Position numbers and translations under genes: made by a program | NCBI GenBank assembly: GCA_031081715.1 | Contig: JAVHMA010000005.1 | Coordinates: forward strand, 1-64,000 | Direction: 5' to 3' | Source of the DNA: Armatimonadota bacterium | GTDB lineage: Bacteria; Sysuimicrobiota; Sysuimicrobiia; Sysuimicrobiales; Humicultoraceae | Length of the DNA: 64,000 nt | Part shown: in pieces, positions 1 to 64,000 of the stretch | Position numbering within the stretch: the first letter of the stretch is position 1 | Layout of the letters: every line of letters starts with the position of its first letter | The notes under the pieces: generated by a model | Seen by the model: only the letters and a program-made list of their open reading frames with translations | Told to the model about the DNA's origin: nothing | Databases searched by the model: none

Positions 1-264
1 GTCCTTGGGGCTGGCCGGCGAGGCGAAGTGCAGCACCGCGTCCACGGGCTCCTCGACGTACATGTACTCGCAGACGTCGTAGCGGACGAAGCGGAAGCGG
101 GGGTGGCCCAGCAGGTGGGCGATGTTGCGCTCGGCGCCGGTGAGCAGGTTGTCCAGGCACCACACCTCGCACCCGCGCTCGATCAGCCGGTCGCACAAAT
201 GAGTGCCCAGGAAGCCCGCCCCACCTGTGATGAGGACACGCTGCAGGCTGTCCACGCCAGTCAC
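1..264 (-). CDS. NAD-dependent epimerase/dehydratase, UDP-glucuronate decarboxylase-like (5' part only)
   Basis: This is the N-terminal 88 residues of an extended short-chain dehydrogenase. The gene runs off the left edge of the window. The Rossmann motif GGAGFLGTHL lies near residues 14-23, followed by a CDNLLTG-like stretch (CLDNLLTG) and HFASPASP, a combination typical of UDP-glucuronate decarboxylase and dTDP-glucose dehydratase relatives. Such enzymes make nucleotide sugars in the cytoplasm, which suits its place at the distal end of a polysaccharide locus. I chose the GTG at 264; another in-frame GTG lies nine bases inside and one more lies at 291. The specific substrate cannot be told from this fragment. 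Confidence 0.8.
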   Translation of the reverse strand, partial: MTGVDSLQRVLITGGAGFLGTHLCDRLIERGCEVWCLDNLLTGAERNIAHLLGHPRFRFVRYDVCEYMYVEEPVDAVLHFASPASPKD

Positions 265-449
265 CCCCGGAATGCACTCATGGTCGATCACGCGCCTGTC
301 CATATGCAGGACCCTGGGCAGGCGGGTAGCGAGTGGGTATGGTGAGGCCTGCGGGAGGCTGCTGGACCGCTTCTACATCCCCGCCCGATATCCGAGTAGC
401 TGGGACAGAGGCAGTCCCAAGGACTACTTCACGCGAGAGGATGCCGGGC

Positions 450-812
450 ATGCGCTCCGTTGTGCAGAGTCGATCCTACGATTCTGTGAAGGTCTCCTGG
501 CTCAACAGCGGTGAGGCGCTGGCCCGGTTGCGGGCGGCCGAAAGGTTGCTGGCCGAGCAAGGGGACGTCGCGGCCGTATACCTCTTTGGCTCCCTGTCCG
601 AGGATCGGGCCGTGCCTGGCAGCGACGCCGACCTCCTCATCCTCCTGGAGCGAAGCCAGCGGCGCTTCCTGGATCGTGCCGAAGAGTTCTCGCGGTGTTT
701 CTTTGGAATCGGCATGCCCGTCGAGCTGTTCTGCTACACGCGCGAGGAGGCGGAGCGCATCCCGCTGGCCCGGGCGGCCATCGACCGCGGCATCCTGCTC
801 GCGGGTCGCTGA
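450..812 (+). CDS. MNT-type nucleotidyltransferase domain protein
   Basis: This is a small protein of 120 residues with the minimal nucleotidyltransferase signature: LFGS at 45-48 followed by SDADLLILL with D59 and D61, the GS...DxD metal site. Stand-alone MNT proteins are usually paired with a HEPN protein as a toxin-antitoxin pair, the MNT partner AMPylating the toxin. No HEPN gene is visible on either side, so this copy looks orphaned. I chose the ATG at 450 because GAGAGG lies about ten bases upstream; ATG 441 and GTG 486 are alternatives. It is transcribed against the polysaccharide genes on both sides. The domain is clear; the biological role is unknown. Confidence 0.75.
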   Translation: MRSVVQSRSYDSVKVSWLNSGEALARLRAAERLLAEQGDVAAVYLFGSLSEDRAVPGSDADLLILLERSQRRFLDRAEEFSRCFFGIGMPVELFCYTREEAERIPLARAAIDRGILLAGR

Positions 813-816
813 CTTT

Positions 817-853
817 CCCGCAGAGACCGGGATTGCTGCCCGGTCTCTGCGGG
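817..853. terminator. 15-bp perfect hairpin between convergent genes
   Basis: Bases 817-831 (CCCGCAGAGACCGGG) are perfectly complementary to 839-853, with a 7-nt loop. The hairpin begins five bases after the stop of the nucleotidyltransferase gene and faces the end of the glycosyltransferase gene on the other strand. There is no clear T-run on either side, so a bidirectional, non-canonical terminator is an inference. Confidence 0.45.
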
Positions 854-1120
854 GTGGTCCGTCGGCGTCACCTCCATAGGCCTGCTGAGCGGGTTGGTCG
901 TTCACGGGCGACGCGACACACTGCGGTCCCTCTATCCGCCAGGAGGTCGGCGGGGTGCGTGTGCGCAGGTGCGTGGTCCGCGTTGTAATCTCGATGACCC
1001 TCTCCGCCTGGGTGAAACGGAGGCTGCGACCGCCATCCCGGTGCCCGACCAACCGTCTGCTCGGCGCGGCCTTCTACCGTTGCGGTGTCACCCCGAACCG
1101 TCCGTACGACCCTGCCGACC
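854..1120. other. intergenic stretch without a recognisable gene
   Basis: Between the hairpin and the glycosyltransferase stop codon I see no protein with recognisable motifs and no RNA gene. Open frames exist on both strands but read as low-complexity Arg/Pro/Ala sequence typical of GC-rich non-coding DNA. Confidence 0.5.
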
Positions 1121-2293
1121 TCATCCCCGTCGCCCGCCCACGCCCGGCCCATCGGTACGCCTCGACGCCAAGAGTCGCTCGTACAGGGCCGCGTGCGCAG
1201 CAGCACACCGGTCGGCACCGAAGCGCTCGAGGACGTGTGCCCGGGCCCGCTCGCCCATCCGCGCCCGCGACGACGGAGCCCGCAGGAGCTCGATGATCCG
1301 CCGAACCGCTGCCTGGGGCGCGCCCGGCGGCACGAGGAAGCCCGTCTCCCCATCCAAGACCACCTCCGGGACACCGCCGACCCCTGTCGCAACGGCGGGC
1401 ACCCCGGCCGCGGCCGCCTCGATGAGGGCAGCGGGCGTGCCTTCGTTGCGGGACGTGAGGACGATGACGTCGAGCGCGCGGTAGAGGGCCTCGATGTCGC
1501 CGCACCAACCCAGGAACCGCACGCGGTCCCGGAGGCCGGACCGGACCTCGGCCTCCAGCATCGTCCGCTGGGGTCCGTCGCCCGCGACCACGAAGGTCGC
1601 GCTTGGTTCGGCGTCGGCAACCTGGACCGCCACCGCCAGGAACGTACGGTGGTCCTTGATTGGCACCAGCCGACCAGCGATCCCGACGATCGGTCCGCGC
1701 TCGGGTAGGCCGAGGCGGCGACGAGCCTCGACCGCTGGGAGCCGGGACGACGCCAGGGGGTCGAGCTCATAGCCGTCGGGGATCACCTGCCATCGTTGCG
1801 CCGTACCGAGGCCGAGGGTGACGAGCTCGTCTCGTACGCGGTCGGAGACAGCGACGAGAGTGTCGCTCCATCGCGCCAGGGCCCGCTCGATGCCCACCAG
1901 CGCCCGCTCAGCGGGTGGGGAGAAGTATCCCTTGAGGACGTGGCCGTGGAACGTGTGGACCACCACTGGGACGGGGACGAGCCCGGCCGCGAGGCGACCG
2001 AGCGCTCCCGCCTTAGCCATGCGCGTGTGCACCACATCAGGACGAATGTGGCGGAGCAAGCGGAGCAGTTCCCACGCGGCGCGCGCGTCTGCCAGGGGCC
2101 GGACCGCACGCTGCAAACGCGGAAGGTGGAAGGTGGCGACACCGTCCAGCGGTAGTCGTCCCTCGCCGGGCCCTTCGGTTCCGTGGATCACGGCTTGGTC
2201 GATGCCAAGGCGGGAGAGGCGAGGCACGAGCGCCGCGAGCACCCGGGCCGGTCCCCCGACGTTCAAGCGGGTGATGATGTGGCAGACCCGCAT
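1121..2293 (-). CDS. GT4-family glycosyltransferase
   Basis: This 390-residue GT-B glycosyltransferase has an N-terminal acceptor domain starting MRVCHIITRLNVGGPARVL, a pattern common in EPS enzymes of the GT4 group. The C-terminal donor domain carries SRNEGTPAALIEAAAAG, the EX7E motif that binds the nucleotide-sugar, and ends in GETGFLVPPG. It probably adds a sugar to a lipid-linked repeat unit at the cytoplasmic membrane. The ATG at 2293 is supported by the fit of its N-terminus to the family. It overlaps the preceding glycosyltransferase gene by 31 bases, so the two are probably translated from one mRNA. Donor and acceptor sugars cannot be predicted. Confidence 0.88.
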   Translation of the reverse strand: MRVCHIITRLNVGGPARVLAALVPRLSRLGIDQAVIHGTEGPGEGRLPLDGVATFHLPRLQRAVRPLADARAAWELLRLLRHIRPDVVHTRMAKAGALGRLAAGLVPVPVVVHTFHGHVLKGYFSPPAERALVGIERALARWSDTLVAVSDRVRDELVTLGLGTAQRWQVIPDGYELDPLASSRLPAVEARRRLGLPERGPIVGIAGRLVPIKDHRTFLAVAVQVADAEPSATFVVAGDGPQRTMLEAEVRSGLRDRVRFLGWCGDIEALYRALDVIVLTSRNEGTPAALIEAAAAGVPAVATGVGGVPEVVLDGETGFLVPPGAPQAAVRRIIELLRAPSSRARMGERARAHVLERFGADRCAAAHAALYERLLASRRTDGPGVGGRRG

Positions 2294-3411
2294 CGGTCTC
2301 CCAGAGCTCGACGGTACGCGGCAAGCGTACCGTTCACCATGACCTCGATCCCGAAGGCCTCCGTGGCCCGGCGCGCTGCGGCCTCGCCCAGCCGGGCGCG
2401 GAGCCCCGGGTCGCGAGCGAGGACGAGGAGGGCTCCGGCCAACTCCTCGGCGGAATCCGGGCTCACGAGGAGCCCAGTCTCGTCGTGGGCGACCACCTCG
2501 GGGAGGGACGCCGTGCGCGAGGCCACCACGGGCAGCCTCGCGGCCTGAGCCTCGAGGGCCGCCAACCCGAAACCCTCCCCAAAGGCCGCAGAGGTGGGCA
2601 TGCAGAAGACGTCGCAGGCGTGAAGCAGTGGCCGGACGTCGCCGAGGAACCCCATGAAGCGGACCCGCTTGTCCAGGCCGAGCTCGGATGCGAGGCGCTG
2701 GAGGGGCTCGCGCAGAGGGCCATCCCCGGCCACGAGCACCCTGAGGGGCACCGCGTCGCTGAGTCGAGCCGCAGCCCTGAGCAGCGTGTCGTGACCCTTG
2801 TGGGGCACTAGCCGGGAGGCTGCCCCGACGACGCACTCCTCGGGGTCGATCCCCAGGGCTGTCCTCGCCCGCTCCCGGTCGGCGCGCGTCGCCCGCCACC
2901 CCTCGGCCCGGATGCCGTAGTGGACGACGTCCACCTGCTCTGGCCGCGCGAGCCCCCGCGCCAGCAGGAACTCCCGCACCCACCGGGAGATGGCGATGAC
3001 CCGTCGGGCCCGCCGGAGGGCAAGACCCACCGCGAGCCGCACCGGACCCCGCTCGAAGAATGGATGGGTGCCATGGAAGCTGGACACGGTTGGAACCCGG
3101 ACCAGGGCCGCCGCGAGAGCACCGTGGAGGTCGGCGTGGATGAGGTGGGTGTGGACGAGGTCGGGGGTGAACCGCTGGATGCGCCTGGCGAGCGCGGCCA
3201 CGATAGCGGGGTTGACGTCAGGGCCCGCGGGGATCGTCTCCACCGGGATGCCTCGCTCCCGCGCTGTCGCCAGGAAACGGGAGGCCTGGCCGGCGGCGAG
3301 GACCACCATGCGGATCTCGCATCCTCTGGCGGCAAGACCGGGCAGGAGGTCCAGCAGGTGTCGCTCTGATCCTGCGATCCCCGTGACCTTCTGGAGGTGG
3401 AGCAGCCTCAT
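2263..3411 (-). CDS. GT4-family glycosyltransferase
   Basis: This is a 382-residue GT-B enzyme. The N-terminus MRLLHLQKVTGIAGSERHLL is typical of GT4 enzymes, the middle has VVHYGI, and the donor domain has FGEGFGLAALEAQAA with the EX7E pair. Its ATG overlaps the TGA of the interrupted methyltransferase upstream (ATGA at 3411-3408), a translational-coupling junction that shows the upstream reading frame was once continuous. It overlaps the next glycosyltransferase by 31 bases. It presumably acts in repeat-unit assembly. Specificity is unknown. Confidence 0.88.
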   Translation of the reverse strand: MRLLHLQKVTGIAGSERHLLDLLPGLAARGCEIRMVVLAAGQASRFLATARERGIPVETIPAGPDVNPAIVAALARRIQRFTPDLVHTHLIHADLHGALAAALVRVPTVSSFHGTHPFFERGPVRLAVGLALRRARRVIAISRWVREFLLARGLARPEQVDVVHYGIRAEGWRATRADRERARTALGIDPEECVVGAASRLVPHKGHDTLLRAAARLSDAVPLRVLVAGDGPLREPLQRLASELGLDKRVRFMGFLGDVRPLLHACDVFCMPTSAAFGEGFGLAALEAQAARLPVVASRTASLPEVVAHDETGLLVSPDSAEELAGALLVLARDPGLRARLGEAAARRATEAFGIEVMVNGTLAAYRRALGDRCGSATSSPA

Positions 3412-4067
3412 CGCTCCCCAAGCACCACGACTCTGAATTTGCGCCAGAGGGGAATCGCTCGCAGACCGGGCACCCGCTCGGCACCAGCAAGGAAGCCAAG
3501 CGCCAGCGTAGGCAAACGTATTCGCTGCGGAACGAAGAACGGCCGCCATCGAACTCGGGCAAAGCCTGCGCTGCGGACCGTCTGCATCGCAACAGCGATC
3601 GAGAGGTGTCGGGGATTCGCGTCGATGAGAATCTTGCCTGTGGTCACCATCGCAAGCCGTCAGACGGTAGATGACGGGTCGGACGAGTAATGGAAGAAGT
3701 TCCTCATCATGGCGAGCACCGCATCGAACGTAGCTGAGGTTTCGAACTCGTCTATGTCGGCCACCAACAACTTCGCTCCCAGTCCCGCACGATCGAGACG
3801 CCGCCGTGCCGCTTCGATCATCGCCGGCGAAAGGTCGACGGCCGTTACCCTGAATCCCGCCTGAGCCAGGGCCTCCGTGACCAAACCGTCGGCACATCCG
3901 AGCTCGAGAACCGTGGCCCCGGGATCGAGGCGACGCCCCCAGCGAGCCAGCAGAGCGACGTGCCGCCTTGCCACTGCTGCGGGGTCTCGGTAGTGCGTAG
4001 CGTAGGCAGACGCGATGGCATCGTACTTGCGAACAAGGGATTCCTTCTCGCTGGGACTTGGCATCAC
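3408..4067 (-). pseudogene. class I SAM-dependent methyltransferase interrupted by an in-frame TGA
   Basis: Reading from GTG 4067 (or ATG 4064), the frame gives a SAM-binding fold: VLELGCADG is motif I and VTAVDLSPAMIEAARRRL is motif II. Codon 136, at 3662-3660, is TGA. The same frame then continues with RLAMVTTGKILIDANPRH and the family-like GFARVRWRPFFVPQR, and ends at 3408, where its own stop overlaps the start of the next gene (ATGA). In related proteins this position is usually Arg before an Arg-Leu pair, so one CGA-to-TGA transition explains the break. It may be a recent pseudogene, a consensus error, or a read-through product. The overlap with the deacetylase remnant upstream (GTGATG) suggests an operon. 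Confidence 0.75.
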
Positions 4068-4342
4068 GTGGCAGCCTCCAATCGCACGGTCAGAACCGTA
4101 TGCCCGGGACTCCTCCCCGTTGCAAAGTCGTAGTAATGCGTGTGCTGGCCAATCTCGTGCCCTAACGTCGCTAGCCTCCGTACCCGCGCGGTGATGTCAA
4201 AACCAGCTGTGACGCTCCAGAAGGGGTGGACGAAGAGGGTAATCGGCCTCTCGGCTGCCGTCCAGATCCTCGCTAGATTAATCACATGTCGCCAAACCAC
4301 GTCGACGTGCAGGTGTTCGGCGTGGACCGCGAGGCAGGCCAT
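4064..4342 (-). pseudogene. polysaccharide deacetylase remnant (NodB-like)
   Basis: This 92-residue frame contains LFVHPFW and GHEIGQHTHYY, which match the metal-binding region of NodB-type polysaccharide deacetylases (normally more than 230 residues). It then ends abruptly and overlaps the methyltransferase start. The first Asp metal ligand and the whole C-terminal half are missing, so it is very unlikely to be active. I read it as a truncated relic of a deacetylase that once modified the polysaccharide. The ATG at 4342 has a purine-rich GGAGGGGG about 12 bases upstream. A short stand-alone protein cannot be excluded. Confidence 0.55.
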
Positions 4343-4410
4343 GCGAATCGTCGGAACCCCCTCCCCGTCACCGTCTGGACGTGGGGGACAGGCACGGGAA
4401 GCCGTCTAGA

Positions 4411-5757
4411 CTAGTCCCTCGTCCCTCGGATCCCCGCGGGAGCGGCCGCGGACACCACGCGTACCGCCCGAACCGCCCGGGGGCCGAGCCATCGCCACAT
4501 GCCCGCATGTACGACCGTCCCCGCGAGAAGGGCGAAGGCCGCCCCCACCGGCCCATGCCGAGCCGTGACCGCGAGCACCGCCAGCGTGACGGCAGCGTCA
4601 GCCGCGAGCACGGCGACCCGGAGCCCCGGCCGGCCCACGGCGCCCGGGAGGTTCTTCGACCAGCCCAAGGCGAGGCTGATCACGGCGGCCACCGTGAGGA
4701 TACGAGCCGGTGTCACGGCTGCAGCGTAGCGGGCGGAGTAGAGAGCGGGGATCAGCCACGGCAGCAGGAACCACCCCGCGATGGCGGCGGGGATCCCCAC
4801 GGCCAGCGCCGCCCTCGCATACGCCCGGATCGACTCGGCGATCTCGCCCCAGCGGCTCTCCGCCGCGAGGCGGGCGTGCTCGGGCAGGAGCGCCAGGCGG
4901 AGCGGGGCGTCGGCTACGCCTGCGGCCTGCAGCGGGAAGGTGGCCACCTCGAAGACGCCCACGGCCTGCGGGCCGGAGAGCCGACCGAGTAGCGCCGGGA
5001 TGATGCCGTTCCGAGCCCCCGAGATGGTGAGGGCGATCCCGGACTTGGCCCCGAAGCCGAGCAGGGTCATCGTGCCCACTTCCAGGTCGGGCCGCGCCGT
5101 TGCACCGCGCCAGCGCTCCCAACCCGCTCGCCAGGCGAGTATCGCCTGGACGATGCTGCCCGCGGCCGTGGCGACCACGGCGGCCGCCAGCGCCCAGCGG
5201 ACCGACCCAAGGAGCAGAGCCGAGCCACCGACGAGGAGGAGCCGCAGGCCGCTCCCCGCGGCCATCGACCAAGCCCGCAGGTCCGGGCGACCGGCCAATA
5301 GCAGAACGGCACCCGTAGTTCCGTCGCAGGTCTGGGCGAGGCCCGCCAGGGCGGCGAGGACCACGAAGGCCGGCTCGAGCCAGCCTCCCGACGCGAGGTG
5401 AGCCACCGGGCCGGCCAGAGAAACGAGGAGCACGAAAACCACCGCGCCCACCGCTAGGTCCCCGACCAGCCCTCGCCGGATGAGGCGACGGAGCGTGGCG
5501 TCGGCACCGGCGCTGTTCGCTCGGGCACCGAAATGGACCACCGCCTCCTCGAGGGGCACGTCCAGCAGTGCCGTCGCGGTCGCCACCACGGCAGCAGAGA
5601 GGGCGAAGGCGCCGAATCCCGCGGGCCCGAGTCCTCGGGCGATGAGCACCGTTCCGAGGAAACCGAGGCCCACGGATACCCAAAGCCCCGCCGCGGACCG
5701 ACCGGTAGTCCTCCAGAAAGCACGGGTTCGCCAGAACTCCCCCACCGGTTCAGTCAT
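4411..5757 (-). CDS. Wzx-like polysaccharide flippase
   Basis: This is a 448-residue, strongly hydrophobic protein with about 12 predicted membrane segments and a start (GFLGTVLIARGLGPAGFGAF) typical of the polysaccharide-transporter branch of the MOP/MATE superfamily. These proteins flip undecaprenyl-linked repeat units to the periplasmic face. Its position in a locus with Wzc, Wza and a Wzy-like protein supports a Wzx/Wzy-dependent pathway. The gene ends in TAG, showing that TAG works as a normal stop here. About 160 bases with no visible gene separate it from the polymerase gene upstream. Confidence 0.85.
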   Translation of the reverse strand: MTEPVGEFWRTRAFWRTTGRSAAGLWVSVGLGFLGTVLIARGLGPAGFGAFALSAAVVATATALLDVPLEEAVVHFGARANSAGADATLRRLIRRGLVGDLAVGAVVFVLLVSLAGPVAHLASGGWLEPAFVVLAALAGLAQTCDGTTGAVLLLAGRPDLRAWSMAAGSGLRLLLVGGSALLLGSVRWALAAAVVATAAGSIVQAILAWRAGWERWRGATARPDLEVGTMTLLGFGAKSGIALTISGARNGIIPALLGRLSGPQAVGVFEVATFPLQAAGVADAPLRLALLPEHARLAAESRWGEIAESIRAYARAALAVGIPAAIAGWFLLPWLIPALYSARYAAAVTPARILTVAAVISLALGWSKNLPGAVGRPGLRVAVLAADAAVTLAVLAVTARHGPVGAAFALLAGTVVHAGMWRWLGPRAVRAVRVVSAAAPAGIRGTRD

Positions 5758-5919
5758 ACCGGCCGCCGACTCTTGCGCCCGCGAGCGTGAGCACCCGCCG
5801 GCTCACCTCCTTGAGGGCGGGCTCCCGACGGGCGAGCTAGCCCAGAGCATCCTGGCGAGCGGCGGGCCACACCCTCTTCGGAGGCTAGGTTTGGGCACCA
5901 CACCTCAAGGAGACGCCCT

Positions 5920-7236
5920 TCATACCCTCGTCATCCGCGGGACTGGGGTGAGGCTTTCCGGCGCGCCGTGTTTCCCGTCGGGACTCGACGTCCGCACGTT
6001 GGCAGCCCCCGTCCTGGCCAGCCCGCCCCCGTGGATCTCGCCTGCGACGAAGAAGAACAGCAACGTGGCGCTGGACCCAGCGAACATCGTCATCTCCGAT
6101 GCACTGAGCACGATGAAAAAAACGAGGAATGGCAGCCACCTGGATTGGCTGGCCCAAGCCCTTGCGAGAAGGGCTCCCATATACGCTGCCAACAGCAGAC
6201 CCCCGATCAGGCCTGAAGCGGCGAGGGTGTTAACGACCAGGTTGTACGGTGATTGTGAGACCGCCCCCTCGCTCCCACCTTGCCCTGCAAACCATGCCCA
6301 ACCCCATCCGACGAAGGGTCTGGCCAGCCACAACCGTACTCCCTCAGCGATGGACTCTGTTCTGAGAGAGATGGCTTCGACCCTCAGTCCCATCCGTTCG
6401 GAGACCGGCCTTGCCGTCGCCCACGCCGTCAGCACTGCAGTCGCTATCAAGACCGCGGCAAGGCGGGGACGCTTTCGAAACGCCACCGTGAGCCCGGCCG
6501 CGATCAGTGCGACCCAGACGCTACGCCTTCCGGTGAGGAATGCCGCAGCGACCAGCAGTGCCACCCCGGCCCCCAGCCACCGCCTGGCAACAGGGCTTGA
6601 GGAGACCTTCCTCGCAGCTATGGCGAACGTAGCCACGCAGGCTGCCATGATTCCGAACTGGTGCGGGTCACCCACGGTGACGCCCTGCAGCCCAGCCCCC
6701 AAGCCGGCGATTACTAGTTGCGCTAGGCCATCACCGACGAGGTAGAGGCCGAGGAGTAGAACGCTCTCAGGCGGTAGGCTCTGCGCCGCCAGGCCGACGC
6801 CCGCGTACAGGGTGACGCGGGCGAGGGGAGCGAGGCGAACGTCGGCCAAGGCCGAAGTCAGCCAAAGCCACGCAACGAAAGCTCCGAGTACGGCGTCGAG
6901 AGCTGACCACCGCTTGCGAAGCAACCTGACTGGCAACCACCGGACCACCCAGCTGAGGGCCATGATATCCATGGCTGCAAAAACGCCGAGCTGAGCGCCA
7001 AGGCCTCGGCCACTGACCACAGCGGCTCCGGGAAGCCACTTGACGAGAGGCCCCACGAGTAGGACCGCCGCAGCCGCAGTGATGGAGGATGCGGGGTGAA
7101 CGTATACGATCAGCGCGCCAAGAACCGCCCCTCCGAGGACGGTCAGGGCAAACGGCAGGAACCGCCTTGGGGATACGAGCATTCGAGTGCGGTGGTGTGG
7201 CGTTGCTCGTCCCCAACTGCTCCAACCGTCGATCAT
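5920..7236 (-). CDS. O-antigen ligase/Wzy-type polymerase
   Basis: This is a 438-residue membrane protein with around ten hydrophobic segments, a large periplasmic loop rich in Arg and Glu (around RTESIAEGVRLWLARPFVGWG), and the PFxGxGxG-like sequence ARPFVGWGWAWF characteristic of the Wzy_C/O-antigen ligase fold. It should polymerise or ligate the exported glycan in the inner membrane. I chose the ATG at 7236 because it shares bases with the TGA of the methyltransferase upstream (ATGA). It sits just before the flippase gene, as expected for a Wzx/Wzy pair. Confidence 0.82.
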   Translation of the reverse strand: MIDGWSSWGRATPHHRTRMLVSPRRFLPFALTVLGGAVLGALIVYVHPASSITAAAAVLLVGPLVKWLPGAAVVSGRGLGAQLGVFAAMDIMALSWVVRWLPVRLLRKRWSALDAVLGAFVAWLWLTSALADVRLAPLARVTLYAGVGLAAQSLPPESVLLLGLYLVGDGLAQLVIAGLGAGLQGVTVGDPHQFGIMAACVATFAIAARKVSSSPVARRWLGAGVALLVAAAFLTGRRSVWVALIAAGLTVAFRKRPRLAAVLIATAVLTAWATARPVSERMGLRVEAISLRTESIAEGVRLWLARPFVGWGWAWFAGQGGSEGAVSQSPYNLVVNTLAASGLIGGLLLAAYMGALLARAWASQSRWLPFLVFFIVLSASEMTMFAGSSATLLFFFVAGEIHGGGLARTGAANVRTSSPDGKHGAPESLTPVPRMTRV

Positions 7237-7877
7237 CGGGAGCGGTCGCATCCTTCCGCGACGAAGACGATGTCGTTCCCGAGCCACGGCCCGGAGAGCC
7301 AGGCCAGCCGCCCCACGCACGGGACCACCACGACACGTTCGAAGTAGCGACCTAAGAGCGACCGCAACGTCGACGCAGAGAAGTGACGGAGGTGGGTGGG
7401 ATCGTCCTCGAAGTCGCGGCCGAGCGCGAACCGAAGACGGTTCTTCAGCCGGAGGGCGTTCGGAGTGGATCCAAGCAGGGTGCCGGTCGGCACAAGCACG
7501 CGAGCAGCCTCGCTCACCAGCACCTCCGGGAAGGGCAGGTGCTCCAGAATCTCGCCCGCCACCACGAGGTCGACAGAGTCGTCAGCGAACGGGAGCCACC
7601 CCCAGAGATCCGCCGCGACCCCGCGGAGCCTTGCCTGGTTCGTTGCTAGCCTAAGGGCCTCGATGTCGATGTCCACGCCGACGGTCCTCCTCGCCTCAAG
7701 CCCGAGGGCTTCGGCGAGGGAGCCGTCCCTGCAGCCGAGATCCAAGACACAACCGGGATTCGCGGGCAAGAACCGGCGCAGCGCCGCGATCCGCTCGGGG
7801 CCGCCGTAGACGAAACCCCGGCCGCGGCGACGGTTGTGGGCCTCGTAGATCCCTGCGAGCAGCCGGGAGCGGGCCAT
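7233..7877 (-). CDS. class I SAM-dependent methyltransferase
   Basis: This is an intact 214-residue methyltransferase. Motif I is VLDLGCRDGSLAEAL, motif II is RTVGVDIDIEAL, and motif IV is DLVVAGEILEHL. The EHLPFP and HLRHFSASTLRSLL segments are typical of the ubiE/Methyltransf_11-type enzymes found in EPS loci, which methylate sugars or cap chains. It starts three bases after the stop of the glycosyltransferase upstream and overlaps the polymerase gene by four bases. It is the only one of the three EPS methyltransferases here without a disabling mutation. Confidence 0.82.
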   Translation of the reverse strand: MARSRLLAGIYEAHNRRRGRGFVYGGPERIAALRRFLPANPGCVLDLGCRDGSLAEALGLEARRTVGVDIDIEALRLATNQARLRGVAADLWGWLPFADDSVDLVVAGEILEHLPFPEVLVSEAARVLVPTGTLLGSTPNALRLKNRLRFALGRDFEDDPTHLRHFSASTLRSLLGRYFERVVVVPCVGRLAWLSGPWLGNDIVFVAEGCDRSR

Positions 7878-7879
7878 CC

Positions 7880-8959
7880 TCAGGCGCTCCTCCCCACCTC
7901 GGCCAGGACCCGGATCACGCGGTCTGCCCAGCCGTCAAGGCCGTGGGCTTCGTTCACCCGCTCCGCAAGGGCGCCACCCACCTCCGCCCGGAGATCTGGT
8001 CCTGCCTCCCACAGCTCCCGCAGCCGCTCGGCGAGATCCGCAGCGTCGTCCTCGCGGTAGCGGAGCCGCAGCGAGAGACCTTCGGTCAGCGGGTCGAAGC
8101 AGGGGTTCGAGTAGACGACGGGGCGCCCGGCGGCCATCGCCTCGAAGACCACCTTATCGCCGGACCCCGCCCGCATTCCATTCACGAGGAGGTCGACCTC
8201 GGCGAAAAGATCGGGGATGGCAACCGGAAGGACTGCCGGCTCGACCGAGACGGCGCCGCCGCTTCCCGCCGCGAGCCGGACAACCGTCCGGGCGTAGGCC
8301 TCTTCGGCCGGTGTTGTGGCTGGGCCCACGATGCGCAACACGACGGGCACACCGGCGTCGCGTGCCTTCGAGACGCCTTTGATGATGGTGTCGAGGCCCT
8401 TTGCCGGCGACAGCCGGCCAAGGGCCAGCAGCCGCAGCACTTCGCCGCCGGGTGCCGGAGGGACGCACGTGAAGCGCGACACATCGATCCCCTGTCCTAC
8501 CTTCAGGAGCTTGGGGCTTGGGAAGGGGAACGCACCGGGGAGGGAGGTGAGCACGGCCGCCGCCGCCCGCTCTGCCCGCCGGAGGAGGGCGCTGTCACGT
8601 GGATGGGCGAACCACAGCACCCCAGGCGTGCGGTGAAGCTGAAGGAGGGGCGCGGCCAGCACGAGATACTGGGGGCACATGTGCGCCAGCAGAGCGTGCG
8701 GGCGATAGCGGCGGTGCGTCGCTTCGAGGCTTGCCAGGTACCGGAGGCCCCGGCGCACGCGCCCTGCTCCCTGCTCCTTGCCGAGGGAGACCACCTCAGC
8801 CCCGAGGTCGGACGGAACGCGGCGCACCTCGTTGGCGATGGCGACGAGGTGCTGCGAGCGCTTCGCTAAGGCCCGGATCCAGGTCACGGTGAACCCCAAG
8901 ATCGGGTCGTCGGGGTCGACGAGCTGCGTGACGAAAGCGAGGCGAAGGCCGCCGCTCAC
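7880..8959 (-). CDS. GT4-like glycosyltransferase
   Basis: This is a 359-residue GT-B protein with a recognisable donor domain (LLALGRLSPAKGLDTII, then LRIVGPATTPAEEAYA). In the usual EX7E segment it reads MRAGSGDKVVFEAMAAGRPV, so the first Glu is absent and only the second (FEAMAAG) remains. That could alter activity or simply reflect a divergent subfamily. It overlaps the fused glycosyltransferase by four bases (8956-8959) and is followed two bases later by the methyltransferase. The role is inferred from its place in the polysaccharide locus. Confidence 0.78.
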   Translation of the reverse strand: MSGGLRLAFVTQLVDPDDPILGFTVTWIRALAKRSQHLVAIANEVRRVPSDLGAEVVSLGKEQGAGRVRRGLRYLASLEATHRRYRPHALLAHMCPQYLVLAAPLLQLHRTPGVLWFAHPRDSALLRRAERAAAAVLTSLPGAFPFPSPKLLKVGQGIDVSRFTCVPPAPGGEVLRLLALGRLSPAKGLDTIIKGVSKARDAGVPVVLRIVGPATTPAEEAYARTVVRLAAGSGGAVSVEPAVLPVAIPDLFAEVDLLVNGMRAGSGDKVVFEAMAAGRPVVYSNPCFDPLTEGLSLRLRYREDDAADLAERLRELWEAGPDLRAEVGGALAERVNEAHGLDGWADRVIRVLAEVGRSA

Positions 8960-11196
8960 CCGCCTTCAACCCCCCTCGCCCAGGCCGCCAGCCGGGCCAC
9001 CCCCTCCTCGAACTCTCTGGCGGGGTCGCGGGCCTCGGCCCGAGCCCGACCCGCCAAGCCCATAGCCTCGGCCAGCGACCGGTCGCTCAGAACCTTCACC
9101 AGGGCCTCGGCGAGGGGGATCGGGTCCTCGGGTGGAACGAGCAAGCCGGTGATGTGATCTTCCACAAGTTCGGGGATGCCCCCGACGCGGCTCGCCACCA
9201 CGGCCCGGCCGCGCCCCATGGCCTCGAGGATCACACGAGGGAGACCCTCCGACCTGGAAGGGAGCACGAGGCACCAGGCCTCGTCCAGGAGATCCACCAA
9301 CCTCGGGCGGGGCACCGTCCCGAGGAACTTGATCCTGCCGGGTAGCCCTAAGCGCCGGACCGTCTCCTCCAGGGTGGCCCGGAGGGGCCCCTCGCCCACC
9401 ATCACCAGGCGTGCCGTCGGCAGCCGGTTCGCGACACGGCACCAGGCGTCGATGAGAACCTCGGGAGCTTTGGGGGCCTCCAGCACGCCCACGAAGAGGG
9501 CGACGGGCGCGGTGGGGAGCGGCCGGACCGGGGGGTCAAGGAAGGCGCTGAAGTCGCTGAACGTGACGAAGCGGTCGATCTCGCCTCGATACCCCGCGGC
9601 CCGGGCCAGGGCGTCCATGGACGCCGATACGGCGCGCAGGCGGTCGGCGCGCCGCACTGCGAAGGCTGCCACCGCGTCCGCCAGGGGGGCCAGGAGGCGT
9701 CGGGTCCGGCTTCCGTACAGCCGGGAGGCGGTGCGCCAGTCGCCGTGCACCTCGACGACCACGGGTGGGCGCAGGCGGCGGGGAAGGAGAGCCCGCACAG
9801 CCAAGACGGGGGCGGCCTCGTAGGGGCTCTGGCTCACGACCACCGCATGCTCCCGCACCGCACGGCCGAGCGCCACCATGGGGGCGACGGCGTAGAAGAG
9901 GGCTGAGGCCAGAGGCTTCGGGCGCCGGGGGAACGCGAGGACCCGAGCGGGGAGAGGGGGCGCCGATCCGCTGGTCGGGCGCACCGACACGACCGTGGGT
10001 CGCAGGTGCCGGGCGAGGATGGCGAACTTGGCAGGCGTGGACTCCGGTGGCTCGAGCCCGCCCTTGCCAACGAAGACGACCGGGGGCCGGGAGGCCGCAG
10101 AGCGGAGGGTCTCCTCCACCCGATCCACCATCGCCTGGAGCGACCACTGCCCTGCCCGTGCCCGCGCGCCCTTGGCGAGCCGCTCCAGCCGCTCGGGGTC
10201 CTGGCGCAGGCCGGTGAGGACTTGGGCGAAGGCCTCGGGTGTCGCCTCGGCCACGAGAACGCCGGTCTCGCCCTCCTCCACCACCTCCCGCGCCCAGGGC
10301 GCGTCCGGAGCGACCACGGGGAGACCCGCAGCCAGCGCCTCGATGGCCACGTGGGGGAGGCCCTCGTGCTCGCTGACGAGCAGGAGGACATCCGACTCGG
10401 CCATGGCCTGCCACACCGCGTCCCGAGGCATCTGTCCCCGGAACTCCACCCTGTTATCGACCTCGAGCCTTCGGGCCAGGGCCTCCAGACGCCCGCGCTC
10501 GGGCCCGTCTCCCACGATAACGAGGCGCGTGCTGGAGGTCATTGCGACGGCCTCCACGAGCACGTCGAGGCGCTTGGGCGCCACCAACCGACCCACCCAG
10601 AGGGCCCGAAGCTCCCCGCGCGCTGAGGGCCCCGTGCGAGCCGCGGCGGGGGCGTCCACCCCGATCGGAACGACCTCGATCCGGGCGGCCGGTGCCCACC
10701 GGCGCACGGCGGCCTCGAGGTAGCGGCTGGGCACGACCAGGGTGTCAGCCTGCCGGGTCGACCAGGTCCTGAGCCACCGCATGGCCCGAAGGCGCGGCCC
10801 GCCACCGCGGGCGGCCTGGAACGCCTCGAAGCTCAGGTCCGTGAGGCCGAGGCGTCGAGCCCGCTCCCAGGCGTGGTCGCCGGGGACACGCACCACCAGG
10901 GGCCTGCCCGTCAGCCAAGCAGCAGCGGCGGCAGCTTCGTGGAGCCCGAGCGCGTAGATCATGTCCGACTGTCGTCTGGTGACCTCCCGCACCACCGCCG
11001 CCAGGCGCACGGGCCACGGCCAGCGCCTGGGGAACCGGACCAGCCCGTCCCCGGAGACCTTCCGGGCCTCGTCGGTGAGGGTGACCACGCTGACCTCGTA
11101 GCCCCGCTCGCGCAGGGCCGCGGCCACGTCAAACGCGTGGGTCGCCGGCCCACCCACATCGGGGGGGTAGATCCCGGTGACGAGCGCTACGGCCAA
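8956..11196 (-). CDS. double-module (GT4-GT4) glycosyltransferase fusion
   Basis: This 746-residue protein holds two GT-B glycosyltransferases in tandem. The first begins at VTGIYPPDVGGPATHAF and has SEHEGLPHVAIEALAAG (EX7E) near residue 310. The second begins at VVFVGKGGLEPPES near residue 385 and has SEGLPRVILEAMGRG near residue 670. Each half keeps its own EX7E pair, so both may be active and could add two successive sugars. The best start is the TTG at 11196, which overlaps the stop of the broken methyltransferase upstream by ten bases. An open frame continues upstream to 11403 but lies inside that methyltransferase and lacks family similarity. Confidence 0.82.
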   Translation of the reverse strand: MAVALVTGIYPPDVGGPATHAFDVAAALRERGYEVSVVTLTDEARKVSGDGLVRFPRRWPWPVRLAAVVREVTRRQSDMIYALGLHEAAAAAAWLTGRPLVVRVPGDHAWERARRLGLTDLSFEAFQAARGGGPRLRAMRWLRTWSTRQADTLVVPSRYLEAAVRRWAPAARIEVVPIGVDAPAAARTGPSARGELRALWVGRLVAPKRLDVLVEAVAMTSSTRLVIVGDGPERGRLEALARRLEVDNRVEFRGQMPRDAVWQAMAESDVLLLVSEHEGLPHVAIEALAAGLPVVAPDAPWAREVVEEGETGVLVAEATPEAFAQVLTGLRQDPERLERLAKGARARAGQWSLQAMVDRVEETLRSAASRPPVVFVGKGGLEPPESTPAKFAILARHLRPTVVSVRPTSGSAPPLPARVLAFPRRPKPLASALFYAVAPMVALGRAVREHAVVVSQSPYEAAPVLAVRALLPRRLRPPVVVEVHGDWRTASRLYGSRTRRLLAPLADAVAAFAVRRADRLRAVSASMDALARAAGYRGEIDRFVTFSDFSAFLDPPVRPLPTAPVALFVGVLEAPKAPEVLIDAWCRVANRLPTARLVMVGEGPLRATLEETVRRLGLPGRIKFLGTVPRPRLVDLLDEAWCLVLPSRSEGLPRVILEAMGRGRAVVASRVGGIPELVEDHITGLLVPPEDPIPLAEALVKVLSDRSLAEAMGLAGRARAEARDPAREFEEGVARLAAWARGVEGG

Positions 11197-11824
11197 ACGG
11201 CGTCGCGTGGGTGAGACCCCGGCCGTGAGCGCTGCCTCCTCCCTTCGACCAAATAGGCGGCTGCGAAAGCCGCGCCTCGCTGCGGCGACCGTAGCCGCCG
11301 GTCCAGCCACCCCGCGGTCGCCTCGATCGGGCGTTCCAACCGTCCGAATCCGAGCCGCTGAACCACGGCCACCAGGCCCTGCGCCATGACGCTGAACGCC
11401 CACAGGGGCGCCTCGAGGCGGACGACCTCGAGCCCCGTCCGAGCGAATAAGAGCCTGAGGCCAAGGGGGGTGAAGCGGAAGTAGTCATCGCCATGAAAGG
11501 GGTGCATGAACGGCACCTATACCAAGATCCGTCCAGCGGGCTTCAGCACCCGCTCCACCTCGCGCAGCGCGGCGAGCGGATCGTGGAAGTGCTCGAGGCT
11601 GTCGCAACTCAAAACGACGTCGAAGATCCCGTTTGTGAACGGCAGCGTGTTGCGTCTCCCGCCACGCGCCAGCCGGTCCCGCCGGGGCGGAGGTCGACGT
11701 TCACATAGCGGTAGCCCAAACCCTCGACGCGGGCGCGCAGCGCCCCCGATCCACCGCCGAGGTCGAGCAAAAGGCCCTCCCCGCGCGGCAGACGCGACAG
11801 CACCCACCTCTTATCCGATGACAC
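11187..11824 (-). pseudogene. class I SAM methyltransferase with a frameshift and an in-frame TAG
   Basis: Three pieces add up to one methyltransferase. The N-terminal piece (from GTG 11824) has LLLDLGGGSGALRARV. Near 11641-11650 a single base is missing: restoring one C turns GDATR-CRSQ into GDATR-LPFTNGIFDVVLS, and the rest then reads in frame (DSLEHFHDPLAAL, ERVLKPAGRILV). At 11519-11517 that frame meets TAG and then continues VPFMHPFHGDDYFRFTPLGL to 11187. Relatives commonly have a residue such as Trp or Ser before VPFMHPFHG, so TAG probably replaces TGG or TCG. With two lesions it is almost certainly inactive, unless both are sequence errors. Confidence 0.78.
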
Positions 11825-11926
11825 GACTGCCAGCCCCGAGTTTCCGTCCGACCGTCATCCTGACCCCCGGAAGGCACGTGACCTGACTGCTGAACACGAC
11901 CGGTGCCTCGAGGACGTGTACCGCCC

Positions 11927-12328
11927 GTGAGCGTCTTCATCGACACGTCGGCGTTCCTGGCGGTCCTCGACGCGGACGACCGGTTCCACCAGCAGGCCCG
12001 CGGTATCTGGGAGCGGCTGTTGACCGGTGCGGAAGATCTCCTCTGCACCAACTATGTCCTGGTCGAGACCGTGGCCCTCGCGCAGCGGCGGCTCGGGTTG
12101 GAGGCGGTGCGGGCGCTGGAAGAGGACGTCCTTCCGCTCATCAAAGTAGTCTAGCTCGACGAGAGCCACCACCGCGCCGGGATGGCCGCGCTTGCGACCG
12201 CAGGCCGGCGCGACCTCACCTTCGTGGACTGCGTCAGCTCTCTCGTCATGAGGGGGTCCGGGGTCAAGACCGTCTTCGCCTTCGACGAGGGTTTCCGCCG
12301 CCAGGGGTTCGCCATACTGCCTGGCTGA
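11927..12328 (+). pseudogene. PIN-domain (VapC-like) ribonuclease with in-frame TAG
   Basis: From GTG 11927, with GAGGACG 11 bases upstream, the frame gives a PIN domain: VFIDTSAFLAVLDADD (first acidic ligand at D6), then TNYVLVETVALAQRRLGL. Codon 76 (12152-12154) is TAG. The same frame then goes on with LDESHHRAGMAAL, DLTFVDCVSSLVMR and VKTVFAFDEGFRRQGF, the rest of the family including the distal acidic residues, and stops at 12328. In relatives this position is usually Trp in VVW-V/L-DE, so a TGG-to-TAG transition is the likely lesion. No antitoxin gene precedes it. It is inserted against the direction of the EPS operon, between wzc and the broken methyltransferase. Confidence 0.78.
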
Positions 12329-12385
12329 CGTTCCCGTGCACCACCACGCCGACGGTGGGGGCACGTCTCAACCTCTCGTTGCGCG

Positions 12386-14605
12386 TCACCTGTCCGCGCC
12401 GGCCGCCGCCTCTTCGCGCGCGTACGGGTAGTACCGGTAGTAGTAATACCCCCGCCCGTTGGCCGGCACGTTGGTCACCACCACCCCCGCCACCCTCGCG
12501 CCCACGGCCCGCAGCTGCGCGGCGACCCGGCGGGCGGCGTCGCGGGGCGTGCGGGCGAGGTGGACCACCAGCAAGACCCCGTCCACGTGGGGGGCCAGAG
12601 CCACGGCGTCGCTCACCGGCAGCACGGGCGGCGCATCCAGGACCACGGCGTCGGCCCGCTCGCGGGCGGCGGCGAGGAACGCCCGCATGCGCTGGCTGCC
12701 GAGGAGTTCAGCGGGGTCGGGCGGCAGGGTACCGGCGGGCAAGAACGACAGGTTCTCGATCTGCGTGGGGGCGAGGGCGCCGGCGGGCTCGACCCCTTCG
12801 ATCAGCACGTCGGAGAGGCCGCGAGTGCCCAACGGTTGGAACGCCCACGACATCCCGGGTTTGCGCAGATCGGCCTCGACCATCCACACGCGGCGGCCAC
12901 CCAGGGCCAGGGCCGCAGCCAAGTTGGCGGCGACGGTGCTCTTGCCTTCCTCCGGGCCGGTGCTGGTGACGAGCACCGTCCGCAGCGGGCGGTCGGGGCT
13001 CAGGTAGACGAGGTTGGTGCGCAGGTGGCGGAAGGCCTCGGCGAAGGGCGAGCGGCGGTGCTCGGCGCTCATGAGCGGTATGGTCGCGGCCGAACTACCG
13101 CCCCTGGCCCGCCGACCGTTGCGGCGGCCCCGGCCGGCGCCGTTGCCCGACGCTTCAACCGAGGGCGGGTTCGTCCGCGGGATCGCGGCCAGCAGCGGCA
13201 GGCCCAGCACCTGCGCCGCCTCTTCGGGCGTGCGAAACGTGTCGTCGAGCGCCTCCGCCAGGTACGCGCCGCCCAGCCCGACGACCAAGCCCAGCAGCGC
13301 GCCGAACAGCATGTTCCGCAGCGGCCGCGGCCGCACCGGCACCTCAGGCGGCTCCGCGCGGTCCACGACGCGCAGGTCGCCGACGACCGACGACTCGGCG
13401 ATGCGGGCTTCCTGCAGCTTCTGCGAGAGGAGCAGATAGGTCTCCTCAGCGACCTTGAGGTCTCGCGTGAGGCGGGCCAGGGCCACCTCGCGGGGCGGCA
13501 GGTCTCGCACGTCGCGGACGTACTGGCCCACGACCGCGGCCAGGGCGGCCTCGCGGGCCTGCAGGGCCTGGCGCTCGACCTCAAGCTTGATGATCTGGCC
13601 GGCCAGGTCGGAGCGCAGGGGGTTGGCCGCGAACTCCTGCGAGAGCAGCGTCCGGCCGGCCTGCCGGCGCAGGCGGGTCTTGGCTTCCTCGATGCGCGCC
13701 CGGGTCGCGAGCACCTGCGGGTGGCGGTCGGTGAACTGTCGTCGCAGACCCACCAGCTCCAGCTCGAGCCTCGCCAGGTCACCGCGGACCTGGGCGACCA
13801 CGGGGTCTTCGCCCTCGACGAACGACGCGGGCACGGTAGGGGCCTGGCGCGCCAGCGCGGCCCGGGCCTCGCGCAGACTGGCTTCGACCCCTCGGCGCTC
13901 CGTGGCCACCGCTCGCCGCTGGGCTTCGAACTCGGCCAGTTTGGTCACCGCCAGCGTGCTCTGCTCCGACAGCGAGACCTGTCCGGCCCCCACCTTGTAG
14001 CGGGCCAGGGTGTCCTCAGCGGCGCGCAGCTCGCGGCTGACGGTCTCGACCTGGCCCTCGATGAACTGTCGGCCGGCTGAGGCCTGCTTGCGCCGCGATT
14101 CCACGTGCCAATCGAGCATGGCCTCGGCCACGGCGTTGGTGTAGAGGGCCGCGTCCTGTGGCGTGGCGCCTTCGGCTTCGATGACGATGAGGTCAACGTT
14201 GCGCACGCGGCGCACCCGCAGGCTGGTCTGGAGCGCGCGCAGCGCGGCGGGCCGGGCTTCCTCGGAGACACCCAGGCGCAGGAGGGCCTGCTCGGCCACG
14301 GCCCGACTCTTGACCAGTTCGGCCAGGGTGTCTACGAAGGCCTGCTGGCTGATGCCCGTCAGGTCGGCGGTCATGGCGAACGACGAGCCGCTGCGGTCGA
14401 CCACCACGGTAGCCTGGCCGCGGTAGACGGGCGCCATGCCCAGGCTCAGACCCAGCGCCACCAAGAATGCCACGGCGGTGGTGATCGCCAGCAGCCACCA
14501 TCGCCGGCGCAACGCATCCAGATGCTCGCGCAGGCCGGGCTCGGCCTGGGGCTCAGGGGGCAGTAGTCCACCGGGCCGCTCGACATCGGTGCGCTCAGAA
14601 CCCAT
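12386..14605 (-). CDS. wzc: Wzc-like tyrosine autokinase / chain-length regulator
   Basis: This 739-residue protein joins a Wzz-type polysaccharide co-polymerase to a BY-kinase. A first membrane segment lies near residues 36-56 and a second near 420-445, with a long periplasmic coiled-coil stretch between them. The cytoplasmic kinase has Walker A GPEEGKS (550-556), Walker A' VWMVEADLRKP (near 573-583) and Walker B VVLDAPP (654-660). The C-terminus has a tyrosine cluster (YYYYRYYPY, 720-728), the usual site of autophosphorylation. It controls polymer length and export together with Wza. It overlaps the Wzi-like gene by 11 bases. Confidence 0.92.
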   Translation of the reverse strand: MGSERTDVERPGGLLPPEPQAEPGLREHLDALRRRWWLLAITTAVAFLVALGLSLGMAPVYRGQATVVVDRSGSSFAMTADLTGISQQAFVDTLAELVKSRAVAEQALLRLGVSEEARPAALRALQTSLRVRRVRNVDLIVIEAEGATPQDAALYTNAVAEAMLDWHVESRRKQASAGRQFIEGQVETVSRELRAAEDTLARYKVGAGQVSLSEQSTLAVTKLAEFEAQRRAVATERRGVEASLREARAALARQAPTVPASFVEGEDPVVAQVRGDLARLELELVGLRRQFTDRHPQVLATRARIEEAKTRLRRQAGRTLLSQEFAANPLRSDLAGQIIKLEVERQALQAREAALAAVVGQYVRDVRDLPPREVALARLTRDLKVAEETYLLLSQKLQEARIAESSVVGDLRVVDRAEPPEVPVRPRPLRNMLFGALLGLVVGLGGAYLAEALDDTFRTPEEAAQVLGLPLLAAIPRTNPPSVEASGNGAGRGRRNGRRARGGSSAATIPLMSAEHRRSPFAEAFRHLRTNLVYLSPDRPLRTVLVTSTGPEEGKSTVAANLAAALALGGRRVWMVEADLRKPGMSWAFQPLGTRGLSDVLIEGVEPAGALAPTQIENLSFLPAGTLPPDPAELLGSQRMRAFLAAARERADAVVLDAPPVLPVSDAVALAPHVDGVLLVVHLARTPRDAARRVAAQLRAVGARVAGVVVTNVPANGRGYYYYRYYPYAREEAAAGADR

Positions 14606-16091
14606 AGGTCGCCTCCCACAGAATGAACCAGCCCTGGTGAGTCGCGCCGGCGACGTGCCCGGCGTTGGACGCGGTACTCCAGACCGCGGTCAGGGCCGCG
14701 CGCAGGTCGCCCGCAGACCACCAGGCCGCAGCGCGCAGGGCGTGCGTGGTCTCGACCACACCGGACAGGTAGTAGCGCCGCCACGCGTTGGCGGGGTCGG
14801 TCCAGGTCTCGCCCAGCCGTCCCTCGCCCTTGCGGATCAGGTCGTAGCCGACCAGCACGCCAGAGCGCGGGGACAGGCGCCTGGTTATGGCCGCCGACCA
14901 CACCTCGCAGTCGGGCGCGCACCAGTGACCGATCGCCCGACTGCCGCGAATGGTGTGCGCGCCCGGCGCGGGCGCCGCGTAGATCCAGTTCGTCGCCCGG
15001 CTGTGTTCGACACGCAGACCGGTGCGGCCGTCGCCGAAGGGGTCGGCCAGGTACAGGCCCACGGTGCCGGCTGCACGGTGCGGGAAGGGGTTGTAGGGGT
15101 CGAAGACGACCAGATCGTCCACGTAGAGCTCGCCGTAGACCACCACCCCGGGCCGCGGCCGCCAGTCGGCGTCGAGGGTGAAGCTATAGTTGTCGCCGTA
15201 GGCGGCGCGCACATGGAGGGCGATGGCGTAGGCGATCCCCGGAATGACGTTCAGGGCATACAGCGTCGAGGGCCCGCCGGCGCCGGCCATCACCTCGCCG
15301 AAGCCGATCCGCAGGTCGTCGCGCGCCTGCCAGTCCACCCGCAGCCCGTAGAGATACCGCTCGGGGTCAGCCAGCGACGCCACCAGCTTGACCACGCGGA
15401 ACCGACCCGAGGTCAGCGCCAGGCTCAGGTAGCTGAGCGGCCCGGCGTTGTCGGAGAGCAGGAACGCGCCGCGGAAGCCCGGCCCCCACCAAACCGTGTC
15501 GCGGCCCGCCTGGAGCGCGACGTCACCGGCGCGCGCGCCGAGGGAGGCGCGGTCGAGATCGAGCCAGCCGACCTCTTGTCGCAGGAAGCGCGGAGCGGTG
15601 CCGCTTGCCGCGCGCACCCTACCGGCGGCACCGAGGGCCACACCCAGGGCCGCGCTGGTAGCAGCCCCGTGGGGCTGCCGGCCGGCATGCGCCTCCGCGA
15701 GCAAGCGCAGCTCGGCGGCGAACTCATCGCGCAGCGCAGCCAGGTCGGCCTGCAGGGATTCCCGTGGCCGCGCGCCGACAGTTTGGGACTGGACCGCGCG
15801 CTCAAGCGCTTCGGCCACCATGCGCGCGACTTCGAGACGGGGCAGCGGTCGGGCTGAGGTAGCCCAAAGGGGCGCCAGCCCCGCGGCGGCCAGTCTGTAG
15901 AGGGCCGCGTAGGCCCAGTGGTCGGCGGCAACGGCGGCGTTGGGACGGGGCGCGGCCGCGCCGGGGTGGACGCCGGCGCTTGAGTGCGCGGCCGCGCCGG
16001 TGAGGAGGCCCAGCGCCAGGCCGGCAGCGACGGTCACGGCGGCCCATACGGCCGTGTTTCGGGTCTGATAGGCACCAGGCAGGGGCGTCAT
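14595..16091 (-). CDS. Wzi-like capsule-assembly outer-membrane protein with SLH-like N-terminus
   Basis: This 498-residue protein has a signal peptide (AAVTVAAGLALGLLTGAAA) followed by ADHWAYAALYRLAAAGLAPL and PLPRLEVARMVAEAL, which resembles one S-layer-homology repeat. The rest is a beta-rich barrel with the Wzi/CapsuleAssemblyWzi hallmark AGRDTVWWGPGFRGAFLLSD and a C-terminal aromatic residue (YGF). It likely anchors or guides polymer at the outer membrane. SLH-tethered barrels occur in diderm lineages such as Negativicutes and Deinococcus relatives. I chose the ATG at 16091, which shares bases with the stop of a small upstream frame. It overlaps wzc. Confidence 0.78.
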   Translation of the reverse strand: MTPLPGAYQTRNTAVWAAVTVAAGLALGLLTGAAAHSSAGVHPGAAAPRPNAAVAADHWAYAALYRLAAAGLAPLWATSARPLPRLEVARMVAEALERAVQSQTVGARPRESLQADLAALRDEFAAELRLLAEAHAGRQPHGAATSAALGVALGAAGRVRAASGTAPRFLRQEVGWLDLDRASLGARAGDVALQAGRDTVWWGPGFRGAFLLSDNAGPLSYLSLALTSGRFRVVKLVASLADPERYLYGLRVDWQARDDLRIGFGEVMAGAGGPSTLYALNVIPGIAYAIALHVRAAYGDNYSFTLDADWRPRPGVVVYGELYVDDLVVFDPYNPFPHRAAGTVGLYLADPFGDGRTGLRVEHSRATNWIYAAPAPGAHTIRGSRAIGHWCAPDCEVWSAAITRRLSPRSGVLVGYDLIRKGEGRLGETWTDPANAWRRYYLSGVVETTHALRAAAWWSAGDLRAALTAVWSTASNAGHVAGATHQGWFILWEATYGF

Positions 16092-16231
16092 GAGTGCGCG
16101 CACGAGCCCGAACCCGACCTGGTGGTGGTCGGAGGGCCGCCGCGAAGTGGCGCCGAGCGCCACCCGGCCACGGCCGCCTCGATCGCTTCGCCCAACGCCG
16201 CACCCAGCTCTTGGCCCACTTCGTGTCCCAC
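16088..16231 (-). CDS. possible small ORF between wza and the Wzi-like gene
   Basis: A frame reading KRVGHEVGQELGAALGEAI in its middle ends in a TGA that overlaps the ATG of the Wzi-like gene (ATGA), the junction style used throughout this region. The frame stays open back to about 16271, through an acidic stretch (ADADESDPRSV), but has no ATG, GTG or TTG there. The GTG at 16231 is the only standard start and gives 47 residues. A ribosome-binding-like AAGAGGGG precedes an ATG in another frame near 16283. A one-base error or decay may have hidden the real start. The function is unknown. Confidence 0.3.
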   Translation of the reverse strand: MGHEVGQELGAALGEAIEAAVAGWRSAPLRGGPPTTTRSGSGSCAHS

Positions 16232-16295
16232 GCGCTTCAGCCAGGGCGCGACGCTACGCGGGTCCGACTCGTCCGCGTCGGCATTGACACCCCTC

Positions 16296-17591
16296 TTACC
16301 AGCGGAACGGCCAGGCGAGCCCCGCCAGGATGTTGAGGGCGATCTGCAGGCCCGTGAGCCCGGACTGGGGCACGACGATCACGTCGCCGGGTTGCACGGT
16401 GACATCCCGCGTCGCGCCGTTGCGCAGCAACATTTGCAGGTCGGCGCTGATCAGCGCCCGGCCGCCCGGCAAAGCCTCGACCCGGATGCCGCTGGCCGCG
16501 CCCGCCACCACCGCGCGCTCGACGACACCCCCCCGCACGATGTGGATCGTGCGGGCCGTGGCCGGCCCGCGCTGCACCGGCCCGCCCGCCATGGCCACGG
16601 CCTGCAGCAGCGTGACCTCACCCTTGAGGGGGAAGACGCCGGGGCTGTTCACGTCGCCCAGCACGTAGATCTTGTTGTTGGTCTCTTCGGGCACGAGCAG
16701 CGTGTCGCCGGGGCGCAGGCGCACGTTGTGGCTCATGTCCTGGCGCAGCAGCAGGGCGTCGAGCGCGAGACCGTGGGCCTGGCCGCCCCGCACCAGGCGC
16801 GCCGCGGTGACCGAGGCCCGCTCGGTGAGGCCGCCCGCTAGCAGCAACACGTCGAGCACGCGCATCTCACCCTTAAGGCGATAGCGACCCGGTTTGATAA
16901 CCTCGCCGGCGACGTTGACGATGTTGATCAGATCCTCACGGACCACCAGCGCCTCGCCGCCGGTCAACTCCACGTTGGCCTCGGGGTCTCCGCCCAGCAC
17001 GCGATCGAGGTCGACGGTGACCGGCGGCCTGCCGCCGCGCAGCAACTGGGCGTCGCCCAACGACGCCACCTCGGTGAGACCGCCCGCGGCCGAGATCAGG
17101 TCGAGCAGCCGCGCCCCGGGCGGCAGCGCGTAGGTGCCGGGCCTGGCCACCTGGCCCAGGACTGAGGCGCGCACCTTGCGGAACTCTTTGACGATCACCG
17201 TCACCTGCGGCTCGCGGATATACCGCGCGAATCCCCGCACCAGCGTTCGGGTGAGCTGCTCGACGGTTTGACCGGCCGCCATCACGGCGCCGACCAGGGG
17301 CACGCTGATGCGGCCGTCGGGCAGCACGGCGACGACGCGCGTGAGGTCGGGGTATCCCCACACCGAGATTTCCAGCACATCTTCGGGGCCGAGCACGTAG
17401 GTGGAGGGGACCGCGCCAGGGGACGACGTTCCCGGCGGCGGCGCCCCGGTCTGCGCCCACACGGGCGCGCCGCCGACGAGCAGCAGGCCGACCAGCACGG
17501 CCGCCGCCCGCGCGAGCGCGGCGCCGCGACCGGTTGCCCGATGCCAGGTCCGCCGGGCGGATGGAGACGTAGCAATCGCATGCTGCATCAT
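16296..17591 (-). CDS. wza: polysaccharide export protein (Wza family)
   Basis: This 431-residue protein has a signal peptide (AAAVLVGLLLVGGAPVWAQ), a Poly_export domain (YVLGPEDVLEISVWGYPDL, then LPDGRISVPLVG), and a series of SLBB repeats such as VLGQVARPGTYALPPG, VAGEVIKPGRYRLKG and VLGDVNSPGVFPLKG. It forms the outer-membrane/periplasmic export channel. Unlike E. coli Wza it shows no lipobox cysteine after the signal peptide. The ATG at 17591 has an excellent AGGAGG nine bases upstream. The 226 bases before it hold no gene but contain a 12-bp inverted repeat. Confidence 0.9.
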   Translation of the reverse strand: MMQHAIATSPSARRTWHRATGRGAALARAAAVLVGLLLVGGAPVWAQTGAPPPGTSSPGAVPSTYVLGPEDVLEISVWGYPDLTRVVAVLPDGRISVPLVGAVMAAGQTVEQLTRTLVRGFARYIREPQVTVIVKEFRKVRASVLGQVARPGTYALPPGARLLDLISAAGGLTEVASLGDAQLLRGGRPPVTVDLDRVLGGDPEANVELTGGEALVVREDLINIVNVAGEVIKPGRYRLKGEMRVLDVLLLAGGLTERASVTAARLVRGGQAHGLALDALLLRQDMSHNVRLRPGDTLLVPEETNNKIYVLGDVNSPGVFPLKGEVTLLQAVAMAGGPVQRGPATARTIHIVRGGVVERAVVAGAASGIRVEALPGGRALISADLQMLLRNGATRDVTVQPGDVIVVPQSGLTGLQIALNILAGLAWPFRW

Positions 17592-17662
17592 CGTGGGTAA
17601 CCTCCTCGGGGTCTGCCGCTGTCGTGGCACCGTCTGTGCACTGCGGACGGTCGAGAAAGCCA

Positions 17663-17721
17663 GGAGGGGGCCGAGCGTCTGCGCACCGGGCACGGCGCGC
17701 ATATGACGGTCGGCCCCCTCC
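17663..17721 (-). promoter_or_regulatory. leader hairpin upstream of wza, candidate antitermination target
   Basis: Bases 17663-17674 and 17710-17721 form a 12-bp stem (GGAGGGGGCCGA with TCGGCCCCCTCC) around a loop of about 35 nt. The loop can itself fold by GCGC pairing. On the coding strand the stem is followed by TGGCTTTCTC, a weak U-rich tract, so it could act as a conditional terminator. Because the operon begins with a NusG paralogue, this is the best candidate for its site of action. That link is inference. Confidence 0.4.
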
Positions 17722-17817
17722 CGTCTCGTCGGGTCAGGGACCCGGTCTGGGGCTATTCGGTTGCGGTCCTGCGGTGCCTCGTTTCGGCGGGGGCGGACCC
17801 GCGCGGGTGCAGGCTTC

Positions 17818-18048
17818 CTACCTCAACTTCTCCTCCCGGACGATGTTCCCCGTCACCCGGATGAGCACCGGCACGCCGTCCTGGTACTCGATGACCAGCC
17901 TGACCTCTCGCGTGCCGAAATCCAGAGCCCAGTGGTTGCGAATGCACGCCACCAGCTTGGCCTCGCACGGCCGCAGGGCCTGCTCGCCGCCCGGCACCGT
18001 GACCGCCTCGGGGAGGATGCGGCCTGCTCGCGGAGGGGTCATGCTCAT
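17818..18048 (-). CDS. small conserved-looking protein of unknown function
   Basis: This 76-residue protein starts at ATG 18048 with GGAGG about seven bases upstream. It contains CEAKLVACIRNHWALDFGT and ends LIRVTGNIVREEKLR. I do not recognise a named family. The composition (a basic amphipathic helix followed by beta strands with VRLVIEYQDGVPVLIRV) looks like a small folded cytoplasmic protein. It lies between the NusG paralogue and wza, on the same strand. A regulatory or DNA/RNA-associated role linked to the EPS operon is possible but unproven. Confidence 0.6.
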   Translation of the reverse strand: MSMTPPRAGRILPEAVTVPGGEQALRPCEAKLVACIRNHWALDFGTREVRLVIEYQDGVPVLIRVTGNIVREEKLR

Positions 18049-18188
18049 CGCCGGCCTCCATGATCTTCGAGGCCCGGGCACAGCTCCGCCGCTGGGGTAC
18101 GTTCCATTGGCCCCCGGTTACCCCTGAATTGTGCCGAGCACAACTGCATGTCCGGCGAGGCGGACCACCAGCCGGTGCCAGCCTCCAG

Positions 18189-18734
18189 TCAGCACCGTTC
18201 CAGGACCGCCTCGTCGACCTCCACGACCACCGAGGTGCCCATCAACAACAGCAGCACCCGCACCCGATCGACCCGCCCAGCCTGCCGCTCGATGATGCCT
18301 TCCAGCAACGCGAACGGACCGCCGACGAACCGCACGCGATCGCCGGCCGCCAGCGGCCGGCCGGCGGCGATGTAGCCGTGCGCCACTTCGCGCGCCCTGA
18401 GATAGTCCACGATGTCGCGGTCAATGGGAATCGGGCCGTCGTCATCGCCCAGCAGACAGCGGACGCCTGGCGTCCACCGTACCCGCGCGATGGCCTCGGG
18501 AACAGGCAGGAAATGGCAGAACAGGTAGCCCGGGAACAGCGGCTCCAGCGCGTGCCAACGCCGTGAGCCGTGACGCCTGCGCACCAGCAGGCGGGGTAGG
18601 AACGTCGGGACGTCGCTCCGATGGAGGAACTGCTGTGCCTGGTATTCGGCGCGGGGCTTTGTCTGGATGACAAACCAAGCGGCGCCGCCCGGACCGACCA
18701 GGGTAGGACCACCGCACGCGCCAGACGGCCCCAT
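18189..18734 (-). CDS. NusG/RfaH-family transcription antiterminator
   Basis: This 181-residue protein has an NGN domain (WFVIQTKPRAEYQAQQFL, then LEPLFPGYLFCHF and VRWTPGVRCLLG) and a C-terminal KOW-like domain (GDRVRFVGGPFALLEGII). This is the arrangement of RfaH, UpxY and LoaP, NusG paralogues that let RNA polymerase read through terminators in long polysaccharide or natural-product operons. It is the first gene of the leftward EPS locus, so it probably works on that operon. The start is uncertain: ATG 18734 gives about 18 extra residues before WFVIQ, and the preceding GAGG is only two bases from it. A TATACT sequence at 18757-18762 could be a -10 element, but no -35 is evident. Confidence 0.85.
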   Translation of the reverse strand: MGPSGACGGPTLVGPGGAAWFVIQTKPRAEYQAQQFLHRSDVPTFLPRLLVRRRHGSRRWHALEPLFPGYLFCHFLPVPEAIARVRWTPGVRCLLGDDDGPIPIDRDIVDYLRAREVAHGYIAAGRPLAAGDRVRFVGGPFALLEGIIERQAGRVDRVRVLLLLMGTSVVVEVDEAVLERC

Positions 18735-18904
18735 TGCCTCACAACTCGGGAAAGAGAGTATACTGGTGCAAGTTACTGACTCCCGCTATTCTGCGCCCGC
18801 CACAGAGTTCCTTCCATTCTCGCCGTGCCTCTGGTGCTGTTAAGCGCCGGGGGCCACCGGTCCCCCTCTGTGGAGGACCATCGATTGGATTGCCAGGGAT
18901 TTCG

Positions 18905-19240
18905 TCTCCGACCAGTTGCTGACCAGTCGCTGCGCAATTGGCGGGCCGAGGCGGCGCATCTGGAGTCGCTCGCCAGTCGCCCGCCCTGTCCGTACGTGCC
19001 GGAGGTGCGCCGTCGGATCTGACGGCACGCCTATGGGGCCAATCGCTCCTCCGTGCCCTGGGCGGCGGCCGGCCGCGAGGTGTGGCCGGGCACGATCACG
19101 CCTAGGTACGCAGCCTCAGGTTAAGGTCCGGCGGCCACAGACGAGCCGGCCTATGCGGAGGTCGTCTGCGACCTTCTGGACCGAGAGGTGGAGGCTCGGC
19201 GCGCCCGGTCCCTGCGCACGTGAATGCGGTCCCACCGAGG
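18905..19240 (+). mobile_element. IS21-like transposase/helper remnants
   Basis: The plus strand encodes SLRNWRAEAAHLESLASRP followed by CPYVPEVRRRI and a stop at 19021-19023. This resembles the C-terminal part of an IS21-type transposase. About 100 bases later comes DEPAYAEVVCDLLDREVEAR and a stop, resembling the N-terminal region of the IstB helper ATPase. Both are short and broken, and no terminal repeats could be paired. The rest of the 18735-19399 gap holds nothing else I can recognise. The assignment rests on short matches remembered from the families, so confidence is modest. Confidence 0.4.
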
Positions 19241-19399
19241 CGGGGAGTTTCTAATCGGCGCTCTGGGAAGATTCAAATCGGCGTTGACACACGGTCAGCG
19301 AAGCCGCCCGCAGCGCTCTCTACGGCGGGCGGCGACGCGTGCGAACCCGTGCCCGCCCTCCCGCCGCGAGGATCACGCCGAGCCTTACCAGCGTCGCGC

Positions 19400-19738
19400 T
19401 CAACCGGCGCGCGATCGTATGCACTCCTCGCACTCGCACAGCTCGCCGCGCAGCGACCGGTACGTGTACAGCCCGGTGTTGTGGCCGTCCGACCACTCGA
19501 ATCGCAGCGCGTACGCGCCGACCTTCGAGACGCTCATCGCGCGGATGTCCGGTCGGATGTCCTCCGGTCGCGGCCTGGGCGGTCGGTACCTCCACTCCCC
19601 GACGCAGTGTGCGCACGGGCAGTGGACGCGGAGGTGCCTCCACGTGTAGGTGGACCGGTGGCCGTCCGACCAGGTGATGGAGAATGACCGGTCGGTGGCG
19701 CTCCCCAGCTCGACCGGCACAGGCGTGCGCGGGCTCAT
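19400..19738 (-). CDS. DUF971 domain protein
   Basis: This 112-residue protein contains the DUF971 (GBBH-like N-terminal) pattern: FSITWSDGHRSTYTWRHLRV, CPCAHC, and ALRFEWSDGHNTGLYTYRSL near the C-terminus. The domain is small and beta-rich, often with cysteines, and is linked to Fe-S cluster or metal biology in other bacteria. Two Cys pairs (CPCAHC, CECEEC) could bind metal. The ATG at 19738 overlaps the TGA of fpg (ATGA), so it is probably co-translated as the last gene of ispH-der-fpg. Confidence 0.78.
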   Translation of the reverse strand: MSPRTPVPVELGSATDRSFSITWSDGHRSTYTWRHLRVHCPCAHCVGEWRYRPPRPRPEDIRPDIRAMSVSKVGAYALRFEWSDGHNTGLYTYRSLRGELCECEECIRSRAG

Positions 19739-20538
19739 CGTTGGCACTTTGGGCACCAGAATGCGGGCCGGCCCCCCACGCGCCCGGTAGCGATCCTGGT
19801 CCCGCACACGCGGCACGGCTGTCCGCCGCGGCCGTAGACCGCCGGGCGGAAGCGGCCCCGACGTCCGGTCGCATCGATAAACTCGGGCTCGCCGCCCGCC
19901 CGGATGCCGCGCCGCAGCACGGAGCGCGTCGCCTGGTGCAGGCGTTTCCACTGCTCCTCCGAGAGGGTCTGGACCGCCCGGCCGGGCCGCAGGCCGGCCG
20001 CGAACAGGACCTCCAGCGCCCACAGGTTGCCGATGCCGGCCAGACGGGACTGGTCGGTGAGCATGTTCCGTATGGCGCCGCGTCCGGACAGACGCTCGCG
20101 GAAGCGCGCCAGGGTCAGCGACGGGTCGAGCGGGTCCGGCCCGAGGCTGGCCAGTGCCGGCATGCTGGCCAGCGCCGCGGTCCGGTACAAGTTGAGGTTG
20201 CTGAGCTGCAGCTCCCGGAACTCCACCACCTTGCCGTCGTCAAGCGCCAGCAGCGCGGCGGTCGAGGCGTCGGGCACGACCGCCCCGCGCACGAGCACGA
20301 CGCCCCACAACGCGTAGTGAAACGCCAGCGTCCAACCGCCGCTGAGGTGGACGAGCAGCGTCTTGCCCCGCCGGTCCACGCCAAAGACGTGCCGGCCTGC
20401 GACGACCCGGGCAGCCTCGGCCGGCGTGTGCGAGCGCATGGCCTCGGGCCGACGGACGTCCAGGCGCTCGATGCGTCGGCCGGTCACCAGCGGGCCCAGC
20501 GTCAGGCGCGCGGTCTCGACCTCGGGGAGTTCAGGCAT
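19735..20538 (-). CDS. mutM: formamidopyrimidine-DNA glycosylase
   Basis: This 267-residue base-excision repair enzyme removes oxidised purines such as 8-oxoguanine. It begins MPELPEVE, with the catalytic N-terminal Pro and Glu, has the conserved Lys in RRGKTLLVHL, the LAGIGNLWALEVLFAAG helix and the FRPAVYGRGGQPC region. It ends with a CRVC...CPKC zinc finger and a terminal QR. It overlaps der by eight bases and the DUF971 gene by four. Confidence 0.93.
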   Translation of the reverse strand: MPELPEVETARLTLGPLVTGRRIERLDVRRPEAMRSHTPAEAARVVAGRHVFGVDRRGKTLLVHLSGGWTLAFHYALWGVVLVRGAVVPDASTAALLALDDGKVVEFRELQLSNLNLYRTAALASMPALASLGPDPLDPSLTLARFRERLSGRGAIRNMLTDQSRLAGIGNLWALEVLFAAGLRPGRAVQTLSEEQWKRLHQATRSVLRRGIRAGGEPEFIDATGRRGRFRPAVYGRGGQPCRVCGTRIATGRVGGRPAFWCPKCQR

Positions 20539-21880
20539 GCTGGGCCTCGGACTCGCGCCGCCGCCGCAGCACCAGCCGCAGGGGCACACCCGTCAGGTCC
20601 ACCTGGGAACGGATCGCCCGCTCCAGGTAGCGCCGGTAGGTGTCGGGCATGCGCGAGGGCTCGTTGACGAACAGGACGATCGTCGGCGGCGCGGCCTCGG
20701 GCTGGGTGGCGTAGTAGAGGCGCAGCCGCCGGCCCGCGGCGTCCGCCGGCGGCGGCTGCGCGGCCACGGCCTCGCCCACGATGCGGTTCAGAACCCCGGT
20801 GCCGATACGTGACCGGTGGTTGGCCGCCACCCGGTCCACGGTGTCGAACAGCGCCTCCACGCCCCAGCCGCGCGCGGCCGAGAGCCGCACCAGCGGTGCG
20901 TAGTCGATGAACCGGAGCGCGGCGCGCGCGGCCTGCTCGCGCTGTCGGTCCGGGCGTGGCTGGGCCGCCACCAGGTCCCACTTGTTCATCGCCACCACGA
21001 CCCCACACCCGGCCTCGGCGGCTTCGGCGGCGATGCGCTGGTCCTGGTCGGCCACGGGTACGCTCGCGTCGAGGACCACAACCGCAACGTCGGCGCGTTC
21101 GATCGCGCGCCGGGTGCGCGCCGCGCTGTACGCCTCGACGGGATGACCGACGCGCGCGCGCCGCCGCAGCCCGGCGGTGTCGATGAGCAGGTAGCGGCGC
21201 CCGCCCCGCTCGCAGAGCGTGTCCACCGCATCGCGCGTGGTGCCAGGTGCGGCGTCCACGATCACCCGCTCCTCGCCGAGCATGGTGTTCACGAGCGACG
21301 ACTTTCCCACGTTGGGCCGGCCGACGACGGCCACGGCCACCGGCCGCTCGGCCGGCGGGGCCGTTTCCACGTCGGGCAGCAGGGCCACGATGGCGTCCAG
21401 CAGGTCGCCGGTGGCCCGGCCGTGCGTGGCCGAAACGGCGATGGGATCGCCCAGACCCAGACTGTAGAACTCGTGGGCGGCACTCTCCTGCGAGGGATGG
21501 TCCACCTTGTTCGCGACGAGCAGCACCGGGAGACGGGCCTCCCGCAGCCGCTGCGCGATCTCGCGATCTTCGGGGACGACCCCCTGCCGGGCGTCCACGA
21601 CCAGCACGGCCAGATCGGCCTGCTCGATCGCGGCTTCGGCCTGGGCCCGGACGCGGGCGTCGATGGGCTCATCAGAGGTTGAGCGCAGTCCGCCGGTATC
21701 CACCAGCGCGAACCGGCGGCCCTGCCAGTCGGTTTCGGCGTAGAGCCGGTCGCGCGTGACCCCCGGGGTGTCCTCGACGATGGCCAGGCGCTGGCCGACG
21801 AGCCGGTTGAACAGGGCGGACTTGCCGACGTTGGGCCGGCCGACGATGGCGACGACCGGGAGGCCGGCCCGGGCGCTCAC
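20531..21880 (-). CDS. der: ribosome-assembly GTPase Der (EngA)
   Basis: This 449-residue protein has two tandem GTPase domains. G1 of the first is GRPNVGKS (residues 14-21), with DTPGVTRDR, DTGGL and NKVD. The second has GRPNVGKSSLVN, APGTTRDAVDT, DTAGLRRRARV and NKWD. A C-terminal KH-like domain ends the protein. Der is essential for 50S subunit maturation. The GTG at 21880 shares bases with the ispH stop codon (GTGA), indicating coupling. Confidence 0.95.
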   Translation of the reverse strand: MSARAGLPVVAIVGRPNVGKSALFNRLVGQRLAIVEDTPGVTRDRLYAETDWQGRRFALVDTGGLRSTSDEPIDARVRAQAEAAIEQADLAVLVVDARQGVVPEDREIAQRLREARLPVLLVANKVDHPSQESAAHEFYSLGLGDPIAVSATHGRATGDLLDAIVALLPDVETAPPAERPVAVAVVGRPNVGKSSLVNTMLGEERVIVDAAPGTTRDAVDTLCERGGRRYLLIDTAGLRRRARVGHPVEAYSAARTRRAIERADVAVVVLDASVPVADQDQRIAAEAAEAGCGVVVAMNKWDLVAAQPRPDRQREQAARAALRFIDYAPLVRLSAARGWGVEALFDTVDRVAANHRSRIGTGVLNRIVGEAVAAQPPPADAAGRRLRLYYATQPEAAPPTIVLFVNEPSRMPDTYRRYLERAIRSQVDLTGVPLRLVLRRRRESEAQHA

Positions 21881-22749
21881 GACGTCCGGCTGGCGGCGGG
21901 TGCCTCCATGGCGGCGCCGATCTCCTCGAGCCGGCCGACAACCTCGGCGATGATCCAGTTCGGCGTCGAGGCGCCCGACATCACGCCCACCGAGCGGACC
22001 CCGGCGAACCACTCGGGTCGGAGCTCGGCGGCCACCTCGACGTGAAAGGTGGGCAGGGCGTGTGCGCGGCCGATCTCGGCCAGGCGCGTCGTGTTGCTGC
22101 TGCCGTGCCCGCCGACGACCACCAGCGCGTCCACGCGCTCCACCAGCACGTCGGCTTCCTCCTGGCGAACGGTGATCGCCGGGCACAGCGTGTTGACGAC
22201 CTTGAGCTCCTTGACCCGCAGCGCGATGTCGCCGACGATCTCGCGGAAGTTCTGGAGCGACTGTGTGGTCTGCGAGATGACGCCGATCTTGCCGCGCAGC
22301 TTCAGCGCGGCGGCCTCCTCGCGCGTGTGGACGACAGTGACGCGATCGCCCAGGGCCTCCTTCAGCGTGACCATCTCGGGGTGCCCGTGGTCGCCCACGG
22401 CGATGAGCTGGTAGCCTTCCTCGACGAGTTTGTGGGCGAGCGAGTGGGAACGTGTCACCACCGGGCAGGTCGCGTCGATCACCTTCATGCCGCGGGCGGC
22501 CGCGGCGTCGAGGACCGCGTGCTCGACCCCGTAAGCCGAGACCACGAACGCTTCACCCCGCAGCCCGTCCAGTGCCTCGGTCACCGCGACCCCGGCGTCT
22601 TCGAGCCGGCCGACCACCTGGGGGTTGTGGATGAGCGGGCCCCAGGTCTGGACGCCGCCGGGGTGCGCGCGCGCCGCGGCCTCCGCCATCTCCACGGCGC
22701 GGCGGACGCCGCCGCAGAACCCCTGGTGCCTGGCCATAATGATCTCCAC
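21877..22749 (-). CDS. ispH: 4-hydroxy-3-methylbut-2-enyl diphosphate reductase
   Basis: This 290-residue protein is the last enzyme of the MEP isoprenoid pathway, a [4Fe-4S] reductase making IPP and DMAPP. The three cluster cysteines are present at C12 (QGFCGGV), C95 (DATCP) and in NTLCPAI. HPEM supplies His123 and Glu125, and HN at 41-42 is kept. The position aligning with E. coli His74 (SAHGV) is Tyr73 here (SAYGV), a change in a substrate-contacting residue. The GTG at 22749 fits the family N-terminus and follows a G-rich ribosome site. A promoter lies about 30-60 bases upstream. Confidence 0.92.
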   Translation of the reverse strand: MEIIMARHQGFCGGVRRAVEMAEAAARAHPGGVQTWGPLIHNPQVVGRLEDAGVAVTEALDGLRGEAFVVSAYGVEHAVLDAAAARGMKVIDATCPVVTRSHSLAHKLVEEGYQLIAVGDHGHPEMVTLKEALGDRVTVVHTREEAAALKLRGKIGVISQTTQSLQNFREIVGDIALRVKELKVVNTLCPAITVRQEEADVLVERVDALVVVGGHGSSNTTRLAEIGRAHALPTFHVEVAAELRPEWFAGVRSVGVMSGASTPNWIIAEVVGRLEEIGAAMEAPAASRTS

Positions 22750-22779
22750 GAGCGACCCCCCGGCGAGCTTCCGAGCCTG

Positions 22780-22808
22780 AGGATAGCACAGGCCCCGGGG
22801 GGCCACAA
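22780..22808 (-). promoter_or_regulatory. promoter for ispH-der-fpg
   Basis: On the minus strand TTGTGG (22808-22803) and TATCCT (22785-22780) are separated by 17 bases. Transcription would begin near 22773, about 24 bases before the ispH GTG. The match to a sigma-70-type promoter is fair. Confidence 0.45.
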
Positions 22809-22902
22809 CGAACCGTCGGGCCGCGACCCGAGGACCACGCCGAGGCCGCGGCGTATGCTGGAGGTGGCCGCCGCGCCAGCGGCGCGCTGGGAGGGATCGG
22901 CG

Positions 22903-24578
22903 ATGCGCACGACCGCCCGCGACGACGTGCTCGGGGCGCTGGCCCGGGGCGTGGACGTGCTGGTGATCGGCGGCGGGATCACCGGCGCCGGGGTCGCGCT
23001 GGACGCGGCGACGCGCGGGTTCCGCGTGGGGCTCGTCGAGCGGGCGGACTTCGCGAGCGGCACGAGCAGCCGGTCTACCAAGCTGGTCCACGGTGGCATC
23101 CGCTACCTACCGCAGGGACACGTCGCGCTGGTCCGCGAGGGGCTGCGCGAGCGCACCCGTCTGTTCCGTCTGGCGCCCTCGCTCGTGCGGCCCCAGCCGT
23201 TCGTCGTCCCGCTGTACGAGGACACACGCCGGCCCCTGGGGGTCCGTCTCCCGGGCGTCATACGGCCGCTGGCGCCGCTTGGCATCCGCGCCGGGCTGTT
23301 CGCCTACGATCTTCTCGCCGGGCAACCGGACCTCCGGCACCGGGCGCTGTCGCGCGTGGCCATCGAGGAGCGGCTCCCAAACCTGCGCACCGACGGTCTG
23401 CGGGCCGCCCTGGTGTACTACGACGGGCGGACCGACGATGTACGACTGACGCACGCGGTGCTGGCCGCGGCGCGCGCGCACGGCGCGGTTGCCGCCAACT
23501 ACGCCGCGGTCACGGGGCTGCTGCGCACGGGCGGGACGGTCGGCGGAGCGGTCGTCGAGGACCGCCTGCGTGGCGGCACGCTCACCGTGCCCGCCCGCTT
23601 CGTCGTCAACGCCACGGGCGCGTGGGGCGAGCAAGTGGCTGCGCTCGACGCACCTCCGCCCTTCCGCATCCGGCACAGCAAGGGGACCCACCTGGTCTTG
23701 CGGGACGGGGCCGTGCGGACGGAGACCGCGCTCGTCATCCCCGAGACCGACGACGGCCGGCTGGCGTTCATCGTGCCGTGGGCCGGGCGGCCGCTGCTCG
23801 GGACGACCGACGACGCCTACGACGGTGACCTGGCGGCGCCACGTGCGACGCCAGCCGACGTTGACTACCTGCTCGCGCACGCGAACCGCTATCTGCGATG
23901 GCCGCTCGATCGGCGCGATGTAACCGCGGCGTGGGCGGGCATCCGCCCGCTGATCTCGGCAGCCGGCGGCAGTACCGCCGCGCTGGCCCGGGACCACATG
24001 GTCTCGGTCTCGCCCGGCGGCGTAGTCAGCATCGTCGGCGGGAAGCTCACGAGCTACCGCAAGATGGCCGAAGACGCAGTGGACGCGGTCGTGGCGCGCG
24101 ACGGCGGTGGCCGGCCCTGCCGGACCGCCGACCTGGTGCTCGACGACACGGCCCGGGCCGAGGCGGCGCGCGCCGCGCTGGCGGCCGCCGGGGTGCCCGC
24201 GGCGACCGTCGCTCACCTGCTCGAGTGGTACGGCGGCGCGGCGCTCGCGCTGGCCGAGCTGATCCGCGCAGAGCCCGCGCTGGGACGGCCGCTCCACCCG
24301 GCGACGCCCGCGGTGGCTGCGGAGGTCGTCTATGCCTGTCGGGTCGAGATGGCCGCGAATCTCAGCGACATGATGTTCCTGCGCGTCAGACTCGCGGCGA
24401 TCGACGTGGACGCCGCGGCGCACGCTGTGGGGGGGGTTACGGCCCTGATGAGCCGCGAACTTGGCTGGGACCCCCCGGAGACTACCCGACAGCGAGAGGC
24501 GTTCGAGGCCGCGCTCGCGCGCGAGTCCGGGTGGGTCGCGCCCCCCTCGCCGGCTGATCCCGGCAGGCCGCGGACTGC

Positions 24579-24588
<10 letters not shown>
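22903..24588 (+). CDS. glpD: glycerol-3-phosphate dehydrogenase (FAD)
   Basis: This 561-residue enzyme oxidises glycerol-3-phosphate to dihydroxyacetone phosphate and passes electrons to quinones at the membrane. The FAD-binding GGGITGAG is at residues 23-30, followed by SGTSSRSTKLVHGGIRYL, a GlpD signature. IPWAGRPLLGTTD-like sequence (IVPWAGRPLLGTTDDAYDG) and VGGKLTSYRKMAEDAVD complete the family. I chose ATG 22903, which has GGGAGGGA eight bases upstream. The frame is open further upstream but there overlaps ispH antisense. It converges with the phosphodiesterase gene. Confidence 0.92.
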
Positions 24589-25334
<746 letters not shown>

Positions 25335-25341
25335 GCGCGCC

Positions 25342-26157
25342 TCATGCCGGGAGGAGCTGGTCCAGCCGATCGAGCACGAAGTCGGGCGCCGGGTCGGCGG
25401 CCTCCGCCGCCAGGGCCGTGGTCACGCCGGTCAGCACGAGCGCGGTGACCATACCGGCCGCGCGGCCCATGGCCACGTCGGTCTCCAGGCGGTCGCCGAC
25501 CATCAGGCTGTCGGGCGGTGGCGTGCCCAGGCGCTCGAGCAGCGCCGCGCCCATGATCGGCGAGGGCTTGCCCACGACCTCGTCCACCCGATGCCCGGTG
25601 GCGGCCTCGACCGCGGCCACGATCGCCCCGCAGTCCGGCAGGCCGCCCTCGGGGGTCGGGCAGTACGCGTCGCGGTTGGTTGCCACGAACCTGGCGCCCG
25701 CGCGGATCGCGTCGAACGCGATCTGGAGCTTGCGGTAGTCGAACGTGCGGTCGAAGCAGGCCACGACGATGTCCACCTCCGCCGCCCGGTCCACCAGCCG
25801 GAACCCGGCCTCGGCGAGCTCCCGTTGCGCCGACGGCTCGCCGATCACGAACAGGCGCGCGCCGGGCGCCGTGCGTTGCAGGTGGCGCACCAGGACCCAC
25901 GAGGAGTTGACCACGTCTTCGGGCGGCGTCGGAATGCCCAGCCGCGTGAGCTTGGCCGCGTAGTCCGCCCGGGTGTGCAGCGGATTGTTCGACAGGAACA
26001 CCACGGGTCGGCCGCGGAGGCGGAGCGCGGCCACCGTCTCGGCGGCACCGGGCAACAGCGCCTCGCCGAGGTACGTCGTTCCGTCGAGGTCCAGCGCGTA
26101 GCCGGCGAACCACCGGTCGGGCCGGCGGCGGCCGGCCGCCCTAGCCGCCGCCGCCAA
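25342..26157 (-). CDS. HAD-superfamily IIA sugar/glycerol phosphatase (NagD-like)
   Basis: This 271-residue HAD phosphatase has GYALDLDGTTYLGEALLPGA (motif I), VVFLSNNPLHTRADY (motif II), VVGKPSP (motif III Lys) and LMVGDRLETDVAMGRAAGM (motif IV), the class IIA layout of NagD, PGP and related enzymes. The gene begins at a TTG (26157) inside the end of the permease gene; no ATG or GTG lies before the first motif. Its place between an importer and a glycerophosphodiesterase suggests it removes phosphate from a small imported or released compound. Confidence 0.82.
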   Translation of the reverse strand: MAAAARAAGRRRPDRWFAGYALDLDGTTYLGEALLPGAAETVAALRLRGRPVVFLSNNPLHTRADYAAKLTRLGIPTPPEDVVNSSWVLVRHLQRTAPGARLFVIGEPSAQRELAEAGFRLVDRAAEVDIVVACFDRTFDYRKLQIAFDAIRAGARFVATNRDAYCPTPEGGLPDCGAIVAAVEAATGHRVDEVVGKPSPIMGAALLERLGTPPPDSLMVGDRLETDVAMGRAAGMVTALVLTGVTTALAAEAADPAPDFVLDRLDQLLPA

Positions 26158-27861
26158 AGAACCCTCCCATGCGCGCGCCGGTGAGCCGGTAGACCGCGAA
26201 CAGCGTGACGGCGCAGAGCAGGATCAGTACGAAGCCGAGCGCGGCCGCCTGACCGATGGTGCCCGAGGTGTAGTACGTGAAGATGCCGATCGTCATCGTC
26301 TCCCACCCGGGTAGGAACAGCAGGATGGTGGCCGCGGCTTCCTGTAGCGCGAACATCAGCGAGAACAGCGCGCCGGCGAGCACGCCGCGCCAGATCAACG
26401 GCAGCGTGATGTCCAGGACGACCCGGACCCCCGAGGCCCCCACGCTTGCCGCGGACTCCTCCATCGAACGGTGCAGCCCGAGCAGGGACGCGTACGTCGC
26501 GCGCACCGTATAGGGCATCCGGCGGATGGCCAGCACCAGCGGCATGATCAGCCACAACCGGCTCAGGACCAGGCCGAAGGGCGGCAGCGGGAAGTGAAAC
26601 GCGCGGATGTAGGCGATCCCGATTGCGGTGCCGGGGAGCGCCAGCACGAGCGTGACGATCGCGTCCAGCGCGCCGCGCCCGGGAAGCGTCGTGCGCGCCA
26701 GAATCCACCCGAGCGGGGTGCCCACCGCGAGAATGATCGCGACCGCGAGCGCGCTCCATCGCAAGGTGTTGATGACGTAGATCGGCGTCAGGTGCAGGAC
26801 CGCGTCCAGGTGGGCCAGGGTAAAGCGCGTCGGGAACGGCGTGAGCGACCAAGCCCGCCCGAAGGCCGCGAGCGTCACGCCGAGGTACGGTAGGAACGCG
26901 AGCGTGAGCACGGCGACGAAGAACGCGGGGGCGAGCACGCGCGGTAGCCCGCGCAGCGGCCTGCGCTCCACGGCACGATACGACAGCACGGCGTACTCCC
27001 GGAGCGCCACGATCCGACGCGCGATGACCAGGAAGACGATGGCCATCGCGGCCATCAGCGCGCCGATCACGATACCCATCTTGAACAGGCGCCGGTCCAC
27101 GAACTGCACGATGTTCAGGTAGGCCTGCGACGAGATCAGGTCCTGGAGGCCGACCACCAGCGGCGTGGCGAAGTCGGCGAACGCCAGAATGAAGACGAGG
27201 GTCGCCCCCGAAACGAACCCGGGGGTCACGAGGGGGATCACGATGTCCCGGATCCGCCGCAGGCCGCGCGACCCGACGGCCTCCGCCGCCTCCTCGAGCG
27301 AGGCGTCCAGCCGGCTCAGCCCGTCCACGACGTTGAGCGTGACCAGCGGGAAGTAGTGGAGCACCATGGCGAGCAAGACGCCGTGCCAGCCGTAGATGAA
27401 GTTGACCGGGCGCGCGAAGCCGAAATAGTCTTGGAGCAGCACGTTGACCGTGCCCGCGCGGCCGAGCACGAACACCAGGCCCATGATACCGACCAGCGGC
27501 GGCATGATGATCGGGAGCATGGTCAGGTACCCGAAGACGCCGCGGCCCGGAAAGTCATACCGCACGAGCAAAAACGCCGCCAGGAACCCCAGGACCGCGC
27601 ATCCCGCGACCGTCCCCCCGGCCACGATCAGCGAGTTGAGAAGCGCGCGGCGGTAGAACCGGTCGCCGGCGAAGTCGCGCAGGAACGCCAGCGTGAACTC
27701 GCCGGCTTCCGTGGTCAGGGCGTCGGCGAACAGCCGGTACAGCGGGAACAGGATGAAGAGCGCGAGGAAACCGTAGACCGGCAGGGCCCACACCAGGCCC
27801 GGGACGCGCACGCGGCGCACGGCCATCGGCGCCCGGGCCGCGGCCGCCACGGCAGGCGGCG

Positions 27862-27865
<4 letters not shown>
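26141..27865 (-). CDS. ABC transporter permease, fused two-domain FbpB type
   Basis: This 574-residue membrane protein carries two binding-protein-dependent permease domains in one chain, each with an EAA-type loop (EEAAEAVGSRGLRRIRDIVI and EESAASVGASGVRVVLDITL). About twelve membrane segments are predicted. This architecture is typical of Fe(III) FbpB and of relatives that import sugar-phosphates, thiamine or phosphonates. The GTG at 27865 overlaps the ATPase stop (GTGA). Confidence 0.9.
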
Positions 27866-28941
<1,076 letters not shown>

Positions 28942-28962
28942 GCCGTGGTCACGCTCCTGCGC

Positions 28963-28993
28963 GGGGAGGGACGCCTGGGCAGCGTCCCTCCCC
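28963..28993. terminator. 12-bp intercistronic hairpin
   Basis: GGGGAGGGACGC (28963-28974) pairs perfectly with 28982-28993 across a 7-nt loop. It lies between the binding-protein and ATPase genes. There is no T-run, so it could be an attenuator or an mRNA-stabilising hairpin, helping to keep binding-protein expression above that of the membrane parts. Confidence 0.45.
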
Positions 28994-29022
28994 CGTTACA
29001 CGACCGGCGCCGCGCGCGGCCG

Positions 29023-30165
29023 CTACTGGCAGTGCAACCGCTTCAGTTCGTTGTGACGCTCGAGGACGAGCTTGCGGAATGTGTCGTTGACCAGGCTGTA
29101 GCGCTGCTGCGCCACCGCGTCGTCGTAGATGTTCTGTAGCGGTCGGTCGAAGAACGACCGTGCGCCAGCGAACTCGGCCATACGCTCGAGCGCCGAGCCC
29201 CGCGGGCCCTCCATACGGTACTTCGGCGTGATCGCGTACTGACCGCGCGCCATGATCGTCCGCTGGCCCTCCTCGCTCAGGATGAACTGAATGAACGCGC
29301 GCGCCGTACGCGCGTTCCTCGCGTTGGCGATGACCGCGAGCGGCTCCGGGGTCACGAAGCCCGCGGTCGGGGTGACGTACTTCAGGTCGTGGCCGTCGAG
29401 CAGGTCCTCGAAGGCCATGTACGCCGGCACGGCAAACCCGGCCGCGAACTCCCCCTTGGCCACCACGGTTGGCACGTCGCGGCTGCGGGCGACGAAGATG
29501 CCCGTGTTGGCGCCGAGCCGCTGCGCCCACTCCCAGCCCCGCTGCCAGCCGAGCCGCTGGAGGATGACCTCGTAGGAGGCGTGGTTGGAGCTGGACCGGT
29601 CCGGGGTGGCCTGCGAGATCTGACCCTTCAGCCGACAGTCGAGCAGGTCGTCCCAGTCGCGGATCGCCTCCATGCCGAGCCGCCGGAGCAGGCGGGGGTG
29701 CCAGGTGACGCCATAGGGGGTCAGGCAGCACCCGACCCAGAAGTTCCGGGGATCCTTGAGCGCGATCGGCTTCGGCGTGCCGATCGACGCCGGGATCTCG
29801 CGCATGACGGCCTCGGGCAGCTCGAGCGGCGCCAGCAGCCGGCGCTCGGCCAGGTCGTCGAACAGCGCGGGCTCCCCACCCCAGAAGACGTCGGCCTCCG
29901 GCCGCCCGCCCCACTCGCGGATGCGGCCGTACGCCACGGGCGTGCCGGCTGAGACCACCGTGGCGTTGACGCTCACCCCGAACTGGCGCTGCGCGAACGT
30001 CCGGAACGCGGCCACCGCGGGGTCGGCCACGGTGCGGGCAACCGGCGTGATGATCACGAGCCGGTCCTCGATCGCGGGCTGCGCGCCCAGCCGTACGGCC
30101 GGCATCACCGCGAGCGTCACCGCGATGAGCACGGCAACGCCCCATAGCCTCTGTCGTGGCATCAT
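29023..30165 (-). CDS. extracellular solute-binding protein, FbpA/AfuA-like
   Basis: This 380-residue protein has a Sec signal peptide (LWGVAVLIAVTLAVMPAVRLGAQ) followed by a periplasmic binding fold: RLVIITPVARTVADPAVAAF, GRPEADVFWGGEPALFDDLA and GFVTPEPLAVIANARN. The ATG at 30165 has GGAGG about eight bases upstream. It is the first gene of an importer whose later genes act on glycerophosphodiesters and phosphate esters, so the ligand may be an organophosphate rather than iron. Residue-level evidence for the ligand is lacking. Confidence 0.85.
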   Translation of the reverse strand: MMPRQRLWGVAVLIAVTLAVMPAVRLGAQPAIEDRLVIITPVARTVADPAVAAFRTFAQRQFGVSVNATVVSAGTPVAYGRIREWGGRPEADVFWGGEPALFDDLAERRLLAPLELPEAVMREIPASIGTPKPIALKDPRNFWVGCCLTPYGVTWHPRLLRRLGMEAIRDWDDLLDCRLKGQISQATPDRSSSNHASYEVILQRLGWQRGWEWAQRLGANTGIFVARSRDVPTVVAKGEFAAGFAVPAYMAFEDLLDGHDLKYVTPTAGFVTPEPLAVIANARNARTARAFIQFILSEEGQRTIMARGQYAITPKYRMEGPRGSALERMAEFAGARSFFDRPLQNIYDDAVAQQRYSLVNDTFRKLVLERHNELKRLHCQ

Positions 30166-30329
30166 CGGCGTCCCTCCTTCAGACTGTGCAGGTTCCGAAC
30201 ACGACAAGACCCCGCCACAGCGGCGTCCGGCCCGGCTGCAACGGGGCTCCTCTGCCATGCGCACCCCATGGGTCTGTGGTCGTCTCGTCTTCCCCGGTGA
30301 GGTTCGCCGCCTTCCCGACCCATCCCTGG

Positions 30330-30773
30330 TCAGCGGATCCGACCCACGCCCAGCAGGCGGGCGACGTGGCCCAGCAGCGCACCCTCGTTGAGGCCGGTTA
30401 GCACGGCGCCGCCCACCAGGAAGACCGGATAGCGCCGCGGCCGGTACCGCAAGACCCGAACGATCCACGCCCAGGAGAGGGGCTCGATCAGGTAGACCTC
30501 CACCCGGCTGCCGAACTCGCAGTGGAGCCGGTCCAGCAGGTCGAGCACGCGGTAGGCCTCCTCCCCGCCGACGTCACCCGGCCGGGGCCGGCGGGATCGG
30601 GCCTCCGCGGCCAGGCGCGGCAGGCCGAGGCCGGCGAGGCCGGGCGCGAGGACTTCGACCACCAGGCGACGGGAGGGCGCACTCAGCACGGCCACGCGTG
30701 AGTAGTCCGCGCCAAGGCGGCGCAACTCCTGCCCGGGGCAGGACTCATCCCGCGGCCTCCGAACAGCACGCAC
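30330..30773 (-). CDS. hypothetical protein
   Basis: The C-terminal 120 residues look like a real protein (EAYRVLDLLDRLHCEFGSRV, VEVYLIEPLSWAWIVRVLRY, YPVFLVGGAVLTGLNEGAL). The ending resembles thioredoxin-like proteins of the form PVFxxGG..xxGxxE, but without a CxxC. The start is uncertain: GTG 30773 would abut the divergent diacylglycerol-kinase start, and TTG 30725 or GTG 30695 are alternatives. None has a good ribosome site. I cannot assign a function. Confidence 0.5.
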   Translation of the reverse strand: MRAVRRPRDESCPGQELRRLGADYSRVAVLSAPSRRLVVEVLAPGLAGLGLPRLAAEARSRRPRPGDVGGEEAYRVLDLLDRLHCEFGSRVEVYLIEPLSWAWIVRVLRYRPRRYPVFLVGGAVLTGLNEGALLGHVARLLGVGRIR

Positions 30774-30774
30774 T

Positions 30775-31647
30775 GTGCGCGTGTGCGCCGTCGTCAATCC
30801 CACCTCCGGCGGCAACCGGGGCCTGCGGCACTGGCAGCAGGCCCGGCCCATCCTGCGCGAGGCCGGCTGGCAAATCACCGAGCGCGTCTCCGAACGACGC
30901 GGACATGCGGTCGAGCTGGCCGCGGCCGCCGAGGCACCGCTCGTCCTCGCGGTCGGTGGCGACGGCACGGCCCACGAGGTGGCCAACGGCATCCTGAGCA
31001 GCCGCCGTGGGGCCTCGCTCGCCGTGCTCCCGGTCGGCACGGGCAACGACTTCGCCCGCGCCCTGGGTCTGCCGCGCGACCCCGTGGCCGCGGCAGGCGC
31101 GCTGGCGTCTGGCCGGCCGCGCCGCATCGATGTCGGGGAGGTCAACGGCCGCTACTTCCTCACGATCGCGGGCGCCGGCTTCGACGGTGAGGTGGCGCGG
31201 CTGGTCAACGCCTGGCCCAAGCTCCTCGGCGGTGTCGTCATGTACGCGCTCGGCATCCTGAAGATGCTGGTCACCTATCGTCCCGTGGAGGTGCGCATCA
31301 CCATCGACGGCACCCCCCAGGAGGACCGCCTGTTCCTGATCGCGGTCGGCAACACGGCCTGGAACGCCGGCGGGATGTGGCTGGTGCCCGCGGCCCGGCC
31401 GGACGACGGCCTCCTGCACGCGGTGATCGCCGGACCGCTGTCCAGGCTGGAGACGCTCGCGGTCCTGCCCCGGGTCTTCTCAGGCGGGCATCTGGGCCAC
31501 CGCAAGGTCCGTCAGGCAACCGCGCGCGCGATCACCGTCGAGGGCCCGCCGCTCGCGGTGCAGGCCGACGGCGAGCCCGTGGGGACGCTGCCGGCGCGCT
31601 TCGCGGTGCGGCCGCAGGCGCTCACGGTTCTCGCGCCGCTCGCCTAA
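30775..31647 (+). CDS. diacylglycerol kinase-like lipid kinase
   Basis: This 290-residue DAGK_cat-family protein has VVNPTSGGNRGLR at the N-terminus, the nucleotide-binding VGGDGTAHEVANGIL, and LPVGTGNDFARALGLP, all family hallmarks. Such kinases (YegS, DgkB, sphingosine kinase types) phosphorylate diacylglycerol or related lipids at the membrane. It starts at GTG 30775 with no clear ribosome site. It converges on plsC, another glycerolipid gene, and their stop codons overlap. Confidence 0.88.
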   Translation: MRVCAVVNPTSGGNRGLRHWQQARPILREAGWQITERVSERRGHAVELAAAAEAPLVLAVGGDGTAHEVANGILSSRRGASLAVLPVGTGNDFARALGLPRDPVAAAGALASGRPRRIDVGEVNGRYFLTIAGAGFDGEVARLVNAWPKLLGGVVMYALGILKMLVTYRPVEVRITIDGTPQEDRLFLIAVGNTAWNAGGMWLVPAARPDDGLLHAVIAGPLSRLETLAVLPRVFSGGHLGHRKVRQATARAITVEGPPLAVQADGEPVGTLPARFAVRPQALTVLAPLA

Positions 31648-31655
31648 GCGAGCGG
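31636..31655. terminator. hairpin covering the stop codons of two convergent genes
   Basis: CCGCTCGC (31636-31643) and GCGAGCGG (31648-31655) form an 8-bp stem with a CTAA loop. The loop contains the TAA of the lipid kinase and the TAG of plsC. Its position between convergent genes suggests a bidirectional transcription stop, although T-runs are missing. Confidence 0.4.
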
Positions 31656-32285
31656 TCGCTGGTCGTCGGGCAGCAGCGCGGCCAGGGCGTCGCGCAGCAG
31701 CGCGCCCCAGCGCTCCACGGTTTCCCGGTCGATGCGGTCACCCAGCCTCGGCACCTCGATCGGTGGCCCGACCCGCGCGACGACGGGGATGCGCCTAGGG
31801 AAGCGCGCGCCGCGCGGCATGGCCCGATGCCCGCCGATGATCGCGATGGGGAGCACGGGCGCGCCCGCCCGCAGCGCAAGCAGCGCGGCGCCGGGCTGGA
31901 CGGGCTGCAGGCGCCCGTCCGGGCTCCGTGTTCCCTCGGGGAACATCAGCACGACATCGCCCTGCGCGAGGAACTCCTGGGCCATCCGGAGCGCGCGGCG
32001 GTCGGCCTCGCCGCGCCTGACCGGGAAGGCGCCGCCCGAGCGCAGGAACGGGCCGATCAGGGGGATGCGGAGCAGTTCCTCCTTGGCCATGATCCGCGCG
32101 GGCCGCAGCAGGGCCAGGCCCGCGATCGGCGGGTCCACCGCGCTCGTGTGGTTGGCGATGGCGAGCACCCCTCCGGTGCGCGGGAGCCGTTCGGCACCCT
32201 CGATCCGCAACCGGAAAAAGAACCAGGCGATGGTGCCGAACAGCGCGCGAAGGAACAGGTAGTAGGCGCGCGAGCGGAAGATCAC
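31644..32285 (-). CDS. plsC: 1-acyl-sn-glycerol-3-phosphate acyltransferase
   Basis: This 213-residue membrane-associated acyltransferase makes phosphatidic acid from lysophosphatidic acid. The catalytic NHxxxxD is NHTSAVD (45-51), and the substrate motif FPEGTRS is present near residue 115. A hydrophobic helix lies at the N-terminus (YYLFLRALFGTIAWFFF). The GTG at 32285 overlaps the cmk stop (GTGA). It is the last gene of the long lysA operon, and cmk-plsC is a common bacterial pair. Confidence 0.92.
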   Translation of the reverse strand: MIFRSRAYYLFLRALFGTIAWFFFRLRIEGAERLPRTGGVLAIANHTSAVDPPIAGLALLRPARIMAKEELLRIPLIGPFLRSGGAFPVRRGEADRRALRMAQEFLAQGDVVLMFPEGTRSPDGRLQPVQPGAALLALRAGAPVLPIAIIGGHRAMPRGARFPRRIPVVARVGPPIEVPRLGDRIDRETVERWGALLRDALAALLPDDQRPLA

Positions 32286-32971
32286 GCCTCCGTCCGCCTC
32301 CGCACGACCTCGAGCACCGCGGCGATCGCCTGCTCCAGCGTGAGGTCGGTCGTGTCCACCACGACCGCGTCCGGCGCCGGCCGCAGCGGCGAGTGCGCAC
32401 GTGTCTCGTCCCGCCGGTCCCGGTCTTCGACCTGGCGGCGTACCTCGTCGAGCGTGACCGCCAGGCCCCGCGCCAGCAACTCGGCGTGCCGACGGGCCGC
32501 GCGCGCCTCCAGACTGGCGGTCAGGAACACCTTCACCTCGGCGTCGGGCAGCACTACGGTCCCGATGTCGCGGCCCTCCATGACCACGCCGCCGGCGGCC
32601 GCGAGCACGCGCTGCCGGGCCACCATCGCCTCCCGCACACCCGGTTTTGTGCTGACGCGTGACGCCGCCTCGCTGATCTCGGGCGAGCGGATCGCGTCGG
32701 TGACGTCCTCGCCGTCGGCCAGCACCCGGCCGCCGTCGGGGGAGCCGGTGAAATCGATGGCAAGCCCGCGCGCCAGGCGGGTCAAGGTCTGATCGTCACG
32801 GAGCGCCACGCCGCGGCGCCGCGCGGCCAGCGCGACCGCCCGGTACATCGCGCCCGTGTCCAAGTAGGCGTACCCGAGCCGCCGCGCGACCTCCCGGGCG
32901 ACGCTGGACTTCCCGGCGGCCGTGGGGCCGTCGATCGCCACGGCGGGCCGGCGGCCGCTACCGCGCGACAC
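32282..32971 (-). CDS. cmk: cytidylate kinase
   Basis: This 229-residue kinase converts CMP and dCMP to the diphosphates. It has a P-loop GPTAAGKSSVAREVA near the N-terminus, YLDTGAMYRAVAL, the NMP-binding RSPEISEAASRVS, and VMEGRDIGTVVLPDA. It starts at GTG 32971, overlapping the end of the fused ABC ATPase gene by 14 bases, and is coupled to plsC downstream. Confidence 0.94.
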   Translation of the reverse strand: MSRGSGRRPAVAIDGPTAAGKSSVAREVARRLGYAYLDTGAMYRAVALAARRRGVALRDDQTLTRLARGLAIDFTGSPDGGRVLADGEDVTDAIRSPEISEAASRVSTKPGVREAMVARQRVLAAAGGVVMEGRDIGTVVLPDAEVKVFLTASLEARAARRHAELLARGLAVTLDEVRRQVEDRDRRDETRAHSPLRPAPDAVVVDTTDLTLEQAIAAVLEVVRRRTEA

Positions 32972-34235
32972 GAGGCGCGCCGACCAGGTCCGCGATCACC
33001 CGCAGGGCGGCATCCAGATCGGCGGCCGCGACCGCGCCTGCGGCACGCAGCCGCGCGACCGCGTCGGCGGCCAGCCCACCGGTGAAGTCGCGGTGCCCCA
33101 CCCCATCCACGATCACCACGGGCACGCCGCGGGCTCGGGCACGGGCCGCGACGTCCAGGTTGCGCAGGTTCCCGGGGCCGAAGGGCACCGCGGTCACGAG
33201 CACGGCGCCCGCACGGCCGGCGGCCGCGCTCGCGTCCTCGAAGGCGCGGTCGCCGATGGGCGAGAACGGCGCCTCCTCCACCAAGTCCACGCCCAGCGCC
33301 CGCGCAGCCTCGTCGTCGGTGTCCACTACGTGGAGCACGCCGGCACTCACTTCATAGCCGGCTTCGACACAGCGTGCCAGCGCCTCGGCACCACTCCCCC
33401 CCCCGCAGATGACGTGCACCCGGGGACCCGCCTGCCGCGCGCGGGGCGGCGCCGCGACAACGTACGGCCGTCCGGTGACCGGGTGCGCGCGGACGCCCAC
33501 CGCGTCGCCGTAGGCCTGGCGAATCGTCTCAGGCCGGATGACCTCGGCCGCCGGGCCCGCGGCCAGCACGCGGCCACGGGCAAGGAGAGCCAGGCGGTCG
33601 GCGTAGGCCGCCGCCAGGTTCACATCGTGCAGTGCGGCGATGACCGTGAGGCCGCCCGAGGCGAGGCCGCGCAACAGCCCTGCGATCTCGACCTGGGCGC
33701 TCATGTCCAGGTGCGCCGTGGGCTCGTCGAGCAGCAGCAGTCGGGGACGCTGGGCCAGCGCTCGGGCGATCAGCACCCGCTGCCGCTCCCCACCGCTGAG
33801 CGCCTCCACCGGGCGAGCGGCCAACGCCAGGGTCCCGGTCTGCGCCATTGCCGCGTCCACCGCCTCCAGATCCGCGCGGGTGGGACGCGCCAGCCTGACC
33901 AGATGGGGCATGCGGCCCCAGGCGACGGCTTCCCGGGCGGTGACGCCTGCCGGGGTGGCCGGCCGCTGCGGCAGGACCGCCATGGCCCGCGCCAGTGTGC
34001 GCACCGGCAACGCCCGCGGGTTTGCGCCGTCCACCAGCACCGAGCCCGCCTCGGGACCGAGCGCACCAGCCATCGCGCGGAGCAGCGTGGTCTTGCCCGC
34101 GCCATTGGGGCCGACGACGGCGACGACCGTTCCCGGCTCGATGGTCAGCGAGACCCCGTCCAGGGCGGTGATCCCGCCCAGGCGGCAGGTGAGCCCGAGA
34201 ACCTCCACTCGCAGGCCGGCGCCGGCGCCGCTCAT
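32958..34235 (-). CDS. BtuD-like ABC ATPase with an extra C-terminal domain
   Basis: This 425-residue protein has an ABC ATPase domain of the siderophore/cobalamin group: Walker A GPNGAGKT (42-49), signature LSGGE (146-150), Walker B LLLLDEP (166-172) and switch His in ALHDVNLAAA. After residue 270 comes about 155 residues with no ABC features, beginning VHVICGGGSGAEALARCVEA and including ALGVDLVEEAPFSPIGD and VVIVDGVGHRDFTGG; this looks like a Rossmann-type nucleotide or cofactor fold. It is coupled to the btuF-like gene (ATGA), but no permease gene is found nearby. Confidence 0.85.
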   Translation of the reverse strand: MSGAGAGLRVEVLGLTCRLGGITALDGVSLTIEPGTVVAVVGPNGAGKTTLLRAMAGALGPEAGSVLVDGANPRALPVRTLARAMAVLPQRPATPAGVTAREAVAWGRMPHLVRLARPTRADLEAVDAAMAQTGTLALAARPVEALSGGERQRVLIARALAQRPRLLLLDEPTAHLDMSAQVEIAGLLRGLASGGLTVIAALHDVNLAAAYADRLALLARGRVLAAGPAAEVIRPETIRQAYGDAVGVRAHPVTGRPYVVAAPPRARQAGPRVHVICGGGSGAEALARCVEAGYEVSAGVLHVVDTDDEAARALGVDLVEEAPFSPIGDRAFEDASAAAGRAGAVLVTAVPFGPGNLRNLDVAARARARGVPVVIVDGVGHRDFTGGLAADAVARLRAAGAVAAADLDAALRVIADLVGAPRVAR

Positions 34236-35089
34236 CGCGCGTTGTAGAGATACCGGGCGACCGCCGTCAACCCCTCCGCGACACGGGGGCCCGGCCGGCT
34301 CACGAGCGCCGTGGGAAGCTCGTACACCCGGCCGGACCCACCCGCGGCCGTCGCGCGCCAGCCGGGTCGTGCCAGCACCGTTCCGCGTCCGGGGTACATG
34401 AGCAAGATCACGTGCGGATCGCGGGCGAGCACCGCCTCCGCGGAGACGGGCGCGTAGCCGCGGAGGTCGGCGAAGATGTTTCGTCCGCCCGCGCGCCGAG
34501 CGAGATCGTCGACGAGGGTGGCCCGGGCAGCGGCCAGGAGCGGCTCGCCCCAGGCCTCAATGTACACGCTCACCGGAGGGCCGGGACGGACCTCGCCGGC
34601 CCGCGCCGCGAGGCCGGCGACGAGCCGGCCTGCCTGGACGCTGCGGCCCGTGATGCGACCCAGCGTGCGAATCAGTGCAAGCGTCTCGTCGAAGGTGGCC
34701 GCGTCCACGGCGAAGACGGGCAGGCGCAGACCGCGCAGCCGCGCCAGGGCGTCCCGCTGCAGGCTGGGGACGCCGACCACGAGGTCCGGCCGCAGCGCCG
34801 TGATGCGCTCGATGTTGAGGACGACGCCGCCGATGCGCGGCCGATCCCGGACCCGCTCAGCCGGGTGGTCATCCGCGTCGCTGATCCCCACGACCTCGCG
34901 ATCCAGCCCGAGCGCGAAGAGCGTCTCGGTCACGCTTGGCGCGAGCGACACGATGCGCGCGGGCGGGCGGGCCAGCACGACGATAACGCCTTCGGCGTCG
35001 CGCACCGTCAGCGGGAAGTCCGGGGTCGCCGCGCTTGGCGCACTCGCAACGAGGACCAGCAGGCCGATCCAGAGCGCCGTGCGCCTCAC
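34232..35089 (-). CDS. btuF: BtuF-like periplasmic binding protein
   Basis: This 285-residue protein has a signal peptide (ALWIGLLVLVASAPSAA) and a helical-backbone binding fold typical of cobalamin and siderophore receptors: RIVSLAPSVTETLFALGLD near the N-terminus, then VVGISDADDHP and LRPDLVVGVPSL. It probably delivers cobalamin or an iron chelate. The GTG at 35089 follows GGAGG and overlaps the methyltransferase stop (GTGA). The matching ATPase is next, but the usual BtuC permease is missing between them. Confidence 0.85.
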   Translation of the reverse strand: MRRTALWIGLLVLVASAPSAATPDFPLTVRDAEGVIVVLARPPARIVSLAPSVTETLFALGLDREVVGISDADDHPAERVRDRPRIGGVVLNIERITALRPDLVVGVPSLQRDALARLRGLRLPVFAVDAATFDETLALIRTLGRITGRSVQAGRLVAGLAARAGEVRPGPPVSVYIEAWGEPLLAAARATLVDDLARRAGGRNIFADLRGYAPVSAEAVLARDPHVILLMYPGRGTVLARPGWRATAAGGSGRVYELPTALVSRPGPRVAEGLTAVARYLYNAR

Positions 35090-35718
35090 CGCGACCTCCG
35101 ACCTCTCGCACGCCGCGGACGGCCCCGCAGCCCCGGGCGCCCGCCGCCGCCCGGTCGTCGCGCGACGATGCGGCCGAGCGCCACGCGCTGCCCGCCCTCG
35201 GTGAACACACCCTCTGCGTACTCCAGGACCTCCCATCCCCGGAAGCGCCGCGCGAGCTCACCGGACCGCAGGCGGTGCGCCGGGGTGCGGACGCGGCTCG
35301 GGGTCGCGTCCGAGACCAGGTGCGTCTCGAAGATCACGACGCCCCCGGGCCGCACCGCGGCGCGCAGCGCCGGGAACAACCCACGCTTGAGGAAGAAGGC
35401 GTTGACGACCACGTCATAGCAGGCGCGCGGCAGGCGGTAGTGGTCGAGATCGGCCTCGATCCAACGCACGTGCAGCCCGCGCCGTCGCGCGCGGCGCGCG
35501 GCTTCCGCCAGGCAGGTGGGCGCGATGTCGATGGCGTCTACCCGGTAGCCGGCGCGCGCGAGGAACAGGGCATTGCGGCCGAGCCCGGTGGCGACGTCGA
35601 GAGCACGACCGCGCGGCAGGTACGACAGCCAGCGCACCAGCAGCGCGGACGGCGGCCCGTCGTGGGCGCGGTCGCCCGCCTGGTAGCGGGCTTCCCATTT
35701 GAGTCGCTCTGCGCGCAC
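35086..35718 (-). CDS. class I SAM-dependent methyltransferase (TehB-like)
   Basis: This 210-residue methyltransferase has KWEARYQAGD at the N-terminus, motif I ALDVATGLGRNALFLARAGY, motif II VDAIDIAPTCLAEAAR and motif IV DVVVNAFFLKRGLFPAL, the arrangement of TehB/tellurite-type enzymes. The C-terminus is a basic Arg/Gly tail. Its substrate is unknown. It starts at GTG 35718, eight bases after the dacF stop, and its own stop overlaps the btuF-like start, so it belongs to the lysA operon. Confidence 0.8.
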   Translation of the reverse strand: MRAERLKWEARYQAGDRAHDGPPSALLVRWLSYLPRGRALDVATGLGRNALFLARAGYRVDAIDIAPTCLAEAARRARRRGLHVRWIEADLDHYRLPRACYDVVVNAFFLKRGLFPALRAAVRPGGVVIFETHLVSDATPSRVRTPAHRLRSGELARRFRGWEVLEYAEGVFTEGGQRVALGRIVARRPGGGGRPGLRGRPRRARGRRSR

Positions 35719-35725
35719 CGCCGGC

Positions 35726-36886
35726 TCAGCGTGCCCGGCGCTCGGTTGCGACCAGGACCGACCGGGCCACCACCAGGGCGGCGTCCTCGACGAACTCGAC
35801 GGTGCCGACGCGGGTGCCCGGAGTGATGGGACCCCGCAGGTCAGGCCGCAACGCCACCCGCGCGGTGAGGGTGGCCCCGCGCCGCACCACGGCGTGGACG
35901 TCGGCCGGCGGGACGGCGACGAGGTGCCCGGCGCCAACGACGGCGTCTAGCGGCGCGAGCGGCTCGCCCCGCGCTGCCAGGCGGCGGGAGATGAACGACG
36001 CGAAGCCGAAATCGAGCAGCCGGCTCGCGTCGCCGTAGTGGTCGTCGCTGCGGAGGACCGCCGCCAGGAGCTGCCAGCCGTCCCGCGTCGCGGACGCGAC
36101 GATCGTATTGCCGGCCGCGCGCGTGGACCCGGTCTTCACGCCGTCGGCGCCCGGGTACCGCCCCAGGAGCCGGTTCCGGTTCTCCAGGTCCTCCCGGGCG
36201 CCGTCGGGCCGGACGAGTGTCCAGACGGGTGTCCGGACGATCTCAGCGAACGCGGGGGCGCGCAGCGCGTGCCGGCTGATCAGCGCGAGGTCGGCCGCGG
36301 TGGTGTAGTGCTCGGGATGGTCGAGGCCGTGGGCGTTGGCGAATCGTGTGTGGCGCGCGCCGAGCGAGCGAGCGCGGGCGGTCATCAGGACGGCGAAGCG
36401 CGACTGGTCACCCGCTACGGCCCCGGCCAGCGCCGCTGCGGCGTCGTTCGCCGAACGCAGCAGCATCACGCGCAGCAGGTCGCCGGTGGTCCACCGCTCG
36501 CCGGCGGCCAGCCCGATGTGCGAGCCAGTCCGCAGCGCCGCGGCGTCTCTGTCCACGGTCACGGTCGCCTGCGGCCCGAGCCGCTCGAGAACCAGGAGCG
36601 CGGTCATGATCTTGGTCGTCGAGGCGGGCGCCATGCGCTGGTGGGCAGCGCGCGCATAGAGCACGCGCCCGGTGCGGACGTCGACCAGCACCGCGGCGGC
36701 GGCCCGGACGGCTGGCGCTGCGGTCCCGGCGCCGGCAGCCGCCGCGCCAGGGGGCGCGACGCCAGTGGACGAGCCGCTTGCCACGGCAGCCAGCGCCGCG
36801 GCGGACGGCCCGGCGGCGAACGCCACCACCAGGAGGGCCGCCCCCCAGACCCTGCACAGCGACCGACGGCCCGGTCCGCGCGTCAT
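35726..36886 (-). CDS. dacF: D-alanyl-D-alanine carboxypeptidase (PBP5/6 type)
   Basis: This 386-residue penicillin-binding protein trims pentapeptides in the periplasm. After a signal peptide (VWGAALLVVAFAAGPSAAA) come the catalytic STTK (S89-K92), SAN (145-147) and KTG (252-254) motifs. A C-terminal PBP5-like domain follows. The ATG at 36886 overlaps the scpB stop (ATGA). This scpA-scpB-dac order is common in Firmicutes and related lineages. Confidence 0.93.
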   Translation of the reverse strand: MTRGPGRRSLCRVWGAALLVVAFAAGPSAAALAAVASGSSTGVAPPGAAAAGAGTAAPAVRAAAAVLVDVRTGRVLYARAAHQRMAPASTTKIMTALLVLERLGPQATVTVDRDAAALRTGSHIGLAAGERWTTGDLLRVMLLRSANDAAAALAGAVAGDQSRFAVLMTARARSLGARHTRFANAHGLDHPEHYTTAADLALISRHALRAPAFAEIVRTPVWTLVRPDGAREDLENRNRLLGRYPGADGVKTGSTRAAGNTIVASATRDGWQLLAAVLRSDDHYGDASRLLDFGFASFISRRLAARGEPLAPLDAVVGAGHLVAVPPADVHAVVRRGATLTARVALRPDLRGPITPGTRVGTVEFVEDAALVVARSVLVATERRAR

Positions 36887-37482
36887 CGTACGGTGTCGAG
36901 CAGGGCCTGCATGCCTCGCTCGCCTATCGGGGGCAGCTCGCTCAGGTCGTTGAGCCCGAAGTAGCGGAGGAACAGCTCGGTCGTGGCGAAGAGCACCGGC
37001 CGGCCGGGTGTCGGTCGGCGGCCGGCCTCCCGAATCAACCCGTGCTCGAGCAGCCGCTCGATATGCCAGTCGCTCCGCACGCCACGCACCGCCTCGATGT
37101 CGCCGCGCGTCACGGGCTGGCGGTAGGCGATGACCGCGAGCGTCTCCATCGCGCCGCGCGTCAGGCGTTCGCCGTGCTCCCGCTGGAGGAACCGGCGGAC
37201 CAAGTCGGCGTGGCGCGGGTGCGTGCCGAGTTGATAGCCTCCGGCGACGGCCTGGAGCAGCAGCCCGGTCCCTTCGAGACGTCGGCGCAGCGCCTCCAGC
37301 CCCTCCCGGGCGGCGCCGGGCGGGACGCCGGTGAGTTCTGCCAGGCGGTCCAGCGGCACCGGACGTTCGGCCACGAAGAGGACCGCCTCATACGCCCGGG
37401 CCAGCCCTTCGGCGGCGTCGCCGACCGCGATCGGCGCGGCGTCCGTTCCGACGAAAGCCTCGGGCCCGCGCTCCTCGCTCAC
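36883..37482 (-). CDS. scpB: segregation and condensation protein B
   Basis: This 199-residue kleisin-associated winged-helix protein of the SMC-ScpAB complex compacts the chromosome. It has YEAVLFVAERPVPLDRLAEL at the N-terminus and LTRGAMETLAVIAYRQPVTR and RGVRSDWHIERLLEHGLI in the second winged helix, with GRPVLFATTELFLRYFGL at the end. It starts with GTG 37482 overlapping scpA (GTGA). Confidence 0.93.
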   Translation of the reverse strand: MSEERGPEAFVGTDAAPIAVGDAAEGLARAYEAVLFVAERPVPLDRLAELTGVPPGAAREGLEALRRRLEGTGLLLQAVAGGYQLGTHPRHADLVRRFLQREHGERLTRGAMETLAVIAYRQPVTRGDIEAVRGVRSDWHIERLLEHGLIREAGRRPTPGRPVLFATTELFLRYFGLNDLSELPPIGERGMQALLDTVR

Positions 37483-38225
37483 GGCCGGGCCGCCACGACG
37501 ATGATCGGTGCCAACGGCGAGGCCTGCTCCACGCGCACCTGCCGGTCCTTGATCAGATCGAGGAGCGCCAGGAACGTGACGATGACGAACACAACGGTGA
37601 CGCGGCCCGGGAAGAGCCGGGCGAACTCGACACCGCCGGGCGAGCGCCGCAGCGCATCGAGGATCGCCGCGCGGCGGTCGGCAACGCGGACCGGCTCGTC
37701 GGCCACCTCGGCGGCACGGGTGGTGCGCGCGCGCGCCAGCACGGCGTGGAAGGCCTTGAACAGGTCGTCCACGGTCAGGCCCTCGAGCAACAGCTCGGGC
37801 TCCGCCTGCGGGGCCCGGACGAACACCCGCGTCTGGTACTCCTCGAGCGCGCGCAGCGCGGCCGCGGCCTCCTTGAAAGCCCGGTACTCGCCGAGCTGCT
37901 CCTCGAGGCGTTCCGGCAGGTCGCTCGCGCCGACCTCAGGCGCGGGCTCTGCCGGCGGCGGCTTGGGCAGCAAGAGCTTGGCCTTCATCTCGACAAGCGC
38001 GGCAAGCATCCACAGCGCCTCGGTCGCCTCGTTCAGGTCGAGGGCGCGCCTCGTGCGGTCGAGGAACTCGCGGGCGAGATCGGCGAGCGGAATCGCGGCG
38101 AGGTCGATCTTGCCCTGGTGCGCCAGGGTCACCAGCAGGTCGAGCGGTCCCTCGAACCCCGGCACCTTGACCGCGTAGCCGGCCGGACCCCGCGGGGCCG
38201 CGTCCGGGCCCTGCGGTTCGCTCAC
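37479..38225 (-). CDS. scpA: segregation and condensation protein A (kleisin)
   Basis: This 248-residue kleisin subunit of the SMC complex begins with VKVPGFEGPLDLLVTLAHQG and has ALWMLAALVEMKAKLLLP, both characteristic of ScpA. The C-terminus has a winged helix (TVVFVIVTFLALLDLIKDRQ). It starts with GTG 38225, coupled to the site-2 protease gene (GTGA). Confidence 0.93.
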   Translation of the reverse strand: MSEPQGPDAAPRGPAGYAVKVPGFEGPLDLLVTLAHQGKIDLAAIPLADLAREFLDRTRRALDLNEATEALWMLAALVEMKAKLLLPKPPPAEPAPEVGASDLPERLEEQLGEYRAFKEAAAALRALEEYQTRVFVRAPQAEPELLLEGLTVDDLFKAFHAVLARARTTRAAEVADEPVRVADRRAAILDALRRSPGGVEFARLFPGRVTVVFVIVTFLALLDLIKDRQVRVEQASPLAPIIVVAARP

Positions 38226-38854
38226 AGTCCCGCCGCGCCGAAGGCGCGGGCGAACAGCCAGAGGTACGCCGGCCGGAGCACCGCGCCAAACAGACTCACC
38301 CCTGGAATGATGCGGGGCAGCATGATGAGCGCGAGCAAGATCGGCGGGCCGTACGGCGCGAGCCGGTCGTAGGCCGCGGCCTGCTCTGCGGGGAGGAGCC
38401 CGGTCAGGATGCGCGAGCCGTCGAGCGGATGGACGGGCAGCAGGTTGAACACCGCCAGGATGGCGTTGATGAATCCCAGGAACTGCACGAACGTCCCCAG
38501 CGGTCCGCCCAGCGGTAGCACGCCGACCTGGACCAGCAGACCGACCAGGAACAGCAGCGCGATGTTGGACAGCGGCCCGGCCGCGGCGACGAGCAGCATG
38601 CCGCGGCGCCAGTCACCGAAGTAGCGCGGGTTGACCGGCACGGGCTTCGCCCACCCGAATCCGACCAGCACGAGCAGCAGGCTCCCGAGCGGGTCGAGGT
38701 GCACGAGCGGGTTCAGCGAGAGCCGGCCAACCGACCGCGGCGTCGGGTCGCCGAGCCGGTCGGCGGTCCAGGCGTGCGCGTACTCGTGTAGGGTGATCGC
38801 GATGACGACGGCTGCGAGCCAGTACGGCAGGAGCTCGATGCGGCCGAAGATCAT
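38222..38854 (-). CDS. site-2 protease family membrane metalloprotease
   Basis: This is a 210-residue M50-family integral membrane protease. The zinc motif HEYAH lies at about residues 23-27 in a membrane helix, and the third ligand motif is NLLPVHPLDGSRIL. AGPLSNIALLFLVGLLVQVG is a typical middle segment. It probably cuts membrane-embedded substrates; the target is unknown. The ATG at 38854 overlaps the lysA stop (ATGA). A rhomboid/S2P-type gene beside scpAB is common. Confidence 0.88.
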   Translation of the reverse strand: MIFGRIELLPYWLAAVVIAITLHEYAHAWTADRLGDPTPRSVGRLSLNPLVHLDPLGSLLLVLVGFGWAKPVPVNPRYFGDWRRGMLLVAAAGPLSNIALLFLVGLLVQVGVLPLGGPLGTFVQFLGFINAILAVFNLLPVHPLDGSRILTGLLPAEQAAAYDRLAPYGPPILLALIMLPRIIPGVSLFGAVLRPAYLWLFARAFGAAGL

Positions 38855-40185
38855 CGCGCACGCGCCGCTGGCGAGGGGACCAGGGGGCGGTCGTGCCGGA
38901 CCAGATCGGCGGTCGTCTCGCGCTCGACGACGATCTGCGCGCTGCCGTCGCGCGCGCACACGACCGCCGGCCGCGGGTAGCGGTTGTAGTTGCTCGCCAT
39001 AGAGTAGGTGTAGGCGCCCGTCGAGAACACGGCCACCAGGTCGCCCTCGCGCACCTCGGGCAGGTCGGCCTCCCAGATCAGGACGTCGCCGGACTCGCAG
39101 CAGCGGCCGGCGAGCGCGACCCGACGCGAAGGCGGCTCGGCGGCCCGCGTGGCGACCACCGCGGTGTACCGGGCGTCGTAGAGCGCCGGCCGCGGGTTCT
39201 CGTACATCCCGCCGTCCACGGAGACGTAGGTGCGCACGCCGGGGATCGCCTTGATCGCCCCGACGGTGTACAGGGTGACGCCGGCGTCGCCAACGATCGA
39301 ACGGCCCGGCTCCAGGTAGACGGTCGGGGTCGGTAGCCGGTGGCGGGCGAGCGAGTCCCGCACCGTCTCCATGAGGTCGTGGACGAACACCGCGGGCGCC
39401 GGCGGCTCGTGCTCGGGCCGGTAGCGGATGCCGAGCCCCCCGCCCAGGTTGAGCTCGTCCATCACGAAGCCGGCCCCGCGCATCTCGGCGGCGAACGCGA
39501 TGACCGCGCGCGCCGCCAGCAGAAACGGCTCCACATCGAGAATCTGCGAGCCGATATGGCAGTGCAGTCCGCGCAGCCGCAGCCCGGGCGCGTCCAGGGC
39601 CAGCCGCACCGCGCGCTCCGCATCTGGGCCGAGGAGGCCAAACCCGAACTTCGAGTCCACGCCACCGGTCTGGATCGCCCTGTGCGTGTGCGGCTCGATG
39701 CCGGGGGTCACGCGTAACAGCACATCCGCGCGCCGGCCCCGCTCCCGCGCGAACCGGTCGAGGAGTCCTAGCTCGTACTCGTTGTCCACGACGAAGCGGC
39801 CAACCCCGACCTCCAGCCCGTAGGCGATCTCCTCCGGCGTCTTGTTGCTGCCGTGGAAGACGAGCGCGTCGGCCGGGACCCTCGCCTGGAGCGCGGTGTA
39901 GATCTCGCCGATGCTCACGACATCGAGGCCCATGCCCTCGTCGTACGCGAGCTGGCAGGTCGCAACGATGCACAGCGCCTTTGAGGCGAACAGCGCGCGG
40001 CTGGGCCCCGGGGCGTACCGGCGCAGGGCCTCGACATACGCCCGGCAGTTGGCTCGCACGCGCGCCTCGTCGAGCACGTGGAGGGGCGTACCGAAGCGCG
40101 CCGCCAGGCCGGCGGCGGCGGCGCCGCCGATCAGCAGATTGCCGGAGGGATCGACGTCGAAACCGAAGCGCTGAGGGAGTTGCAT
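38851..40185 (-). CDS. lysA: diaminopimelate decarboxylase
   Basis: This 444-residue PLP enzyme makes L-lysine from meso-diaminopimelate. PLP Lys69 is in FASKALC, with LHCHIGSQILDV, ELNLGGGLGIRY and the substrate-contact CCESGD further on. A YENPRPALYDARY segment matches the family. The ATG at 40185 lies only about six bases after the expected transcription start of a strong promoter and has no ribosome-binding site. It heads the ten-gene operon to plsC. Confidence 0.94.
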   Translation of the reverse strand: MQLPQRFGFDVDPSGNLLIGGAAAAGLAARFGTPLHVLDEARVRANCRAYVEALRRYAPGPSRALFASKALCIVATCQLAYDEGMGLDVVSIGEIYTALQARVPADALVFHGSNKTPEEIAYGLEVGVGRFVVDNEYELGLLDRFARERGRRADVLLRVTPGIEPHTHRAIQTGGVDSKFGFGLLGPDAERAVRLALDAPGLRLRGLHCHIGSQILDVEPFLLAARAVIAFAAEMRGAGFVMDELNLGGGLGIRYRPEHEPPAPAVFVHDLMETVRDSLARHRLPTPTVYLEPGRSIVGDAGVTLYTVGAIKAIPGVRTYVSVDGGMYENPRPALYDARYTAVVATRAAEPPSRRVALAGRCCESGDVLIWEADLPEVREGDLVAVFSTGAYTYSMASNYNRYPRPAVVCARDGSAQIVVERETTADLVRHDRPLVPSPAARAR

Positions 40186-40197
40186 CAGGTCACGGCC

Positions 40198-40226
40198 AAT
40201 CTAACATGGGGGTCTGGGAGTGTCAA
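40198..40226 (-). promoter_or_regulatory. promoter for the lysA operon
   Basis: On the minus strand, TTGACA (40226-40221) is a perfect -35 and TAGATT (40203-40198) a good -10, with 17 bases between. Transcription would begin near 40191, only about six bases before the lysA ATG. Confidence 0.65.
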
Positions 40227-40236
40227 CGAACCGCGC

Positions 40237-41478
40237 CTAGTCCCACCGCCGTTCGTCCACGATCCGCTTCGCGTCGTCACCGAGCGTGCCGGCGGCCAGC
40301 AGCTCGACATCGCAGCGCAACCGCAGGCCGGTCGCCAGCGCCTCGCGCAGCGCCGGGGCCTCCGGCGCCGCGGCGCCCGGCCGCAACTCCACGCGCACCG
40401 TCATCTCGTCCACCTCGCCTGGTCGCCGCACGACGACCTGCGCGCGCGCGACCTCGGGGAACTGCGCGACGATGCGCGCCACCTCCGCGGGGTGCACGAA
40501 CAGGCCACGGACCTTCACCGCTTCGCCGATCCGGCCCACGACGCGCGCGATCCGCGGCGCGGTGCGGCCGCAGGGACAGGCGCCCTCGGCCATCGTGACC
40601 AGGTCCCCGGTCCCGAACCGCAGCAAGGGATACACGGGGTTGAGCGCGGTCACCACGGCTTCGCCCGGCTGCCCGGGCGCGACCGGCTGGCCGGTGTGCG
40701 GGTCGAGCACCTCCAGGATCGTCTCGCGCGCCAGGTGCATCCCCGCGCGCACGCCGCACTCGTACGCGACAGACCCCAGGTCGGCCGTGCCGTAGCCCTG
40801 GGTCGCGGTGATGCCGAAGTCGGCCTCCAGGCGCCGGCGCAATGACTCGGGCAGCATCTCGGCGATCACGAACGCGCGCCGCAACCCGTGGCGCACGCCC
40901 GCGCTCCGCGCGGCGTCGAGCAAGGTGACCAGGAAGCTGGGCGTGCCCACGAATCCACTCACGCCCAGCTCGCCCAGGATCTGCACCTGGGCGTCGGTGT
41001 TCCCCGGGCCGCTCGGCACGACCGGACAGCCGATCGCCCGCAGCGCGTCGTCGAACATGTGGCCCGCCGGCGTCAGGTGGTACGAGAGCGTGTTCAGCGC
41101 CACGTCGCCGGCGCGGAACCCCGCGGCGAACAGCGCGGGCGCAAACCGCCAGTAGTCGGGCTCCAGACCTTCGGGGTCGTAGATGGGCCCGGGCGAGCGG
41201 TACGCGCGTGCCAGCCTGGCAAGGGGCACACCCAGCCAGCCGGCAAAGGGCGGCGACGCGCGCTGCGCCGCGGGGAGGGTATCTTTCGACAGCACCGGGA
41301 GCCGCGTCAGCGCGTCGAGCCCCAGCGCCTGTGGGTCGAGCCCGGCCGCCGCCAGCCGCTCGCGCAGGGCGGGCGCGTGCGGTGCGGCCGCCGCGGCGAC
41401 CTCGCGGAGCCGCGCGTCCTGCCAGGCGCGGCGCTCGGCCTCGGACCAGCGCTCGGACGGGTGCCAGACCTCCTCCAC
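40237..41478 (-). CDS. phenylacetate-CoA ligase family protein (PaaK-like)
   Basis: This 413-residue adenylate-forming ligase lacks the usual large N-terminal loop and has the ATP-binding region around TQGYGTADLGSVAYEC, then LLRFGTGDLVTMAEG and ACPCGRTAPRI, followed by VGRIGEAVKVRGLFVHPAEV of the mobile C-terminal domain. Such enzymes activate phenylacetate or other aryl acids with CoA. It is divergent from the Liv transporter genes, suggesting it activates an imported carboxylate. The start is GTG 41478. Confidence 0.85.
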   Translation of the reverse strand: MEEVWHPSERWSEAERRAWQDARLREVAAAAAPHAPALRERLAAAGLDPQALGLDALTRLPVLSKDTLPAAQRASPPFAGWLGVPLARLARAYRSPGPIYDPEGLEPDYWRFAPALFAAGFRAGDVALNTLSYHLTPAGHMFDDALRAIGCPVVPSGPGNTDAQVQILGELGVSGFVGTPSFLVTLLDAARSAGVRHGLRRAFVIAEMLPESLRRRLEADFGITATQGYGTADLGSVAYECGVRAGMHLARETILEVLDPHTGQPVAPGQPGEAVVTALNPVYPLLRFGTGDLVTMAEGACPCGRTAPRIARVVGRIGEAVKVRGLFVHPAEVARIVAQFPEVARAQVVVRRPGEVDEMTVRVELRPGAAAPEAPALREALATGLRLRCDVELLAAGTLGDDAKRIVDERRWD

Positions 41479-41554
41479 CGCCGCCCCCCACGGCCGGGCC
41501 GGGCACCGGCCGCGCTGAAGGTTTCACGCGCCGCCCGGCCGTATTCCTCCCTCG

Positions 41555-42349
41555 ATGGGGCCCGCTACCCCGCTCGCGGACACCGTGCTCCGCATCGAGA
41601 GGGTCACGCTGCGCTTTGTGGGCCTAACGGCGATCGACGATCTCTCGCTCGCCGTCCGCGCGGGCGAGCTGCTCGGGATCATCGGCCCCAACGGCGCCGG
41701 TAAGACGAGCGTGCTCAACTGCATCAGCGGGTTCTACCACCCGCAGGCCGGCCGCATCCTCTTCCGCGACCAGGACATCACGCATCGGCCGGCGCACGCG
41801 CGGGCGCGCCTGGGCATCGCTCGGACCTTCCAGAACATCGCGCTCTACCCGGGGATGACCGTGCTCGCGAACATCACCTCGGGCCGCCTCCTCCACATGC
41901 GCGCCGGCGTGCTCGCCGGTGGGGTCTACTGGGGACCGGCACAGCGGGAGCTCGTCAGGCACCGCGAGCGCGTCGAGGAGATCATCGACTTCCTGGAGCT
42001 CGAGGGGCACCGCGACCACCGCGTCGCGGAACTGGCCTACGGCGTGCAGAAGAAGGTCGAGCTCGGCCGGGCGCTGGCCATGGAGCCCCGGCTGTTGCTG
42101 CTCGACGAGCCCATGGCCGGGATGACCGCGGACGAGAAGGCGGACATGGCCCGCTACATCCTGGAGCTGCGGGAGGTTCGCGGCATCCCCATGATCCTGA
42201 TCGAGCACGACATGGGCGTCGTGATGGACCTCTGCGACCGCCTCGTCGTCATGGACTACGGCCGCAAGATCGCCGAGGGGCTACCCGAGGCGATCCAGCA
42301 CGACCCGCGGGTCATCCAGGCCTACCTGGGCGAGGAGACCGTGGCGTGA
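41555..42349 (+). CDS. livG: branched-chain amino acid type ABC ATPase (LivG)
   Basis: This 264-residue ATPase has Walker A GPNGAGKTSV, the LivG-specific RTFQNIALYPGMTVLANI, Walker B LLLLDEPMAGM, and EHDMGVVMDLCDRLVVMDYG. The signature reads AYGVQKKVELGRAL instead of LPYGxQR, a minor divergence. It ends with a short extension typical of LivG. It overlaps the acyl-CoA synthetase start (GTGA). Confidence 0.9.
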   Translation: MGPATPLADTVLRIERVTLRFVGLTAIDDLSLAVRAGELLGIIGPNGAGKTSVLNCISGFYHPQAGRILFRDQDITHRPAHARARLGIARTFQNIALYPGMTVLANITSGRLLHMRAGVLAGGVYWGPAQRELVRHRERVEEIIDFLELEGHRDHRVAELAYGVQKKVELGRALAMEPRLLLLDEPMAGMTADEKADMARYILELREVRGIPMILIEHDMGVVMDLCDRLVVMDYGRKIAEGLPEAIQHDPRVIQAYLGEETVA

Positions 42350-44295
42350 GCGCGCGCGCTGTCCTCGATCGGCCCCACGCCCCCGTGGAAGCGCCGGCGG
42401 CCCTGGACACCTTCCCCAAGCGCCTGCTGGCCAACGCCGGCCGCTTCGGCGACCGCGTGGCCTTCCGCGAGAAAGAGTTGGGCGTCTGGCGGGAGATCAC
42501 GTGGCGGCAGTACCTCGACCGCGCGCGGGCCTGCGCGCTCGGGCTCCACGAGCTGGGCGTCCGGCGCAGCGACGTGGTCGCGCTGGTCGGCGACAACCGA
42601 CCGGAGCTCTACTACATGGCGATGGGCGCGCAGGCCATCGGCGCCATCTCCTGCGCCTTCTACCAGGATAGCCTGGCCGAACAGCTCGCCGAGCTCATCG
42701 CGTTCGCGGGGGCCCGCGTGGTCTTCTGTGAGGATCAGGAGCAGACGGACAAGATCCTCGAGACGCTCGACCGCCTGCCCCAGCTCGAGTGGATCGTCGT
42801 GGAGGACTGGCGCGGGATGTGGCGCTACCGCCACCCGCGCCTGCTGGCCTACGAGGACCTGGCGGCGCGTGGTGCCGAGGCCGCGCATCGGGCGCCCGAG
42901 CGGTTCGAGCACGAGGTCGCCGCGGGCCGCGGGGAGGAGATCGCCATCCTCTGCCAGACCTCGGGGACCACGGCCATGCCCAAGCTCGCCATGCTCTCGC
43001 ACGACAACCTGCTCAGCCAGAGCGAGAACTTCCACGCCGTCGAGCCGCACATCTCGGCGCGCGACGAGTTCGTGAGCTACCTGCCGTTCGCGTGGATCGG
43101 CGAGCAGATGATCTCCTACAGCCTGCACCAGCTGGTCGGGTTTACGGTGAACTTCCCGGAGGAGCCCGAGACCGCGCAGCGCGACCTGCGCGAGATCGGC
43201 CCGCAGTTCACCTTCGCGCCGGCCCGCATCTACGAGGGGCTGCACTCTGCGGTCACGGTCCGCATGCTCGACGCCGGGCGGCTGCGGCAGGCGATCTATC
43301 GGGCCGCCATGCGGGTCGGCATCCGGGCCGTCGAGCTGGAAGCCGAGGGCCGGCCGGTCCCCCTGGGCCTGCGTCTGGCCCGGCGGGCCGCCTACTGGAC
43401 CGTCTACCGTCCCATCCTGGACAAGATCGGGCTCTCGCGGATGCGCGTGGCCTGGAACGGCGGGGCCTCGCTCGGTCCGGACTACTTCAAGTTCTTCCGG
43501 GCGATGGGGCTGAACCTCAAACAAATCTACGGCCAGACCGAGATCGCCGGCATCTCGTGCGTCCACCGCGACGGGCAGGTGCGGTTCTGGACAATGGGCG
43601 CCCCGATCGCGAACACCGAGGTCCAGCTCACGCCCGAGGGCGAGATCATCGAACGCAGCCCCTCGGTCTTCCGGGGCTACTACCGCAACCCGGAGGCCAC
43701 GGCCCGGGCCCTGCGGGACGGCTGGCTCTACTCCGGCGACTACGGCGCGCTCGATCCGACCGGCGATGTCATCATGTTCGACCGCATGGGTGACGTGCTC
43801 CAGACCGCCGGCGGCGTGCGGGTGGCACCGCGCGTCATCGAGGACATGCTGAAGTTCACGCCCTACATCCAGGAGGCGATGGTCGTCGGCGACGGCCAGC
43901 CGTTCCTGGCGGCCATCCTCAACATCGACCTGCGCAACGTGGGTAAGTGGGCCGAGGACCGCGGGCTGGCGTATACCTCGTACACCGACCTCTCGCAGAA
44001 GCCCGAGGTGCTCGAACTCCTGAGGCGGCTGGTGGCCGAGACCAACACCCGGCTGCAGCCCGAGTGGCGGTTGCGCCGGTTTGTCTCGCTCTACAAGGAG
44101 TTCCACCCCGACGACGACGAGCTCACGCGCACGCGCAAGCTCCGTCGGGGGCACATCACCGACCGCTACCGCGACCTGATCGCCGCGATCTACGGCGGGC
44201 AGCCCACGTTCCAGGCCACGTTCACCGTACGCTACGAGGACGGCCGCACCGCCGAGATCCGGCCCGTGATGCGGATCGTGGCCGCGGACGAATGA
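42346..44295 (+). CDS. long-chain acyl-CoA synthetase-like AMP-forming ligase
   Basis: This 649-residue ANL-superfamily enzyme has the P-loop-like ILCQTSGTTAMPKLAMLSHD, the aromatic motif QIYGQTEIAG, and YSGDYGALDPTG plus DRMGDVLQTAGGVRVAPRVIE of the hinge. The length and VQLTPEGEIIERSPSVFRGY fit the long-chain (AMP-binding, FadD15-like) branch. It lies inside the liv gene set, so it may activate the acid taken up by that transporter. It starts at GTG 42346, coupled to livG. Confidence 0.88.
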   Translation: MSARAVLDRPHAPVEAPAALDTFPKRLLANAGRFGDRVAFREKELGVWREITWRQYLDRARACALGLHELGVRRSDVVALVGDNRPELYYMAMGAQAIGAISCAFYQDSLAEQLAELIAFAGARVVFCEDQEQTDKILETLDRLPQLEWIVVEDWRGMWRYRHPRLLAYEDLAARGAEAAHRAPERFEHEVAAGRGEEIAILCQTSGTTAMPKLAMLSHDNLLSQSENFHAVEPHISARDEFVSYLPFAWIGEQMISYSLHQLVGFTVNFPEEPETAQRDLREIGPQFTFAPARIYEGLHSAVTVRMLDAGRLRQAIYRAAMRVGIRAVELEAEGRPVPLGLRLARRAAYWTVYRPILDKIGLSRMRVAWNGGASLGPDYFKFFRAMGLNLKQIYGQTEIAGISCVHRDGQVRFWTMGAPIANTEVQLTPEGEIIERSPSVFRGYYRNPEATARALRDGWLYSGDYGALDPTGDVIMFDRMGDVLQTAGGVRVAPRVIEDMLKFTPYIQEAMVVGDGQPFLAAILNIDLRNVGKWAEDRGLAYTSYTDLSQKPEVLELLRRLVAETNTRLQPEWRLRRFVSLYKEFHPDDDELTRTRKLRRGHITDRYRDLIAAIYGGQPTFQATFTVRYEDGRTAEIRPVMRIVAADE

Positions 44296-44320
44296 CGCGG
44301 TCCCGCGCGGAGCCGCGGCC

Positions 44321-45241
44321 ATGACCCTCCACTTCGTGCTGGAGGGAGCTCTGGTCGGAGTGGCGGTCGGCTCGATCTATGCGCTCATCGCGCTCGGCTT
44401 CGCGCTACTCTACAAGTCCACGAAGATCCTGAACCTGGCGCACGGCGAGATGGTGCTGTTCGGCGGCTACCTGGCCATCGCGCTGACGCGGAGCCTGGAC
44501 CTGCCGGTCTGGATGGCCTTCGCCCTCGCGGTGGCCGGCACGCTGGCCGCGGCCGCGGCGCTCGGGTTCGTGGTCGAGCGCGGGATCATGCGGCCCCTGT
44601 ACGGGCAGTCGCTGCTGTCGGTCATCATCGTCACCCTGGCGCTGGGCTACATCATCCGGGGGCTCATGGTCGGGCTGTGGGGCGGGGACACGCGTCAGTT
44701 CCCGCCTGTGGTGCCCACGGGCGTGGTGCGGTTCGGCGACCTGATCGTGCCACGGGTCGGCATCTACAGCGCCGCGGTGGCGCTGGCGTTGCTGGTCGGG
44801 TTCTCGCTCTTCTTCCGCTACTCGCTGGTCGGCATCGCCATGCGCGCCGCGGCGAACGAGCAGCTCACGGCCAGCACGCTCGGCGTGAGCCTCAAGCGGG
44901 TCTTCGCCTACGCCTGGGCGTTCGCGGCCATCGCGGCCTCGTTCGGCGGCATCCTGCTGGGGCTGTGGCTGGGCGTGAACTTCGCCCTTGACTACGTGGG
45001 TCTCAAGGCGCTTGCCGCGGTGATCCTCGGCGGGCTGGACAGCATCCCGGGCGCTATCCTGGGCGGGTTCCTCATCGGCATGTTGGAGAACATCCTGGGA
45101 GCCTACATCGACGCGAACGTGACGGCCTTCGGGGTCAGCCTCCACGGCTTCAAGGAGATCACGCCGTTCGTGGTCATCCTATTGGTGCTGCTGATCAAGC
45201 CCTACGGGCTGTTCGGCACGGAGCATATCGAGCGACTGTGA
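44321..45241 (+). CDS. livH: branched-chain amino acid ABC permease (LivH)
   Basis: This 306-residue permease has about eight membrane helices. VAVGSIYALIALGFALLYKS and TKILNLAHGEMVLFGGYLA are LivH hallmarks, and AAVILGGLDSIPGAILGGFL is the conserved C-terminal region. ATG 44321 lies 25 bases after the ligase stop. It would pair with LivM. Confidence 0.92.
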   Translation: MTLHFVLEGALVGVAVGSIYALIALGFALLYKSTKILNLAHGEMVLFGGYLAIALTRSLDLPVWMAFALAVAGTLAAAAALGFVVERGIMRPLYGQSLLSVIIVTLALGYIIRGLMVGLWGGDTRQFPPVVPTGVVRFGDLIVPRVGIYSAAVALALLVGFSLFFRYSLVGIAMRAAANEQLTASTLGVSLKRVFAYAWAFAAIAASFGGILLGLWLGVNFALDYVGLKALAAVILGGLDSIPGAILGGFLIGMLENILGAYIDANVTAFGVSLHGFKEITPFVVILLVLLIKPYGLFGTEHIERL

Positions 45242-45272
45242 GGCGCCCCCGTCCCCGCCCGGCCCCCCGGCC

Positions 45273-46313
45273 ATGAGCGTGCGTCCCGCCGGCGACTTCA
45301 AAACCTCCTACGCCCAGGACATGGCGCTCCTGGACACGGCCCTCTATCGCATCGGGTTCGCGCTGCTGCTCGGGGCTCTGCTGGCCGCGCCGCTCGTGCT
45401 CGGACGCTACCTGTTCCTGCTCAACACGATCGGCATTTTCGCGCTGGGGGCGGTGGGCCTGTCGCTGCTCACGGGGTTCGCGGGACAAATCTCGCTCGGG
45501 CACTCGGCGTTCATGGCGATCGGCGCCTATGCCTCGTGGTACGTGACCACGCGCCTGGGCCTGCCCTTCCTCGCGGCCCTGGCGTTTGCCGGGGCCGCGA
45601 CGTTCGCCATCGGCGCGCTCGTCGGGCTGCCGTCGCTGCGCATCAAGGGGCTTTACCTGGCGATTGCGACGATGGCGTTCCAGTTCATCACGGAGTACGT
45701 GATCATCCACACCGCCGGCGGCATGGGGGGCACGGTCGTGCCCGCCGCGTCGCTCTTCGGGTTCCAGATCCGCACCGAGACACAGTTTTACTACCTGCTG
45801 TTGCCGATCTGGGTCGCGGGCGGGGTGTTCGCGGCGAACCTGGTCCGCGGCCGGGTGGGGCTGGCGCTGATGGCCGTGCGCGACCGCGATTACGCGGCGC
45901 AGGTGTTGGGGGTCAACCTGCTGCAGTACAAGACGCTGGCGTTCGCCCTGGGCGCCTCGTACGCCGGGGTCGCCGGCAGCCTGTTCGCGCACTACAACCG
46001 GGTGATCGGCGCCGAGCACTTCACGATCCTGCAATCCATCGACTTCATCGCGATGATCGTGATCGGCGGGCTGGCGAGCGTCTGGGGGCCGCACCTGGGC
46101 GCCGGGTTCGTGATCCTGCTCAACCAGGGGCTGCGCTACGTGACGCCGTCGCTGGTGACGCTGCTGCCGACCTTCGCGCGGGCGGCCACGCCGCTGCGGG
46201 AGATCGTCTTCGGGGCGCTGTTGATCGGGCTGCTGATCTGGGAACCGGGCGGGCTGGCGATGCTGTTCCGGAAGCTGAAGCGCTACCTGGACCTGTGGCC
46301 CTTCCCGCACTGA
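45273..46313 (+). CDS. livM: branched-chain amino acid ABC permease (LivM)
   Basis: This 346-residue permease has LSLLTGFAGQISLGHSAFMA, the LivM signature, and the conserved FAGAATFAIGALVGLPSLRI and MAVRDRDYAAQVLGVN segments. About ten membrane helices are predicted. It ends eight bases before the stop of livF on the other strand, so the two arms of the transporter operon are convergent. Confidence 0.92.
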   Translation: MSVRPAGDFKTSYAQDMALLDTALYRIGFALLLGALLAAPLVLGRYLFLLNTIGIFALGAVGLSLLTGFAGQISLGHSAFMAIGAYASWYVTTRLGLPFLAALAFAGAATFAIGALVGLPSLRIKGLYLAIATMAFQFITEYVIIHTAGGMGGTVVPAASLFGFQIRTETQFYYLLLPIWVAGGVFAANLVRGRVGLALMAVRDRDYAAQVLGVNLLQYKTLAFALGASYAGVAGSLFAHYNRVIGAEHFTILQSIDFIAMIVIGGLASVWGPHLGAGFVILLNQGLRYVTPSLVTLLPTFARAATPLREIVFGALLIGLLIWEPGGLAMLFRKLKRYLDLWPFPH

Positions 46314-46320
46314 GCGGCGG

Positions 46321-47109
<789 letters not shown>

Positions 47110-47179
47110 ACGGGCGGCGCCCCACCGCCGGGAGGCCCGGGCGGGAGCGACCGCCGGCCCCGGGCCCCCGCGCGCTCGC

Positions 47180-48454
47180 TCAGTACCCCAGCCAGTCGCG
47201 GCGCCGCTCGATGGTGACCTGCTCCACCAGCACGATGCGGCCACCCTTGATCTGCATGATGCGTGTGGTCGTCGAAGGCCGGTGGTCGTCGCGCGCCAGC
47301 GTGATCGGCGGCGCCAGGCCCTCGGGGTCCCAGTTCTTCAGCAGCTCGAGCGCGGAGCGCACGTTGGTCCCCACGAAGCCCCCGAGCCGGCCGTAGGTGC
47401 TCCAGCCATCCACGATCGTCTCCAGGCCGCGCCGCAACAGGTAGACGTTCAGCCAGCCGCGGATGTAGGACGCGATGTAGGGCGTCTGCGTCGTGCCCCA
47501 GGCGAACTGCGGCACCTCGCGCCCCTGGAACCGGCGGTAGGCATCGTAGATCGTCCGCATGCCGGGCACGGGTTCACCGAAGTAAGCGTGTGGGGTCGAG
47601 CCGTAGACGCCCTCCGCCGAGGTTCCGATCAGCTTGATCATGTTCTCGTCGTAGCCCCACACGTTGACGAACCAGCGCGTCCGCAGGCCGGCCTGGGCCG
47701 CGTCGCGCACGGTCACCGACGCGGAGTTCGTGGTACCGCCGAACCAGGCGAACTCGGCGCCCGCGGCGCGGATCGCGGAGACCTGCGCGCGGGCTTCCAG
47801 GGCCGTGAGCGCGACGAGCTGGTCGGGTACCACCTCGAAACCGAGCTCCCGGGCGTAGTCCTTGCCCGCGGGAATCGGCGCGCGGCCGTAGGGGTGGTCG
47901 GGGTAGACGAAGACGAACTTCGGCCGCGCGATGCGCTCGCGCTGCGCTTGCTCGCGCGCGAACTTCAGCACGGCCCGGATCTGGTCGGAGTAGGACGACA
48001 CCGGGTAGAAGTTGTACGGCGTCTTGGACGGGTCGTTCAGATGCGAGGAGTACGAGGCGGAGATGTAGGGAATCTGGTCGGCCGCGATCTGCTCCTTGAG
48101 CGCCTCGGTGTCGTTCGTGCCCCAGCCGATGATCGCCTGGACACGGTCCACGTCGCGGTACTTGCGGTAGAGGTTCAGGCTCTCGGGGATGCGGTACGCG
48201 TAGTCCGCCCACACCAGGTCGATGCGGACGCGGCCGCGGATGCCGTTCTGCACCTCGTTGATGTACCGGACGTGGTCGAGGACGCCCTTGTGGTAGTCCA
48301 CGCCGACGTCGGAGGTGGGGCCGGTCAGGTCGAAGAGCGCCCCGACCTTGATCGTCGCGGGCATCGGGGGCGGCGCCTGCGCCACCGCGGGGATGCCTGT
48401 CAGGGCCAGCAGCACAGCCAGGACGAGCGCGGTCCCGAAGACGTGCCCTCTCAC
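47180..48454 (-). CDS. livJ: periplasmic amino-acid/organic-acid binding protein (LivJ-like)
   Basis: This 424-residue protein has a signal peptide (TALVLAVLLALTGIPAVAQA) and the Peripla_BP_6 fold: TIKVGALFDLTGPTSDVGVD, then IIGWGTNDTEALKEQIAADQ. It delivers a ligand to LivHM. The GTG at 48454 has GGGGGTGG eight bases upstream. The family binds branched-chain amino acids, amides or aromatic acids; neighbouring CoA ligases favour a carboxylate. Confidence 0.88.
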   Translation of the reverse strand: MRGHVFGTALVLAVLLALTGIPAVAQAPPPMPATIKVGALFDLTGPTSDVGVDYHKGVLDHVRYINEVQNGIRGRVRIDLVWADYAYRIPESLNLYRKYRDVDRVQAIIGWGTNDTEALKEQIAADQIPYISASYSSHLNDPSKTPYNFYPVSSYSDQIRAVLKFAREQAQRERIARPKFVFVYPDHPYGRAPIPAGKDYARELGFEVVPDQLVALTALEARAQVSAIRAAGAEFAWFGGTTNSASVTVRDAAQAGLRTRWFVNVWGYDENMIKLIGTSAEGVYGSTPHAYFGEPVPGMRTIYDAYRRFQGREVPQFAWGTTQTPYIASYIRGWLNVYLLRRGLETIVDGWSTYGRLGGFVGTNVRSALELLKNWDPEGLAPPITLARDDHRPSTTTRIMQIKGGRIVLVEQVTIERRRDWLGY

Positions 48455-48517
48455 CGGGATCCACCCCCTTCTGAGGTCACGATGCGGTTGGACGGTCGCG
48501 GGGTGCTTCGGCGGACG

Positions 48518-50215
48518 CTAGCGGGCTCCCTTCCGCACGGTGACGCGGCGCACCACCAGGTCGGCGGCCCGGTTGCCGGCGGTGTTGATCGCAAAGTCCC
48601 AGCCCCACGTGTTGGCCATCGTGGCGTCGGTCAGGCGCACCGTCACCGTCCGCCAGCCGTCGCCGGGCTCGAGCCACTGCCACGGCGTGAACCGGTAGCC
48701 GCCCGTCGAGTCGTAGAGAAGGTTGAAGCCGACCTGGCCCGCAACCCCAGGCGCCAGGACCTCGAGGATGACCTCCACAGGCACCCGGCCCTCGGCGAAG
48801 TACAGGAAAGTGTCGTCGATGTCGAAGTAGACGTAGATCACCTGCCGCGCCACGCTGGTTTGCACGGCTTCCTCCCCGCCTACGTCCACGGGCTCGACGG
48901 CGCCGTTGCGCCGGGCGCGGTACGGCAGGTTGTACAGGCCCCGCTCGTCCCCCACCCGGCCGAGGCGTGCGGAGACTTCAGCGGCCCTGGCGTAGTCGCG
49001 GTCGGGCGCCACCACTGGCAGCCACGGTCCACGCGCGGCCGTGGCCCGGGCCTCCTCCGCAAACGCCGCCGGGAGGCCGCTCACCACCACGGGTGCCGGG
49101 CCGAGGCGCAGCAGCGCCCGGCCGTCGCGCACCTCCTGGTCGACCGCCGCGCCGTCGAGGGCGACCGCGCGCGCCGTGCCCGGGACGTCGAACAGCCGGC
49201 CGGGGGCCGTGGCCCAGGCGAGCGCCACGGCCTCGCCCGAGCCGTCGCGCGGGCCGAGGACCACCGCGTAGGTGTCTGGGTCGCGGATCAGGTAACCCGC
49301 GAACGGTCGGGCCAGCACCACGGAGGCGGCCCGGAGGTGAATCAGGTCACCCAGCGTGAGCGCGTGGACGCGCTCGACCCCGGCCGCCTGCGCCACCGCG
49401 AGCAGCCGGGCCCACGCCGCGGCCGACGAAGGGACACCGTCGGCCGGCGGTGTCCAGTCGATCCAGATCGCCTTGCGGGCGGGCCGTGCCCGCTCGCCGA
49501 GTACCGCCAGCGGCCGCAGCAGCATCTCGGGCCCAAACCCCTGCGGGCTGAGCGCGACCGCGTCGAAAGCGGCCGGCGCGTCCTGGATCATCCGCGTGAT
49601 GAACCCCAAATCCACGCCGCCCGGCGTGGCGAGCGCGACGCGCGCCGAGGGATCGGCGGCGCGCAGCCGGGCGCTGGCGCCGCGCAGCAGTGCGAGGTAC
49701 TCGGTACCGGTACCGCGGAACTGGGGCAGCCCGATCTGCGTCCACACCTGCCACTCGCCAACCCGTCCCCGGTACCGCGCGGCCGCCGCGGCGACGAAGC
49801 GCTCCCAGTCGGCGACCTCGCGGGGCGGCTGCCGCGAGTAGACCTCGGCGCGCGTCAGGTCCGCGCCGGTGCCGATGCTCGCCCAACGCGGCGTGTGCGC
49901 GAGCACGAGCACAACCCGCAGGCCCTGTTGCGCGGCCTCGGCCACGGCACGGTCGAGGGCGGTCCAGTCGAGCCGGCCGCGGTCCGCCTCGATCAGGCTC
50001 CAGTCCGCCAGCACTTTGACCGCGCGGACGCCGACCTCGCGGGCCGCCGGCGGCAGCGGTCCGCCGGCGAGGCCCAGCCCGAGCTGCGTGGCCGGCGGGG
50101 CGGGCGCACCGGGCCCCTGGCCCAAAACCGCAGGGGCCAGCGACGCCGTCAGGGCCACCGCGACGATGGTCGCTGCGATCACGGGTGGCCGCGAGGAGGT
50201 CCAGCCGCCGCTCAC
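48518..50215 (-). CDS. glycoside-hydrolase-like TIM-barrel protein lacking catalytic glutamates
   Basis: This 565-residue secreted protein has a signal peptide and then a clan GH-A-like barrel: VRAVKVLADWSLIEADRG, DWTALDRAVAEAAQQGLRVV, then VGEWQVWTQ. In active GH5/GH39 relatives the strand-4 motif is WxVWNEP; here it is WQVWTQIG (T159-Q160), so the acid/base Glu is missing. The strand-7 motif, usually IWxTEFG, reads IWIDWTPP (W254), so the nucleophile is also missing. A C-terminal beta domain of about 150 residues may bind glycans. The GTG at 50215 overlaps the vanZ-like stop (GTGA). Confidence 0.7.
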   Translation of the reverse strand: MSGGWTSSRPPVIAATIVAVALTASLAPAVLGQGPGAPAPPATQLGLGLAGGPLPPAAREVGVRAVKVLADWSLIEADRGRLDWTALDRAVAEAAQQGLRVVLVLAHTPRWASIGTGADLTRAEVYSRQPPREVADWERFVAAAAARYRGRVGEWQVWTQIGLPQFRGTGTEYLALLRGASARLRAADPSARVALATPGGVDLGFITRMIQDAPAAFDAVALSPQGFGPEMLLRPLAVLGERARPARKAIWIDWTPPADGVPSSAAAWARLLAVAQAAGVERVHALTLGDLIHLRAASVVLARPFAGYLIRDPDTYAVVLGPRDGSGEAVALAWATAPGRLFDVPGTARAVALDGAAVDQEVRDGRALLRLGPAPVVVSGLPAAFAEEARATAARGPWLPVVAPDRDYARAAEVSARLGRVGDERGLYNLPYRARRNGAVEPVDVGGEEAVQTSVARQVIYVYFDIDDTFLYFAEGRVPVEVILEVLAPGVAGQVGFNLLYDSTGGYRFTPWQWLEPGDGWRTVTVRLTDATMANTWGWDFAINTAGNRAADLVVRRVTVRKGAR

Positions 50216-50565
50216 GGTGCGCTCGCGCCGGCGCGGCGGCGCACGGGCAGCACCAGGGCGAGCGCGACGCCGATACTGTTCGCGATCAGATCGCGCACCT
50301 CGAAGTGCCGGTGTGGCGACAGTGCCTGGAGCGCCTCCAGCCCGAAACCGAACAGCCACGCGAGCGCGCCGGGAACCAGCGCGCCCCACCACAGCCCGCG
50401 CCCGCCGAGCGCGCGGCGCAGCAGCCAGGCCAGACCCAGGTAGGCCACTAGGTGCAGGGTCGTATCGCTGACGTCGAGGACATCGGGCGCCGGGGAGAGC
50501 GACCCCCAGGCGATGCCGAGCGTCCAGGCGGCGACGAGCAGCCAGTCGAAGGCACGAGAACCCAC
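50212..50565 (-). CDS. VanZ-like membrane protein
   Basis: This 117-residue protein has four hydrophobic segments and the VanZ pattern: DWLLVAAWTLGIAWGSLSP, then LHLVAYLGLAWLLRRALG, FGFGLEALQAL and HFEVRDLIANSIGVALAL. Some VanZ proteins give teicoplanin tolerance; most have no known role. It starts at GTG 50565 and is coupled to the barrel protein. Confidence 0.85.
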   Translation of the reverse strand: MGSRAFDWLLVAAWTLGIAWGSLSPAPDVLDVSDTTLHLVAYLGLAWLLRRALGGRGLWWGALVPGALAWLFGFGLEALQALSPHRHFEVRDLIANSIGVALALVLPVRRRAGASAP

Positions 50566-50699
50566 AACGGCTCCTGGTTCGGTGTGCAGCGTGCGGTCCC
50601 TCTCTCTGTGAGATACCCGACGGGCAGGAAGGCCACACCTCGGATGGAATAGAAGCGCCTTGTGCCCCCGGGGCCAACCCTCAGCCAGGAGGACCGACC

Positions 50700-51161
50700 A
50701 TGTGGATGGTTCCGCGCGCCGTGACCGTCGTGGCCGGCGCGGGCGAAGGCGCGACCGACCTCAATGCGTTCGACCACGCGCTGCTGGACGCCGGCATCGC
50801 GAACCTGAACTTCCTGCGCGTGACCAGTATCTTCCCGCAGGGCGCGCGGGTGGTGCCGATGCGCCCGTTCGTCCCGGGCACGCTGATGCCCGCGGTCTAT
50901 GCCCGCATCAGCCGGCACACCCCCGGCGAGCGCATCGCGGCCGCGGTGGGCGTCGGGATCGGCGAGGAAGGGTACGGCGTCATCATGGAGCACTCGCACA
51001 CCGGCACCGCTGAGAACGCCGAGGAGATCGTCCGGAAGATGGTCGCCGACGCCATGGCCGCCCGCGGCCTGCATCTCCGGGAGATCGTGATCGGCGCGAA
51101 GGACCACGTGGTGCAGCGGATGGGCTGCGTGGTCGCCGCGGTCCTGTTCTGGCCGGACTGA
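50700..51161 (+). CDS. pdaD: pyruvoyl-dependent arginine decarboxylase
   Basis: This 153-residue PdaD family enzyme decarboxylates arginine to agmatine. The self-cleavage site is FLRVTSIFPQGA, with Ser43 becoming the pyruvoyl group. GIGEEGYGVIMEHSHTG and TAENAEEIVRKMVADAMAAR are further family features. ATG 50700 follows AGGAGG at seven bases. It is the first gene of a polyamine cassette. Confidence 0.92.
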   Translation: MWMVPRAVTVVAGAGEGATDLNAFDHALLDAGIANLNFLRVTSIFPQGARVVPMRPFVPGTLMPAVYARISRHTPGERIAAAVGVGIGEEGYGVIMEHSHTGTAENAEEIVRKMVADAMAARGLHLREIVIGAKDHVVQRMGCVVAAVLFWPD

Positions 51162-51174
51162 CGGGGGATCGGGC

Positions 51175-52023
51175 GTGAGCGCGGAGTGGATCACCGACAT
51201 GGGCGGCCCGGGCTTCGCCCACATCTACCGGGTGGACGCGCTGCTGCACGACAGCCAGTCGCCCTACCAGCGCGTGCGCGTCATCCAGAATAGCGACTTC
51301 GGGCGGATGCTCGTGCTCGACGACGCCGTCCAGACCACCGAGGGGGACGACTTCATCTACCACGAGCTGCTGGCGCACGTGCCGCTGTGCGCCCATCCCG
51401 CGCCGCGGCGGGTGCTCATCGTCGGCGGGGGCGACGGCGGGCTCCTGCGCGAGGCCCTGCGCCACCCGATCGAGCACGCGACCATGGTCGAGCTCGACCG
51501 TGCGGTCGTGGACGTCGCGCGGCGGTTCATGCCCTCGATCCCCGGCGCGGCGTTCGACGACCCCCGCGCGCGCCTGGTCATCGACGACGGCATCCGGTTC
51601 GCGCGCGAGTCGAGCGAGGCGTTCGACGTGGCGCTGGTGGACTCCACCGACCCCAAGGGGCCCTCGCTCGGCCTGTTCTCATCCGCGTTCTACGGCGACC
51701 TGGCGCGCCGGCTGGGCCCGGCCGGCGTGCTCGCGGTACAGAGCGGGTCGCCGCTCTACCAGCAGGACGTCGTGGCGATGGTGCGCCGGCACATGCGGCC
51801 CCACTTCGCGTGGGTGCGCACGTATCTCGGGACCGTTCCCACCTACCCCGGCACGCTCTGGTCGTTCACGATCGGCTCGCAGGCGCGCGACCCGGCCGCG
51901 GTCGGGGCCGACGAGGTCGCCTCGCGCTTGGCGGGCATGGCGACCCGCTACTACACGGCCAGCCGCCACGCGGCACTGTTCGACCTGCCGCCCTTCGTCC
52001 GCGAGGCCGTCGGGCCGGACTAG
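51175..52023 (+). CDS. speE: spermidine synthase family aminopropyltransferase
   Basis: This 282-residue enzyme has DDFIYHELLAHVPLCAHP, the SAM-like site VLIVGGGDGGLLREAL, a VELDRAVVDVARRF acidic end, and the catalytic DSTDPKGPS. It transfers aminopropyl from decarboxylated SAM to a polyamine or to agmatine. The gene starts at GTG 51175, 13 bases after pdaD. No SAM decarboxylase is in the window. Confidence 0.9.
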   Translation: MSAEWITDMGGPGFAHIYRVDALLHDSQSPYQRVRVIQNSDFGRMLVLDDAVQTTEGDDFIYHELLAHVPLCAHPAPRRVLIVGGGDGGLLREALRHPIEHATMVELDRAVVDVARRFMPSIPGAAFDDPRARLVIDDGIRFARESSEAFDVALVDSTDPKGPSLGLFSSAFYGDLARRLGPAGVLAVQSGSPLYQQDVVAMVRRHMRPHFAWVRTYLGTVPTYPGTLWSFTIGSQARDPAAVGADEVASRLAGMATRYYTASRHAALFDLPPFVREAVGPD

Positions 52024-52026
52024 CCG

Positions 52027-52845
52027 ATGCCGTTCCTGGGCGCCCGCTCGCACGCACGGCCGGCGGCCGTGGTGCTCGGCGCACCCTACGACGCCACGGC
52101 CACGCACCGCCGCGGGGCGCGCGCCGCGCCCGCCGCGATCCGCTGGGCATCCGACGCGATCGAGACCTACAGCCCGCTGCGGGGCCGCGACCTGGACGAT
52201 CTCGCCCTGGCCGATGCCGGCGACGTGGATCTCGACGGCTGCACACCGGAGGCCGCGGTGGCCCGGGTGCGCGACGCGATCGCGGCCGCACCCGGGCTGC
52301 CGCTACTGCTGGGCGGGGAGCACACGGTCACCGCAGGCGCCGTGACCGCGCTCGCCGCCAGACACCCGGACCTGGCGGTCATCGCGGTGGACGCCCACCT
52401 GGACCTGCGGGAGGAGTACGACGGCCACCGGTGGTCGCACGCCACGACACTGCGGCGGGTCGGCGAGCTCGTCGGGTTCGAGCGTCTGGTCGTGCTGGGC
52501 GCGCGATCGGGCACGCGCGCCGAGTGGGCGGCCGCGCATGCGCTGGCCCACTGCGCCCGCACCGGCGCGCTGCCCGACCACGTCTGGGCCGGTCTCGCCG
52601 ACCGGCCGCTCTACCTCTCGGTGGACGTGGACGGGTTCGACCCCTCGGTGGCGCCGGGCACCGGCAACCCCGAGCCGCTGGGGCTGTCGGTATCCGATGT
52701 CGTCGCGCTGGTGGAGGTGCTGCGCCGCGGCCGCGTGGTCGGCTGTGACCTCGTCGAGGTCAGTCCCCCGCACGATCCCTCGGGCCAGACCGTCATGCTC
52801 GCGGCCTGGCTCGCTCGCGAGCTGCTGCTGGCGTTCTGCGGCTGA
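52027..52845 (+). CDS. speB: agmatinase/ureohydrolase
   Basis: This 272-residue arginase-family enzyme has the two-metal ligands in GGEHT, DAHLDL, SHATTLRR and SVDVDGFDPSVAPGTGNPEP. It hydrolyses agmatine or aminopropylagmatine, releasing urea. ATG 52027 lies three bases after the speE stop. The order pdaD-speE-speB fits a route from arginine to spermidine. Confidence 0.92.
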   Translation: MPFLGARSHARPAAVVLGAPYDATATHRRGARAAPAAIRWASDAIETYSPLRGRDLDDLALADAGDVDLDGCTPEAAVARVRDAIAAAPGLPLLLGGEHTVTAGAVTALAARHPDLAVIAVDAHLDLREEYDGHRWSHATTLRRVGELVGFERLVVLGARSGTRAEWAAAHALAHCARTGALPDHVWAGLADRPLYLSVDVDGFDPSVAPGTGNPEPLGLSVSDVVALVEVLRRGRVVGCDLVEVSPPHDPSGQTVMLAAWLARELLLAFCG

Positions 52846-52881
52846 CGACTGCCGCGCGCCGCCGCCGGCGCCGTCTTTGCA

Positions 52882-53817
52882 CTATGCCCAGACCTGGCGG
52901 AAGACCCGCAGGGCGTTGCCGCCCAGGATCTTGTGGATGTGCTCGGGCGCATGCCCGCGGGCCCGCAGGCCGGCCGACAGGTTCGGCAGCTTCGACGCGT
53001 CCTCCAGGCCGGCGGGCGCCTGCGGGATACCGTCGTAGTCCGAGCCAAGGGCGACGTGGTCGGCGCCCATGACCGTCGCCATATACTCGATGTGATCGAG
53101 CACCCGGTCAAGCGAGGCGGCGCCCAAGAAGCCGGGATAGAAGTTGACGCCGACCACACCGCCGCGCTGCGCGATCGCCCGGAGCTGCGCGTCGGTCAGG
53201 TTCCGGGGGTGCGGGTGCAGGGCCCAGGCGTTCGAGTGCGAGGCGACCACCGGGCCGCGCGCGACGTCCATCAGGTCCCAGAACGACGCCTCGGAGAGGT
53301 GCGAGGCATCGATCACCATGCCCAGCTCCTCCATGCGCCGAACCACGGCCCGACCCAGATCGGTCAGCCCGCCGTGCTGCCGGCCGAGCACGCCGTCACC
53401 GAGCGGGTTGCTGGGGTTCCACGTCAGGCCGAGCATCCGCACGCCCTGCCGGTAGAGGTCGTCGAGGGCCTCCAGCCGGCCGCCCAGCGCGTCGCCGTTC
53501 TCGACGGACAGCACGGCGGCCACCTTGCCGGCGCCGCAGGCTTCCTCGATCGAGGCGACCGTCGTCGCATGCACCACGGCCTCGGGGCTGGCCTCGACCG
53601 ACGCCCGGAACGCCTCGATCAACTCGCGCGCGCGCTGTGGGCCGCGCGGTGCGAGTCGGGGGGCCACGTAGGCCGCAAAGACCTGGACGCCCACCCCACC
53701 CTCTCGCAAGCGTGGCAGGTCAACATGCCCCCGGGCCGAACGCTCGGCCAGGCGCCGCGTCCCGGACTGGATATCGAGAAGGGTGTCGCAGTGCAGATCG
53801 ACCACGACGGGGGACAT
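52882..53817 (-). CDS. membrane dipeptidase family (M19) peptidase
   Basis: This 311-residue renal-dipeptidase-family zinc peptidase has VVVDLHCDTLLDIQSG (HxD), AVLSVENGDAL (bridging Glu), VIDASHLSEASFWD and VASHSNAWALHPHPRN. ALGSDYDGIPQAPAGLED gives the final ligand region. No signal peptide is visible, so it is cytoplasmic. The ATG at 53817 has GGAGG six bases upstream. Confidence 0.92.
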   Translation of the reverse strand: MSPVVVDLHCDTLLDIQSGTRRLAERSARGHVDLPRLREGGVGVQVFAAYVAPRLAPRGPQRARELIEAFRASVEASPEAVVHATTVASIEEACGAGKVAAVLSVENGDALGGRLEALDDLYRQGVRMLGLTWNPSNPLGDGVLGRQHGGLTDLGRAVVRRMEELGMVIDASHLSEASFWDLMDVARGPVVASHSNAWALHPHPRNLTDAQLRAIAQRGGVVGVNFYPGFLGAASLDRVLDHIEYMATVMGADHVALGSDYDGIPQAPAGLEDASKLPNLSAGLRARGHAPEHIHKILGGNALRVFRQVWA

Positions 53818-53837
53818 GCGGACCTCCCGGACCGCGG

Positions 53838-54128
53838 CTACAGCGAGCCCGGGCAGGCGCAAGGGCTGGCCCCGCACTTGGGGCAGCCGGCGGCGTATCG
53901 GGACGCGGCGCGGGCCACATCGACGCCAGCCAGGGAGGCGACCGTGGCCGTCCAGGCCAGCACGTCGCTGACCTCCACCTCCAACCGCGCGGGGTCGCGA
54001 TCGCGCAGCGCCCGCGCGAGCTCGCCCACCTCCTCCACGAGCCAGCGGAACGCGGCATCGGTGCCCCGCGCCCGGTCGCGGCCCCCGTAGGTCAGCTCGA
54101 TTTGCCGCTGGAACTCGGCCAGGGTCAC
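53838..54128 (-). CDS. MazG-like nucleotide pyrophosphohydrolase with Cys tail
   Basis: This 96-residue protein has the MazG helix LVEEVGELARALRDRD and VEVSDVLAWTATVASLAGVD, which supply Mg-binding Glu/Asp residues. It ends in CPKCGASPCACPG, a possible metal-binding tail. It may hydrolyse abnormal NTPs. The GTG at 54128 overlaps the RseB-like gene stop (GTGA). Confidence 0.82.
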   Translation of the reverse strand: MTLAEFQRQIELTYGGRDRARGTDAAFRWLVEEVGELARALRDRDPARLEVEVSDVLAWTATVASLAGVDVARAASRYAAGCPKCGASPCACPGSL

Positions 54129-55162
54129 GGCGCCGCCTTCCCGACGGCGGATGCGAGCGCGATCAACTCTGCCAGCGGCAGCGGGCCAACCAGGGTCAGG
54201 CGCGTGCGCGGGCCGTCCCACAGCACCAGGCGCATGCTGCCCACCACGGCGGTGCGCGCCCCCGGCCCCAGCGCCGCCACGGCATCGCCGCGGCCGGACG
54301 GGCCGAAGCGGCCGGCCGGCGCCACGAACAGCGAGATCACCCGCGCCCCGTCGGAGTACTGCACGTGCGCGGCCAGCACCGGACCGTCGCGGACAGGCAC
54401 ACCGCCCAGGAGCGCGAACCCGCCGGGCAGCGTCTGCGGTACCCGCACGGGGAAGCCGACGCCGCGCTCCAGCACCGCGAGCGGGAGCACCGGGCCGGTC
54501 ACTTCGGCCTGCGTGACGATCCGCGCCCCGGCCGGGGGCCGGGGCTGGAACAGGGCGGGCGGCAGGTTCAGACCGAAGCTGATGCGCGTGAAGTACGCGG
54601 TCAGGACGAGCCCGTCCGCCGGGTCGCGCTCCTCGACGCGCAGGGCCACGCCGGTCGTACGGTCGATCCACAGCCGGCGCTCACGACCGCCGGCGCGCGG
54701 CCACAGGCTGATGACTGCGGTCGGCCGGCCGATCACCTCCTCGGTACCGAGCCACCGCGCCCCGTAGCGCTCGATCGGGAAGCTCAGCGGCGCGTCGGTC
54801 ATCGGCCCGAGGGAGGGACCCACGAACACCATATGGAGGCGCGGCTCGTAGTGCCAGGCCTGCAGGCCGTCGTCGATCAGGATGCGGCCGGCCACACCTT
54901 CGGGCGAAAGGAAGTCGAGTCGGGTGCGAGCGGGCCGCTTGTGCGCCTCGTTGAGCGTGACCGTCTCCATCTCGGCGCCGCGGAGCACGGAGAGGATTTT
55001 CGTGCCCTCGTAGTCCACGATCTGCGGGGCGAGCGCCGCGTGCCGCACCACCTGCTCGATGGTCACGCCGTCCGGGGTGGGCTGCCGCGGCCCGGTCTGG
55101 GAGGCCACGGGTGCGGCGGTCGTCAGCACCGCGGCCAGGGCCAGCAGCGCCAGCCAGCTCAC
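54125..55162 (-). CDS. RseB/MucB-like anti-sigma modulator
   Basis: This 345-residue secreted protein has a signal peptide (LALLALAAVLTTAAPVASQ) and a MucB/RseB-type N-domain (DYEGTKILSVLRGAEMETVT, then GRILIDDGLQAWHYEPRLHM, RLWIDRTTGVALRVEERD). The C-domain has LPGGFALLGGVPVRDGPVLA and LVGPLPLAELIALASAVG. It is probably a periplasmic partner of the anti-sigma factor encoded just before it (GTGA overlap at 55162). Confidence 0.78.
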   Translation of the reverse strand: MSWLALLALAAVLTTAAPVASQTGPRQPTPDGVTIEQVVRHAALAPQIVDYEGTKILSVLRGAEMETVTLNEAHKRPARTRLDFLSPEGVAGRILIDDGLQAWHYEPRLHMVFVGPSLGPMTDAPLSFPIERYGARWLGTEEVIGRPTAVISLWPRAGGRERRLWIDRTTGVALRVEERDPADGLVLTAYFTRISFGLNLPPALFQPRPPAGARIVTQAEVTGPVLPLAVLERGVGFPVRVPQTLPGGFALLGGVPVRDGPVLAAHVQYSDGARVISLFVAPAGRFGPSGRGDAVAALGPGARTAVVGSMRLVLWDGPRTRLTLVGPLPLAELIALASAVGKAAP

Positions 55163-55647
55163 CGGCGTCCCCCGCGCGGGTCCTCGCCGGCCAGGCGCAG
55201 GTTGGCGTCGGTCGAAACGAGCCCGATGTAGGCCCGATCGAGGAACGGGTCCTCGGCTGCGCTCTGCACCGCGGCGCGCATGAAGAGGTCTGGGCCGACC
55301 TCGGCCGCGCGCAGCCGCGTCTGGTGGTCGCGGACAATCGGGACCGCCACCAGGACCACGGCCAGCGCCGCGGCCGCCAGGGCCAGGGTCGGCCGCGGCC
55401 GCCCGAGCCACCAGGGCCTGGTCGGCTGCGCGAGCTTGGCGAGCACCCCGGCCTCGAAGTCCGGGGGCGGGGCCGGCGCGTCCAGCGCGCCGAGGAGGCG
55501 CTTGGTCTCGCGGAAGGCCTCCAGCCGTGTCTGACACGACGGGCAGCCATCCAGGTGCCGCCTGATCTCGTCGGCCTCCGCCGGGGAGATCTCGGCGTCG
55601 AGGTAGGCACTCAGCTCGCGCTCGAACGGGTGGCTCACTTCAGGCAC
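55159..55647 (-). CDS. anti-sigma factor with zf-HC2 domain
   Basis: This 162-residue protein has a zinc-binding anti-sigma start, RRHLDGCPSC, followed by a membrane helix (LALAAAALAVVLVAVPIV) and a periplasmic tail. It probably sequesters the ECF sigma factor encoded upstream. It starts with GTG 55647 (or 55638) and overlaps the sigma stop. Confidence 0.85.
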   Translation of the reverse strand: MPEVSHPFERELSAYLDAEISPAEADEIRRHLDGCPSCQTRLEAFRETKRLLGALDAPAPPPDFEAGVLAKLAQPTRPWWLGRPRPTLALAAAALAVVLVAVPIVRDHQTRLRAAEVGPDLFMRAAVQSAAEDPFLDRAYIGLVSTDANLRLAGEDPRGGRR

Positions 55648-56227
55648 CTGCCAGACTTCGTCGGATCGACCCCAGGCGCTCGCGCAGCGCGCGGCGCGCC
55701 CGGTGCAACCGTGACTTCACGGTCCCGATGGGGACACGCATCATGGACGCGATCTCCTCGTACGCGTACCCCTCCACGTCGGCGAGGACGACGACCATCC
55801 GGAGGTCCGGCGCCAGCCCGAGCAACGCCTGCTGGATGCGGCGGTCGATGGACGCGTCCAGGACCCGCTGCTCGACGTCTGTGGCCGGGTCCGCCCGTTC
55901 CCGCTGCACTTCGCCCGAGGCGGTCGCGAGCGGCTCATCGAGCGAGTGCAGACGGACGCCGCGCCGGCGCCGGAGCAGGTCGATGTACAGGTTGGAGACG
56001 ATCCGGTACAGCCATCCCTCGAGCTGCGCCTCCGGGTCGATCCGGCTCCACGCCCGCCAGACGCGGATGAACGCCTCCTGCGCCAGGTCTCGCGCATCGG
56101 CTTCATTGCCAGCCATCCGATAGGCGATCGCGTACACGTGCCGTCCGTAGCGCCCGACGAGCCGCTCGAACTCCTCGCGATCGACCGGGCCCGGCGCCGG
56201 GCCCCTGAGCTTCTGGCGTCCCGCCAA
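55640..56227 (-). CDS. ECF-family RNA polymerase sigma factor
   Basis: This 195-residue sigma-70 group 4 factor has region 2 (RDLAQEAFIRVWRAW, then LYRIVSNLYIDLLRRRRGVR) and region 4 (YAYEEIASMMRVPIGTVKS followed by RLHRARRALRERL). Together with its anti-sigma and RseB-like partners it forms an envelope-stress module. The start is a TTG (56227) directly beside GGAGG, so it is uncertain. Confidence 0.9.
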   Translation of the reverse strand: MAGRQKLRGPAPGPVDREEFERLVGRYGRHVYAIAYRMAGNEADARDLAQEAFIRVWRAWSRIDPEAQLEGWLYRIVSNLYIDLLRRRRGVRLHSLDEPLATASGEVQRERADPATDVEQRVLDASIDRRIQQALLGLAPDLRMVVVLADVEGYAYEEIASMMRVPIGTVKSRLHRARRALRERLGSIRRSLAGA

Positions 56228-56288
56228 CCTCCACCTGCGGCCGCCGATGCCTACTCCATGCTACGGGGCCGGACCCACGCGGGTTCCG

Positions 56289-56915
56289 TCACTCGAGCCG
56301 GAGGTAGGGTTCCAACCGGCGGAAGAGTTTCGGGCCGATGCCGCGGACCTCCTGGAGGTCCTCCAGCCGCCGGAACAGCCCCTTGGCCTCGCGATGCTCG
56401 ACGATCCGGCGCGCCAGGACCGACCCGACCCCGGGCAGGCGCTCAAGCTCTGCGGCGGTCGCCGTGTTCACGTTCACCGTCCCAACGGGCTCCCCTGCCC
56501 GGGCGGCATCCCCCGCCAGAGCCTCGCCGGGCGCGGTCCGGCGCCCGGGCGGAGGATGCGCGACGCGCCGGACCTGTTCGAACGGATACGGCGGCTGCGC
56601 GATCCGCGGGATGACCACGCGGTCGCCATCGCGCAACGGCGCGGCCAGGTTCACCTTACGCAGGTCGGCGATGAGGGTCGGTCCGTGCGCGGCGAAGATC
56701 GCGTCCTGGAGGCGGCTACCTGCCTTGAGGACATAGAGCCCGGGCCAGAGGACCTCACCCGCAACGTGGACGCTGATGAGCGCTACGTCCGGCGGCTGCT
56801 CCACTCTCGGCGGCGGCACCGGCCGGTAGGCGCGGCTGGCGACGACCACGGCGATACCGAGCGCCGCGGCCAGACCGAACAGCGCGATAGCTTCGGATCG
56901 GTCGATGGCGACCAC
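56289..56915 (-). CDS. comEA: ComEA-like DNA-binding competence protein
   Basis: This 208-residue protein has an N-terminal membrane helix (ALFGLAAALGIAVVVAS), an SLBB domain (SVHVAGEVLWPGLYVLKAGS) and a helix-hairpin-helix repeat (VNVNTATAAELERLPGVGSV, VRGIGPKLFRRLEPYL). It binds incoming double-stranded DNA in transformation. It starts at GTG 56915. Confidence 0.9.
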   Translation of the reverse strand: MVAIDRSEAIALFGLAAALGIAVVVASRAYRPVPPPRVEQPPDVALISVHVAGEVLWPGLYVLKAGSRLQDAIFAAHGPTLIADLRKVNLAAPLRDGDRVVIPRIAQPPYPFEQVRRVAHPPPGRRTAPGEALAGDAARAGEPVGTVNVNTATAAELERLPGVGSVLARRIVEHREAKGLFRRLEDLQEVRGIGPKLFRRLEPYLRLE

Positions 56916-56961
56916 CCCCCTCGCCCGATTCCATCGGCCGAGGGGGCCCGGTGTACCGGGG

Positions 56962-59400
56962 CTACCTGGCGACCACGTTCACGAGCCGGCCGGGCACGAC
57001 GACGACGTCGGCCACGGTCTTGCCGTCCAGGTGCTGCCGGATCTTCGGGTTGGCCAGCGCGAGCGCGCGCGCCTGCTCCGCGCTGATACCCGCGTCCACC
57101 TCCACCCGGTCGCGCACCCGGCCGTTCACCTGGAGGACCAGGGTCACGCGCGGTGCGGTCGCCTTCGCGGCGTCGTAGGCCGGCCAGGGCTGATCGTGGA
57201 CGCTGTAGGCACCACCCAGGTGTTCGACCCACAGCTCCTCGGCGATGTGCGGGCACAGCGGCGCCAGCAGCAGGACCAGCGCCCGGACGGCCTCGTCCCA
57301 CAGCGACGCCGACGCCGAGGTCTGCGCGCGCTGCAACACGTTGGTGTACTCCATCAGCGCGGCGAGCGCGGTGTTCCAGCGAAACCCCTCCATGTCATCG
57401 GTCACTCGCCGGATGGTGCGGTGCATCCAGTATTCCAGCTCGCGGGCCGACACGCCCGCGCCCGCCGCCACGGTCTTCGCTGGGCCGGTGACCAGCGTCC
57501 AGACCCTGGTCAGGAACCGGGCGACGCCCTCGATACCCCGCGGGTTCCACGGGCCGCCCTGATCCCAGGGCCCGATGAACATCAGGTACGCGCGCAGGGT
57601 GTCGGCGCCGTAGCGCCGCACCAGTTCGTCGGGGTTGACGACGTTGCCGCGCGACTTGCTCATCCGATTGCCATCAGGCCCCAGGATGATGCCCTGGTTG
57701 AACAGGCGCAGCATCGGCTCGCCGAACGCGACCAGGCCGAGGTCACGCATGACCTTGGTCCAGAACCGCGTGTAGAGCAGATGCATGACCGCGTGCTCCA
57801 CCCCGCCGGTGTATTGGTCTACCGGCAGCCAGTAGCGGCCGGCCTCGGGGTCGAACGGGCGGTCGGGGTCGTGCGGGCTTAGGTACCGGTACTGGTACCA
57901 CGACGAGTCGACGAACGTATCCATCGTATCCGTCTCGCGCCGCGCCGCGCCGCCACACGACGGGCAGGCCGTGTGCAGGAACCCCTCGTGGTAGCGTAGC
58001 GGCGACTCGCCGGTCGGCCGGAACGCGGCGTCCTCGGGCAGCCGGACCGGCAGGTCGCGGTAGGGCACGGGCACGACCCCGCACCGGTCGCAGTAGACGA
58101 TCGGGATGGGCGTGCCCCAGTAGCGCTGCCGGCTGATCAACCAGTCGTGCAGACGGTAGTGAACCTTGCGCTCGCCGATGCCGCGCCGGACGATCTCGTC
58201 GGCCACCCGCCGCCAGCCCTCGTCCGATGGCAGCCCGTCGAAGGGCCCGGAGTTGACCATGGTCCCCTCGCCCAGGTAGGCCTCCCGGAGCGGCTGGCCG
58301 TCCCAGCCCGGCGGCGCGATGACCACCGGAACGGGCAGGTCGTACTTCCGCGCGAAGTCGAAGTCGCGCGCATCGTGCGCCGGCACGCCCATGATGGCGC
58401 CGGTGCCGTACGTCAGCAGCACGTAGTCGGCGACGTAGACCGGGACCGGCGCCTGGCTCATCGGGTTGATCGCGTAGGCGCCGGTGAAGACCCCGTCCCG
58501 CTCCCGCTCGGTGGACAGCCGCTCGATGTCCGACTCGCGGGCGGCCTTGTACTTGTAGGCTTCCACCGCCGCGCGTTGTGCCGGCGTCGTCAGCGCGTCC
58601 ACCAGTGGGTGCTCGGGTGCCAGCACACAAAACGTCATCCCGTAGACGGTGTCGGGCCGCGTCGTGAACACGCGGAACGCCGCATCCGGGTGATCGCGCA
58701 CGCGGAGCTCGAACTCGACGCCCTCGCTCCGGCCGATCCAGTTGGTCTGGAGCGTGCGCACCCGCTCGGGCCACTCGATGCCGGAGAAATCGAGCAGCTC
58801 GTCGGCGTACGCCGTGATCTTGAGGAACCACTGTTCCAGGTTCTTCTTCACGACCGGCGTGCCGCACCGCTCGCACACGCGCTCCTCGCCGACGACCTGC
58901 TCGCGCGCCAAGGTGGTGTTGTCCTTGGGGCACCAGTCCACCGGCGCCAGCGCGCGGTAGGCCAACCCGCGCTCGTACATCTTCAGGAAGAACCACTGGT
59001 TCCAGACGTAGTACTCGGGGTCGCAGGTGACCACCTCGCGCTGCCAGTCCCACATCGCGCCCATGGACCGGAGTTGCCGGCGCATGCGCTCGATGTTGTC
59101 CATCGTCCACCGGTAGGGGTGGATGCCGCGCTCGATGGCCGCGTTCTCCGCGGGTAGCCCGAAGGCATCGAACCCGATCGGCAGCATCACGTTGTAGCCG
59201 CGCCGCCGCTTGTACCGGGCGAGCGCGTCCGAGGGGCCCATGGGGTACCAGTGGCCAACGTGGAGGTCGCCCGAGGGATACGGGTACATCGTGAGCAGGT
59301 AGAACTTCGGGCGCGGGTCACCGTCGGGCGCGTGGTGCAGCCCGTCGGCCTCCCACCGGGCCTGCCACTTCGGCTCGATCGTCGCCGGGTCGTACCGCAT
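56962..59400 (-). CDS. leuS: leucyl-tRNA synthetase
   Basis: This 812-residue class Ia synthetase has HVGH (47-50), the editing domain (TRPDTVYGMTFCVLAPEHPL, TYGTGAIMGVPAHDARDFDF), a zinc-binding CDRCGVV/CPSCGG pair, and RMSKSRGNVV for KMSKS. It charges tRNA-Leu. The ATG at 59400 follows ilvE by 25 bases; both lie downstream of a T-box whose specifier is a leucine codon. Confidence 0.97.
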   Translation of the reverse strand: MRYDPATIEPKWQARWEADGLHHAPDGDPRPKFYLLTMYPYPSGDLHVGHWYPMGPSDALARYKRRRGYNVMLPIGFDAFGLPAENAAIERGIHPYRWTMDNIERMRRQLRSMGAMWDWQREVVTCDPEYYVWNQWFFLKMYERGLAYRALAPVDWCPKDNTTLAREQVVGEERVCERCGTPVVKKNLEQWFLKITAYADELLDFSGIEWPERVRTLQTNWIGRSEGVEFELRVRDHPDAAFRVFTTRPDTVYGMTFCVLAPEHPLVDALTTPAQRAAVEAYKYKAARESDIERLSTERERDGVFTGAYAINPMSQAPVPVYVADYVLLTYGTGAIMGVPAHDARDFDFARKYDLPVPVVIAPPGWDGQPLREAYLGEGTMVNSGPFDGLPSDEGWRRVADEIVRRGIGERKVHYRLHDWLISRQRYWGTPIPIVYCDRCGVVPVPYRDLPVRLPEDAAFRPTGESPLRYHEGFLHTACPSCGGAARRETDTMDTFVDSSWYQYRYLSPHDPDRPFDPEAGRYWLPVDQYTGGVEHAVMHLLYTRFWTKVMRDLGLVAFGEPMLRLFNQGIILGPDGNRMSKSRGNVVNPDELVRRYGADTLRAYLMFIGPWDQGGPWNPRGIEGVARFLTRVWTLVTGPAKTVAAGAGVSARELEYWMHRTIRRVTDDMEGFRWNTALAALMEYTNVLQRAQTSASASLWDEAVRALVLLLAPLCPHIAEELWVEHLGGAYSVHDQPWPAYDAAKATAPRVTLVLQVNGRVRDRVEVDAGISAEQARALALANPKIRQHLDGKTVADVVVVPGRLVNVVAR

Positions 59401-59425
59401 GCGCGTCCTCCCGCCGGGTGCCGGC

Positions 59426-60358
59426 TCAGGCACCGGAGAGCACGGGCACCGGGGTCAGCCAGCCGTGCCGGTCGGGCAAGCGTCCCGCGGTGATGCCGAA
59501 GAACTCCTCCTGTAGCCGCGCCGTGATCGGGCCGCGGCGGCCCGCGCCCACGGGCACGCGGTCCACGGACCGCACCGGCGTGATCTCGGCGGCGGTGCCG
59601 GTGAAGAAGACCTCGTCGGCGACATAGAGCATCTCGCGGGGGATCGGCATCTCCCGCACCTCGATCCCCAGGTCGCGGCACAGCCGCAGCACGACGGTGC
59701 GGGTCACGCCGCCCAGGATCGAGGCGGCCAGCGGCGGGGTGAGGACCACCCCGTCCCGAACCACGAAGAGATTCTCTCCGCTGCCCTCGCTGAGCGTCCC
59801 GCCCACGTCCAGGGCGATACCCTCGGCGAACCCATTGTCCGTCGCCTCCATCACGACGAACGCCGAGTTCACGTAGTTGCCGCCGATCTTGCCCATGCCC
59901 GGGTGCGTGTCCGGGGCCATGCGGCGCCAGGAACTCACCATGACGTCCACGCCCTGCTCGATCGCCTCGGCGCCGAGGTACCGGCCCCACTCGATGGTGA
60001 TCACCGCCACGTGGAGCGGGCACTTCCGGTGGTCCACGGCGAACGACTCGACGCCGCGGAACACGACCGGCCGGATGTAGCAGCTCCGGTGGCCGTTGGC
60101 GCCGACGGTGTCGAGAATCGCCCGCGAGAGCTCCTCGCGGCTGTAGGACAGCGGCATCCGAAAGATGCGGCAGGAGTCCTCCAGCCGCCGCACGTGCGGT
60201 TCCAGGCAGAAGACCGCCGGGCCGGAGGCGGTCTCGTAGCACCGGATGCCCTCGAAGACGCTCGACCCGTAGTGGACGACGTGCGCGGCCACGTGGATCT
60301 TCGCGTCCTCCCAGGGCACCAGCGCCCCGTCCATCCAGATCCGACTCGACGCCTTCAC
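59426..60358 (-). CDS. ilvE: branched-chain amino acid aminotransferase
   Basis: This 310-residue class IV PLP aminotransferase has WMDGALVPWEDAKIHVAAHV at the N-terminus, PLP Lys157 (MGKIGGNYVNS), EGIALDVGGTLSEGSGENLF and FFTGTAAEITPVRSVD. It makes or degrades leucine, isoleucine and valine. I chose the GTG at 60358, which has GGGGG nine bases upstream; GTG 60367 is in frame but has no spacing. It is the first gene after the T-box. Confidence 0.94.
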   Translation of the reverse strand: MKASSRIWMDGALVPWEDAKIHVAAHVVHYGSSVFEGIRCYETASGPAVFCLEPHVRRLEDSCRIFRMPLSYSREELSRAILDTVGANGHRSCYIRPVVFRGVESFAVDHRKCPLHVAVITIEWGRYLGAEAIEQGVDVMVSSWRRMAPDTHPGMGKIGGNYVNSAFVVMEATDNGFAEGIALDVGGTLSEGSGENLFVVRDGVVLTPPLAASILGGVTRTVVLRLCRDLGIEVREMPIPREMLYVADEVFFTGTAAEITPVRSVDRVPVGAGRRGPITARLQEEFFGITAGRLPDRHGWLTPVPVLSGA

Positions 60359-60373
60359 CGCCGTCACCCCCAG

Positions 60374-60412
60374 AAAACAGCGACGCCGCCTCGTCCCAGG
60401 GACGAAGGCGGC
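60374..60412 (-). terminator. T-box regulated terminator
   Basis: On the minus strand GCCGCC-T-TCGTC pairs with GACGA-GGCGGC around a CCTGG loop (60412-60385). A short U-tract (GTTTTC, 60378-60373) follows about eight bases later, so it is an imperfect intrinsic terminator. Its 5' arm follows the T-box element, consistent with mutually exclusive folds. Confidence 0.7.
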
Positions 60413-60445
60413 CTCCGCGGTACCACCCCGGTTGACAGGCGCATC

Positions 60446-60520
60446 TGGTGGACCCGAGGGGAATCGAACCCCTAACCTCCCGCACGCCAAGCGGGCGTTC
60501 TCCCGTTGAACTACGGGCCC
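60446..60520 (-). tRNA. tRNA-Ala(GGC) inside the T-box leader
   Basis: The 75-nt sequence folds as a full cloverleaf. The acceptor GGGCCCG pairs with CGGGTCC and includes the alanine identity G3-U70 pair. The D-arm is GTTC/GAAC, and the anticodon arm CCCGC/GCGGG has loop TTGGCGT, giving anticodon GGC. The variable loop is AGGTT, the T-arm AGGGG/CCCCT has loop TTCGATT, the discriminator is A, and CCA is encoded (60448-60446). U8, A14, A21 and the T-loop bases are conserved, so it should be charged with alanine. It is flanked by GACAGGCATC (60531-60522) and GATGCGCCTGTC (60445-60434), which pair with each other. Confidence 0.93.
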
Positions 60521-60719
60521 GGATGCCTGTCCGCTTGTCCCCGTCTCGTGGGGCCGCCGGTGGAGGCTACGGCGTCAGGTCGCCTCCACGGCTCGCGGGC
60601 GAGTTCGGCCCGGCCGCCGGTCGGATCGCACCCGCTCCCGACTCTCTCGACGGCAGCCCGTCGGCCTACTGCTCCCGGTCTTCGCCGGTCTGGCGATGGG
60701 CGACGCGCCCATCGGTGGC

Positions 60720-60749
60720 ATTATAGCCATCGGGGCGAAACAGCGTCAA
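60720..60749 (-). promoter_or_regulatory. strong promoter of the T-box/tRNA/ilvE/leuS transcript
   Basis: On the minus strand, TTGACG (60749-60744) and a perfect TATAAT (60725-60720) are 18 bases apart. Transcription should begin near 60713. A 9-bp hairpin (60694-60714) lies at the very 5' end of the transcript. Confidence 0.75.
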
Positions 60750-60779
60750 CACGCGCCCCAACGCCGGCGGCGAGATGCC

Positions 60780-61265
60780 TCAGAGCTTGTACCCGAACCG
60801 CCGCAAGAGGTCCTTCCGCCACGCCACCTCGCCGGGGTCCTCTACCCCGAGGGGGACCTGGCCGTCCAGCACGCCGAGCACCCCGCGCTGGTCGCCGTCG
60901 GCGGCCACGACCACGCGCAACGGGTTCGCCGTCGCACAGAAGACGCGGACCACCTCGGGGCAGGCCTTGACAGCATGGAGGACGTTGATCGGAAAGAACC
61001 CGTCGCCGAGGACGACGACGAAGACGTGGCCGGCGCCGATCGCCTGCGCGTTGCGTGTCGCCAGGTCGACCAGCGCGTCGTCGGTGCCGGAGCGACGGAT
61101 CAGCCGCTTGCCGCTCGCCTCGCAGAAGGCCAGGCCGAACCTGATCCCGGGCACCGCGGTGACCATCGCCTCGTGCAGGTCCTCCACCGTCTTGATGAAG
61201 TGGGCCTGCCCGATGATCACGTTGAGCGTCTCGGGCTTCTCGACCGGCACCAGGGTCAGCTCCAC
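60780..61265 (-). CDS. adenosine-specific kinase family protein (PF04008-like)
   Basis: This 161-residue protein matches the adenosine-specific kinase family: ETLNVIIGQAHFIKTVEDLH, IRFGLAFCEASGKRLIRRSG, HVFVVVLGDGFFPINVLHAV and RVFCATANPLRVVVAADG. The archaeal homologue binds nucleosides; the enzyme role in bacteria is not well established. It starts at GTG 61265 and ends 31 bases before the T-box promoter. Confidence 0.85.
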   Translation of the reverse strand: MELTLVPVEKPETLNVIIGQAHFIKTVEDLHEAMVTAVPGIRFGLAFCEASGKRLIRRSGTDDALVDLATRNAQAIGAGHVFVVVLGDGFFPINVLHAVKACPEVVRVFCATANPLRVVVAADGDQRGVLGVLDGQVPLGVEDPGEVAWRKDLLRRFGYKL

Positions 61266-61283
61266 GGCACTATCGTATCACCG

Positions 61284-61799
61284 TCAGGGCTGGTGGGGCG
61301 CGCCCCAGGCCCGCGGCTCCTCGGCGAGCAGCGAGAGCGCGTGCGGCAGGACGGGCAGCAGGACCTCCAGCCACTCGCGCACCGCCCTGGGACTGCCGGG
61401 CAGGTTGACGATCAGGGTTCGGCCGCGGATGCCGGCGACACCACGGGAGAGCACGGCGAGCGGTGTCGCGATCGAGGTGCGCAGGCGCGCGAGCTCTGGC
61501 AACCCGGGCACGAGGCGCTCCACGACCTCGACGGTGGCCTCGGGCGTGATGTCGCGCGGCGCCAGCCCGCTGCCTCCGGTGGTCAGCACCAAATCCACGC
61601 GCAGATCGTCGGCGTAGCGGCGCAACCTCGCCGCGATGCGCGCGCGGTCGTCTGGCAGGACCTCGCGTACCTCCACTGCAGCGCCGACCGCGGCGAGGGC
61701 GGCGGCGACCGCATCGCCGCTCTCGTCGGCGCCCGCGCCCCGCGCGACGGTCTCGCTGAGGGTGAGCACCGCGACGCGGCGGCCGTGGAGCGAGGCCAC
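61284..61799 (-). CDS. mogA: molybdopterin adenylyltransferase (MogA/MoaB family)
   Basis: This 171-residue enzyme activates molybdopterin with AMP. It has the substrate loop LTTGGSGLAPRDITPEAT and VNLPGSPRAVREWLEVLLPV at the C-terminus. It starts with GTG 61799, two bases after moaC. Confidence 0.9.
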   Translation of the reverse strand: MASLHGRRVAVLTLSETVARGAGADESGDAVAAALAAVGAAVEVREVLPDDRARIAARLRRYADDLRVDLVLTTGGSGLAPRDITPEATVEVVERLVPGLPELARLRTSIATPLAVLSRGVAGIRGRTLIVNLPGSPRAVREWLEVLLPVLPHALSLLAEEPRAWGAPHQP

Positions 61800-61801
61800 G
61801 C

Positions 61802-62287
61802 TCAGCGCTCCCCGGGCCGGCGGTAGGTACCGCTGCGGCCGCCGCGCTTAGCCACCAGGCGGACCCGGTCGATGGTCATGCCGCGGTCGGCGGCCTTGCA
61901 CATGTCGTAGACCGCAAGCGCGGCCACGGCGGCGGCCACCAACGCCTCCATCTCGACCCCGGTCGGGGCCACGGTCCTGGCGCGCGCCTCGATCGCCACG
62001 CCCCGGGCCGCGGGCGCGGCGCGCACCTGGATGTCGGTGAGCGGGATCGGGTGGCAGAGCGGGATCAGCTCCGCGGTGCGCTTGGCGGCCATGACGCCGG
62101 CGAGCTGCGCGACCTCGAGCACGTTGCCCTTGGCGATGCGATTCGCTCGGACGAGCGCCAGGGTCTGGGGCCGCATGCGGACCACGGCCCGGGCGACGGC
62201 CTCGCGCGCGGTAGCCGGCTTGGCGGACACATCGACCATGCGCGCGCGACCCCGCCGGTCGGCGTGCGTGAGGCGCGTCATCCCCAT
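61802..62287 (-). CDS. moaC: cyclic pyranopterin monophosphate synthase
   Basis: This 161-residue second-step enzyme of molybdenum cofactor synthesis has MVDVSAKPATAREAVARA, AELIPLCHPIPLTD, VEMEALVAAAVAAL and YDMCKAADRGM, with catalytic Asp and Lys in YDMCKA and the C-terminal VRLVAKRGGRSG. The ATG at 62287 has GGAGG seven bases upstream and overlaps the moeA end. Confidence 0.94.
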   Translation of the reverse strand: MGMTRLTHADRRGRARMVDVSAKPATAREAVARAVVRMRPQTLALVRANRIAKGNVLEVAQLAGVMAAKRTAELIPLCHPIPLTDIQVRAAPAARGVAIEARARTVAPTGVEMEALVAAAVAALAVYDMCKAADRGMTIDRVRLVAKRGGRSGTYRRPGER

Positions 62288-63525
62288 AGCCGGACCTCCA
62301 CCTCGTCGCCCTCCGCCACGCGGGCGCCCGGCGCGAGGACCACGATGCCGTCCGCGCGCACGAGCGAGGTCAGCACCAGCGAGCCGGCCGGCAGCGCCAC
62401 GGCCCACACCTCGGTGCCTCTCGCTTCCAGGCGTACGCGCCGGTAGTCCTCGCGGCCCTTCGCTCCCTCGATCGCGGTAGCCGCGCGCGCGCGCACCGTT
62501 CGCCACGGCCCGGTGCGGGGATCAGCGCCAAGGAGTCGGTCCAGCACCGGCCGGGCAAAGAGCTCGAAGATCACCAGCGCGGACACCGGGTTGCCGGGCA
62601 GCCCGATCACCGGCACCCCACCCGCCGCGGCGAGCACGGTGGGCTTCCCGGGGCGGACGGCGACGCCGTGCACGAGGATGCCCGGCGGCCCCAGCGCCTC
62701 GATCGCCTCGGCGACCACGTCGCGCTCGCCGACCGACGAGCCGCCCGAGATCAGTACCATCTCGTGGATGGCTGTCGCGTCGCGCAGCGCGTCCTCGACG
62801 GCGGTGCGCTCGTCCGGCACGATCCCCAGCACCGTGGGCAGGCCCCCGGCCGCGCGGACCGCGCCAGCGAGGGCCGCACTGTTCATGTCGTGCACCTGGC
62901 CCGGCCCCAGGCGCACGCCGGGCGGTACCACCTCGTCACCGGTGGCCAGGATCGCGACACCGGGCGGCCGCGTGACCTGGACGCGCGCGACCCCTTGCCC
63001 GGCCAGCACGCCCAGGTCGGCCGGCCGCAACCGCCGGCCGCGCGACAGGAGCGTCTCACCCGCACGCACGTCGATGCCGCGGTCGACCACGTTCTCGCCC
63101 GCCCGCACCGACCGTCGCACCGCCACCGTCTCGGAGGTGATCTCCACCTCCTCCTGCATCACGACCGCGTCCGCGCCAGGGGGCAACATGCCGCCGGTGG
63201 GCACGCGCACAGCCGTACCCGGGACGACCGTCGCCGTCGCGGCGGCGCCCATCGGCACCGCGCCGGCCGCCCGCAGGACCACCGGCGCCGCGGCGCTCGC
63301 GGCCGCGGTATCCGCGGCACGCAGCGCCCATCCGTCCACCGCCGAGCGCGCAAACGGCGGCTGGTCGGTGAGGGCCACCAGGTCCGCCGCGAGCACGCGG
63401 CCCACCGCCTCGGCGACCGGGACGGTCTCGACGCCCGGTAGCGCCAGGCGGAGCGCGTCGAGGTAGCGCGCCAGCGCCTGCGCCGGGGTCGGCAGATCGG
63501 TGAAGGCGGTCAGTCGGGGGGTCAG
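62278..63525 (-). CDS. moeA: molybdopterin molybdotransferase
   Basis: This 415-residue enzyme inserts molybdate into adenylated molybdopterin. Core motifs are FARSAVDGWAL, MQEEVE, VHDMNSAALAG, LISGGSSVGERDVV and VIGLPGNPVSALV. The GTG at 63405 would lose about 40 residues that read as family N-terminus (LPTPAQALARYLDALRLALP). Upstream of these the frame has no ATG, GTG or TTG, but a CTG at 63525 follows AGGAG at nine bases, so I used that CTG. The gene overlaps moaC by ten bases. Confidence 0.85.
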   Translation of the reverse strand: MTPRLTAFTDLPTPAQALARYLDALRLALPGVETVPVAEAVGRVLAADLVALTDQPPFARSAVDGWALRAADTAAASAAAPVVLRAAGAVPMGAAATATVVPGTAVRVPTGGMLPPGADAVVMQEEVEITSETVAVRRSVRAGENVVDRGIDVRAGETLLSRGRRLRPADLGVLAGQGVARVQVTRPPGVAILATGDEVVPPGVRLGPGQVHDMNSAALAGAVRAAGGLPTVLGIVPDERTAVEDALRDATAIHEMVLISGGSSVGERDVVAEAIEALGPPGILVHGVAVRPGKPTVLAAAGGVPVIGLPGNPVSALVIFELFARPVLDRLLGADPRTGPWRTVRARAATAIEGAKGREDYRRVRLEARGTEVWAVALPAGSLVLTSLVRADGIVVLAPGARVAEGDEVEVRLWG

Positions 63526-63526
63526 C

Positions 63527-64000
63527 CTACAGCACTCCTACCGCGCGGCCCGCGCGGGCGAACGCCTCGAGCGCCGCCTCGAGCTGCGCGTCGGTGTGCG
63601 CGGCGGTGACGATCGTGCGCACACGGGCGCGGCCGCGTGGGACCGTGGGGAACGCGATGCCGAGCGCAAAGACGCCCTCCTCGAACAGGTGGTCCGAGAG
63701 CGCCATGGCGCGCCGCTCGTCGCCCACGATCACCGGCGTGATCGGGGTCTCGCTGGCCCCCGTGTCGAACCCGCGCCGCTGCAGGCCTTCTTTGAAGCGG
63801 CGCGCGTTGCGCCACAGCCGGGCGATCAGGTGCGGCTCCTGCTGCACCAGGCGCACCGCGGCGAGCGCCGCTGCGGCCACCGACGGCGGGTGCGAGGTCG
63901 AGAAGAGCAGTGGCCGCGCCCTGGCCATCAGCAGCTCCACCAGCGCGCGGCTGCCCGCCACGTAGCCGCCCAGACCCGCGAACGCCTTGGAGAGCGTCCC
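63527..64000 (-). CDS. alpha-oxoamine synthase family PLP enzyme (KBL/BioF-like), C-terminal part
   Basis: This is the C-terminal 157 residues of a class II PLP aminotransferase-fold enzyme cut by the window edge. It opens with GTLSKAFAGLGGYVAGS, containing the PLP Lys, then LLFSTSHPPSVAAA, and ends with FPTVPRGRARVRTIVTAAHT. Glycine C-acetyltransferase and 8-amino-7-oxononanoate synthase are the main candidates. It lies just upstream of moeA, which starts across its stop. Confidence 0.85.
   Translation of the reverse strand, partial: GTLSKAFAGLGGYVAGSRALVELLMARARPLLFSTSHPPSVAAAALAAVRLVQQEPHLIARLWRNARRFKEGLQRRGFDTGASETPITPVIVGDERRAMALSDHLFEEGVFALGIAFPTVPRGRARVRTIVTAAHTDAQLEAALEAFARAGRAVGVL

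Follow-up and report, generated by a model that had tools for sequence, protein, structure and literature searches.

The minus-strand gene at 48518..50215 of the window (the whole stretch of DNA that was analyzed, 64,000 nucleotides) appears to encode a secreted PslG-like pseudoglycosidase, which has lost both catalytic glutamates, has been kept as a binding or scaffold part, and most likely binds polysaccharide without cutting it; we put the probability of this reading at about 0.6. Loss of canonical hydrolysis is well supported. An earlier, sequence-only reading of this DNA had proposed a pseudoenzyme, and this part of it stands: both glutamates are lost family-wide, the reading frames are open, selection is purifying, and the family forms one clade apart from its intact relatives. 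The glycan binding proposed at the same time has indirect support, which comes from the fold, from the domains that accompany the C-terminal module in other proteins, and from the module's weak likeness to carbohydrate-binding modules (CBMs), and it is from these that we infer that the pseudoglycosidase binds glycan.

The gene and its parts

The gene coincides exactly with one ORF on the minus strand (50215 to 48518) that encodes 565 aa, with a GTG start codon at 50215-50213 and the stop at 48520-48518. The features of the gene and of two neighboring stretches are:

48518..50215, minus strand: PslG-like pseudoglycosidase, probably secreted, whole gene (ORF, family search)
50120..50215, minus strand: signal-peptide-like N terminus, about residues 1-32, predicted end approximate (hydropathy, 28 of 28 members)
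49301..50092, minus strand: clan GH-A barrel, about residues 42-305, modeled with eight strands (profile and structure matches)
49736..49741, minus strand: T159-Q160 at the acid/base Asn-Glu position (alignments)
49454..49459, minus strand: D253-W254 at the nucleophile Thr-Glu position (alignments; exact register alignment-dependent)
49031..49300, minus strand: PslG-like small beta domain, about residues 306-395 (model, and structure match to residue 381)
48521..49030, minus strand: C-terminal all-beta module, residues 396-565, best conserved part, putatively CBM-like
50212..50565, minus strand: VanZ-like gene (Pfam), whose stop overlaps the pseudoglycosidase start by 4 bases (GTGA)
50700..52845, plus strand: divergent genes for a pyruvoyl arginine decarboxylase, a spermidine-synthase-like protein and an agmatinase/arginase-like protein (Pfam)

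A hydrophobic, signal-peptide-like N-terminal stretch was found in all 28 family members by a simple hydropathy test that had no negative control, and the pseudoglycosidase is probably secreted. The secreted glycosidase fold described in the sequence-only reading is retained, with a clan GH-A barrel recognized both by profile and by Foldseek behind the signal-peptide-like N terminus. What had been called a C-terminal beta domain is beta but consists of two parts, a small PslG-like domain (about residues 306-395) and an extra module (about residues 396-565). A 1234-residue antisense open frame (46739-50443 of the window, plus strand) spans the pseudoglycosidase gene and its neighbors; antisense frames are open in the G+C-rich DNA of several family loci, and this one, which can mislead strand assignment, very probably just reflects the high G+C content.

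PslG is the nearest solved relative

A sequence profile of the 28 members identified PslG as the best solved relative (E 3.1e-12), and in this alignment QVWNEPNL of PslG lies opposite qvwtalsL of the family, at the same acid/base position; the catalytic residues of PslG are given as Glu165 and Glu276 (PMC7237758). The structure model was built from 3 sequences and has a mean pLDDT of 57.5, with eight barrel strands visible. Its best Foldseek match was also PslG (E 1.6e-15), and the PslG structure match spans residues 38-381, that is, the barrel and the small beta domain. By VIA-align, the model scored Z values of 24.7 with a GH164 enzyme, 24.4 with another GH39 enzyme and 23.3 with PslG, and because these lie so close together the fold alone cannot choose the GH family. 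When the family profile was aligned by hhalign with a profile of five intact relatives, the probability was 99.7% (E 1.7e-25).

The PslG-like barrel and small beta domain are thus recognizable by profile and fold in a window protein whose Pfam and NCBIfam matches to named families (GH42, GH39, GH10, GH35) all lie below the curated cut-offs: 18.2 bits against 21 for GH42, 14.8 against 26 for Pfam GH39, and 18.7 against 500 for NCBIfam GH35. Over the 28 members, matches were obtained to GH42 in 15 (best E 2e-05), to GH39 in five, to GH10 in four, to Pfam GH35 in one and to NCBIfam GH35 in 16, and they mostly cover the first barrel strands. Since these library matches carry enzyme names (beta-galactosidase, GH39, GH35), automatic naming would credit the protein with an activity that is very probably absent.

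Both catalytic glutamates are replaced across the family

We searched 43 genomes of the phylum, all from one order, which together with the G+C-rich DNA would fit Sysuimicrobiota (CSP1-3); this phylum is described in PMC11604079 as having one class, one order and five families, separate from Armatimonadota. In 28 of the 43, a copy was present that is nearly full-length (E 2.5e-210 or better) and free of internal stops. It was absent from the other 15, several of which are incomplete drafts; of the 28 genomes with completeness of 90% or more and contamination of 5% or less, 20 gave a match, that of G020 being a marginal barrel match. Scanning viral contigs with the family profile gave no relative, and the scan of genome contigs gave two.

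The sequence-only reading had placed T159-Q160 where Asn-Glu is expected and W254 where the nucleophile Glu is expected, and both assignments are borne out by intact relatives. The acid/base strand reads WQVWTQI here and WEIWNEP in intact relatives from the same phylum, and the nucleophile strand reads KAIWIDW here and KPIWITE in the intact proteins, with the register of the latter depending on the alignment: an ungapped strand beta-7 gives W254, hhalign stops at D253, and a joint MAFFT alignment leaves a gap, none of the three placing a Glu there. No family member has Glu at residue 160 (Asp in one and Gln in four of the 28) or at residue 254 (Trp in 21, Asp in one, L022). Sequencing error was rejected as an explanation, as 28 assemblies agree. 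We also considered a myrosinase-like active site. In myrosinase the acid/base is replaced by Gln; here residue 160 is Gln in four of the 28 members only, and the nucleophile is gone as well.

Alternative acidic residues in the active site had been named as the observation that would speak against a pseudoenzyme. Across the 28 members there is no conserved pair of acids on the catalytic face; yet D202, located after beta-5, is invariant (28/28), residue 253, adjoining the nucleophile position, is acidic in 20 of 28 (Glu in 15, Asp in five), and the model is too weak to place side chains. In one family, f7 (L022-L028), the acid/base strand reads WQVEP or WQIEP, with Glu158 and Pro159, so that all seven members have a Glu in the same strand as the lost acid/base. 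The invariant D202 together with the mostly acidic residue 253 leaves room for new chemistry, and the protein might still be an enzyme that works through these two residues, or through Glu158 in f7, perhaps in a different reaction. The purifying selection on the barrel would also fit this proposal, which we nevertheless consider improbable: no acid pair is conserved on the catalytic face, residue 253 is S, Y, Q, G or N in eight of 28 members, residue 158 is Trp in 21 of 28, residue 71 is Asn in four of 28, and the extra conservation of the catalytic face has been lost, as described below.

Relatives outside the family keep the glutamates

As a comparison, we read 28 ORFs outside the family, taken from 20 fetched stretches (a selection of the non-family matches) and five earlier loci, with some near-copies among them (L060/L061). 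All 28 have the acid/base Glu, and 26 also have the nucleophile Glu (partly read by eye), the exceptions being L172, which has Asp, and L174, whose frame ends before the position. In L172 (G351, ORF 488-2380, plus strand), beta-4 carries VESEA, with Glu at 158 and 160, and beta-7 carries IWAGDA, with Asp in place of the nucleophile Glu; judging from these motifs, it is possible that L172 has a half-way or alternative active site.

Genes with intact motifs of the PslG-like kind occur in at least four of the genomes that carry the dead copy (G002, G005, G008 and G009). In G009 and G002 a tandem PslG-like pair with intact catalytic motifs (L060 and L061) lies elsewhere in the genome from the dead copy. 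A separate barrel match (E 1e-3 or better) was found in seven of the 28 carrier genomes, in a family-profile search that is not a full census of glycosidases. A general role as decoy for an active PslG-like enzyme was rejected on this count, four of the seven having been read.

A quick tree built on 53 rows places the family, by itself, on one side of a single branch (SH-aLRT 99). The root of this tree is not fixed, several outside rows sit on long branches, and three of the 28 outside ORFs (L159, L160, L165) were left out by the trimming rule, their Glu positions being read separately. Because the family forms one clade, a single loss is suggested, and both glutamates were probably lost once, in the ancestor of a clade-specific family.

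The family is under purifying selection, and conservation has moved

Among the 12 pairs with the lowest dS, the ten closest (dS 0.10-0.64) gave dN/dS values of 0.13-0.27 for the barrel and 0.05-0.31 for the C-terminal module, and these pairs are not independent because they are drawn from three small groups of relatives. The last two pairs (L010/L018 and L009/L018) gave 0.47-1.08, values that we distrust, since dS is underestimated in G+C-rich pairs that have diverged very far. The 28-member family therefore combines a glycosidase fold without catalytic residues with a lineage under purifying selection. That the gene is simply decaying without function could account for its absence from 15 of 43 genomes and for its being missing in G020 between neighbors that are kept, but 28 assemblies have open frames, dN/dS in close pairs is well below 1, and the C-terminal module is strongly conserved, and we regard decay as barely credible.

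In mean conservation over the 28 members, the C-terminal module scored 0.695 and the barrel 0.562, with 0.452 for the stretch that links them. When the C-terminal ends of the barrel strands, which form the catalytic face, were compared with the rest, conservation was 0.484 versus 0.399 in the intact relatives and 0.544 versus 0.572 in the pseudoglycosidase family, an approximate comparison since the strand ends were taken from the weak model. The place of conservation thus seems, on this approximate measure, to have moved off the catalytic face in the pseudoglycosidase family.

The C-terminal module may be an undescribed carbohydrate-binding module

Residues 396-565 gave no sequence match in the PDB, and Pfam returned nothing convincing for them (best E 0.022, in at most three of the 28 members). 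The conserved aromatics of the module include W512, W521 and W539. Across 386 genomes, the module was found in the 28 family members and, outside the phylum, in four proteins from three genomes, with one of these four matches marginal (2.7e-4). G007, which carries a full-length copy, has the module once more in a fragment cut off by a contig edge (G007:C72:2-475). By Pfam, the four outside carriers have pectate-lyase-like and CBM9 domains, DUF5010 and GH99-like domains, a GH42-like domain, and no match, respectively, so that three of the four pair the module with domains of carbohydrate-enzyme type, as a separable module with differing partners.

The model of the module is poor (pLDDT 49.4). 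Most of its top VIA-align rows are carbohydrate-binding modules, interspersed with other beta-sandwich domains, and the scores reach a Z of 9.1, where a best Z of 7-8 is usual even without a true relative; the first Foldseek rows are latent TGF-beta chains. The low-confidence model shows a weak fold likeness to jelly-roll CBMs (CBM22, 16, 29, 4 and 15; Z about 7.6-8.7), from which the module differs in matching no sequence in the PDB or Pfam. Our best guess from this model is that it is a carbohydrate-binding module, and its appearance as an undescribed one is directly testable.

The same data bear on whether the dead barrel could instead be a protein-binding scaffold, a receptor or an inhibitor, and not a glycan binder, a proposal that we regard as a minority possibility. 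There are precedents, in that beta-Klotho binds FGF21 and heparanase-2 is thought to restrain heparanase-1 (as described in PMC8465397 and PMC12406646, respectively). If the protein worked through some site other than the old sugar cleft, its catalytic face should show no extra conservation, as is the case, and at least four carrier genomes have intact PslG-like genes. Set against this, there is no conserved candidate partner, with a separate barrel match in only seven of 28 carriers, and the C-terminal module accompanies carbohydrate-enzyme domains elsewhere.

The gene lies beside an arginine decarboxylase gene

The VanZ-like gene that overlaps the pseudoglycosidase start was found at three of 27 orthologous loci (tblastn; several contigs end early). 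The divergent polyamine genes (50700-52845) form a compact set upstream of the pseudoglycosidase. A decarboxylase gene lies beside the orthologue on the opposite strand at 26 of 27 loci, the exception being L053, which has a trehalose-synthesis gene upstream; at L040, L046 and L047 the midpoints of the two genes are 2.6-3.3 kb apart, and at L046 a DNA ligase gene separates them. An ABC-transporter binding-protein gene comes next after the pseudoglycosidase in the window and just downstream at 10 of 27 loci, several contigs ending early.

The decarboxylase was matched in 14 of the 15 genomes that lack the pseudoglycosidase (weakly in G003), and none of the 13 decarboxylase loci fetched from such genomes holds a family member. 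In G020 (L151, decarboxylase 8248-8703), the binding-protein gene adjoins the decarboxylase, the pseudoglycosidase is missing and the flanking gene order is kept, which would be either a natural deletion or the state before a gain. Taken together, the position is old, and some lineages have either lost the gene or branched off before it was gained. Its place next to the decarboxylase may reflect common regulation or merely an inherited order.

A polysaccharide gene cluster around the pseudoglycosidase was considered and rejected, as no polysaccharide-synthesis cluster was seen among ten neighbors at six loci. A GGDEF protein and a trehalose-synthesis gene were found at one locus each, and the rest were of metabolic, tRNA-synthetase, peptidase, NUDIX and DNA-ligase types. 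On the minus strand at 54125-56227, the window also contains an ECF sigma factor gene and, behind it, two ORFs, one anti-sigma-like and one MucB/RseB-like (Pfam identified the first and last of the three), and matches lie near the pseudoglycosidase in many orthologous loci.

A broader proposal, which we offer as speculation and think unlikely, is that this is a phylum-specific secreted family, combining an emptied PslG-type barrel with an undescribed CBM, whose place next to the polyamine genes has been retained from an early point in the history of the phylum, perhaps because the cell envelope or matrix uses polyamines together with the bound, anionic surface polymer.

Proposed mechanism and comparison with known systems

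In the reading that we favor, a polysaccharide-binding pseudoglycosidase, an ancestral PslG-like barrel would have lost both catalytic glutamates in the ancestor of the clade, and the emptied barrel would then have been retained as a binding or scaffold part. Once the protein was exported, its C-terminal module (396-565) would probably be the main gripping part on the polysaccharide, the barrel and small beta domain would provide a second, looser contact or a rigid scaffold, and the polysaccharide would be held without being cut. Such a protein might serve in building a matrix, in attachment to surfaces or in protecting the polymer. Such a division of labor between module and barrel is something we infer from the evidence above.

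The family offers a clean example, from a poorly known bacterial group, of a glycosidase that has become noncatalytic in all members and has been retained; some of the same genomes contain intact relatives, which serve as controls. Groups of glycosidase-derived pseudoenzymes are already known, and the possibly new binding module is the most interesting part. Within the open literature, our search found no inactive PslG-like or GH39 protein, most subscription journals being outside its scope.

PslG of Pseudomonas aeruginosa, a GH39-like hydrolase (PDB 5bx9, 4zn2, 9g17), shares the barrel and the small C-terminal beta domain; the protein described here differs in that both catalytic Glu are replaced, an extra C-terminal module is present, the distribution is clade-specific, and no exopolysaccharide operon was seen at the loci scanned. 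Glycosidase-derived binding proteins as such are treated as a known kind in a review (PMC7828330). PMC3526467 describes GH5_30 as a whole subfamily without catalytic residues and also reports fusions of inactive GH5 modules with other modules; the likeness is that of a whole clan GH-A group lacking catalytic residues, with a dead barrel joined to modules, but GH5 is another GH family, and we liken the two by description and not by sequence comparison. Heparanase-2, which is GH79-related, resembles our case in being a glycosidase-fold pseudoenzyme that has been retained alongside an active relative and that reportedly binds the glycan, but it is an animal protein and is described as retaining the acid/base Glu (PMC12406646); bacterial heparanases are only distant fold matches to the pseudoglycosidase by VIA-align. 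Beta-Klotho, which is GH1-related, likewise uses glycosidase-like domains for binding and not for cutting, but it is described as an animal membrane receptor that binds a protein with a sugar-mimicking motif (PMC8465397).

Follow-up and report, generated by a model that had tools for sequence, protein, structure and literature searches.

Structure of the leader

The window, by which we mean the whole 64,000-nucleotide stretch of DNA analysed, carries on its minus strand the genes ilvE and leuS. Upstream of these, on the same strand, is a leader (60749 to 60374) whose elements are collected in Table 1. It is a real leucine T-box, and it contains a complete gene for tRNA-Ala(GGC). The preliminary description of this DNA had placed such a gene at the Stem III site of a leucine T-box, and this is borne out by covariance-model matches for both parts. 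The tRNA scores 66.8 bits against Rfam RF00005 (60520-60449, minus strand), well above the cut-off of 29 bits, and is called by ARAGORN as tRNA-Ala(ggc) at 60446-60520 on the minus strand with the CCA encoded. The T-box aligns with RF00230 over the full length of the model (1-219; 60691-60395, minus strand) with E=2.4e-9, and its 51.6 bits fall below the gathering score of 93. The high model scores expected earlier are thus found for the tRNA, and for the T-box in homologues that share the nested tRNA (105-133 bits), but not for the T-box of the window itself. The genome is GC-rich, and its further T-boxes likewise score below the cut-off; it has seven T-box matches besides this one, all without a tRNA.

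Table 1. Elements of the ilvE-leuS leader and the genes downstream
Feature	Position	Strand	Basis or remark
Sigma-70-type promoter of the leader, TTGACG-18-TATAAT	60720..60749	minus	promoter scan
T-box Stem I with AGUA, AGAGAG and GGUG motifs	60592..60691	minus	Rfam alignment
Specifier codon CUC (Leu), part of GAACUC	60601..60603	minus	
Stem II, GUGGAGGC/GCCUCCAC	60560..60589	minus	Rfam alignment and sequence
Discriminator motif RRRxG (AAGCG), 5' of Stem III	60532..60536	minus	sequence; kept in homologues
Stem III, 5' strand GACAGGCAUC	60522..60531	minus	
Complete tRNA-Ala(GGC): G3:U70, A73, encoded CCA	60446..60520	minus	
Stem III, 3' strand GAUGCGCCUGUC	60434..60445	minus	followed by AA at 60433-60432
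T-box element GGGGUGGUACCGCGG and antiterminator region	60399..60429	minus	UGGU at 60425-60422; Rfam alignment
Terminator hairpin GCCGCCUUCGUCCC/GGGACGAGGCGGC	60374..60412	minus	displaced U-run at 60377-60374
ilvE, branched-chain aminotransferase, GUG start	59426..60358	minus	
leuS, leucyl-tRNA synthetase	56962..59433	minus	

In the RF00230 alignment the tRNA accounts for an insert of 82 nt that separates the strands of the last model helix before the T-box element. That helix is Stem III, so the tRNA lies inside Stem III, of which it is the apical domain, and not beside it. The two strands form 10 pairs with a two-base bulge and enclose the tRNA. The 10-bp helix wrapped around the tRNA in the place of Stem III, as originally proposed, is therefore upheld by the alignment, and also by the covariation described below. 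A review of T-boxes (PMC7583486) gives 5'-RRRxG-Stem III-AA-3' as the discriminator motif; together with the UGGN T-box element it is present in the window as AAGCG-helix-AA and UGGU. The minimum-energy fold of the domain alone is a perfect cloverleaf closed by Stem III, at -44.4 kcal/mol. This energy is unexceptional relative to shuffled sequences (z = -1.04), and minimum-energy folding of the whole leader is uninformative by the same comparison (z = -0.82), so that the case for Stem III rests on covariation.

The strong promoter claimed for the leader stands, since the site matches the consensus at 11 of 12 positions, a match reached in none of the shuffles, and is the only promoter-like site between 60330 and 60800. 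At the other end the terminator stem (60412-60385) is strong, with a U-run that begins ~7 nt past it in the window leader. Owing to this displacement the terminator is absent from the output of a scan for canonical terminators. The Bacillota homologues have textbook terminators. Taken as a whole, one RNA appears from its sequence to combine a leucine sensor with the precursor of a tRNA.

The nested tRNA as a gene

The window assembly (a draft of 49 contigs, 97% complete) gives 45 tRNA matches, all of which could be classified. Exactly one is a tRNA-Ala(GGC), and this is the nested copy; the other alanine tRNAs have UGC and CGC anticodons, and there is one tRNA-Leu(GAG). The codon GCC accounts for 95 of the 247 alanine codons in six genes of the window. 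Outside the phylum of the window we counted copies in twelve genomes with the nested form, using an anticodon-arm pattern together with ARAGORN. In nine the nested tRNA is the single true tRNA-Ala(GGC), among them Syntrophomonas wolfei subsp. methylbutyratica, two Desulfofundulus species, Desulfotruncus alcoholivorax, Thermosyntropha lipolytica and a Sphaerobacter MAG; the remaining three, all Ktedonobacteria, have a second copy elsewhere. Its status as sole gene suggests that the nested tRNA is transcribed, processed and charged with alanine.

Of 101 nested leaders, gathered with a pattern that demanded the GGC anticodon, 100 have the identity elements G3:U70 and A73, and this rules out a degenerate tRNA. 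The encoded CCA is missing in 21 of the 101. The anticodon loop of the window tRNA and its homologues in the same phylum, UUGGCGU, has G37 instead of the A37 that is usual for tRNA-Ala; the same loop is seen in the non-nested tRNA of family f7. Clan competition in Rfam labels some nested tRNA-Ala genes (in L249-L252, L264 and L325) as tmRNA (RF00023, 40-47 bits); for the L249-L264 cases the ARAGORN call is tRNA-Ala.

Conservation of the T-box around the tRNA

The CUC specifier of the window agrees both with the leucyl-tRNA synthetase gene downstream and with the tRNA-Leu(GAG) of the genome. The specifier sequence GAACUC is found in 97 of 100 nested leaders, and the RRRxG-Stem III-AA motif is kept in the nested homologues. 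The GCC that follows CUC in the window was considered as a second specifier, for alanine, and ruled out; among homologues this triplet varies to GUC, AUC and ACC, so that it belongs to the helix of Stem I. For Stem III we set the anchors without regard to pairing and compared true with shuffled partners in 500 shuffles, in which kinship was not preserved. The first four pairs are all formed in 60 of 96 leaders, compared with a mean of 24.9 and a maximum of 34 on shuffling. Moreover, A-U/G-C and U-A/C-G exchanges are found at two of the pairs between distant taxa. Thus Stem III has stayed paired about the tRNA even as its bases changed. The linker between the tRNA and the T-box ranges from 9 to 113 nt across the nested leaders. 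In three Chloroflexota leaders (L158, L166 and L177) there is an extra tRNA-Ala(CGC) between the promoter and Stem I, giving two alanine tRNAs per leader.

Distribution of the nested leader

How general is this arrangement? The expectation that related genomes would keep the tRNA in the leader was confirmed: the window's phylum is represented by 43 genomes, and 22 of these have the tRNA nested, namely the window genome, 20 relatives found by DNA similarity and G013. Beyond this phylum the nested pattern is found in 82 of 399 sampled genomes from the phylum of Syntrophomonas wolfei and 37 of 400 from that of Dictyobacter, with zero matches to a reversed control pattern in either tally. A pattern combining a tRNA arm with a T-box, tied to no amino acid, was run on a species-level genome collection. 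Among the matches listed, 78 of 80 loci have a called tRNA-Ala, all GGC except for one CGC; the other two are a chance match and an incomplete locus. LeuS is encoded downstream, directly or after IlvE, in 92 of 100 nested loci. In all, the arrangement is present in more than 100 independent genomes, isolates included. The LeuS tree runs mostly along phyla, which fits both old inheritance and old transfer, and a search of plasmids gave only short matches, over the tRNA part. In two Coprothermobacterota leaders (L115 and L130) the tRNA is again nested, and the Stem I of the T-box is very short. A solution found in no fewer than three phyla would seem to be old and stable.

Relatives in which the parts separate

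Three genomes from the family to which the window belongs (G001, G004 and G007) have a leuS T-box whose Stem III is an ordinary hairpin; their tRNA-Ala(GGC) lies 0.3-3.5 kb upstream with its own promoter. The preliminary description had held that close relatives whose leader lacks the tRNA and shows assembly joins at this point would speak against it. Leaders that lack the tRNA do occur, but a tRNA found elsewhere with its own promoter, together with an ordinary Stem III, indicates evolutionary movement rather than artefact, and the nested form in the window is not an assembly join. Three members of another family of the order (G018, G021 and G024; leaders L321, L322 and L323) show the converse, where promoter, tRNA and terminator are kept directly upstream of ilvE while Stem I and the T-box element have been lost, leaving relic leaders. 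In the Chloroflexota leader L155 a promoter, tRNA-Ala(CGC), T-box element and terminator precede ilvE-leuS without a Stem I; this is apparently a T-box that lost its sensor. Leader L060 (G012) has the nested tRNA and a degenerate-looking Stem I without GAACUC. With Stem I damaged or absent in these few leaders, the switch is evidently not always kept. Since each part is found alone in relatives, the nested leader combines two functional units, and the combination has been kept for a very long time.

Proposed function of the leader

The anatomy of the leader, the sole gene copy, the covarying Stem III, the wide conservation and the separability of the parts in relatives are all observed. We read them, with a probability of roughly three in four, as a leader of dual output that provides a constitutive pre-tRNA and a leucine-responsive T-box for ilvE-leuS. 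A single, constitutively started transcript would comprise both the tRNA-Ala(GGC) precursor and the leucine-specific T-box. When leucine is sufficient, the usual state, RNA polymerase would stop at the T-box terminator and the tRNA would be made; with uncharged tRNA-Leu(GAG) bound there would be read-through into ilvE-leuS, and the tRNA would be made once again. The tRNA is upstream of the decision point and so is contained in both the terminated and the read-through RNA, in agreement with the earlier statement that termination would still yield it. By the same token its supply should track the promoter and not leucine. The short leader RNA, waste in other T-boxes, would thereby be put to use as a pre-tRNA. 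Release of the tRNA by RNase P and 3' processing would also cut the Stem I/II sensor from the switch. Because a cut at 60520/60521 parts the two, the T-box decision should be taken during transcription or before cutting; were RNase P to cut very early, T-box function might be rare. It is the maturation of the tRNA from the leader transcript, the response to leucine and the order of events that we infer here.

A closer connection between the two parts can be envisaged, in which RNase P cutting at the 5' end of the tRNA detaches the antiterminator from the leucine sensor, and processing capacity or folding of the tRNA would thereby tune leuS. Such competition between RNase P and antitermination is geometrically sound and plausible. 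In the nested leaders the cut site has Stem I/II on one side and the T-box element on the other, and this exact order is retained across phyla, beyond the needs of chance co-location. Yet either part is freely lost in relatives, so that neither needs the other, and the length of the linker is highly variable; we consider regulatory coupling possible, without favouring it. That the tRNA is a part of the regulatory logic, its maturation by RNase P contending with leucine-dependent antitermination on the same nascent RNA to gate synthetase expression, and that the arrangement persisted across phyla because this link was selected, we put forward as a tentative and rather doubtful proposal.

The tRNA might instead have fallen once into a permissive Stem III loop and been inherited without benefit, tolerated by the T-box. 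The apical length of Stem III varies in ordinary T-boxes in the account of PMC7583486, and the departure of the tRNA and the decay of the T-box in relatives are what a passenger might show. However, it has persisted in the Bacillota, the Chloroflexota and the window's phylum as the same tRNA before the same downstream gene, often as the sole copy, and an idle passenger is therefore unlikely. Less probable still is a mainly structural or regulatory role for the nested tRNA in place of a translational one, for example with its ACCA end pairing in cis with the UGGU of the T-box. That sequence is complementary to A73, as it would be with any such tRNA, and Stem III stacks on the acceptor stem in the minimum-energy fold. 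But with CCA absent in a fifth of the genes and so variable a linker, a conserved docking of the tRNA 3' end in cis is unlikely, and both the retention of G3:U70 and the status as the only such gene are as expected of a tRNA used in translation. Finally, although the window genome is a draft in 49 contigs, an assembly or chimera artefact is refuted by the same arrangement in the independent genomes noted above.

Comparison with known systems

The preliminary description knew of no described example. Our literature searches gave no description of a tRNA nested in a T-box, nor was one found by term in the TBDB paper, the T-box review and an early survey; an earlier remark in other surveys is possible. 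The arrangement has perhaps been overlooked because annotation handles tRNA and riboswitch apart. T-boxes sense tRNA, and here the sensor RNA would also make one, often from the only such copy in the cell. A supposedly disposable leader would thus become essential, and deletion of a 'regulatory leader' could delete an alanine tRNA. In addition, the timing of the T-box decision relative to RNase P cutting becomes testable.

In polycistronic pre-tRNAs and tRNA-mRNA operons a tRNA shares its transcript with a protein gene downstream and is presumably excised by RNase P. Here, in contrast, the tRNA is enclosed in the folded structure of a switch that itself senses tRNA, upstream of the decision point. 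Genes for tRNA are also embedded in other functional RNAs, in rRNA spacers or large structured RNAs, whereas the host RNA in the present case is a tRNA-binding regulator of a synthetase gene. T-boxes with curious insertions of unknown structure and function are noted in PMC7583486, and the present leader resembles them in having an insertion in Stem III. One such unexplained insertion can now be given an identity and, unlike those as described there, it is a full tRNA gene conserved across phyla. In the remainder of its structure the leader shares with the leuS leucine T-boxes of RF00230 a Stem I with CUC, Stem II, RRRxG-Stem III-AA, UGGU, a probable terminator and leuS downstream. It differs from them in that Stem III holds a complete tRNA-Ala(GGC) gene, by which the leader would be a pre-tRNA as well.
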